DNA of 28,588 nucleotides, from positions 1-28,588 of the IMG/VR virus record IMGVR_UViG_3300008120_000779; one strand, written 5' to 3'. Below, one piece after another: positions 1-28,588 of this stretch. A program made the position numbers and the translations under genes. The notes beneath the pieces were generated by a model. The model was not told where the DNA came from. It searched no databases and was given only the letters and a program-made list of their open reading frames with translations. Numbering within the stretch: position 1 is the stretch's first letter; each line of letters opens with the position of its first letter. Source of the stretch: a virus.

Positions 1-242
1 ACCTGTACAGCTTGGTGAAGTTTACCTAAGTTCTCCCAGTGGCGGATTACTTGAGATTTAACTTGACCTTTGAAACCCAACATTTCCAACAGCATAGTGT
101 AGTTTTCTGCACCGTACTTGTTGATAAACTTAGGGTAGTACTGAGGCTTTAAGATAGAAAGGTCACTAACGATGCCTCTCGTTAGACCTGCACCAGGATT
201 TACAAAACCTGATGGTTTCTCTGCGGCTGAATTATATGCCAT
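1..242 (-). CDS. Probable major capsid protein, N-terminal part (cut by window start)
   Basis: An open frame starts with ATG at 242 and runs off the left edge, giving 80 residues beginning MAYNSAAEKPSGFVNPGAGL. The start is preceded by an A-rich leader (AATTAAAAATTAAAATTCT), as for other genes here. The segment has a Gly/Pro-rich N-terminus followed by a helix-like stretch (PKFINKYGAENYTMLLEMLG) and a basic segment. Its place directly after portal, small head proteins and a scaffold-like gene is the usual place for the major capsid protein. That call rests on gene order and general look, not on a recognised motif. A head-associated or decoration protein is the alternative. Confidence 0.55.
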   Translation of the reverse strand, partial: MAYNSAAEKPSGFVNPGAGLTRGIVSDLSILKPQYYPKFINKYGAENYTMLLEMLGFKGQVKSQVIRHWENLGKLHQAVQ

Positions 243-268
243 AGAATTTTAATTTTTAATTGTTAATA

Positions 269-700
269 TTAAGTGTTACCGAAAAAATAATTTACCATTT
301 CATCCTGAGTAGCTTTTTGCTCGTCTGGTAAAGACCTACTTACCGATTCCTGGAAGTTGGCATTTTTCAGACCCTTAACGAACATTGACTTTGCTTGATT
401 AACAGCTTGACTTACGTGTGCTTCTACGATTTTATCGAAGTTTTCAAGCACATACAAATCGTGAGCTATTGATTCTGTATCAAAGTCACCTTTTTCATTA
501 ATATAGCGTGGCACAAAGTAGTCCTGCAATGTGAAGTTCTCCATCTTGTCCTTTAACGCTTGCTTTTCATTAGCGTCAATAACATACGTAGTGTTGAACT
601 CTAACTCGCTGTCCTTGTACTTACTTTCAAACCCTACAATCTCATCAATGGTGTTCGGGATTGAGTTTAAGTACTTGTCTCTGTACTCTTTAATTGCCAC
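269..700 (-). CDS. C-terminal half of a split scaffold/head-assembly-like protein
   Basis: This 143-residue frame has only a GTG (700) as a usable start, with no clear A-rich leader. The same frame stays open upstream to about 796, through a Gln/Glu-rich stretch (LPDIQTSKTQQQEAQGQEVD) and into the end of the preceding gene. Joining the two frames by a 2-nt change in the (TC)5 repeat at 786-795 gives one continuous protein of about 354 residues. The product is charged and helical, with no Cys, as expected for a scaffold. It lies between portal-side genes and the capsid-like gene. I read it as the distal part of one scaffold gene, split by a natural frameshift, a programmed event or a sequence error. 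Independent translation from GTG is possible but less attractive. Confidence 0.6.
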   Translation of the reverse strand: MAIKEYRDKYLNSIPNTIDEIVGFESKYKDSELEFNTTYVIDANEKQALKDKMENFTLQDYFVPRYINEKGDFDTESIAHDLYVLENFDKIVEAHVSQAVNQAKSMFVKGLKNANFQESVSRSLPDEQKATQDEMVNYFFGNT

Positions 701-765
701 CTCATCAACTTCTTGGCCTTGTGCCTCCTGTTGCTGAGTCTTGCTAGTTTGAATATCTGGTAAAA

Positions 766-1335
766 CTATTTCCTCATGTTCAACCTCTCTCTCTCAAAAC
801 GCTTTTTTTCTTTAGCGATTTCTTCTGGGCTATCTAAATCCTCGTCAATATCGGCCTCTTGAACACCATATTTAAAGTTAAACTCCTCTTCAACTTCATC
901 TTCTGTAAGTTCAGGATTCTCTTGCTTCATCTTTAGCTTAAGAATACTGTCAGCATCTAACTTGTCAATTGAAGCTAACTGCTGTTGCTTTTGATACACA
1001 CTTACAACCTCATCAATCTTGCCTTCCTTTAAATACTCAAATACTTTTTTTGCAGTATCATTAGCAAAGTTAATTTCAGGTGCAACTTGTTGTTCTGTCA
1101 GCTTTAATATTTCATCAACACTTTTGAACTTACCTCCTGTCTTTTCTGCTAAAAGAGCTTCAAAGTCTAATTGTGTTGAAGGATTTGTTCCTTGTGAAAC
1201 ATTGTCATTACCTGAAAGAGCACTTTCAGCAGTAGCAGCTGCTTGGTTTTCTGTTGGAGAACTTTCTGTGTTACCACTAAGTTCACCTGATTCTACTAAG
1301 TCCTCAAACATTGAGGAATCTAAATTTGTTGGCAT
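766..1335 (-). CDS. N-terminal half of a split scaffold/head-assembly-like protein
   Basis: The 189-residue product starts at ATG 1335 and ends at TAG 766. Residues 1-60 are Ser/Asn/Thr/Gly-rich and disordered-looking. Then come predicted helices (EILKLTEQQVAPEINF and FEYLKEGKIDEVVSVYQKQQ) and a very acidic stretch (ENPELTEDEVEEEF) before the Lys/Arg-rich end. Acidic, helical, low-complexity proteins between portal and capsid are typically scaffold or capsid-assembly proteins; that is inference from position and composition. The end (FERERLNMRK) lies in the repeat where the frame appears to be lost; the neighbouring -1 frame continues as the 269-700 product. Confidence 0.65.
   Translation of the reverse strand: MPTNLDSSMFEDLVESGELSGNTESSPTENQAAATAESALSGNDNVSQGTNPSTQLDFEALLAEKTGGKFKSVDEILKLTEQQVAPEINFANDTAKKVFEYLKEGKIDEVVSVYQKQQQLASIDKLDADSILKLKMKQENPELTEDEVEEEFNFKYGVQEADIDEDLDSPEEIAKEKKRFERERLNMRK
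786..795. repeat. (TC)5 dinucleotide repeat at the scaffold frame break
   Basis: Five TC units on the plus strand read as GAGAGAGAGA in the coding strand. Removing one unit (or an equivalent 2-nt change) makes the coding frame pass without a stop from ...KRFERE into VEHEEIVLPDIQ and on through the 269-700 gene. A heptamer A-AAA-AAG in the correct phase lies just upstream (803-809 on the plus strand), but a -1 slip there meets a TGA three codons later, so it cannot explain the join. Confidence 0.6.
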
Positions 1336-1357
1336 AAGTTTTCTATTTTAGTTGTTA

Positions 1358-1489
1358 TTAATACTTGGCTTTACCTTTCATCTTAGCCATAGCAGTGTTT
1401 GCTTTTTTGGATACAGGTGAGGCTTTACCTTGTTTTTTTGCCATTTTCTCTTGCATTGCTTTAAATGCTTCGTTCTTTTTTGCTTTCAT
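1358..1489 (-). CDS. Small Lys-rich head-region protein (43 aa)
   Basis: ATG at 1489 follows a typical leader (AACAATTAAAACAAAATAAA) and the frame ends at TAA 1358. The product is 43 residues, beginning MKAKKNEAFKAMQEKMAKKQ, with about one third Lys and no Cys or Trp. It is the first of a set of very basic small proteins beside the portal gene, which suggests a virion or DNA-binding role. No family is recognised. The good leader and tight packing between its neighbours support it as a real gene despite its size. Confidence 0.7.
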   Translation of the reverse strand: MKAKKNEAFKAMQEKMAKKQGKASPVSKKANTAMAKMKGKAKY

Positions 1490-1533
1490 TTTATTTTGTT
1501 TTAATTGTTAATAATAGATGTAAAGATAATGTA

Positions 1534-1926
1534 TTAATCGTTTCTATACTTCTTCACTTTAGATGCAATACTTTTAGGTTGTTTTACAAATTGCTTTCCC
1601 TTTTTAGCACCTTCAGCTTTTGCTTTATTGGTAGACGCTTTTTCTGATGATGACAATGCAGCCCAAGCAGCTTTAGGTAAATACCTACGCTTACCTTCTG
1701 ATGGCTTTCCTGATGATGTAGTCCACTCCTGCTTACTCCATTTAGATAAGCTATTAGAAGATGACTTAGCACCTTTGTAACCACCACCTGCGTCCTTGTA
1801 TTTCTTAACAGCTAACTGAGCCTTTCTTGCAGACCACTCCCCTGCATCTCCTCCTTTACTTCCTGACTTTACGCTTGAAACCACCCTCTTCCATAATCCA
1901 GGGTTAGTTTTTGTGGATGTACTCAT
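1534..1926 (-). CDS. DUF5872-like basic protein
   Basis: I take ATG 1926 (MSTSTKTNPGLWKRVV) as the start, giving 130 residues. An earlier in-frame ATG at 1965 would overlap the preceding gene. The sequence carries the pattern I associate with DUF5872: an N-terminal NPxLWKRVV motif, then GSKGGDAGEWSARKAQLAV, GGGYKG, and RYLPKAAWAALSSSEKASTN, with a basic end (FVKQPKSIASKVKKYR). Proteins of this kind occur in phages and in large eukaryotic DNA viruses; function is unknown. The high Lys/Ser content and place in the head cluster suggest a virion-packaged DNA-binding protein. It starts 4 nt after the previous gene's stop. Confidence 0.75.
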   Translation of the reverse strand: MSTSTKTNPGLWKRVVSSVKSGSKGGDAGEWSARKAQLAVKKYKDAGGGYKGAKSSSNSLSKWSKQEWTTSSGKPSEGKRRYLPKAAWAALSSSEKASTNKAKAEGAKKGKQFVKQPKSIASKVKKYRND

Positions 1927-1930
1927 AAAA

Positions 1931-2224
1931 TTACCATTTAGCTTTATCTGCCCAAAAAGCTGCACTCATCTTTCCTTTGGCTATATTCTTAGCATGGCGT
2001 GATTTGAACGATGCTCTTTTCTTTTTCATTCTTTCAGATTCTCCTGCTTTAGGCTTACCTGCTGTTTCTGCACCCTGCTCACCAAAGCGGATAGTCTTAA
2101 CTTTATCACCAACCTTTGCTACTACAATATGAGATTTCTTTGGATGACCAGGAGTACGCTTTGGTTTGTTATAACCACTTACTCCTGCTCTTGCTAATCG
2201 TGAATCTTTTTTAATGAATGGCAT
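1931..2224 (-). CDS. Small basic conserved phage protein (97 aa)
   Basis: ATG 2224 to TAA 1931. The 97-residue product contains GYNKPKRTPGHPKKSHIVVA, a middle section KVKTIRFGEQG and a basic C-terminus (SFKSRHAKNIAKGKMSAAFW). I recognise this pattern from small proteins found in many tailed phages, all of unknown function. The strong positive charge and head-cluster position again favour a virion or DNA-associated role. The gene is packed tightly, with 1 nt before the upstream gene's stop and 4 nt before the next start. Confidence 0.75.
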   Translation of the reverse strand: MPFIKKDSRLARAGVSGYNKPKRTPGHPKKSHIVVAKVGDKVKTIRFGEQGAETAGKPKAGESERMKKKRASFKSRHAKNIAKGKMSAAFWADKAKW

Positions 2225-2225
2225 A

Positions 2226-2465
2226 TTACTTAGATTTTTTAAGCATTTTAGGCTTCTTCATATTACCAGGAGCAATAACAATCATTACGCCTCCTTTCTT
2301 TCCATTCTCTTCTGAATCCATCTCTTCTGATTTATCCTCTTCCTCCATATCATCTTCCTCTTCATCATCTTGCTCTTTCATAGCCTTATACAAAGCCATA
2401 AATTTTGCTACCTCATCTACATTAAAGGTCATTTCGCTCTTTGCTGATTTCTTTTTAAGTGGCAT
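2226..2465 (-). CDS. Small acidic-core protein next to portal (79 aa)
   Basis: ATG 2465 to TAA 2226. A basic start (MPLKKKSAKSEM) is followed by a helix (VDEVAKFMALYKAMKEQ), then a run of about 25 mostly Asp/Glu residues (EEEDDMEEEDKSEEMDSEEN), and a Lys-rich tail ending KKPKMLKKSK. The gene begins 1 nt after the portal gene ends. The alternation of charge suggests a flexible protein that binds basic partners, such as its two Lys-rich neighbours, but this is inference. No family is recognised. Confidence 0.65.
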   Translation of the reverse strand: MPLKKKSAKSEMTFNVDEVAKFMALYKAMKEQDDEEEDDMEEEDKSEEMDSEENGKKGGVMIVIAPGNMKKPKMLKKSK

Positions 2466-2466
2466 A

Positions 2467-4836
2467 TTACATTTGATTTTGTCCGCCTAATAATTGTTGC
2501 ATCATTTGCTCATCATTTGCTCTTCCTTGCTGAACTACCTCTTCAGGGTCAATACCTTGTGAAGCTAACTCCTCTCTCATAGCCATCTCTTGCTGTTGTG
2601 CAGCCATTTCAGCTTCCATCTGTTCCTGCTGTGCCTTATCCATAAAGTATTTTTCTACAACATCTTTAGCATACCCATCTAATGGCTTACCTGCTTGATA
2701 AGATATTTTAAGAATCTCAAAAACAAAAGCCTGAGTGTTTTGCTCTTCTTTTGTCTTAGCCATTTCTTTATCAATAGCAATCTGTGATTGAGCCTTTAAC
2801 TGCTGTATCTGAGCGTCAGATTGAGCCTTAGCCATCATTGACCTCTCCTGCACCTGAGCATTCATTTCAGAGTTCTGTTGAGCCTTTTCCATCTCTTGCT
2901 GCATCCTCTTATTCTTGGCTCTTGTAAGAAACAGTTCTTGCAACTTTACGTTATCTAATCTTCTAATCTTAAAGGCATCATCAAAGTCTATAAGATTATT
3001 AGATACTGATGTGTTAACTAATGAGTCAACATAAGCCTTTTCTGCATCGTCAGGAAGCATCTCTAACTTAAACTCAAAATACATATTAGAAAGCTCTGAG
3101 TTGCCAAAAAACTCTCTATACGCTGTACCACCATACACAACAGAGTCGTGTAAAAGGATTCCTATTTTCGTAAGCGTTTGTTCAGTAATCTCCAAATAAG
3201 AGTCATAGATAAAATCAGTAGCATTGTTAGATTCACGTATTTGAGATTCTAAAACACCTAATCCCATCTTAGGATTAACGCTTGAACCTTCTCTGTATTC
3301 ATTGATACCTACCTCATCTCTAATCTTATTAACGTAAAAGTTATATACTTGTATTGCAGCATTTATCTGATTAATATTACCAATATTTGGTAATTCGTTA
3401 ATCGGCAGTCCCTTTCTTTCTCCATCCTCGTCTACGCTGTTAAAATATATATTACCTGTCTGGTCGTACACTCTTTGAATCTCCAAAGGCTTTACATTAC
3501 CTTGTCCAAGGTCTACCTCTTTAAGTCCTGATATATCAACAGCAATACCAGATGGACGTAACTTAGCAATCAACTGCTGAATCTTCATGTGCGTAAGTGT
3601 AATCATACGAACAGAAGAAGAAATCCTTTCAGCAAGTGGAGTGTTATTCATGCCTATATTATTGTGCATATAGACAGAATAACTAAAGTAAGACTTAGAC
3701 AATTCCTTCGGGTCAGAAGGTCTAATCATTGGGCTGTTAGGCTTAAACTTTAAAAGTCTTTTAGATTGAGGAAGAAATACACCTGCGTATATCATCTCCA
3801 TCTCTTTCTGTATAACAGTCTTATCTTCTCCTACGTTCTCAGGCTTCCCTTTCTTTTTTTCTACATACTTCCTATTGTCCCTATTCTTTTCTACCCAGAA
3901 CATAGGTCTAACAGTCTTAGCCTCAAAGAACAACACCTCGATAGCATAGTCATCATAAGGTCTTGAACCTGGGTTCATGTACTCGTTCTTCCACTTAAAT
4001 GTGTAGGGGTTTGTACAATCCTTAGAAGTTTTAGCTATATCAAACAACTGCTCTTCATTAAGCCCGAACTGCTTTCTTAAATCATAAAGTTTCATTGACT
4101 TACGATGCCCCATAACAGAAGCATCCCCTAAATCGTTTCTTTCGGAGTAAGAGCAAAAAAAGTCAATAGGACTTATAGCTTCTACGATGACTTCTCCTTC
4201 GCTTCCTGCTCTTGTATAAGTAACTGCATACCCTGCGTCTCTGATGTTGCAAAGAAGAGTACGCTTGATATCGGTCCAATTGTTGTTGTGCATGACCATA
4301 GAGGTTCCCCTTTCCATAATAATTTCTTCTGGGGTTCTGTAATCAACATTGAAGAAGATGTCAAGTTCGTCATAACTTTCAGGTTCAAAGGTTTCTCTAT
4401 TTTTGTACAATCCTAAAGCCTCATCTGCCATCTTGTTAAACTCAGGCTCAAGCATTCTAAACTCAGCCATTGCCTTGTCGTATTTCTTTTTCTTTATGCT
4501 TACTGGGTCAACAGCTGTACATTTTGGCTTTTCTCTGCGCTTCATAAACCCACCAATAAGTACTTCCATAAACTTAGGAGCAATCATTGGAGGAGTCCAA
4601 TCAAGGTTCACATACGACTGCTTACCATCAATATTGAGAAACTGCATATAGTCTCTCATGTCCTGCCTGCCAGTTGACAGCTTCATGTTCTTGGAAATCT
4701 CTACATTTCTCTTCTCAAAGTATTCATTACTAACAATAGAATGGACATACTTCGCCATCTTCTCTCCAAGCTCTGTATCAGATACACCATCAAGGTTTAA
4801 CTGAAACTGTAATGTCGGGTTATAAAAGGGAGTCAA
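2467..4836 (-). CDS. Portal protein
   Basis: The 789-residue product is called portal from size, position directly after the large terminase, and layout: an alpha/beta first 600 residues followed by a Gln/Met/Ala-rich coiled-coil tail (about 640-789, e.g. QIQQLKAQSQIAIDKEMAKT and DEQMMQQLLGGQNQM). The N-terminal part contains VNLDWTPPMIAPKFMEVLIG and the later TFKWKNEYMNPGSRPYDDY region typical of large portals of Bacteroidetes phages. Twelve subunits would form the vertex ring through which DNA is packaged. The start is TTG at 4836: an in-frame TAG lies three codons upstream, and the first ATG would remove 27 residues. Exact family membership is not established here. Confidence 0.82.
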   Translation of the reverse strand: MTPFYNPTLQFQLNLDGVSDTELGEKMAKYVHSIVSNEYFEKRNVEISKNMKLSTGRQDMRDYMQFLNIDGKQSYVNLDWTPPMIAPKFMEVLIGGFMKRREKPKCTAVDPVSIKKKKYDKAMAEFRMLEPEFNKMADEALGLYKNRETFEPESYDELDIFFNVDYRTPEEIIMERGTSMVMHNNNWTDIKRTLLCNIRDAGYAVTYTRAGSEGEVIVEAISPIDFFCSYSERNDLGDASVMGHRKSMKLYDLRKQFGLNEEQLFDIAKTSKDCTNPYTFKWKNEYMNPGSRPYDDYAIEVLFFEAKTVRPMFWVEKNRDNRKYVEKKKGKPENVGEDKTVIQKEMEMIYAGVFLPQSKRLLKFKPNSPMIRPSDPKELSKSYFSYSVYMHNNIGMNNTPLAERISSSVRMITLTHMKIQQLIAKLRPSGIAVDISGLKEVDLGQGNVKPLEIQRVYDQTGNIYFNSVDEDGERKGLPINELPNIGNINQINAAIQVYNFYVNKIRDEVGINEYREGSSVNPKMGLGVLESQIRESNNATDFIYDSYLEITEQTLTKIGILLHDSVVYGGTAYREFFGNSELSNMYFEFKLEMLPDDAEKAYVDSLVNTSVSNNLIDFDDAFKIRRLDNVKLQELFLTRAKNKRMQQEMEKAQQNSEMNAQVQERSMMAKAQSDAQIQQLKAQSQIAIDKEMAKTKEEQNTQAFVFEILKISYQAGKPLDGYAKDVVEKYFMDKAQQEQMEAEMAAQQQEMAMREELASQGIDPEEVVQQGRANDEQMMQQLLGGQNQM

Positions 4837-4865
4837 ATTAAACTATTTTTTCAAAAATACAAAAA

Positions 4866-6902
4866 CTATCTTATGTTGGCTATGTCAAAAGTTTGAATAT
4901 AGGATATGGAATCCTTCTTTTCTTTCAACACATTTCTAACGTCTCCAGCCGCTGCAACAAGGGCAATCATAAACGCAACAGTAATATCCGACTTGGTTCT
5001 ATTGAAATGGTCATACTCTAACATATCCTCAAGTATCTGCTCATAAAACATCTTATGGCTATAGTTGTCTATCCAAAACTGAGCAAGCTCTAGCTGTTTG
5101 TTTAGAGAAAATGGGTCTTTAGGAGACACACCCCACGTCTGTACGGTCTTGCCCTTTCTATTCGGGTCAATAACAGACTTTGGAGTTTTAGTTATATAGT
5201 TCTTGTACCCTTTGTCTATAAACCACTCAAAGTAATCGTCATTCGCATTTTCATAGGTAGCCTTGCATCCGTAGTAGTGAGCAGCCATAAGAATTTCCGA
5301 GTGAAACATATTCTTAGTCTTAGGTCTACCAACATACAAGGCAACTGGCATACCAGTATTCTCAGGGTCAGTATTGTCTAATTGCTCATATAGAACAGCC
5401 ACACCCATTGAACCTTTACCAACGATAATAGTAGATGCGAAAGGGTCAACCCCCATTTTGTATATATGTGTATTGGTAGGAGTCCTTCCGCTATCTCCCC
5501 AAAACATAGCATTGGGTTCTTTAGGCTGTTTAAGTATAATCCATTTACCGTGTGGGTCATCTTTGTAATCTACCTTGTTGGTATCATGCCAACCAAAAGT
5601 AACTCTACGCAGTGGTGCTGGGTTATCTTTTAAGTAGTCCAACTGCTCTCTTATTAGTCCTACATTAAAGAAAGATTCTGAATCATCAGCAGCAAAGGCT
5701 TCCTCTTCGCTAAATGGCATCATTCTTTTTTCTTCAAGCCTCATCTCATCATCTTCAATAGCCTCTATCTTCTTTCTAAGATATTCCTTTGCACCTAACT
5801 TAATATCCTCTTTGGTAAGGGTAGTAGTTTCTAGCAGATATGCTTCCTGCTCTCTTGAGGGCCTATCTATGACACTCATCCCATACCTGTCTATAAATCC
5901 CTCATATCCATCAAAGGCAGGCTTAAAGTACCTGTAAAGCCCTGATGGAGTACTCTTGTGTGTAAAATGGTTTGATTCATTCCATAGCACTTTAAATCCT
6001 GCACCACCATCTTTCAGTTTATTTACCGTTGATGGCATTTCTGCAAAACCTACCTTCCTACTACCTTTCTCAAGTGTCTTTCTTACAATAGACCAATACC
6101 TTTGCACAGGTACGTCTGTAGGAAATTTACCACCTTCATCTATTAACAGCCTTGTATTCCTTTTAGAATCGTAACTGTTTAGCTTAGTATTTTTAAAATC
6201 TATCTGTGAGTTTAACCCTTCAGGTTTTTCTTTTATGGAAGTTTGCTGCTTCTTCTTAACCCTTGATACCTGCTTTAGGAATCTAAGTATCTTTTCTGGG
6301 TCATCACCTGCTGATATTTCGGGCTTGAGAAACAGCGGCAGGTTCCTAAATCCATATACCACCATCTCCTTAAATACAGACTTGGCATCATCACCTGTCT
6401 TGGAAACGATACCGCACTTAGCCTGCTCGGTGGTGGTAGCTGTATAGATTATATTAGATGACGCTTGTGAGGTAGCACCCTCACGTCTTGACTTAACCCT
6501 CAATATTCCAAGTACGTTATTTGACTTTTCACAGTAATCTAAAAATAGGTAGTACCTCCTATCGCAATCTCTGTACTGAGGTTTCTCGCCATTCTCTAAT
6601 GTAAAGTAGTTAAGAAAATAATAGTATTTTCCTGTAACAAAAGTGGGGCTACCATTGTTCATAAACCAGTAACCATCCCTACACCTTGTCAGTTCCTGCA
6701 TTATAAAGTTCCACTGCTCATCACCCCACAATGGCTTACCATCGTGGTCGTATTCCAAATCCTCGAAGTAGTCAGGTATTTCTGTATACCTAAAGTACTG
6801 TAGACTCTGCGGAAGATTGCTGTTCGTTATTTCCTGCGGATGAGGCTGCTCTGGAAGCTGATATGTTATTCCGTATATATTTAGGCTTGATTTTCTTGAC
6901 AA
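4866..6902 (-). CDS. terL: Terminase large subunit
   Basis: This is the packaging motor ATPase and headful/end nuclease (678 aa). Visible motifs: a Walker A-like segment RVKSRREGATSQ at 135-146 (the Arg/Lys-rich variant common in phage terminases), Walker B LLIDEGG at 252-258 with D255 and E256, a coupling-type motif AEMPST at 287-292, and nuclease acidic residues at D486 (MGVDPFAS), E551 and D639 (TKSDITVAF). The start is TTG at 6902 because an in-frame TAA lies five codons upstream and the first ATG is far inside. It overlaps the preceding gene by 113 nt. The stop is TAG. Confidence 0.93.
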   Translation of the reverse strand: MSRKSSLNIYGITYQLPEQPHPQEITNSNLPQSLQYFRYTEIPDYFEDLEYDHDGKPLWGDEQWNFIMQELTRCRDGYWFMNNGSPTFVTGKYYYFLNYFTLENGEKPQYRDCDRRYYLFLDYCEKSNNVLGILRVKSRREGATSQASSNIIYTATTTEQAKCGIVSKTGDDAKSVFKEMVVYGFRNLPLFLKPEISAGDDPEKILRFLKQVSRVKKKQQTSIKEKPEGLNSQIDFKNTKLNSYDSKRNTRLLIDEGGKFPTDVPVQRYWSIVRKTLEKGSRKVGFAEMPSTVNKLKDGGAGFKVLWNESNHFTHKSTPSGLYRYFKPAFDGYEGFIDRYGMSVIDRPSREQEAYLLETTTLTKEDIKLGAKEYLRKKIEAIEDDEMRLEEKRMMPFSEEEAFAADDSESFFNVGLIREQLDYLKDNPAPLRRVTFGWHDTNKVDYKDDPHGKWIILKQPKEPNAMFWGDSGRTPTNTHIYKMGVDPFASTIIVGKGSMGVAVLYEQLDNTDPENTGMPVALYVGRPKTKNMFHSEILMAAHYYGCKATYENANDDYFEWFIDKGYKNYITKTPKSVIDPNRKGKTVQTWGVSPKDPFSLNKQLELAQFWIDNYSHKMFYEQILEDMLEYDHFNRTKSDITVAFMIALVAAAGDVRNVLKEKKDSISYIQTFDIANIR

Positions 6903-7632
6903 CTGTTTTTTCTTTTTTTACATAGTTAAGAATAGATTCCGCAAACGACTTACCTCTATCTGTCAGAAAGTAAAGGTATGGTTTTTTATTGTAGCTTTCT
7001 CTGCTGACAAGACCGAACTGTATTAGCCTTTTTGAAAACTTATAAATACTTCCTGAATCAATTGACATATCATCTGAGTATTTTTTAGCTGTTACTCCTT
7101 CAGGAAACTGAGAAAGATATAGCAGTACCCACATTTCATGCGGTCTAAGTTTAGTCTTTTGGCGCACAAGTGATAGCTTTGCAAATATCCTTGCCCATAG
7201 TATTACCTTAACAGAGTTTAAATTTATATTTTCGTTAGGGTCGTAGAACTTATGTTTAGACTTAACTTCTTTATATACCTTCTTTCTTAGTCCTGCTCTG
7301 TATGTTTTTCTAGCTTCAGCATACTTTACTTTAAGTCTTTCGTACTTCTTCTTGTACAGCTGAATATTCTTTTTAAGATGCCATCGTTCAGCACCTAACT
7401 TATACCACACCTTCTTTCTGCTTTTCTCTACTGTTACTCTTTGGTGCTTGTACTTTTCTACCAGCTTATTATATTTCGCTTCACTATTTTCTGCTCGCTT
7501 TTGGTCTTCAGCACTTCGTTTCTTGTATTCATCTACGATACGCTTTACCCTTGCAGCAGTGTACTTTTTGCCTGGTGTTATTTCCAGGTCTCCTCGTTTT
7601 GGTCGTCTTGCTTTCTGTACTTGTTCTTCCAT
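6790..7632 (-). CDS. Coiled-coil plus winged-helix protein; candidate terminase small subunit
   Basis: The product is 280 aa. Residues 25-125 are Lys/Arg/Glu-rich and strongly helical, consistent with a coiled coil. Residues 160-238 look like a MarR-type winged helix: a helix PHEMWVLLYLSQFPEG, a recognition-type helix IDSGSIYKFSKRLIQFGLVS, then a wing YNKKPYLYFLTDRGK. The tail is Ser/Ala/Asn-rich. Its location directly upstream of, and overlapping, the large terminase is the classical place of the small terminase that recognises phage DNA. DNA-binding domain plus oligomerising helices fits that job, but the order of domains is unusual. A late transcription factor is the alternative. ATG 7632 overlaps the previous stop (TAATG). 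Confidence 0.6.
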   Translation of the reverse strand: MEEQVQKARRPKRGDLEITPGKKYTAARVKRIVDEYKKRSAEDQKRAENSEAKYNKLVEKYKHQRVTVEKSRKKVWYKLGAERWHLKKNIQLYKKKYERLKVKYAEARKTYRAGLRKKVYKEVKSKHKFYDPNENINLNSVKVILWARIFAKLSLVRQKTKLRPHEMWVLLYLSQFPEGVTAKKYSDDMSIDSGSIYKFSKRLIQFGLVSRESYNKKPYLYFLTDRGKSFAESILNYVKKEKTVVKKIKPKYIRNNISASRAASSAGNNEQQSSAESTVL

Positions 7633-7949
7633 TACTTTTTAATAAAATGTTCAATGGCGTTTTTAGCTACGTTAGGTTTTTCTTCATCTTTATCAACCTT
7701 CAGTTCTTTCTTTAACCAAAGTAAGTTCTGAGCTACGTCTTTACTATCCACCATAGCCTTCCATACCCTTTCAAATGTCTTATCATTCTTGGACTTAAAT
7801 GATACGTACTCTCCGTTAAGCTCTTCTGCAAGTTTAACAAGTTGGTAGTTAAGGGCATGATACAGCCCTTGCAACCCATCTGTCTTATAGGCTTGAAGTT
7901 CTGTTTCTAATTCCTCAATCCTCTGATTTAGTTTCAGTATGTCTGTCAT
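7632..7949 (-). CDS. Small helical protein upstream of terminase genes (105 aa)
   Basis: ATG 7949 to TAA 7632, with the stop overlapping the next start by 1 nt, so translation is probably coupled. The N-terminus is a leucine-zipper-like heptad run (ILKLNQRIEELETELQAYK). It is followed by helices (GLYHALNYQLVKLAEELNGE and FERVWKAMVDSKDVAQNLLW) and a Lys/Glu-rich end. No enzyme motif or known family is seen. Coupling to the winged-helix/terminase pair suggests a part in packaging or in late gene control. Confidence 0.65.
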   Translation of the reverse strand: MTDILKLNQRIEELETELQAYKTDGLQGLYHALNYQLVKLAEELNGEYVSFKSKNDKTFERVWKAMVDSKDVAQNLLWLKKELKVDKDEEKPNVAKNAIEHFIKK

Positions 7950-8112
7950 TATCTTTATTTTTTATTTCCCAATAATAATTGCAACTTCCATCTTTATTCA
8001 TTGGACTTTCGCTAAAATACGATTGTCTAAAGTGATATGGGTCTGACATATACCTGTAACAGCTATGTCTTTTCTCGCAATCGGTTGATTTACACTTCGT
8101 TATGTCGGGCAT
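7915..8112 (-). CDS. Cys-rich small protein, possible zinc binder (65 aa)
   Basis: ATG 8112 to TGA 7915, overlapping the next gene by 35 nt and starting 1 nt inside the previous gene's stop region. Five cysteines occur: CKSTDCEKRHSC near the N-terminus (C7, C12, C18), and a later C44 in SCNYYWEI, with aromatic residues between (RQSYFSES). This C-x4-C-x5-C...C spacing is seen in many short phage proteins of unknown function and fits a small zinc-binding fold. No catalytic motif is visible. Confidence 0.65.
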   Translation of the reverse strand: MPDITKCKSTDCEKRHSCYRYMSDPYHFRQSYFSESPMNKDGSCNYYWEIKNKDNDRHTETKSED

Positions 8113-8782
8113 TATACTCCTATTTTATGTTTATCAGTAATTTCAAATCCATTGTCAATAGCTATAATATCTTCCTCTTTAATCCTTACAAGTCTATGCT
8201 CACGACCTTTGTCGGCATATACCACTTCGTAGTCTGCCATTGTCTCTATAATTATAACATCACCTTCCTTTACTGGGTAGTCTTCTTCTGTTGATGATAA
8301 AGATTTTACAACTACTCTATTCTGCTCCTTTTCTTCTGACAGTTCTGTTAAGATAATAGACTCGGATTCTTTCTTGTGGTATATCCTTTCGGCTATAATA
8401 TATCCTGGCATTGGAGTAGGAGTACCGTTATCATTAAAGTAGAAGAATATATGCTTTTCATTTACCCTGTAAACGTATAGCTTCTTATATCCGCCATACA
8501 CAGACTCTTCTATTGTTGTAATCGTATCTACAAGATTGTGGTCTGCAAAGCAGTTATGCCAACATACAATCCGTGTACCCTCTTTTAGCTTTGAGTTACC
8601 GATATGCAACACGGTTGCATTTACTGTATTCTTTTCTCTTTCATTCCATCCGTAGTCTCTTTCGATAAATAGGGTAATATCTGTTCCTTCGATTGTGTGC
8701 GAGTATTTGTCTTCTTTGTCAACAACGACAAGAAGCTCGTTTCTGAGTGGTTTGTAGTATAGGGGTAGTTTCTAAAAACCAA
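8112..8782 (-). CDS. GroES-like co-chaperonin, with a frame problem at its 5' end
   Basis: The reading frame is open from 8771 to TAA 8112 and encodes two GroES-like signatures: KPLRNELLVVVDKEDK near the start, and VKEGDVIIIETMADYEVVY followed by HRLVRIKEEDIIAI at the end, which matches the GroES C-terminal pattern (VGD.VLF..YaGtEV...Y.iv...DILA). Phage co-chaperonins help the host GroEL fold the capsid protein. No ATG/GTG/TTG opens this frame before the GTG/TTG near 8612, which would drop the first signature. Adding one base to the C4 run (plus strand 8762-8765) joins it to a TTG at 8782 and gives VFRNYPLYYKPLRNELL, about 223 aa. The gene is either damaged, mis-sequenced or uses an odd start. 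Confidence 0.65.
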
Positions 8783-8804
8783 ACCGTATGAAAACCAAAC
8801 TATC

Positions 8805-9344
8805 TTATGGGTAAACCAAGATTTCGATAGCGTATGCGCTAAGGATACCATCGGCTGCTGTACCTGCTGCGCCTGTGCTAACAGTAATTACATCGGCAGA
8901 TGTTCTTGCTGTTACTACATCTTTTACAGCAGTGATAGCACCAGTGCTACCAGAAGACATAACAAATGTTTTGTCAGCTGTAAATGCTGCTGCAAGGGTA
9001 GCTGTGTACACCCCCGTGTTGCTACGAGCCCATACTACAGCTGCACCTAAGCTGTTCTCAAGAACAGTAGCTGTAGGAGCTGAAGTAGATGTTTGGGTAA
9101 CGAGAGCACGATAAGCTTTAACTGCTACGTTACCAGCAGGAGCAGAGCTTGTAACAAGTGACCATACACCTGTAAGTCCAGGGAAAACATCAATGCTATT
9201 TGCTGTTCCTGCGCCTAACCATTCAAATATTCCGTAATCTTTTACAAGTACGGTATAATTTTCACGACCTGAAATTGTAGCCAGGTCAGCTGTTGTGTCC
9301 ACGAATCCTTGTTTGTTAGAACGTGGTTTAAATTGTACTGCCAT
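8805..9344 (-). CDS. Fibre/virion surface-like protein, short paralogue (179 aa)
   Basis: ATG 9344 follows an A-rich leader; TAA at 8805. Residues 1-62 match the N-terminus of the neighbouring 395-aa protein (35 of the first 50 residues identical, starting MAV.fKPRSNKQG.VDT.AD). The last 85 residues are related too, sharing ATVL.N.LG at the front and EI.VYP at the end. The middle is Ala/Thr/Ser/Val-rich beta-type sequence with no Cys. Such proteins are typical of tail or capsid fibres and decoration proteins. The shared N-terminus is probably the virion-attachment domain and the C-terminus a receptor or trimerisation domain; this is inference. Confidence 0.65.
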   Translation of the reverse strand: MAVQFKPRSNKQGFVDTTADLATISGRENYTVLVKDYGIFEWLGAGTANSIDVFPGLTGVWSLVTSSAPAGNVAVKAYRALVTQTSTSAPTATVLENSLGAAVVWARSNTGVYTATLAAAFTADKTFVMSSGSTGAITAVKDVVTARTSADVITVSTGAAGTAADGILSAYAIEILVYP

Positions 9345-9370
9345 TTTTTTTTGTTTTTAAAATTTTAATA

Positions 9371-10558
9371 TTATGGGTAAACTCTAATTTCAACTGGATG
9401 CTTATCAATAAGCGGAGTTGTTGCTATTGTGCCATCATGTAAGAAAAATCTAAATTCAACTCTACGTGCTGGAGATAGATTCCCTCTAGCTCCTGTAACA
9501 ATCATTGGTTGCCCTCCGTTATTATATCCTATTGTGCTAATAAATGTTTTATCTGTTGTAAATACATCTCCTACATCACTTGTTCCTCTAAATACACCAG
9601 TTCCAGGATTTGACCAGCTAACTGTTTGTCCTAATGTATTTCTAAGAACAGTTGCAGTAACAGAAGAGCCATCAAAAGATATTAGTGCTGTGTAGACTAA
9701 GTAAGGTTCTGCTCCTATATCACTGGTGAGGGCAAGAGTACCTTCAGCATTAGGAAGTTGAATTATTTTACTTCCAGTAGCATTAGCGTTTCTAAGTCTA
9801 GTTGTTCCACCAGTAGCATTCACTAATCTTAAAGCACCACCTTGAGCACTAAATGCCTCTACTCTTGCTGCACTTGAATCAGATGTACTTGAAGTTGAAA
9901 CAAATCCTCCGCTAGCTCCAGAAATAAATACGCTGGTACTTGTTGTAGCTCCAACATCGGTAACTTGCTGTAAGCTAGGAGTAGAAGTGCTAATAGCACC
10001 TGCACTGAGTACGTTCCAGTTACCAGCTGTTTGACCAGGAGTATCTACTGTAGCACGAAAACTTGAACCAGCAACTACAGCAGTAGTACCCATAAACCCA
10101 CTAGCAGAGCAAAACCAAATATCTCCCTTCATAATAGCACCAGCAGTACCGCTACCACCTGTAGTAGGCCATGCACCAGGAGACGTAAGTCCAGGAGTAA
10201 AGTTACCTCTGTCATCAAGAAGTCCAGTAACCAATGCGTCAGCATATTGCTTAGTAGCTCTTACAGAAGGATATTTAACATCACTTGCAGCATCTGTAAC
10301 AATATTTGTAGATTTGTTAGCTTGGTCTTCTGCTGTATATGCTAACAGCCCTTCAGCGGATTGAAGCACTCTGCTCCAAAATCCAACTTTACCAGCAAAA
10401 ATGTTTACCGAGTCAACAGTACCAGATACTATCCACTCAAATACTCCTAAGTCTTTTACGAGTACTGTATAATTATCTCTACCCTCGATTTTAATGAGGT
10501 CAGCAGAGGTGTCTACAACACCTTGCTTGTTACTTCTAGGCTTTAATATAACTGCCAT
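9371..10558 (-). CDS. Tail-fibre-like protein, long paralogue (395 aa)
   Basis: ATG 10558 to TAA 9371. Domains: an N-terminal 62-residue module shared with the neighbouring 179-aa protein; a helical segment (AYTAEDQANKSTNIVTDAAS, then KYPSVRATKQYADALVTGLL) typical of phage fibre shafts; a Gly/Ser/Thr-rich stretch with SLQQVTDVGATTS; a segment IIQLPNAEGTLALTSDIG (265-282) common in phage tail fibres; and a C-terminal domain related to the paralogue. I expect it to sit on the virion and recognise the host surface. The 230-residue insertion relative to its paralogue suggests duplication followed by gain or loss of the shaft. Confidence 0.75.
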   Translation of the reverse strand: MAVILKPRSNKQGVVDTSADLIKIEGRDNYTVLVKDLGVFEWIVSGTVDSVNIFAGKVGFWSRVLQSAEGLLAYTAEDQANKSTNIVTDAASDVKYPSVRATKQYADALVTGLLDDRGNFTPGLTSPGAWPTTGGSGTAGAIMKGDIWFCSASGFMGTTAVVAGSSFRATVDTPGQTAGNWNVLSAGAISTSTPSLQQVTDVGATTSTSVFISGASGGFVSTSSTSDSSAARVEAFSAQGGALRLVNATGGTTRLRNANATGSKIIQLPNAEGTLALTSDIGAEPYLVYTALISFDGSSVTATVLRNTLGQTVSWSNPGTGVFRGTSDVGDVFTTDKTFISTIGYNNGGQPMIVTGARGNLSPARRVEFRFFLHDGTIATTPLIDKHPVEIRVYP

Positions 10559-10579
10559 TTTTTATTGTTTTATTGGTTA

Positions 10580-10978
10580 TTACTTATTTTTTCTTTGGAA
10601 GTACCATAATTGTGGAACAAGAACAGTAGTCCCTGAGCTGATAAACTCTACTCTATAATACGGAGCTACAGGACCAGTCTTAGTGATAAAACTTGTATTT
10701 TTTGCAACATTTGATAATGATACACTATCTGTTCTGATATAATCTACCCCATTAAGGCTTTGCGTAAGTACCACTCTACCAGCAGCTGTTCCAGATACTC
10801 TAGTAATTATAGGCTGTAAAATAACACCATCAAGAATAGTTGAAAGTGCAAGATTAACAACAACTGTATCAGCATTAGTAAGGGTATCCGCCCCTACAAA
10901 TGGAACAGAATACGTTGGCTGGGAGTAGGCGCAACTAACACCTAACAGCATAGCCAAAGACATTAAAACTTTCTTCAT
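10580..10978 (-). CDS. Secreted protein with signal peptide, first gene of the late arm (132 aa)
   Basis: ATG 10978 to TAA 10580. The N-terminus MKKVLMSLAMLLGVSCAYSQ is a clear signal peptide: KK, hydrophobic core, and probable cleavage after AYS or SCA. Cys16 raises the possibility of a lipoprotein, but the residue three before it is Gly rather than Leu, so ordinary Sec export is more likely. The mature part is beta-rich (VVVNLALSTILDGVILQPII, then RVVLTQSLNGVDYIRTDSV) and resembles domains for surface or ligand binding. An exported protein at the head of a structural operon is uncommon. It might alter the host envelope or assemble with fibres. No family is recognised. Confidence 0.65.
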   Translation of the reverse strand: MKKVLMSLAMLLGVSCAYSQPTYSVPFVGADTLTNADTVVVNLALSTILDGVILQPIITRVSGTAAGRVVLTQSLNGVDYIRTDSVSLSNVAKNTSFITKTGPVAPYYRVEFISSGTTVLVPQLWYFQRKNK

Positions 10979-11042
10979 TACGAATATTTTTGTAAATGTA
11001 AGGTTATTAGCTGTTATTAGTACTTAATAATATAAACACTTT

Positions 11043-11076
11043 AAAAAAAAGGCCCGACAAGTAGAAACAAGTCGGG
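11043..11076 (-). terminator. Intrinsic terminator just downstream of the late promoter
   Basis: On the minus strand CCCGAC (11076-11071) pairs with GTCGGG (11058-11053) across a 12-nt loop, and is followed by CC and eight T (11050-11043). This is a good rho-independent terminator for leftward transcription, yet it lies 65 nt upstream of the first late gene rather than after one. Read on the plus strand the same stem is followed only by GACGGC and four T, so the minus-strand reading is better. Confidence 0.7.
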
Positions 11077-11098
11077 GACGGCTTTTATTGAGATACCA

Positions 11099-11536
<438 letters not shown>

Positions 11537-11631
11537 TCAATATGCTCAATAACATTTTTATTGTTAGTATGCATGATTTTGAGAATGACTGAAATATACG
11601 AAGAGTCAGGGTTCCCCCTCCCCCCTGCACA

Positions 11632-11707
11632 CCGAATCGCATCGGGGAAACGCTTTCTGCCGACTGGGTAGGTGCGTTTAGGATTCGGCGAAGCGTTATT
11701 TGCTTCG
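11632..11707. ncRNA. Compact double stem-loop structure
   Basis: CCGAATC (11632-11638) pairs with GATTCGG (11682-11688) and encloses AAACGC/GCGTTT (11648-11653 with 11674-11679). One base further a separate hairpin CGAAGC-GTTATTT-GCTTCG (11689-11707) follows. It is more G+C-rich than its surroundings and lies just right of a C-rich tract (11614-11625). It may be a second RNA, a 3' part of the larger structured region, or a replication/packaging signal. Confidence 0.4.
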
Positions 11708-11866
11708 ACTAACTACTAATTTTAAAAAGTAATAAAGGGAAACTAAATTCAATTTATTTGCTTGTCTGTTTACTTACATATCAAATAAATAATACTTATT
11801 AATTATATTTATATTTTATATGTATGGATTATATTTATAGAATGTGTTTATAGATTGTGTTGATAA

Positions 11867-11899
11867 CCTTTCCTTTCCTTTCCTCCTTTCCTCCTTTTC
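11867..11899. other. 33-nt pure pyrimidine tract
   Basis: Thirty-three consecutive C/T bases made of repeated CCTTT and CCT units. The rest of 11710-12150 is AT-rich, with no gene and no other strong signal seen apart from two short repeats of TTTATAGA(A/T)TGTGTT just to the left (about 11834-11860). Such tracts can be unwinding or protein-binding elements near origins; no direct evidence is visible. Confidence 0.35.
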
Positions 11900-12153
11900 A
11901 ACTACCTTAAAAAATATCCCTTTAATATGTTTGCAAATTTGTTGCCTGGTATTTTTAACAGATAGTTTTTGTATCTGTTTATTTTGCTTCATTAATATGT
12001 AAAATGTTCTTTTTGCTAAAGAATTTAGTATCTGTTATTTGTTAGATATTATCTAATGCCCCTCTACGATGCCATTTGATAATTTCTAATAAAACAGTAT
12101 TATTTTAGACGTTTTCGAAATATCAACATTTGTGAAAAATAGTTGTATTTTTA

Positions 12154-12186
12154 TTTGGAAAGTATTATTTATTTGTAGTACATTTG
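12154..12186 (+). promoter_or_regulatory. Plus-strand Bacteroidetes-type promoter for the early arm
   Basis: TTTG (12154-12157), a 21-nt spacer and TACATTTG (12179-12186) match TTTG-N19/21-TAnnTTTG completely. The expected start near 12192 is about 40 nt before the ATG at 12233, and the leader ends in AAACAAACAAACAATG. This is the only complete consensus promoter found facing the rightward arm near its beginning. Confidence 0.7.
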
Positions 12187-12232
12187 TAATGTTATTTAAT
12201 TATTCATTATTCATTCATTAAACAAACAAACA

Positions 12233-12736
12233 ATGAACACAATCACAAACGGTACACAGTTACCACAAGAAACGAAAGAAACGAAAGTTTTATTTTCAGT
12301 CAATCATCTTATTAAAGAGGGGGAAACGGCGAAGCAATTAAAGAAACGACTAGACGCGGAAAAAAGAAAAGCAACAAACGACGCGGGAAAAGACATGGCA
12401 AAGGCAATACGCCAAAGTTTCTTTTCTTTAGATGTTATTCGCCTAATGTTTAAAGAACACGCAAAGGTAGAAAGTGCGATTTTTTGCGCTAATTTATCCG
12501 CTGAAATAGGCAAGATTATTACAATAGATGACGTCTATAAATTACCAATACGTAATTATATGGATTTTGTAAAAGAAACGGAAGCCACGCGCGAAATGAT
12601 ACGCGGAGGAATAACACCTACTGAATTTAAGAATATCATAACACGATATTATAGAGGGACAAAGGTAGATGCAAAGATTAATGAAGATGCAAAAGTAATG
12701 TTATCTAATATCTTAACGCATAATACTGAAATTTAA
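12233..12736 (+). CDS. First gene of the rightward arm, unknown function (167 aa)
   Basis: ATG 12233 follows the leader ATTAAACAAACAAACA and lies right behind the consensus promoter, so it is probably made early. The 167-residue product is helical and basic, with a Lys/Glu/Arg-rich first third (LIKEGETAKQLKKRLDAEKR), a middle SFFSLDVIRLMFKEHAKVES, and DDVYKLPIRNYMDFVKETEA. No signal peptide or membrane segment. The codons are unlike the neighbours': ACG-CGG and CGC-GAA pairs create several ACGCG motifs, which are rare elsewhere in the window. It could be a host-takeover or DNA-binding protein, but no family is recognised. Confidence 0.75.
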   Translation: MNTITNGTQLPQETKETKVLFSVNHLIKEGETAKQLKKRLDAEKRKATNDAGKDMAKAIRQSFFSLDVIRLMFKEHAKVESAIFCANLSAEIGKIITIDDVYKLPIRNYMDFVKETEATREMIRGGITPTEFKNIITRYYRGTKVDAKINEDAKVMLSNILTHNTEI

Positions 12737-12950
12737 CGCGGACGCGTCCCTTAGCGCGTTGAAAACAGACGCGCGTAAATATCGGATATTTTGGGACGCG
12801 CAAAGGTCGAATAATGTCAGGCAAAGGACACGACCATAATTTGAAGAAACGTTATAATATATGAGGACAAAGGACGCGGAGTCCCCTCATTATGGTAAAA
12901 CCACGCGCGGCGCGTTATAACGTAAATTTACTTTACTACTTTGCAAGTTC
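12737..12950. other. CpG-rich intergenic stretch with nested inverted repeats
   Basis: No gene is seen between 12737 and 13303. The first 200 bp are dense in ACGCG/CGCGT and contain perfect palindromes GGACGCGTCC (12740-12749) and CGTTATAACG (12913-12922). An 8-bp inverted repeat ACCATAAT/ATTATGGT (12833-12840, 12889-12896) encloses TGAGGAC/GTCCCCTCA (12862-12868, 12881-12889). From 12951 to 13224 there is AT-rich sequence with a CGTACA/TGTACG inverted repeat (about 13012-13035) and two copies of GGAAATTATT. This may be a control region, origin or small RNA. Confidence 0.45.
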
Positions 12951-13143
12951 ATTGACATAAAGGAAATTATTGCACATTGTAACTAACTTAATATAAGGGA
13001 AAAACATGTGCGCGTACATTGGCCGACCTTTGTACGTGGTCTATTACTTTTGTAGGTAATATTCATGTAATATGGGAACGTGGAAATTATTACATAAAAT
13101 CATAATTGCAGCCAACAAACCAATTCATATTTAAGTAATGGCA

Positions 13144-13160
13144 AGGGCAAAGTTTGCCCT
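13144..13160. repeat. 17-bp near-perfect inverted repeat
   Basis: AGGGCAAA (13144-13151), one G, then TTTGCCCT (13153-13160) form an uninterrupted 8-bp inverted repeat. The one-base spacer suits a dimeric repressor operator better than an RNA hairpin, though GGGCA/TGCCC could also fold. It lies about 65 bp upstream of the tRNA-like element and 145 bp before the next gene. Confidence 0.4.
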
Positions 13161-13224
13161 ATACCTATACTCACCTTGATGTCGAAACAAAAGGTATTGC
13201 TTAAATATTTTTAATACTATTCAA

Positions 13225-13274
13225 GGGAAAGCGCAAGGCGCATGGTGTTAAGGGTTCGAGTCCCTACTTTCCCC
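13225..13274 (+). ncRNA. Miniature tRNA-like element lacking D and anticodon arms
   Basis: GGGAAAG (13225-13231) pairs perfectly with CTTTCCC (13267-13273) as a 7-bp acceptor stem. A T arm GGG-TTCGAGT-CCC (13252-13264) has the invariant TTCRANN loop. Between them only about 20 nt remain instead of about 41; they form a tiny hairpin GCGC-AAG-GCGC (13231-13241) and an A/T/G linker. The total is about 50 nt, followed by C and then TA rather than CCA. It could be a degenerate tRNA, a minihelix recognised by RNase P, or a tRNA-derived attachment site. Confidence 0.5.
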
Positions 13275-13278
13275 TATT

Positions 13279-13309
13279 TATTAACCACTAAAACAAAACA
13301 AACATGAAA
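13279..13309 (+). repeat. 31-nt direct repeat carrying a translation leader, copy 1
   Basis: A 31-nt stretch from TATTAACCACTAAAAC to ATGAAA is repeated without change at 13508-13538. Each copy ends in the start codon of a small gene, so the unit is stop codon, leader and start codon in one. Shorter variants precede many rightward genes. Confidence 0.75.
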
Positions 13310-13513
13310 TACTTATTTCACTTAGACGCATCAATGGTAAAATGTTTAGAAGATAATAATCTAAACGTAAAAGTAATTGAACGGGACACAACAGATGGTC
13401 TATTTCTTGTTAAGGTATTAATAGAAAATCATTACGATGCCTCTAACTTATTTTGGGCAGGTGCGAAATGGGCAGAACAGCATCATGATGTAAAAGAAAA
13501 AATAAACTATTAA
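13304..13513 (+). CDS. Small protein of unknown function (69 aa)
   Basis: ATG 13304 is set by the conserved leader ACTAAAACAAAACAAAC. The 69-residue product starts MKYLFHLDASMVKCLEDNNL and contains KVLIENHYDASNLFWAGAKW with a His-rich end (EQHHDVKEK). It looks like a small soluble alpha/beta protein with no signal peptide. Its stop codon is part of the second copy of the 31-nt repeat, so it forms a cassette with the lipoprotein gene that follows. No family is recognised. Confidence 0.65.
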   Translation: MKYLFHLDASMVKCLEDNNLNVKVIERDTTDGLFLVKVLIENHYDASNLFWAGAKWAEQHHDVKEKINY

Positions 13514-13538
13514 CCACTAAAACAAAACAAACATGAAA
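13508..13538 (+). repeat. 31-nt direct repeat carrying a translation leader, copy 2
   Basis: Identical to the copy at 13279-13309. It spans the end of the 69-aa gene and the start codon of the following lipoprotein gene. Recombination between the copies would delete the 69-aa gene cleanly in frame. Confidence 0.75.
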
Positions 13539-13697
13539 CGCAAACTAGTAATTAAGGAAATCGCATGGGTATTATTTGTAATTATTGCAGGGCTGTATGT
13601 GGCAGGAATGCTATCTTCTTGCACTAGATACTACACACCACATCAGGCAGCAAGCACAGGCGGTAAAACTTGCAGCAAATGGAATTCAATTCGTTAA
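13533..13697 (+). CDS. Small lipoprotein (54 aa)
   Basis: ATG 13533 directly follows the conserved leader and the frame ends at TAA 13697. The N-terminus is basic (MKRKLVIKEIA), then comes a hydrophobic stretch (WVLFVIIAGLYVAGM) and a lipobox LSSC with Cys30. The short mature part (CTRYYTPHQAASTGGKTCS) has a second Cys. It should be anchored in the inner or outer membrane facing the periplasm. A small lipoprotein beside a second one (13716-13886) recalls outer-membrane spanins or superinfection-exclusion lipoproteins. The position in an early-type operon favours exclusion over lysis, but that is inference. Confidence 0.65.
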   Translation: MKRKLVIKEIAWVLFVIIAGLYVAGMLSSCTRYYTPHQAASTGGKTCSKWNSIR

Positions 13698-13715
13698 TAA
13701 AATAAACTAAACACA

Positions 13716-13886
13716 ATGAAAAAGTTATTATTTATTATCATCATCGGACTATTTATGTCAAGCTGTTCAACTTATATAAATGTAGGTGAAGGTGGCAGGT
13801 GTAAGGTTCCAGCCCCTCGAAAGTTTGAACGTACAAAAGTATTCCCAACTCGTTCGCATCCAATGTATAGAATGGGGGTGCACTAA
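13716..13886 (+). CDS. Small lipoprotein (56 aa)
   Basis: ATG 13716 to TAA 13886. The signal MKKLLFIIIIGLFMSSC has two Lys, a strong hydrophobic core and a lipobox with Cys17. The mature part is basic (KVPAPRKFERTKVFPTRSHP) with one further Cys. It lies 18 nt after the other small lipoprotein gene and is followed by a good terminator, so the two probably end one transcript. A role at the outer membrane, such as receptor masking or exclusion of other phages, is plausible; a spanin component is the alternative. Confidence 0.65.
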   Translation: MKKLLFIIIIGLFMSSCSTYINVGEGGRCKVPAPRKFERTKVFPTRSHPMYRMGVH

Positions 13887-13910
13887 GTGATGTTTGTTTT
13901 GTGTGTGAAG

Positions 13911-13942
13911 GCCCGTAACAGGTAATGCTGACGGGCTTTTTT
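13911..13942 (+). terminator. Intrinsic terminator after the lipoprotein pair
   Basis: GCCCGT (13911-13916) pairs with ACGGGC (13931-13936) across a 14-nt loop, followed by six T and then ATTTT. It lies 25 nt after the stop of the second lipoprotein gene and closes the 13304-13886 unit. Confidence 0.8.
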
Positions 13943-13992
13943 ATTTTACAAAATTAGACAAATCTATTTTACATATTTTAAAACTAAATAAA

Positions 13993-14232
13993 ATGGAATT
14001 TAAAGCACATGGATATTATACAGTTTCTAACTGTGGTGGATTTGAAGTAATGCTATCTGACTGCGGAACGATGGCAAAAGTAAGGGACGCATTCGGGTCT
14101 GACAAGCCAGAAACTTCTGATTGGCTGCCAATAGAATACGTAACAAATGAGGATGATGGAGATTTGCATCCAGTAATTGACCCAACGGGATACGACATCC
14201 CATTAAACTTAGTAATAAGAATTAATCGATAA
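13993..14232 (+). CDS. Small acidic protein of unknown function (79 aa)
   Basis: ATG 13993 follows an A-rich leader (ACTAAATAAA) and the frame ends at TAA 14232. The product is acidic, with two Cys (C14, C24) and a start MEFKAHGYYTVSNCGGFEVM followed by VRDAFGSDKPETSDWLPIEY. It reads as a small globular beta-rich protein; a similar layout (YxVxNxGGFEVxxxxxGxxA) occurs in small phage proteins of unknown role. It is the first gene after a terminator, so a promoter should lie in 13943-13990, but I could not identify a complete one. Confidence 0.6.
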   Translation: MEFKAHGYYTVSNCGGFEVMLSDCGTMAKVRDAFGSDKPETSDWLPIEYVTNEDDGDLHPVIDPTGYDIPLNLVIRINR

Positions 14233-14248
14233 ACCTAAAACTTTACAA

Positions 14249-14413
14249 ATGGTACAGATACCTTGCACAAGATGTGGCAGAAATATGCCAGAACTACGCC
14301 TAACACGATGCGGATATAGTACTTGTATATCATGCAGTAACACTCAACCCGTTGGCTGCATACCTGTAACACGTAAAGGCTATGGCGTAATGTCAGGAAT
14401 GAAACATAATTAA
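14249..14413 (+). CDS. Small Cys-rich zinc-ribbon-like protein (54 aa)
   Basis: ATG 14249 to TAA 14413, 16 nt after the previous stop. Cysteines occur as C6-x2-C9 (IPCTRCGR) and C21-x4-C26-x2-C29 (RCGYSTCISC), with one more at C37. Two such knuckles in 54 residues fit a zinc ribbon; the basic residues between them would suit nucleic-acid or protein binding. Size and spacing are well suited to a small regulator. No family name can be given. Confidence 0.6.
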   Translation: MVQIPCTRCGRNMPELRLTRCGYSTCISCSNTQPVGCIPVTRKGYGVMSGMKHN

Positions 14414-14435
14414 TCACTCTAAAAACAAAACAACA

Positions 14436-14579
14436 TTGAGACAGATTAAAAAGCATTTCGATACGCAGAGACAAGCGGAGAACTATTTGAATATACTCTA
14501 CGGAGTGTACGACTATGTTAAACTAATCCGCTTTCCAATGCTAACTGAATCAGGTACTTATATATTTGAAGTTCACTAA
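14436..14579 (+). CDS. Small helical protein with a TTG start (47 aa)
   Basis: The conserved leader (TCTAAAAACAAAACAACA) leads directly into TTG 14436 instead of ATG, and the frame ends at TAA 14579. The product begins MRQIKKHFDTQRQAENYLNI and continues LYGVYDYVKLIRFPMLTESG, ending TYIFEVH. The leader position is the main argument that this is a gene. The size and composition resemble other short phage proteins of unknown function. Confidence 0.55.
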   Translation: MRQIKKHFDTQRQAENYLNILYGVYDYVKLIRFPMLTESGTYIFEVH

Positions 14580-14604
14580 TTAGTAAACCAATAAACAAAA
14601 CAAC

Positions 14605-15144
14605 ATGGCAACAACTAAAAAGAAAACATTTACCTACAAAGAATGTGGTAAAAACTATTTAATGGAAGTAGAGTTTGGAATACAATTCAAGGGAACAGAT
14701 AACGAATACTTTACTATTACCGGGGATGTAATGGAGCAGGTAAATTCAAAGTTAGGTGTAAGCAAATATGGCGAGGAATACAAGTTAGTAGATGGGAAGT
14801 ATTATGCTGAATACATGGGCGGCTGCATACATGATGAGATTAAAAAAGTAACTAGAGAATTCAATGACCTAATTCCAATGCACCTAGCAAAGTTAAATGG
14901 TATGCCGATGCACGCCTTCGCTAATGGATTCTACCATCTTAAACATGGGTTCAATGACACTCCTACGGGCAGTGAAGATTTCAAGGTAAGGTTCTGTGAC
15001 TATTACAGAATACCTTATGATGTGTTTGACAAACTTATAGAGACTAACAGCCAAGAAGATTACGCTGTTGTGCTTATGAACAATGGAGTAATAGATAAAT
15101 GGATGGATGATGCAAAATCAGTAATAGAAAAATACCAACTATAA
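14605..15144 (+). CDS. Unknown phage protein (179 aa)
   Basis: ATG 14605 after the leader CAATAAACAAAACAAC. The product starts with a Lys-rich segment (MATTKKKTFTYKECGKNYLM), followed by beta-type sequence (FKGTDNEYFTITGDV), a mid-region with GGCIHDEIKKVTREFNDLIP and a His-rich part MPMHAFANGFYHLKHGFND. The pattern NGxxMHAxxNGxYH is seen in unnamed proteins of several phages. His and Asp residues in it could bind a metal, but no known active site can be named. No signal peptide or membrane segment. Confidence 0.7.
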   Translation: MATTKKKTFTYKECGKNYLMEVEFGIQFKGTDNEYFTITGDVMEQVNSKLGVSKYGEEYKLVDGKYYAEYMGGCIHDEIKKVTREFNDLIPMHLAKLNGMPMHAFANGFYHLKHGFNDTPTGSEDFKVRFCDYYRIPYDVFDKLIETNSQEDYAVVLMNNGVIDKWMDDAKSVIEKYQL

Positions 15145-15154
15145 ATATACTACA

Positions 15155-15361
15155 ATGCAATACATATTCCTTATCTTAGCAATAGTATTATTCGGATATG
15201 CTGATGAGCAACCTAACTGCATAATAGGTGGGGTGTTATGCCTAGCCTTTTCTGTATGGATGTTTGCAATTCCGCATAAAGAAAATAAACACAAACGTAA
15301 ACGTAGGGTAGTCAGCAACCTGCCAAAAGCTGACAGTCTTAAGCACTGTTCTAAGGTCTAA
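15155..15361 (+). CDS. Small two-segment membrane protein (68 aa)
   Basis: ATG 15155 to TAA 15361. Two hydrophobic segments (YIFLILAIVLFGYA, residues 3-16, and CIIGGVLCLAFSVWMFAI, 22-39) are joined by a short polar loop (DEQPN), followed by a strongly basic tail (HKENKHKRKRRV). The positive tail should face the cytoplasm, placing both ends inside. Proteins of this shape include holins and small inner-membrane regulators. Nothing else here points to lysis, so holin is only a possibility. Confidence 0.6.
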   Translation: MQYIFLILAIVLFGYADEQPNCIIGGVLCLAFSVWMFAIPHKENKHKRKRRVVSNLPKADSLKHCSKV

Positions 15362-15404
15362 AGAACGTGGCACAAACATTCACAAACATTTAAAAACAAA
15401 AACT

Positions 15405-15794
15405 ATGTCACAGACAACTATCTCCAACGACTTACTGAAAGCTATTTATGACAATGGCAACGACGCTGTAAAGGACTATGTACTGTCCGCAGTACCCGAC
15501 TTACTAGCTACATCAACAGATGGCTTCGTGCTTAACATCGACTCGGATTCGCTCTCACGCTTTGTTGATACGCTGGATGTATCCGATTACAATGACACAC
15601 GCCTAATCGAGGTAATCAATAATACCGCATCTGGTAACGAAGCAGGACATGGATTCTATCTTCACAGACAAGGGGACAGCGTACAATGGTACACTGCACC
15701 TACTAAAAAGGGTAAGGCTGTTCGCCTCGTGCCTGTATTTGCAGGTACTGACGCAGAACAACACCTAGTTGACCTCGGATACACACAACTCTAA
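15405..15794 (+). CDS. Unknown acidic protein (129 aa)
   Basis: ATG 15405 after the leader TTTAAAAACAAAAACT. The product is acidic, opens with MSQTTISNDLLKAIYDNGND, continues with VKDYVLSAVPDLLATSTDGF and ends VFAGTDAEQHLVDLGYTQL. It looks like a single soluble alpha/beta domain. No motif or family is recognised. A clear terminator 12 nt downstream ends this transcription unit. Confidence 0.65.
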   Translation: MSQTTISNDLLKAIYDNGNDAVKDYVLSAVPDLLATSTDGFVLNIDSDSLSRFVDTLDVSDYNDTRLIEVINNTASGNEAGHGFYLHRQGDSVQWYTAPTKKGKAVRLVPVFAGTDAEQHLVDLGYTQL

Positions 15795-15805
15795 TATCTC
15801 ACAAA

Positions 15806-15834
15806 TCAGCAGGGTAGTACATCTGCCCTGCTTT
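15806..15834 (+). terminator. Intrinsic terminator
   Basis: AGCAGGG (15806-15812) pairs with CCCTGCT (15824-15830) across an 11-nt loop, followed by TTTT. It lies between the 129-aa gene and the next cassette, and its T run merges into the next leader. Confidence 0.8.
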
Positions 15835-15858
15835 TTATTCACTTAAAACAAAAATAAC

Positions 15859-16029
15859 ATGGATAAGAATAAACAGCAAGATATGCACGGAGCAATTATG
15901 AAAGCAAATGACAATATACGGTGGGAGATTGAACAAAAGATTGAACTGATAAAAATATACTTGTCTGAAGCTGGATATAGTGATGAAGATATAAACGAAT
16001 ATTTGGACAATACAACATTCCATTATTAA
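15859..16029 (+). CDS. Small acidic helical protein (56 aa)
   Basis: ATG 15859 after the leader ACTTAAAACAAAAATAAC; TAA at 16029. The product starts MDKNKQQDMHGAIMKANDNI and is predicted helical (EIEQKIELIKIYLSEAGYSD). The end EDINEYLDNTTFHY is acidic. No motif is recognised. The leader and the position 19 nt before the next start support it as the first gene of the cassette that includes the 515-aa gene. Confidence 0.6.
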   Translation: MDKNKQQDMHGAIMKANDNIRWEIEQKIELIKIYLSEAGYSDEDINEYLDNTTFHY

Positions 16030-16048
16030 TCACTTAAAACAAAAACAA

Positions 16049-17596
16049 ATGTTCACGTACAACACAAAAGACAGAATGCGTAAAGCAAACTGTTACTACT
16101 CAGTAGAACTAGAAGGCATGGAAAACGTGCACATAAGGGGTGCAATGTTCGGCTACTACAAATCAGGTAGCGATAAAGAAAGAGATGAAAATGATAGATG
16201 GCCCGATGATGGTCTTATGCTAATGAAGCCTGGTAAACTGCTAAAGAAAATGGCTGAAGCAACAGAAACTGATGTAACCGACCTTGATATCGAAAATGCT
16301 GTCAATCGCCTAAAGAACATCATCTCTATCCACGGAGACGAGCATGGTGAAGGTGGCGAATTACCTATGCTATGTATAGTAAAAGGCGAACTGATAGGTG
16401 CTTACTATCTGGAAGATAACTACCTCGAAGGAATAGGCAATCTCGGAAGTAGTTGTATGCGGTATGAAAGCTGCCTTCCTGCATTTAGAATATACGAGGA
16501 CAATCAGGATTCTATATCAATGCTGGTACTCAAATCACACACAAACAAAGTAATTGCAAGGGCTTTACTATGGAAGCTCAATGCAGAGTACTACATGGAT
16601 ACTGTTTACAGCATCAAGGACAACTACAGAGATATGCTTATTGACTATGCAAAGCGTCATGATTTCTTCTACAAATCGCAGCAGTCCTGCCATCACAATG
16701 TATTTGACAGGAAGGGGGATGAGCATATAACTCCTTTCATCATCAGCGTACCCATCAACTTCGACACATCGTGGAAGGTGCCATACATGGATACTATGTT
16801 CTTTGCTGTCAAGCGTGATGACCAATGGTATGCTACTAATTGTGCAGTTGAATCCGATACAGAAATATACAGAATGAGAAGTACTGGAGGTAGGGCTGAG
16901 ACAAGATGGTACCCTGCTGAAAACTATCTGCTACACATGGAGGTATCATTCTCGCTTCTGCATAAAACATTCGTTTCTGATGCGGCTAAGAAGTGGATAG
17001 ATGATAACGACATAAGAGATATACCTAACAGCGTTATGAAGGATGTCATTAAGGATGATGAAAGCGGTAACTCCGACTACCGCAGATACTTCTTATTTGA
17101 AGAAGAAGAAGAGGAGGAAGAAGATGAGAACATGGTTTACTGCGAATACCTAGGAGAGTACAGAGACTATGACGACTGCACTTACATAAACAGAGGTGAG
17201 AGAAGAGATGAGTATGTGCTTAATGAAGATGCTGTTGAAGTACGTGGAGACTATTGGTATTCAGGAGATTCAGATATTGTATGGGTTGATTCTGATGGGG
17301 AATACTACCACGTAGATGACACATTCTTCTGTGAGTATAATCAAGATACTTACTACATTGGCGATGCAGTATACGTAGAAGACTATGGGGATGTGCATAG
17401 AAATGACGTAGAAGAAGTAGCTGTTCTTATTGATGGCACATGGTATAATAAAGACAACTGTGTTCAATGTGCAATCAGCGGTGTATGGATGCAAGAAGGG
17501 GATGAGCAAGAGCTTCCAGATGGCAGATTAGTAACGCAGGATGAGTACGACAAGTTTATGGAAGAGAATCAAGAAGAAGAAGAAGAGAGACCTTAA
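16049..17596 (+). CDS. Large acidic protein with a conserved phage domain and Cys-rich C-terminus (515 aa)
   Basis: ATG 16049 after the leader ACTTAAAACAAAAACAA. Residues 1-315 form one domain with GNLGSSCMRYESC (131-142) and, later, VLKSHTNKVIARALLWKL (160-177), followed by the segment YYMDTVYS. I have seen this pattern in unnamed proteins of many phages; function is unknown. Eight consecutive Glu (351-358) form a linker. The C-terminal 155 residues hold repeats of the type CEYLGEYRDYDDC (365-377) and FCEYNQDTYY, then CVQCAISGVWMQEGD (471-485), with a Glu-rich end. These resemble small zinc-ribbon or WW-like beta repeats. The protein is very acidic overall and might mimic DNA, but that is a guess. 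Confidence 0.75.
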   Translation: MFTYNTKDRMRKANCYYSVELEGMENVHIRGAMFGYYKSGSDKERDENDRWPDDGLMLMKPGKLLKKMAEATETDVTDLDIENAVNRLKNIISIHGDEHGEGGELPMLCIVKGELIGAYYLEDNYLEGIGNLGSSCMRYESCLPAFRIYEDNQDSISMLVLKSHTNKVIARALLWKLNAEYYMDTVYSIKDNYRDMLIDYAKRHDFFYKSQQSCHHNVFDRKGDEHITPFIISVPINFDTSWKVPYMDTMFFAVKRDDQWYATNCAVESDTEIYRMRSTGGRAETRWYPAENYLLHMEVSFSLLHKTFVSDAAKKWIDDNDIRDIPNSVMKDVIKDDESGNSDYRRYFLFEEEEEEEEDENMVYCEYLGEYRDYDDCTYINRGERRDEYVLNEDAVEVRGDYWYSGDSDIVWVDSDGEYYHVDDTFFCEYNQDTYYIGDAVYVEDYGDVHRNDVEEVAVLIDGTWYNKDNCVQCAISGVWMQEGDEQELPDGRLVTQDEYDKFMEENQEEEEERP

Positions 17597-17620
17597 TCAT
17601 TAACAATTAAAACAAACAAC

Positions 17621-18880
17621 ATGATAGACAATTTATTTAAAAGCATCCTTGAGGTGCAGTCATACTCAGGCAGAGTCGAACGTATGACACAACTGATAAC
17701 CAATTTAGCCAAGTCATTCGGTGCTACTGTTAAGATAGACAATGGTAATGTGTACGTAACCAAAGGTAAGCCGAAAGCAAATGGCTATCCATGTATGGTG
17801 GCTCATACAGATACTGTCCACGACATTGTTGCTGACAATGAATACTCCGTAGGATATGACACTACAAACGGAATCATATATGCTTACAATCCAGTTAAGC
17901 GTAACTTCACGGGTATCGGTGGCGATGATAAGGTAGGTATCTACATAGCCCTAGCGGCAGTGCGAGACTTCGACAGCATCAAAGCTGTATTCTTTAGAGA
18001 TGAGGAGATAGGATGCGTAGGCAGTGGACTTGCCGACCTGACATTCTTCTCCGATTGTATGTATGCCTTGCAGTGCGATAGACGTGGCAATGGAGACTTC
18101 ATCAACAACATCAGCGGTACCGACATATCATCCGCAGCCTTCCAAAATGATATTAAAGACATCATAAAAAGACACGATTACTCCTTTACCAAAGGTATGA
18201 CAACAGACGTTGGTAAGCTGACATCGCTTGGCGTAGGCATAAGCTGTGCTAACATGAGTTGCGGCTACTACAATCCGCATCAGCCTGAAGAGATTATAGT
18301 AGTAGATGACGTAGAAAATTGCAAGGATATGGTATATACAATAATTTACAGCTTAGACAATAAGTATCCTCATACACCACCACCAAAGCCTGTATATTCT
18401 GGCAAAGATTACTATGGCAATCCTTACAATTTCGGTAGCTTTTATGACGAAGCTAAGGTAGAGCCTAAGTCTTACAAGACGTATGACAATAATGACTTTG
18501 TACACATTGACTTCCCCTTTGAGGATGAGCTGGTAAAGATGACAGATGCCGATATATACGACTACTGCATAGCTACATTCTTCGGTTACTATTACATGGG
18601 TAATGGTGTGTATCAGTATGAAGATGAGCAAACACTTGATTGTGTGTATCAAGGCAAGGCGGATATGGACCTTCCATCACTTGAATCGTTGCTTGATAAA
18701 GATGAGTTGGAATGGTTGTACGAACAAGCAGACCAGATAGAACAGCAAAGAGATTATCTGATAAGCAAAAGCAAGACAGGGTGCGTATGCTGTGGTACTA
18801 AAAAGATAAGTGAAGACAGCAAACTATATTATGATGGTATGTGCTACCAATGCTACAATCAAAAAGCGTTTGGGTGGTAG
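17621..18880 (+). CDS. M20-type metallopeptidase with a C-terminal zinc-ribbon-like tail
   Basis: 419 aa from ATG 17621 after the leader CAATTAAAACAAACAAC. The zinc and catalytic residues of the M20 peptidase family are all visible in order: VAHTDTVHD (H62, D64 catalytic), GIGGDDKVG (D102 bridging), RDEEIG (E128 general base, E129), CDRRG (D153) and YNPHQ (H220). A classical M20 dimerisation domain seems short or missing, since only about 65 residues separate D153 and H220. The C-terminal 200 residues are extra and end with CVCCGTK and MCYQCYN, a zinc ribbon-like pair. Such enzymes cleave small peptides in the cytoplasm; the phage target is unknown. Aminoacylase-like activity is the alternative. 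Confidence 0.82.
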   Translation: MIDNLFKSILEVQSYSGRVERMTQLITNLAKSFGATVKIDNGNVYVTKGKPKANGYPCMVAHTDTVHDIVADNEYSVGYDTTNGIIYAYNPVKRNFTGIGGDDKVGIYIALAAVRDFDSIKAVFFRDEEIGCVGSGLADLTFFSDCMYALQCDRRGNGDFINNISGTDISSAAFQNDIKDIIKRHDYSFTKGMTTDVGKLTSLGVGISCANMSCGYYNPHQPEEIIVVDDVENCKDMVYTIIYSLDNKYPHTPPPKPVYSGKDYYGNPYNFGSFYDEAKVEPKSYKTYDNNDFVHIDFPFEDELVKMTDADIYDYCIATFFGYYYMGNGVYQYEDEQTLDCVYQGKADMDLPSLESLLDKDELEWLYEQADQIEQQRDYLISKSKTGCVCCGTKKISEDSKLYYDGMCYQCYNQKAFGW

Positions 18881-18889
18881 GGTTCACTC

Positions 18890-19150
18890 TCACGCTTTCT
18901 TGGTCGACTTACCGTTGGCTCCTTGCCTTGCTCGGTTCTTCGACTTATGCTCCTTTACGAGCTTACCACTCTTGGTATGGCTCATATCCATATCATCCCC
19001 ATTGCCATACGTTCCAGCCTTTCTGTTGGCTTTATTCAGCTCAGAACGGTACTTGCGCTGCTTGGGGTTCTTATTGTAGAGGGCATCGTAAGCCATCTTA
19101 CGCTTCTTAGCGTCAGGGTTCTTATCGTAGTATTGTTGAGTCTTAGCCAT
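18890..19150 (-). CDS. Small basic protein on the opposite strand (86 aa)
   Basis: I take ATG 19150 (MAKTQQYYDKNPDAKKRKMA) as the start, two codons inside the longest frame; TAA at 18890. The sequence contains KANRKAGTYGNGDDMDMSHT and KLVKEHKSKNRARQGANGKS, a pattern familiar from small basic proteins of many tailed phages and some large viruses. It is the only minus-strand gene in the rightward arm and converges with the peptidase gene (9 nt between stops). A TATATTTG box at 19161-19154 (minus strand) lies just before the start, with a CAAA/TTTG 23 nt further, so it may have its own promoter and a nearly leaderless mRNA. The basic composition resembles the head-cluster proteins at 1358-2224. 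Confidence 0.75.
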   Translation of the reverse strand: MAKTQQYYDKNPDAKKRKMAYDALYNKNPKQRKYRSELNKANRKAGTYGNGDDMDMSHTKSGKLVKEHKSKNRARQGANGKSTKKA

Positions 19151-19192
19151 AAGCAAATATAATAATTTTTAATAATCACTAAAACAAAACAA

Positions 19193-19402
19193 ATGAACAC
19201 TAAACAATTTGACGTTATCTCTCCTGATGGATTCTCCATCCACCCATCCGATGTTTATCCAACTAAAAAGAAAGCCATTAAGGCTTTTGAAGATTGGAAG
19301 AAACGATACGAAATACAAGGGTATTACAGTTCCATGAATTATGGCAGAATACCACTTGATGAACTGCATAACTATATAGAAATCAAATCAATTAACAACT
19401 AA
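19193..19402 (+). CDS. Small protein of unknown function (69 aa)
   Basis: ATG 19193 after the leader TCACTAAAACAAAACAA. The product opens MNTKQFDVISPDGFSIHPSD and continues with a helix TKKKAIKAFEDWKKRYEIQG. The layout (beta hairpin, Lys-rich helix with W-KR-E-QGYYS) is common to short proteins of Bacteroidetes phages and plasmids, none of known function. It begins the transcription unit on the far side of the inverted gene. Confidence 0.65.
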   Translation: MNTKQFDVISPDGFSIHPSDVYPTKKKAIKAFEDWKKRYEIQGYYSSMNYGRIPLDELHNYIEIKSINN

Positions 19403-19415
19403 TAAAACAAATCTT

Positions 19416-19640
19416 ATGTTCATAGAATTAACAGAATTAAATGGAAATAAATTTATAGGGAATATTAATGAATTAAAACGTGTATTCATTACATCTGAAG
19501 GAAAAACTGCGGTTTCTGGATGGAATAATAATGGTTATTTTGAAGTACAAGAAGACTACGATGATGTAATTGACAGGATAAACCTAATACAAAGCGCTGA
19601 TTATCTTAAAAGAAAAGTTCTTAGAATTTATGACAATTAA
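19416..19640 (+). CDS. Small protein of unknown function (74 aa)
   Basis: ATG 19416 after ACTAATAAAACAAATCTT, 13 nt after the previous stop. The product MFIELTELNGNKFIGNINEL is beta-rich at the start, then VSGWNNNGYFEVQEDYDDVI, ending in a helix. The pattern 'MFIELT...N...I.I..I..V' resembles short phage or mobile-element proteins read as small beta-barrels. No catalytic residues are evident. Confidence 0.6.
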   Translation: MFIELTELNGNKFIGNINELKRVFITSEGKTAVSGWNNNGYFEVQEDYDDVIDRINLIQSADYLKRKVLRIYDN

Positions 19641-19651
19641 AACAAATAAAC

Positions 19652-19921
19652 ATGATTCAAACAACAATCAAACAAACAATCAATGTGCTAGGGATAGACT
19701 TGGATATTGACTTTGACATAAACTATAGCATAGAGAATAGTGGGATAGGCGGCTATGAGTATATGGGCTTCAGTGGGTATGATAAAGGATACGACTACCC
19801 TGATATTCAAACAGTATCATGGGATGAAAGCCTATACGATACATGGCAAAATACTGAAATCAAAAGGCTGTCCAAAACTAGTGACTTTGATGAAAGCATA
19901 TATAAAAAAATAAAAATATGA
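19652..19921 (+). CDS. Acidic Gly/Tyr-rich protein of unknown function (89 aa)
   Basis: ATG 19652 after the leader CAATTAAAACAAATAAAC. After MIQTTIKQTINVLGIDLDID comes a Gly/Tyr-rich section (GIGGYEYMGFSGYDKGYDYP) and a helical end. The stop TGA overlaps the next start (ATGA), indicating translational coupling with the basic 56-aa protein downstream. A pair of an acidic and a basic small protein in one unit could form a complex such as a toxin-antitoxin pair, but no toxin family is recognised. Confidence 0.6.
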   Translation: MIQTTIKQTINVLGIDLDIDFDINYSIENSGIGGYEYMGFSGYDKGYDYPDIQTVSWDESLYDTWQNTEIKRLSKTSDFDESIYKKIKI

Positions 19922-20088
19922 AATTACTAATCAAAAGCCTTATTAAGGCGACAAAAAGAAAACGTAAATCACAACGTATAGAATCATGGAAAGATATTAT
20001 GCACAGATATAAAGACCTTCCAGATGGAGAGTTTATTGATGAATTACTGGAGAAATACCACCCTCCACTAAGAAAAAATACTATCTAA
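19918..20088 (+). CDS. Small basic protein, translationally coupled (56 aa)
   Basis: ATG 19918 lies within the previous gene's stop (ATGA), and the frame ends at TAA 20088. The N-terminal half is very basic (LIKSLIKATKRKRKSQRIES) and could bind nucleic acid or a membrane surface; the second half is a helix with DLPDGEFIDELLEKYHPP. No A-rich leader is present, as expected if it is translated by re-initiation. Confidence 0.6.
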   Translation: MKLLIKSLIKATKRKRKSQRIESWKDIMHRYKDLPDGEFIDELLEKYHPPLRKNTI

Positions 20089-20090
20089 AT

Positions 20091-20119
20091 TTTGATAATT
20101 AAATTAAATATACTATATT
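20091..20119 (+). promoter_or_regulatory. Candidate promoter with a TATATTGCAT box, copy 1
   Basis: TTTG (20091-20094) is followed after 19 nt by TATATTGC (20114-20121). The spacing fits Bacteroidetes promoters; the -7 box departs from TAnnTTTG in its last two bases. Read as sigma70-type it is TTGATA-N16-TATATT. A near copy at 27553-27584 suggests that the element is real. Confidence 0.5.
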
Positions 20120-20137
20120 GCATTAAATTGTTTCTAT

Positions 20138-20242
20138 ATGATAAAGTTTATAACAGTATTCGGAATATTCGCATTTGCTTGTTATCTCTGGGCATTAGTA
20201 CTAGAGATAAGAGAGTGCATATCTAAGAAAAATTTTGATTGA
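20138..20242 (+). CDS. Tiny single-span membrane protein (34 aa)
   Basis: ATG 20138 to TGA 20242. The product MIKFITVFGIFAFACYLWAL continues VLEIRECISKKNFD: one membrane segment (about 4-22) and a short charged tail. It lies between the TATATTGCAT promoter and a terminator, as the only gene of a very short transcript. There is no A-rich leader immediately before the start, so it is less certain than its neighbours. Confidence 0.5.
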   Translation: MIKFITVFGIFAFACYLWALVLEIRECISKKNFD

Positions 20243-20255
20243 TACATAAGCCCAA

Positions 20256-20288
20256 CAGGTGATGTGTCTACATCTGCCTGGATTTTTT
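20256..20288 (+). terminator. Intrinsic terminator after the tiny membrane gene
   Basis: CAGG-t-GATGT (20256-20265) pairs with ACATC-tg-CCTG (20270-20280) around a 4-nt loop with small bulges, then GA and six T (20283-20288). The T run merges into the next leader (TTAACCACTAAAC). Confidence 0.7.
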
Positions 20289-20308
20289 AACCACTAAACT
20301 AAAAACAA

Positions 20309-20503
20309 ATGAAAGGAACTTTAATAACAGTTAACGGAATACCTCACGCCTACTCAGAGTTCTTAAACATGGCATTCGAGCTGTCAATACAAGACAGAAC
20401 AGAACTGAAAGACGACTGGCAGGGAAGCGAGTGTCTATTCAATACAGAACTTGGCTACGCTAAGATTATACCTGATAGTATTATACCAATTAGTAAAAAT
20501 TAA
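20309..20503 (+). CDS. Small protein of unknown function (64 aa)
   Basis: ATG 20309 after the leader TAACCACTAAACTAAAAACAA and directly after a terminator. The product opens MKGTLITVNGIPHAYSEFLN and continues MAFELSIQDRTELKDDWQGS. It appears to be a small soluble beta/alpha protein with one Cys. No family is recognised. It begins the run of genes leading to the OmpR-type regulator. Confidence 0.6.
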   Translation: MKGTLITVNGIPHAYSEFLNMAFELSIQDRTELKDDWQGSECLFNTELGYAKIIPDSIIPISKN

Positions 20504-20515
20504 AAACCAAACACA

Positions 20516-20857
20516 ATGAACAATCTAGTAGAACAAATGATTGAGATAGTTGAGTCAAACGCAGTAGACAACAAAGCTGTCATCCCTGATGTGGAGTCAT
20601 GGGCAATAGCCTGGAGGGAAGAGTCGTCTAATGATAAAGTAACATCAAAGACATACGACCACCATTTCAATAGGCAGGTTGAGATGGCTAAGATTATAGG
20701 AACATACTCTGGATTTATTAAGGCATTACTAATAGACATAAGAACGCATAGAAAATATCCTGCAAAAAACGAAACAGACTTCTTGAATTATCTTGAAACG
20801 GAATGCACAAAGACTGATGATGAACTTAAAGATAAGTGGAATAAATTGTTTAACTAA
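20516..20857 (+). CDS. Unknown helical protein (113 aa)
   Basis: ATG 20516 after AAACCAAACACA. The product is mostly helical (LVEQMIEIVESNAVDNKAVI, then RQVEMAKIIGTYSGFIKALL) and acidic at both ends, with a Trp-rich middle (SWAIAWREE). No Cys pairs, signal or membrane segment. It is followed after 5 nt by the stand-alone DNA-binding domain gene, so the two may work together, for example as a modulator and its regulator. No family is recognised. Confidence 0.65.
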   Translation: MNNLVEQMIEIVESNAVDNKAVIPDVESWAIAWREESSNDKVTSKTYDHHFNRQVEMAKIIGTYSGFIKALLIDIRTHRKYPAKNETDFLNYLETECTKTDDELKDKWNKLFN

Positions 20858-20862
20858 TTAAT

Positions 20863-21135
20863 ATGCAACTAAAAGTAATAGAAGAAACCAAAACAATAGA
20901 GTATAACAACGAGTCGATAATACTAAGCAGAAAAGAATATCAACTACTAAACTATCTTTATAATAACAGCGGCAAGGTTATAAGCAGGGACATACTAATG
21001 AAAGACGTATGGGATTATGACATTGTTTTGGACACTAGAACAGTAGATGTTCATATCAGAAAACTTAGAAAGAGACTGCCAGGTATACAGATAATTACAA
21101 GAAAATGCTTTGGTTATATGTTAATAATTGATTAA
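20863..21135 (+). CDS. Stand-alone OmpR/PhoB-type DNA-binding domain
   Basis: The 90-residue protein is almost exactly one winged-helix effector domain of the OmpR/PhoB family (Trans_reg_C). It has the N-terminal beta strands, then LSRKEYQLLNYLYNNSGKVI (21-40), a helix SRDILMKDVW, the recognition helix region TRTVDVHIRKLRKRL (58-72) and the wing TRKCFGYML (79-87, normally TVRGVGY). There is no receiver domain, so it cannot be controlled by phosphorylation in the usual way. It probably binds direct-repeat DNA sites as a phage transcription regulator. The start ATG 20863 is 5 nt after the previous stop. Confidence 0.85.
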   Translation: MQLKVIEETKTIEYNNESIILSRKEYQLLNYLYNNSGKVISRDILMKDVWDYDIVLDTRTVDVHIRKLRKRLPGIQIITRKCFGYMLIID

Positions 21136-21147
21136 ACCCAATACACA

Positions 21148-21393
21148 ATGACAAAACAAGAGTACTTAAATTACAAGCAGACCGACCAGATGGCTATTCT
21201 GTATCACTTCTACAAGGAAAGATTCGATAGATATAAACATAAACCTTTCCTGCAAAGAAAAGAATTTGATACCTTTGCTACAATGGTAATGGATTTAGGA
21301 TTGGCTTACCAAAGAGCCGAAGAACATTACGATGCAAAGTTTAATGTAATACAACTCGCTGACAAGGAAGGCAAAATAATAATGACATTATAA
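21148..21393 (+). CDS. Unknown helical protein (81 aa)
   Basis: ATG 21148 after ACCCAATACACA, 12 nt after the regulator gene. The product MTKQEYLNYKQTDQMAILYH continues FYKERFDRYKHKPFLQRKEF and ends GKIIMTL. It is helical with many aromatic residues and no Cys. No motif is recognised. A long hairpin follows it, so it is probably the last gene of this unit. Confidence 0.6.
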   Translation: MTKQEYLNYKQTDQMAILYHFYKERFDRYKHKPFLQRKEFDTFATMVMDLGLAYQRAEEHYDAKFNVIQLADKEGKIIMTL

Positions 21394-21398
21394 ATCTT

Positions 21399-21472
21399 TA
21401 ACAGCTCCCTGATGAAATAATTCTAAAACTGTTAGTAATTTAATTATAATCAAGAGGAACAGGGGGCTGTTA
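21399..21472 (+). terminator. Long-range stem-loop, possible terminator or RNA element
   Basis: TAACAGC-t-CCCTG (21399-21411) pairs with CAGGG-g-GCTGTTA (21460-21472), 12 bp with one mismatch, around a 48-nt AT-rich loop. ATTTATT follows, with no true T run. It fills most of the gap between 21393 and 21500. It may end transcription weakly, protect a 3' end, or be a small RNA. Confidence 0.5.
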
Positions 21473-21499
21473 TTTATTAAACAATTAAAAACAAACATC

Positions 21500-21733
21500 A
21501 TGAACATTTACAGAATCCAAACAACTTCTTTTGATGAAGAAGATTTCTACATTCAAACTACATTGAATGATGAGCAATTAAGAAAAGTAATTGAACCTAT
21601 TGTCGAATCAGAAAGAGAGGATGAAAGTGGGGAAACATTCTACGAAAACGAATATTATGTAACTAAACTTTCAGAGGCATACCCTAATGAAGTTGTAGAA
21701 TTTTATCAAGAATTTGAAACTATAACAATCTAA
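21500..21733 (+). CDS. Acidic small protein (77 aa)
   Basis: ATG 21500 after the leader CAATTAAAAACAAACATC. The product is strongly acidic (about one third Asp/Glu: SFDEEDFYIQTTLNDEQLRK, then EPIVESEREDESGETFYENE) with almost no basic residues outside the first third. It is 10 nt before the ERF recombinase gene. Small acidic proteins in such places can mimic DNA or inhibit nucleases, but there is no direct evidence for that here. Confidence 0.6.
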   Translation: MNIYRIQTTSFDEEDFYIQTTLNDEQLRKVIEPIVESEREDESGETFYENEYYVTKLSEAYPNEVVEFYQEFETITI

Positions 21734-21743
21734 AACCAAACAA

Positions 21744-22268
21744 ATGAAACAGTTAATCTCAATTCAAAGCGAACTCAAAGCCCCAAAGAATCAATTCAAT
21801 TCTTTTGGCAAGTATCATTACCGTAATGCAGAGGATATCCTTGAAGCATTAAAACCTATCATGTTAAAGCATGGATGTACGCTGACAATCTCTGATGAGA
21901 TAAAGATGGCAGGAGATATTATGTATGTGGAATCTAAGGCTACGCTATGCCATGAAGGAGATTGCGTATCTGTAACAGCACAAGCAGGTATAGACCTTAA
22001 TGCAAAAGGTATGTCGGCTGCTCAATGTTTCGGTGCGTCTGCTAGTTATGCCAGGAAGTATGCACTCGGTGGCTTGTTCTTATTAGATGACAGCAAAGAT
22101 GCTGACGCTACCAATACTCATGGCAAAGATTCACAACCTTTGCAAGATGCCCTAAATAAGCTGTCAGGTATGAATAGTAAGGCAGAAGCTATTGAGTGGG
22201 CTAAGACACTACCCGATAGCGTTAAGACACACGACTCCTTCAGACAAGCATTCAGTAAGAAGTTCTAA
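21744..22268 (+). CDS. erf: ERF-family single-strand annealing protein
   Basis: 174 aa from ATG 21744 (leader AAAACCAAACAA). The ERF core is clear: N-terminal KNQFNSFGKYHYRNAEDILE (15-34), then a central strand region and the signature AAQCFGASASYARKYALGGL (92-111) followed by FLLDDSKDAD. This family (P22 Erf and relatives) anneals complementary single strands in phage recombination and genome circularisation. The C-terminal 45 residues form a helical tail. A RecE-like nuclease follows at 22487, which completes a two-part recombination system. Confidence 0.9.
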   Translation: MKQLISIQSELKAPKNQFNSFGKYHYRNAEDILEALKPIMLKHGCTLTISDEIKMAGDIMYVESKATLCHEGDCVSVTAQAGIDLNAKGMSAAQCFGASASYARKYALGGLFLLDDSKDADATNTHGKDSQPLQDALNKLSGMNSKAEAIEWAKTLPDSVKTHDSFRQAFSKKF

Positions 22269-22280
22269 TGATATTGTAAT

Positions 22281-22366
22281 GTTTGCCAATGGTTCTGACA
22301 TATTCAACGCTTCGGCTTCATGCCGTAGTATCAGTAACTAGGAACGGTAAAAGATTGATGGCAAAC
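22281..22366 (+). ncRNA. Candidate small structured RNA between recombination genes
   Basis: GTTTGCCA (22281-22288) pairs perfectly with TGGCAAAC (22359-22366) as an 8-bp closing stem. Inside are CTGA/TCAG and a hairpin CGGC-TTCAT-GCCG (22313-22325). The 86-nt element is noncoding and lies in the only gap over 200 bp in this gene run (22269-22486). It could be a small RNA, a riboswitch-like leader or a nuclease-resistant end. Confidence 0.5.
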
Positions 22367-22400
22367 TTATTAAGTATTATGAGCAGAAAACTAGACATTT

Positions 22401-22461
22401 TTATACCCGATAACGTATAAAATACCCATCACTAACCTATATTATACCCGATAGCATATAA
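22401..22461 (+). promoter_or_regulatory. Two operator-like repeats before the nuclease gene
   Basis: TTATACCCGATAACGTATAA (22401-22420) and TTATACCCGATAGCATATAA (22442-22461) are 18 of 20 identical and repeat with a 41-bp period, about four helical turns. Each copy is itself an imperfect palindrome (TTATAC...GTATAA in the first copy). An extra ATACCC lies between them. Position directly upstream of the nuclease/replication operon (ATG 22487) suggests a regulator binding site; the OmpR-type protein at 20863 is a natural candidate. Confidence 0.6.
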
Positions 22462-22486
22462 TTATTATTCACTAAACCAAACCGTT

Positions 22487-23275
22487 ATGAAAGTAACAGA
22501 ACAAACCATCAAAGACAGACCGCTGTCCTTCTCCTCCATCAAGGAGTTTATGAGGTCGCCAAGACACTACGTCAAGTACCTTACACAAGAACGCAAGCAA
22601 ACAGAAGCTATGCTGTTCGGGGCTGTATGCCACAAGTTAATACTTGAACCTCAATACTTCGAGAGTGAGTACATCGTTGAGCCTGAGTTCAACAAGCGCA
22701 CCAACCAAGGCAAGGAAGACTACCAAGCATTCCTTACTTCCATCGAAGAGAAGAAGCTGACACCTATCCCACCAGCTACAATGCTAAAGGCTAAGGAACT
22801 TGTAACACAATTTATGGGTACACCTGCTCATAACTTTGTTAAAATTCTGTCTGAAAAAGAGCAATGGTTCGACATGATTCACGAGACAGGACTACCTGTA
22901 TGTGGATACATTGATGGCGTAGGAGATGACTTCAACCTTGAAGTTAAGATAGTAACGTCTGCCGATACTGATGACATCATCAGGGACTTCTATAAGATGA
23001 AGTACCATATCCAAGCAGCTATCTATAACTGGACAAATGGTAAGCCTATATACTATCTTGTAATTGAGAACAACTTCCCTCATCTCAGTCGCATATTCAA
23101 GGCATCTGATGAGTATGTAACGGAAGGTAAGAAGGCATTTGATAAGGCTATGACAGACTTTAAGTTCTGCTTAGATACCGACTCATTTGACTTAGGCTAC
23201 GAGTTCTATACAGGAATAGAGCCAACTATATTGACACTACCTGGATGGGCAAAGAAAGGAGGAGACGATGACTAA
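22487..23275 (+). CDS. RecE/exonuclease VIII-like PD-(D/E)XK nuclease
   Basis: 262 aa from ATG 22487 (leader CTAAACCAAACCGTT). The nuclease core is visible: N-terminal LSFSSIKEFMRSPRHYVKYL (13-32), H49 in GAVCHKLILEP, the metal-binding GYIDGVGDDFNLEVK with D143, E152 and K154 (D...ExK), and the QxxxY motif HIQAAIYNW with Q176 and Y180. These fit the Cas4/RecB-like exonuclease VIII group (DUF3799 type). It should resect double-strand ends to give 3' overhangs for the ERF protein encoded upstream. The end overlaps the next gene by 8 nt. Confidence 0.87.
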   Translation: MKVTEQTIKDRPLSFSSIKEFMRSPRHYVKYLTQERKQTEAMLFGAVCHKLILEPQYFESEYIVEPEFNKRTNQGKEDYQAFLTSIEEKKLTPIPPATMLKAKELVTQFMGTPAHNFVKILSEKEQWFDMIHETGLPVCGYIDGVGDDFNLEVKIVTSADTDDIIRDFYKMKYHIQAAIYNWTNGKPIYYLVIENNFPHLSRIFKASDEYVTEGKKAFDKAMTDFKFCLDTDSFDLGYEFYTGIEPTILTLPGWAKKGGDDD

Positions 23276-23423
23276 ACTTCTTCAGTTGCTTAACTTTAAC
23301 GGATATAAGATTAACCTTGTATATCTTCTTGGTGGCATTATTGTACACACATTCCTTTTACTGTATCTATATGGATGTATAGTAGGATTAGTAGAATGGA
23401 TAAAAGAAAGGAGGGCAAGATGA
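23268..23423 (+). CDS. Small membrane protein with a Shine-Dalgarno start (51 aa)
   Basis: ATG 23268 lies inside the end of the nuclease gene and is preceded by AGGAGG (23257-23262) with a 5-nt spacer, rare for this phage. The product has a first part MTKLLQLLNFNGYKINLVYL and a membrane segment LGGIIVHTFLLLYLYGCIVG (21-40), ending basic (EWIKERRAR). Its stop overlaps the next start (ATGA). With the 41-aa gene that follows, it looks like a pair of inner-membrane proteins. No family is recognised. Confidence 0.65.
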   Translation: MTKLLQLLNFNGYKINLVYLLGGIIVHTFLLLYLYGCIVGLVEWIKERRAR

Positions 23424-23545
23424 TTAAAACTTTAGTATGCCTAACGTATAAACTAGGTATTGGGGTAATGGCTTTCTATCTGTTAGCCTTCATTGTCGTA
23501 GGTATAGCAGACTTTATTAACTACATAAAACTTAAATTCAAATGA
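23420..23545 (+). CDS. Small membrane protein with a Shine-Dalgarno start (41 aa)
   Basis: ATG 23420 overlaps the previous stop and has AGGAGG (23409-23414) 5 nt upstream, the same arrangement as for the preceding gene. The product is MIKTLVCLTYKLGIGVMAFY followed by LLAFIVVGIADFINYIKLKF, essentially one long membrane span with a Lys-rich end. It overlaps the next gene at ATGA. It may have arisen with the 51-aa gene by duplication, since both are small, hydrophobic and end in a basic tail. Confidence 0.65.
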   Translation: MIKTLVCLTYKLGIGVMAFYLLAFIVVGIADFINYIKLKFK

Positions 23546-23931
23546 CAAAAGAACAAGACCTTGTACTTGTGCCTAACGACTGGCTCCCTCCTAATGCACT
23601 AGCTTTATTCTGCCAAGACAAAAGAACAATGAACAAACACTCAGCCGAGTTCTATACTGACGACCTTAACTATGGTGGAGATGTATTCTATATCAATAAA
23701 GATGGCTACCTGATACACGAACAAACAGAGATGTACGTTACATCAGGAGAAGATGGACCACTAGCAGGGCACACCTGCCTATGCGTAGATACCATCCACA
23801 AGCCAATGGTAAATCATAGACTGAAAAAACTTTATTCCCATGTTATGAATAAAATTTGTATATTGCGTGTTCAATTCAAGGATAACGCAATAGTAGAAAT
23901 ACAATCAATTATCAAGCCATGTATACAATAG
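23542..23931 (+). CDS. Unknown protein in the replication cluster (129 aa)
   Basis: ATG 23542 overlaps the previous stop (ATGA); TAG at 23931. The product opens MTKEQDLVLVPNDWLPPNAL and has a middle VFYINKDGYLIHEQTEMYVT, then GHTCLCVDTIHKPMVNHRLK and beta-strand-rich end. No catalytic motif is recognised. It overlaps the start of the DnaA-domain-IV-like gene by 13 nt, so it probably belongs to the replication unit. Confidence 0.6.
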   Translation: MTKEQDLVLVPNDWLPPNALALFCQDKRTMNKHSAEFYTDDLNYGGDVFYINKDGYLIHEQTEMYVTSGEDGPLAGHTCLCVDTIHKPMVNHRLKKLYSHVMNKICILRVQFKDNAIVEIQSIIKPCIQ

Positions 23932-24353
23932 GAACAGCGATAGACACCGTACTATCCGAATTAAAAGAAAAGACAGGCATCCATTGGTCAGCACAACTTA
24001 CATCAAAAGGATTCATCGTTTATAGAAGACCACAGCCCGATGAGTTCGTAGTTTCTGAATACAACAAGTGGAGAGATGCCTGCTGCTCTTTATTTGACGT
24101 AAGCTACGACCAGCTTGACAATGACGACAAGAGTAATATATACGTTGCCCCTCGCCATTGGTGCTGGTACATGATGGCATCTGTTTCAATGCTTAACATT
24201 GACAGCATAGTAAAGCTGTTAAACAATCAAAAGAACAGGACATCAGTGCTTCACGCCATCCGCAAGATTCACTTCTATATCCACCGTAAGAACCCAGACC
24301 GTAAGTCTATGGAGACATTCAACAAATTACTAAACTTTTATCAAAACCAATAA
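23919..24353 (+). CDS. DnaA domain IV-like DNA-binding protein, candidate origin binder
   Basis: 144 aa from ATG 23919. Residues 57-117 resemble the C-terminal DNA-binding domain of DnaA: VSYDQLDNDDKSNIYVAPRH, then WCWYMMASVSMLNIDSIVKL and NQKNRTSVLHAIRKI (DnaA signature: GGRDHSTVIHAIEKI). The first 55 residues are not DnaA-like, and there is no AAA+ ATPase domain. The likely role is binding to the phage origin or to host DnaA boxes. It lies upstream of the SSB-like and primase-helicase genes. A second such protein is encoded at 26734-27174. Confidence 0.68.
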   Translation: MYTIGTAIDTVLSELKEKTGIHWSAQLTSKGFIVYRRPQPDEFVVSEYNKWRDACCSLFDVSYDQLDNDDKSNIYVAPRHWCWYMMASVSMLNIDSIVKLLNNQKNRTSVLHAIRKIHFYIHRKNPDRKSMETFNKLLNFYQNQ

Positions 24354-24355
24354 TT

Positions 24356-24640
24356 ATGCAACAAGCAGAGTTCGTAAAAAACCTTTACATTAAGAAAGGT
24401 AAGTATGGCACTAAAGTATCTTTCAAAGTAGATGCTTTCATTGAAGAAATCAAATCCAAGAAAAACAAAGATGGCTTTGTTAACATTGAGATTAAAGAGT
24501 CTAAGTCTGGTGAAAAGTTATACGCCGTATATGACACATGGGAACCTAAAGGTGGTCAAGCAAGTGGTCAAGTAGGTGGTCAAGCTAAAGCTGTTAAACC
24601 ATCATACCAATCTAAAACTAATGATGATTTACCATTTTAA
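24356..24640 (+). CDS. Small protein with an SSB-type C-terminal tip (94 aa)
   Basis: ATG 24356 to TAA 24640. The first 62 residues are beta-rich and could be a small OB-like fold (NLYIKKGKYGTKVSFKVDAF, then VNIEIKESKSGEKLYAVYDT). A Gly/Gln-rich linker follows (GGQASGQVGGQAKAV), and the protein ends NDDLPF, matching the acidic tip of bacterial SSB proteins (DDDIPF) that docks replication and repair partners. It is shorter than typical SSBs. I read it as a phage ssDNA-binding protein or an SSB-tip mimic, with the fold not proven. Confidence 0.68.
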   Translation: MQQAEFVKNLYIKKGKYGTKVSFKVDAFIEEIKSKKNKDGFVNIEIKESKSGEKLYAVYDTWEPKGGQASGQVGGQAKAVKPSYQSKTNDDLPF

Positions 24641-24646
24641 TCTGTT

Positions 24647-24880
24647 ATGAAAGAACATCAAGACGTAGGGCCTATTGGCAAATACTTGTATAATAAAAAC
24701 ATGAGAGAAAATACGCCATTCCAAATAAGCGGTAAGAAAACAGGGTACATCCTTGATGGCGAAATAATACCAGCAGAGCAGTTCAGTCAAATGTTCCCTC
24801 TTGAAATTATACGACCCGATGCCAAAGGCCCGAACCCTTGTGTTAAAAACAGGTGGAGGTCAGGACAAAAAAGTTATTAA
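24647..24880 (+). CDS. Unknown small protein before the primase-helicase (77 aa)
   Basis: ATG 24647, 6 nt after the SSB-like gene; TAA 24880. The product starts MKEHQDVGPIGKYLYNKNMR, continues ENTPFQISGKKTGYILDGEI and ends basic (VKNRWRSGQKSY). No motif is recognised. It is followed after 19 nt by the primase-helicase start I prefer at 24900. Confidence 0.6.
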   Translation: MKEHQDVGPIGKYLYNKNMRENTPFQISGKKTGYILDGEIIPAEQFSQMFPLEIIRPDAKGPNPCVKNRWRSGQKSY

Positions 24881-24899
24881 ATGCAATTCACTCTCACAA

Positions 24900-26723
24900 A
24901 TGCCAAACGTAACATTATTCAAAGATATTACCGACACCACGACCCCTCTACTTCAACCAGTAGAGCGTGTGCTCGGATACATAAAAGATGGAAGATGGAA
25001 GGATAAGGTTGAAGCCATAAGAAATTGTACTGATGAAGAGCAGCAAGACAAATTAAAACTTACCCTGCCCTGCGTATTATACGCTGGAGAGTTTACCATC
25101 AGCGTAAAGACCGACAAAGGAACAGATACTTGCAGAAAGGATGAATGCCTGGCAAAGCATAGCCACCTTGTACCCATTGACATTGATGACATAGACAATA
25201 TAGACGAAATAATAGAAACGCTAAGGAAAGACCACTTTATATATGCTCTATGGAAGTCTCCGACAGGTAAGGGATGTCACGGACTTGTGAAAATTGGTGA
25301 CGGAAAGAACCACCGTAGGCACTACACATCATTACTGCAAAAGTATAAGTTCTTAGATAGCACAGCAAGAAACGAGTCAAGAGTTTTGTTTGCATCATAC
25401 GACCCTGATTTATACATAAACCCACGAAGTAGCACATACTACCAAGTAGAAGATGAGCCGAAAGCAGTTACTGAATCGGCTCTTCCCATCTCAGGACAAG
25501 GCTTCACAGACTACAAGAAAGTAGATGTAGCTTGTAAGATGGTAAGGCTTGCTACAGATGGAGAGAAGCATAACGTACTACTAAAGGCATCTGTTCTTCT
25601 TGGAGGATATATAGCTTCAGGAAAGGTAGAAAGAGAGGTAGCTGAAACGCTACTGTACCACGAGATTAGCAAGAGGGACATTAAGAATGACAGCACTGCT
25701 AAGAATACTATCAGCGATGGTATTACGTATGGTATGATGATGCCTATTCATGAGATGGAAGAAAAATACGCAGAGGCTATTGAGTTTGTTGGCTCTTCTG
25801 AAGATGAGTTAAACTTCCTAAGCAAGACAGATGATGATGAACTGTATATCAGAAAGTTTAGGCAAGGATTAATTGAAACTGGTAAAGGCTTTGGATACGA
25901 GGAACTAGACAAGCACTTTGTACTTAAGGAGGCTGAGTTCTATGCTTTTGTTGCCCACTCAAATGTAGGTAAGACGACAAGTATTCTATGGTTTCTGTTA
26001 GTATCTGCTGTTAATCATGGATGGAACTGGATGATATATACAGGGGAGAATACGCCTGCTTCTATTAAGATGAAACTGATAGAGTATCTTACTGGCAGGA
26101 AGATTAAAGAAGTGCCTGAGCATTGGCTTAAATACGCTATACGCTTCGTTAATGACCACTTCTACTTGATTACTAATGATAAGACGTATGAGTATAAGGA
26201 GCTGTTAGGATTCGCTGAAACGCTCTCTAAGAGAAAGAGTCTTAAAGGTATCTTTATAGACCCTTACAACTCCTTAAAGGCTAACATATCAGCTACTAAG
26301 ACTAAGTATATCTATGACTACGAGGCTTATAGTGATATGCTGGCATTTACCAACAGAACTAAGATAACGCTATTCCTTAGTGCCCATACCAATACAGAAG
26401 GTCAGCGGATGCTTGATAATGATGGTAATCAGAAGATGCCTCATGCTACGATGGTTGAGGGTGGGGTTGCCTTGTATAACAAAGTACACAACTTCATCGT
26501 ATTCCATAGGAAGATTAAGGATGCTGACAAGTGGATGTTCACTGAGATTAGTGTAGACAAGGTAAGGAATAAGGATACTGGCGGTGAGCCTACTATAAAG
26601 GGGCAGCCTATACTTTTGAAGATGAATAAGGCTGTTGAGTTTGTAGATGAGCAAGGCAGGCTACCATTTGAAAGAGACTTCCTACCTACATACGAGGAGG
26701 AGAAAACAGACAATTACTTTTAA
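24900..26723 (+). CDS. Primase-helicase fusion (BT4734/VirE_N-type primase, RecA-fold helicase)
   Basis: I choose ATG 24900 (MPNVTLFKDITD), giving 607 aa; the frame opens at 24801, but that start would overlap the previous gene by 80 nt. The N-terminal 200 residues resemble the BT4734/VirE_N primase-like family: VERVLGYIKDGRWKDKVEAI, then SHLVPIDIDDID with acidic 94-98, SPTGKGCHGLVKI (120-132) and RVLFASYDPDLY. The C-terminal half is a DnaB-like ATPase: Walker A AHSNVGKTT (352-360), MIYTGENTP, Walker B GIFIDPYNS (450-458) and a switch LSAHTNTEG. It should unwind DNA and make primers at the phage fork. Confidence 0.85.
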   Translation: MPNVTLFKDITDTTTPLLQPVERVLGYIKDGRWKDKVEAIRNCTDEEQQDKLKLTLPCVLYAGEFTISVKTDKGTDTCRKDECLAKHSHLVPIDIDDIDNIDEIIETLRKDHFIYALWKSPTGKGCHGLVKIGDGKNHRRHYTSLLQKYKFLDSTARNESRVLFASYDPDLYINPRSSTYYQVEDEPKAVTESALPISGQGFTDYKKVDVACKMVRLATDGEKHNVLLKASVLLGGYIASGKVEREVAETLLYHEISKRDIKNDSTAKNTISDGITYGMMMPIHEMEEKYAEAIEFVGSSEDELNFLSKTDDDELYIRKFRQGLIETGKGFGYEELDKHFVLKEAEFYAFVAHSNVGKTTSILWFLLVSAVNHGWNWMIYTGENTPASIKMKLIEYLTGRKIKEVPEHWLKYAIRFVNDHFYLITNDKTYEYKELLGFAETLSKRKSLKGIFIDPYNSLKANISATKTKYIYDYEAYSDMLAFTNRTKITLFLSAHTNTEGQRMLDNDGNQKMPHATMVEGGVALYNKVHNFIVFHRKIKDADKWMFTEISVDKVRNKDTGGEPTIKGQPILLKMNKAVEFVDEQGRLPFERDFLPTYEEEKTDNYF

Positions 26724-26733
26724 AACAAATAAC

Positions 26734-27174
26734 ATGACGAACAAGGATTTCTTGAGGGAGTTGAAAAGTTATTTCCCAGACATTGATTGGACAGTTAACG
26801 CAGAGTCTAGAGTGCTATTGCTTGTTGATAGGTATCGTTCTACGATAAAGCATAAGACTATTGTAAAGCAGATATATGTAGACAGAGAGGTTGTTCTTCC
26901 TGCTACATCAGCAAAGCATGACGACTACCTAGAGATAGCTCAGGAGGTGTGCGAGAATCATAAGATTACGCTTGAGCAACTTAGAGCCAATAGTCCTAAG
27001 TGGGCGTATGAAAGAGGGGAGATTAGAACAAGACCTTTGGTTGATGCTAGGTGCGAGTTCGTAAAGAAAGTGTTTGGAAGATTCCCACATACAAGTCAGG
27101 TACAAGCAGCAAGGTGGCTAGGATATAGAGACCACTCATCTATTTATCATTTACTATTAAAACGAAAATTATGA
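26734..27174 (+). CDS. Second DnaA domain IV-like DNA-binding protein
   Basis: I take ATG 26734 after the leader TTAAAACAAATAAC; a longer frame from 26647 overlaps the helicase. The product has 146 residues. Its C-terminal half (about 68-145) matches the DnaA DNA-binding layout: IAQEVCENHKITLEQLRANS, then RPLVDARCEFVKKVFGRFPH and AARWLGYRDHSSIYHLLLKR, close to the DnaA GRDHSTVxHA signature. The first 60 residues are unrelated. It ends at ATGA, coupled to the next gene. It is not obviously a copy of the protein at 23919, so the two may bind different sites. Confidence 0.68.
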   Translation: MTNKDFLRELKSYFPDIDWTVNAESRVLLLVDRYRSTIKHKTIVKQIYVDREVVLPATSAKHDDYLEIAQEVCENHKITLEQLRANSPKWAYERGEIRTRPLVDARCEFVKKVFGRFPHTSQVQAARWLGYRDHSSIYHLLLKRKL

Positions 27175-27557
27175 AAGAAGAATTAAAGTTTACAAACATT
27201 GGCAACAAAGAAAGCCAAAAAGAACTTATCAAAGAGATTATGGACTTAGATGCTAAGGATGGGTTGTATGAAGATGAAGTTGATAAGTTGGCTCACCAAT
27301 ACAATCCAGTTATGAAACTTGATGCTGAATTTATTAGGGCTGGATTCAAAGCAGGTTACAAGAAAGCCAAAGAAATTCAGAAGGAGCAATCTCAACCAGA
27401 AATATCAGATGAAGAAATAGATAATGCAGTAGTAAAAGAATATGAAAATGTAGGAGATGAAAAGTTATTTCCAAATCATACAGATAAAGATATTTGGATG
27501 AATGGATTTTGTGAAGGTATTAAATGGTACAGAGAACAATTAAAAAGAAATATTTGA
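27171..27557 (+). CDS. Unknown acidic protein (128 aa)
   Basis: ATG 27171 overlaps the previous stop (ATGA), and the frame ends at TGA 27557. The product is acidic and helical (NIGNKESQKELIKEIMDLDA, then EFIRAGFKAGYKKAKEIQKE), with a C-terminal WMNGFCEGIKWYREQLK. The stretch 'FI.AGFKAGY..A' and 'W..GF.EG..W' is a pattern found in short proteins of many Bacteroidetes phages, all unnamed. The first half of the next promoter overlaps its stop codon. Confidence 0.7.
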   Translation: MKEELKFTNIGNKESQKELIKEIMDLDAKDGLYEDEVDKLAHQYNPVMKLDAEFIRAGFKAGYKKAKEIQKEQSQPEISDEEIDNAVVKEYENVGDEKLFPNHTDKDIWMNGFCEGIKWYREQLKRNI

Positions 27558-27584
27558 CAATTCAATACTAATGTAGTATATTGC
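27553..27584 (+). promoter_or_regulatory. Candidate promoter with a TATATTGCAT box, copy 2
   Basis: TTTG (27553-27556), 20 nt, then TATATTGC (27577-27584). Read as sigma70-type it is TTGACA-N17-TATATT, a perfect -35 and spacing. It resembles the element at 20091-20121 in both boxes and continues into GCATAAT/GCATTAA. It would transcribe the genes from 27607 onward. Confidence 0.55.
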
Positions 27585-27606
27585 ATAATAATTAAACCAA
27601 ACCACA

Positions 27607-27819
27607 ATGACACAAGAACAAATCCAAAAGTTAGTCGTATCGTCAGCGACTCCTATTAATGACGAACAAGGCAGCAGTAGTTACTTTGTAATTACAAAAA
27701 CAGCTATGCAGGACTTAATCAAGTCCCTCCATCAAGGCATCCACGACTACAGCTGTTATTCCTATAACTCAGGTCTTAAAGATGGTATTGATTGCGGAAG
27801 ATTAGACAACAGGTGGTAA
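27607..27819 (+). CDS. Small protein of unknown function (70 aa)
   Basis: ATG 27607 after the leader ATTAAACCAAACCACA. The product opens MTQEQIQKLVVSSATPINDE and continues SSYFVITKTAMQDLIKSLHQ, ending SGLKDGIDCGRLDNRW. It is a small soluble protein with two Cys. No motif is recognised. It is the first gene after a candidate promoter. Confidence 0.6.
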   Translation: MTQEQIQKLVVSSATPINDEQGSSSYFVITKTAMQDLIKSLHQGIHDYSCYSYNSGLKDGIDCGRLDNRW

Positions 27820-27839
27820 ACAATTAAAAACAAACCAAT

Positions 27840-28241
27840 ATGTACAAATTTGAAAATGAGGCTTACAACAAGAAGATGCAGGAGTGCATCAATGAGTATG
27901 AAGAATACAGAAAGATGAGGCTTGAAAAAACAGACTTCCAAATCCCAACAGAGATTATAGGAAGGCTCCAAAAGATAGTAGCGTATAACTCATCTGTAGG
28001 TAGACTAAAGGCTTCTTTTGACTTCCTGGTAGATAAGGCTACATCAGTAGAGATGCGGAAGATAGACCACGATTCAATGCCTGCAAAGAAGTTTGAAGCC
28101 CTTGTAAGGGATTCTGTAGGGCTTGTAGTCATATTCCCTAAAGCATTGGAGCAGATGATTAAAGAGTCTCACTACGAGATAGAGTGCCTACGTTCCGTTC
28201 TATCCTACCTAAAGACAGAAGCCCAACATATTAACCACTAA
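27840..28241 (+). CDS. Unknown helical protein (133 aa)
   Basis: ATG 27840 after the leader CAATTAAAAACAAACCAAT. The product is helical throughout: MYKFENEAYNKKMQECINEY, then TEIIGRLQKIVAYNSSVGRL, a basic middle and FPKALEQMIKESHYEIECLR near the end. Two Cys only. The layout suggests a coiled-coil or four-helix protein. No family is recognised. Confidence 0.65.
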   Translation: MYKFENEAYNKKMQECINEYEEYRKMRLEKTDFQIPTEIIGRLQKIVAYNSSVGRLKASFDFLVDKATSVEMRKIDHDSMPAKKFEALVRDSVGLVVIFPKALEQMIKESHYEIECLRSVLSYLKTEAQHINH

Positions 28242-28251
28242 TTAATTATTT

Positions 28252-28425
28252 ATGGATAAGCAAAATAACAACATTGAACTTGTTAAAGTATATGACCCAT
28301 TGGATGAAAAGACAACTATTAAGCATCATATCATCGAAGCCTATAATGCAGGATATGAAGATAGAGAGTGCAACAGCATAAAAGATGCAGAGCAATATTA
28401 TTTAAACAAATATAAACCCGTATAA
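28252..28425 (+). CDS. Small protein of unknown function (57 aa)
   Basis: ATG 28252 to TAA 28425, 10 nt after the previous stop. The product MDKQNNNIELVKVYDPLDEK continues KHHIIEAYNAGYEDRECNSI and ends QYYLNKYKPV. The middle 'IIEAYNAGYEDRE' resembles the common small-phage-protein pattern A(Y/F)xAGYxxxxxxS. It is followed after 1 nt by the ribbon-helix-helix gene. No function is known. Confidence 0.6.
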   Translation: MDKQNNNIELVKVYDPLDEKTTIKHHIIEAYNAGYEDRECNSIKDAEQYYLNKYKPV

Positions 28426-28426
28426 A

Positions 28427-28588
28427 ATGACAAAACAGAGAAAAGACCCAAGACAAAGATTAGGCAGTTCACAGAAAGATAAAGTGATGACAGTATCTAT
28501 TCGCCTTACTAAACCGCAATACCAGGTACTTGTTGATAAATGTAAGAAAGAAGAAGTCACTCTTTCTAACTATATTCGCCTTACATTA
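28427..28588 (+). CDS. Ribbon-helix-helix DNA-binding protein (cut by window end)
   Basis: ATG 28427 runs off the right edge with 54 residues visible. A basic disordered start (MTKQRKDPRQRLGSSQKDKV) leads to MTVSIRLTKPQYQVLVDKCK and EEVTLSNYIRLTL, the strand-helix-helix pattern of Arc/MetJ or MobC-type RHH proteins. Two subunits would insert the VSIRL strand in the DNA major groove. It may be a repressor of this operon or a mobilisation-type accessory protein; the missing C-terminus would tell. Confidence 0.65.
   Translation, partial: MTKQRKDPRQRLGSSQKDKVMTVSIRLTKPQYQVLVDKCKKEEVTLSNYIRLTL

Follow-up and report, generated by a model that had tools for sequence, protein, structure and literature searches.

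We find that positions 13225-13274 of the window (the whole 28,588-nt stretch of viral DNA analyzed here) are a tRNA-like RNA element, the structure of which is demonstrated and for which decoding is impossible; as an earlier note on this DNA had concluded, the element is tRNA-like but has no anticodon arm. The parts of the element and its immediate flanks, all on the + strand, are:

13165..13195, +, conserved upstream block CTATACTCACCTTGATGTCGAAACAAAAGGT / CTATACTCRCCYTGATGTYRAAACAAARGG, with compensating arms ACCTT/AAGGT in the window
13212..13217, +, TAATAC, a -10-like hexamer 7 nt before G1 (putative promoter)
13225..13231, +, acceptor stem 5' strand GGGAAAG, 7/7 complementary to 13267-13273
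13232..13249, +, joining segment of 18 nt, CGCAAGGCGCATGGTGTT, with no D stem and no anticodon arm
13250..13266, +, T arm AAGGG-TTCGAGT-CCCTA, 4 bp plus an A-A mismatch
13255-13261, +, T loop TTCGAGT, which fits TTCRANY
13267..13273, +, acceptor stem 3' strand CTTTCCC, paired with 13225-13231
13274, +, C at the equivalent of N73, followed by UAU; CCA is not encoded
13275..13303, +, A/U-rich unstructured leader of 29 nt, ending at the first start codon
13304..13513, +, first ORF of the rightward operon, 69 aa, without a family match

The acceptor stem is perfect over its seven base pairs, as the earlier note stated, and the T loop is indeed canonical, but the T stem has four pairs plus the A-A mismatch, which lies at its acceptor-side end. 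The interval between the acceptor and T stems is 18 nt, rather than the 20 nt first counted, and cannot hold an anticodon arm with an anticodon. No conserved stem equivalent to a D stem was found within the joiner when the clade was compared, and the joiner of the window contains GG dinucleotides that could serve as the D-loop GG. A GCGC-AAG-GCGC mini-hairpin that had been proposed for this interval does appear in the minimum free energy fold of the single sequence, but it uses the seventh G of the acceptor and is not conserved; it is broken in relatives (for example, GGGC-AAG-GCGC in L038) and was rejected as a part of the element. Pairing between the joiner and the downstream leader (AGTGAA/TTCACT in L037) was also rejected, as it fails, by eye, in the window and in other members.

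In the window, a fragment of a virus record, portal and terminase genes run leftward and a replication operon (ERF, exonuclease, DnaA-C-like and primase/helicase genes) runs rightward. Based on the terminase, the nearest named phages, at about 29% identity or less, are Flavobacterium elemo phages, Caudoviricetes MW202828 and Cellulophaga phages such as phi13:2. A long non-coding stretch ends with the element, which directly precedes the short gene that opens the rightward operon; no relatives of the 69-aa protein encoded by this gene were found, and the first gene of the operon is not the same across relatives. At a similar place upstream of the element, relatives have TAATAC, TAATAA, TATAAA or TATACT; since a sigma-70 promoter scan gave no match, TAATAC is a putative promoter only.

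A single occurrence of this structure in the window is suggestive, and it is conservation that settles the matter, because the chance expectation is about 7% per window and the fold is unremarkable. Based on first-order Markov shuffles of the window, 0.07 matches per window are expected to a descriptor with the full 7-bp acceptor, and 0.47 to one with an acceptor of ≥6 bp, while the folding z-score of the element is -0.73, a stability that is not unusual.

To assess conservation, we examined a clade of 12 records, one of them the window, assembled from terminase relatives (79-89% identity) and a scan for the conserved upstream block. According to the earlier note, its reading would fail if the segment were absent from relatives in which the flanks are conserved; instead, 9 of the 12 records, including the window, carry the element, as one copy each (50-70 bits) and in synteny. 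Seven distinct element sequences exist among these nine. Their acceptors are either GGGAAAG/CTTTCCC or GGGACAG/CTGTCCC, with pair 5 changed from A-U to C-G in L037 and L039 and pair 7 mismatched in L036 and L039, and their T stems differ with compensation (CCAGG/CCTGG, CCGGG/CCCGG, CGAGG/CCTCG and AAGGG/CCCTA), such that two T-stem pairs covary. Overall, 95.2% of the alignment cells are paired, both sides have changed in nine cells at three pairs, and the covariation score is 0.325, compared to 0.093 ± 0.040 in shuffles, none of which (0/500) reached 0.325. If the partners are slid by 1-3 columns, pairing falls to 39-68%. The joiner part of this alignment was placed by hand and padded with N, which leaves the paired columns unaffected.

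The features that are held constant in the clade are those of the top half of a tRNA. All seven distinct sequences have the 7+5 stack geometry (with one mismatch in four of the seven) and the T loop TTCGA[TGC]T, which fits TTCRANY, while the joiner varies in sequence and in length (17-27 nt) and retains GG in every member. Likewise, in 7/7 members C73 is followed by UAU, with no CCA, position -1 is A, and the first ATG is 27-32 nt from the element. We conclude that the element is a real RNA because relatives hold the shape while the letters change. Stability is a different matter: the z-scores of five of the seven members (window, L007, L014, L037 and L038) are -0.2 to -0.8, which is not unusually stable. 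No such element was found in the distant relatives (Elemovirus, MW202828 and part of Cellulophaga phi13:2), no exact match to the strict pattern with C73 was found in cellular genomes, and no terminase relatives were found among the cellular genome contigs searched.

Standard searches do not report the element. ARAGORN found no tRNA in the window, the Rfam 15 covariance models gave no match at E≤1 at the element, the tRNA model RF00005 had no match in the window, and neither ARAGORN nor Rfam detected the combination of tRNA-like domain and tag reading frame that defines a tmRNA. Such elements are missed by tRNA finders because the finders need an anticodon. RF00005 does score two of the clade types of the element, with E values of 7e-5 and about 1e-3.

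In two records, the site of the element is occupied by something else. In L006 (3821-3868, -) and L009 (4471-4551, -), a three-way junction unrelated to the element fills precisely this position, flanked by the shared upstream block on one side and the shared leader on the other. Its outer stem is GGGCAA/TTGCCC; of its two hairpins, one is closed by the pairing TCGG/CCGA, and the other carries stem changes that compensate between L006 and L009 under an identical AACTTTGC loop; the folding z-scores are -3.5 and -2.8, respectively. Comparison of the terminases places both records alongside carriers of the tRNA-like form, L009 with L010 (95% identity) and L006 in a group with L004 and L014; thus, the two forms have been exchanged within the clade. 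Either both folds do one job, or each recruits its own partner. Since L006 and L009 have a junction that is not tRNA-like, the site may function without any tRNA enzyme. In both loci, the junction is followed by a small gene encoding a membrane-like peptide.

The earlier note had likened the element to the minihelix substrates of RNase P, and its acceptor/T-arm geometry does match such substrates. It is plausible, although somewhat short of probable, that the element acts in cis, as a mimic of tRNA within the 5' mRNA leader of the rightward operon, and that RNase P and/or RNase Z of the host cut the transcript there; we infer such cutting as the most economical reading. The coaxial acceptor and T stems (7+5 positions), the T loop and the GG joiner would present an elbow and an acceptor end to host enzymes, and enzymes that recognize these two features would be offered no anticodon arm. 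Transcription would start near G1 (13225), and the transcript would be cut by RNase P at or near G1 (13225) and/or by RNase Z after C73 (13274). After cutting, the first gene would retain a fixed, unstructured leader of 29 nt, which might benefit mRNA stability or translation. If, however, transcription starts exactly at G1, nothing is left for RNase P to remove.

RNase P measures the stack of the T stem and acceptor from the elbow (PMC4919913; PMC10731613) and favors RCCA at the 3' end (PMC10731613); its known non-tRNA substrates include phage M3 RNA, the phage-derived C4 RNA and T4 gene 32 mRNA (PMC11143913). The element has the 12-position coaxial acceptor/T stack with a T loop, and does not have the 3' RCCA, with C73-UAU in all members. 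RCCA helps RNase P, but is not absolutely required. RNase Z cleaves CCA-less tRNA ends after position 73, and in the element the T arm and acceptor are present and N73 is not followed by CCA. Against the cleavage model stand the lack of RCCA in the clade, the C at 73 and the A at -1 instead of the favored U, and the exchange with the junction in L006 and L009 calls for caution with this model.

If the element were an uncut 5'-terminal structure, such that the mRNA begins at GGG and the fold shields it from 5'-end-dependent decay, any stable fold would work. The position of GGG 7 nt after the TAATAC-like hexamer fits this idea, as does the different, stable junction that L006 and L009 have in place of the element, but stability alone would not account for a TTCRANY loop and a 7+5 geometry that never vary, and in five of the seven clade members the stability is ordinary for the base composition; we give this reading a minor chance. 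We judge it unlikely that the leader instead binds a protein that recognizes the elbow or acceptor and thereby controls translation of the first genes, with the CCA enzyme, EF-Tu or a phage RNA-binding protein as imagined partners. Mimicry of tRNA by leaders is a known principle, and the spacing to the start codon is constrained in all members, but the first downstream gene varies among relatives and no candidate RNA-binding protein was identified. Retention of the acceptor and elbow with removal of the anticodon target would also suit a free small RNA, cut from the leader to act in trans as a decoy for a tRNA-targeting defence or for tRNA enzymes. In L004 and L005 the element is directly followed by an A/T-rich, terminator-like hairpin and T6 (ATATCTG-ACAAAA-CAGATAT, then TTTTTT), but this hairpin is missing in the other members and falls below the threshold of the terminator scan. 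The element also has C73 and no CCA, and any stable product is hypothetical; we consider the decoy distinctly unlikely.

Two further explanations are addressed directly by the conservation data. Mobile elements commonly leave tRNA fragments (PMC9897764), and the earlier note had suggested that the segment might be the scar of integration into a tRNA gene. Synteny, covariation and the failure to find a tyrosine integrase make a scar, or a decayed tRNA gene, highly improbable: compensatory changes involve both acceptor strands, the element is present as one copy in one place in 9/12 records, no full tRNA is found at the element site in any relative, and PF00589 had no match in the 7 clade records searched. 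A chance match, for which the 0.07 occurrences expected per window and the z-score of the window element might speak, is contradicted by syntenic conservation with covariation and can be practically dismissed.

To determine if similar elements are found beyond this clade, we scanned viral contigs for acceptors of the form GGGANAN with a short joiner, a scan that is not exhaustive. This recovered the clade as well as unrelated phages with full 12-bp stacks. In the KVP40 group of Vibrio T4-like phages (L101 853-898, L103, L104 and L106), an independent element that lacks the anticodon arm lies between KVP40.0307 and.0306, 29 nt before the ATG, and the locus is held by 51 Vibrio phage records. 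The KVP40 acceptor is GGGAGAT..GTCTCCC; the R10Z variant has a T-stem G-C changed to A-U, the D482 variant has GGTGAGA..CCTCGCC with 6/7 pairs, and in the distant member D479 the entire acceptor is swapped by compensation (GAGGGAG..CTCCCTC). The variants that were read have U at -1 and lack CCA, and their joiner retains TGG. The KVP40-group and window elements share the 7+5 stack, the TTCRANY loop, a short joiner with GG, the lack of CCA and a distance of about 29 nt to the ATG, but the KVP40-group element is inside an operon, has a 10-14-nt joiner with TGGT and U at -1, and belongs to phages unrelated to that of the window. We rejected a universal U at -1 as a signature of RNase P, as U is found in the KVP40 group, A in the clade and a mixture in the other phages pooled. 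It is conceivable, although doubtful, that unrelated phage groups independently evolved such anticodon-less mimics as mRNA punctuation, that is, as RNase P/RNase Z sites ~29 nt before a start codon; equally doubtful is the analogy by which this punctuation would be the counterpart of tRNA punctuation in mitochondrial transcripts.

Further anticodon-less forms came from a scan with two more acceptor classes, again not exhaustive, and a full D arm is present in part of them. In L170, L172, L176, L077, L069, L151, L061 and L081, from various phages, the acceptor and T stems are perfect or nearly so and the anticodon arm is missing; some of these sequences have a D arm. In L172, where a tmRNA is present as well, the 60-nt form reaches 47 bits with the tRNA model. 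Some pattern matches are ordinary tRNAs or neighbors in tRNA arrays: L054, L066, L067, L073, L085, L092 and L093 are, by eye, ordinary tRNAs in which the D loop mimics the acceptor, and L056 and L068 are tRNA-Ser.

We rate the window element as belonging with tRNA-like cis elements and RNase P substrates. Like the minimal or natural non-tRNA substrates of RNase P named above, it stacks an acceptor on a T arm with a T loop, is part of a phage transcript and needs no anticodon, but it is a predicted substrate without RCCA, is conserved and covarying, and keeps a fixed distance to the start codon. It shares lost arms and a kept acceptor with armless or D-/anticodon-reduced mitochondrial tRNAs, which still decode, whereas the element has no anticodon and retains its T arm. 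The 3' tRNA-like structures of plant viruses are also viral RNAs that mimic tRNA, but the element is in the 5' leader of a DNA phage and has two helices and no pseudoknot. The tRNA-like domain of tmRNA similarly has an acceptor and T arm without an anticodon arm, but the element has no mRNA-like part, is only 50-60 nt and has no CCA. No published description of such phage-leader elements was found in the open-licence literature, which is not proof of absence. Elements at a similar start-codon distance exist in two unrelated phage groups, and further anticodon-less sequences turned up in the viral-contig pattern scans. Should RNase P or RNase Z cleave them, they would illustrate a simple way in which phages shape their mRNAs through host tRNA maturation.

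Other conserved features surround the element. The upstream block is present in all members (9/9 sequences aligned), and its arms compensate (CCCT/AGGG, CCAT/ATGG and CCTT/AAGG) around a conserved loop of 12-13 nt, which makes it a candidate hairpin or protein-binding dyad. An operator-like palindrome, GGGCAAAGTTTGCCC, lies at 13145-13159 of the window; it is also present in L010, and a compensating GGGTAAAGTTTACCC is found in L038. The leader CTATTAACCACTAAAACAAAACAAACATGA recurs near-identically before two other genes of the window (13508-13538 and 19168-19193), in both cases without a tRNA-like element.

A non-coding stretch of ~300 nt, probably a large structured RNA that has not been described before, lies 1.7 kb upstream of the element (window 11195-11500, +) and shows 74-90% conservation across the clade. 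Its consensus fold has 78 pairs, 38 of them with compensatory changes, and it had no match in Rfam, the phage collection or the named phages. A model of its second domain finds 11/12 clade records, with 135-154 bits in the loci, and none of the 4 distant phages tested. In contig IMGVR_UViG_3300008107_000072 (L037/L012), which is 65.3 kb long, the element and the large RNA are at opposite ends, and joining these ends in the arrangement of the window would place them 1.9 kb apart; thus, the contig may represent an almost complete genome that is circularly permuted. Type II tRNA-like genes are found elsewhere in some of the clade genomes, at G010:C1:41695-41784 (35.9 bits) and at L036 11560-11670, the latter possibly, by eye, a tRNA-Tyr with a GTA anticodon.
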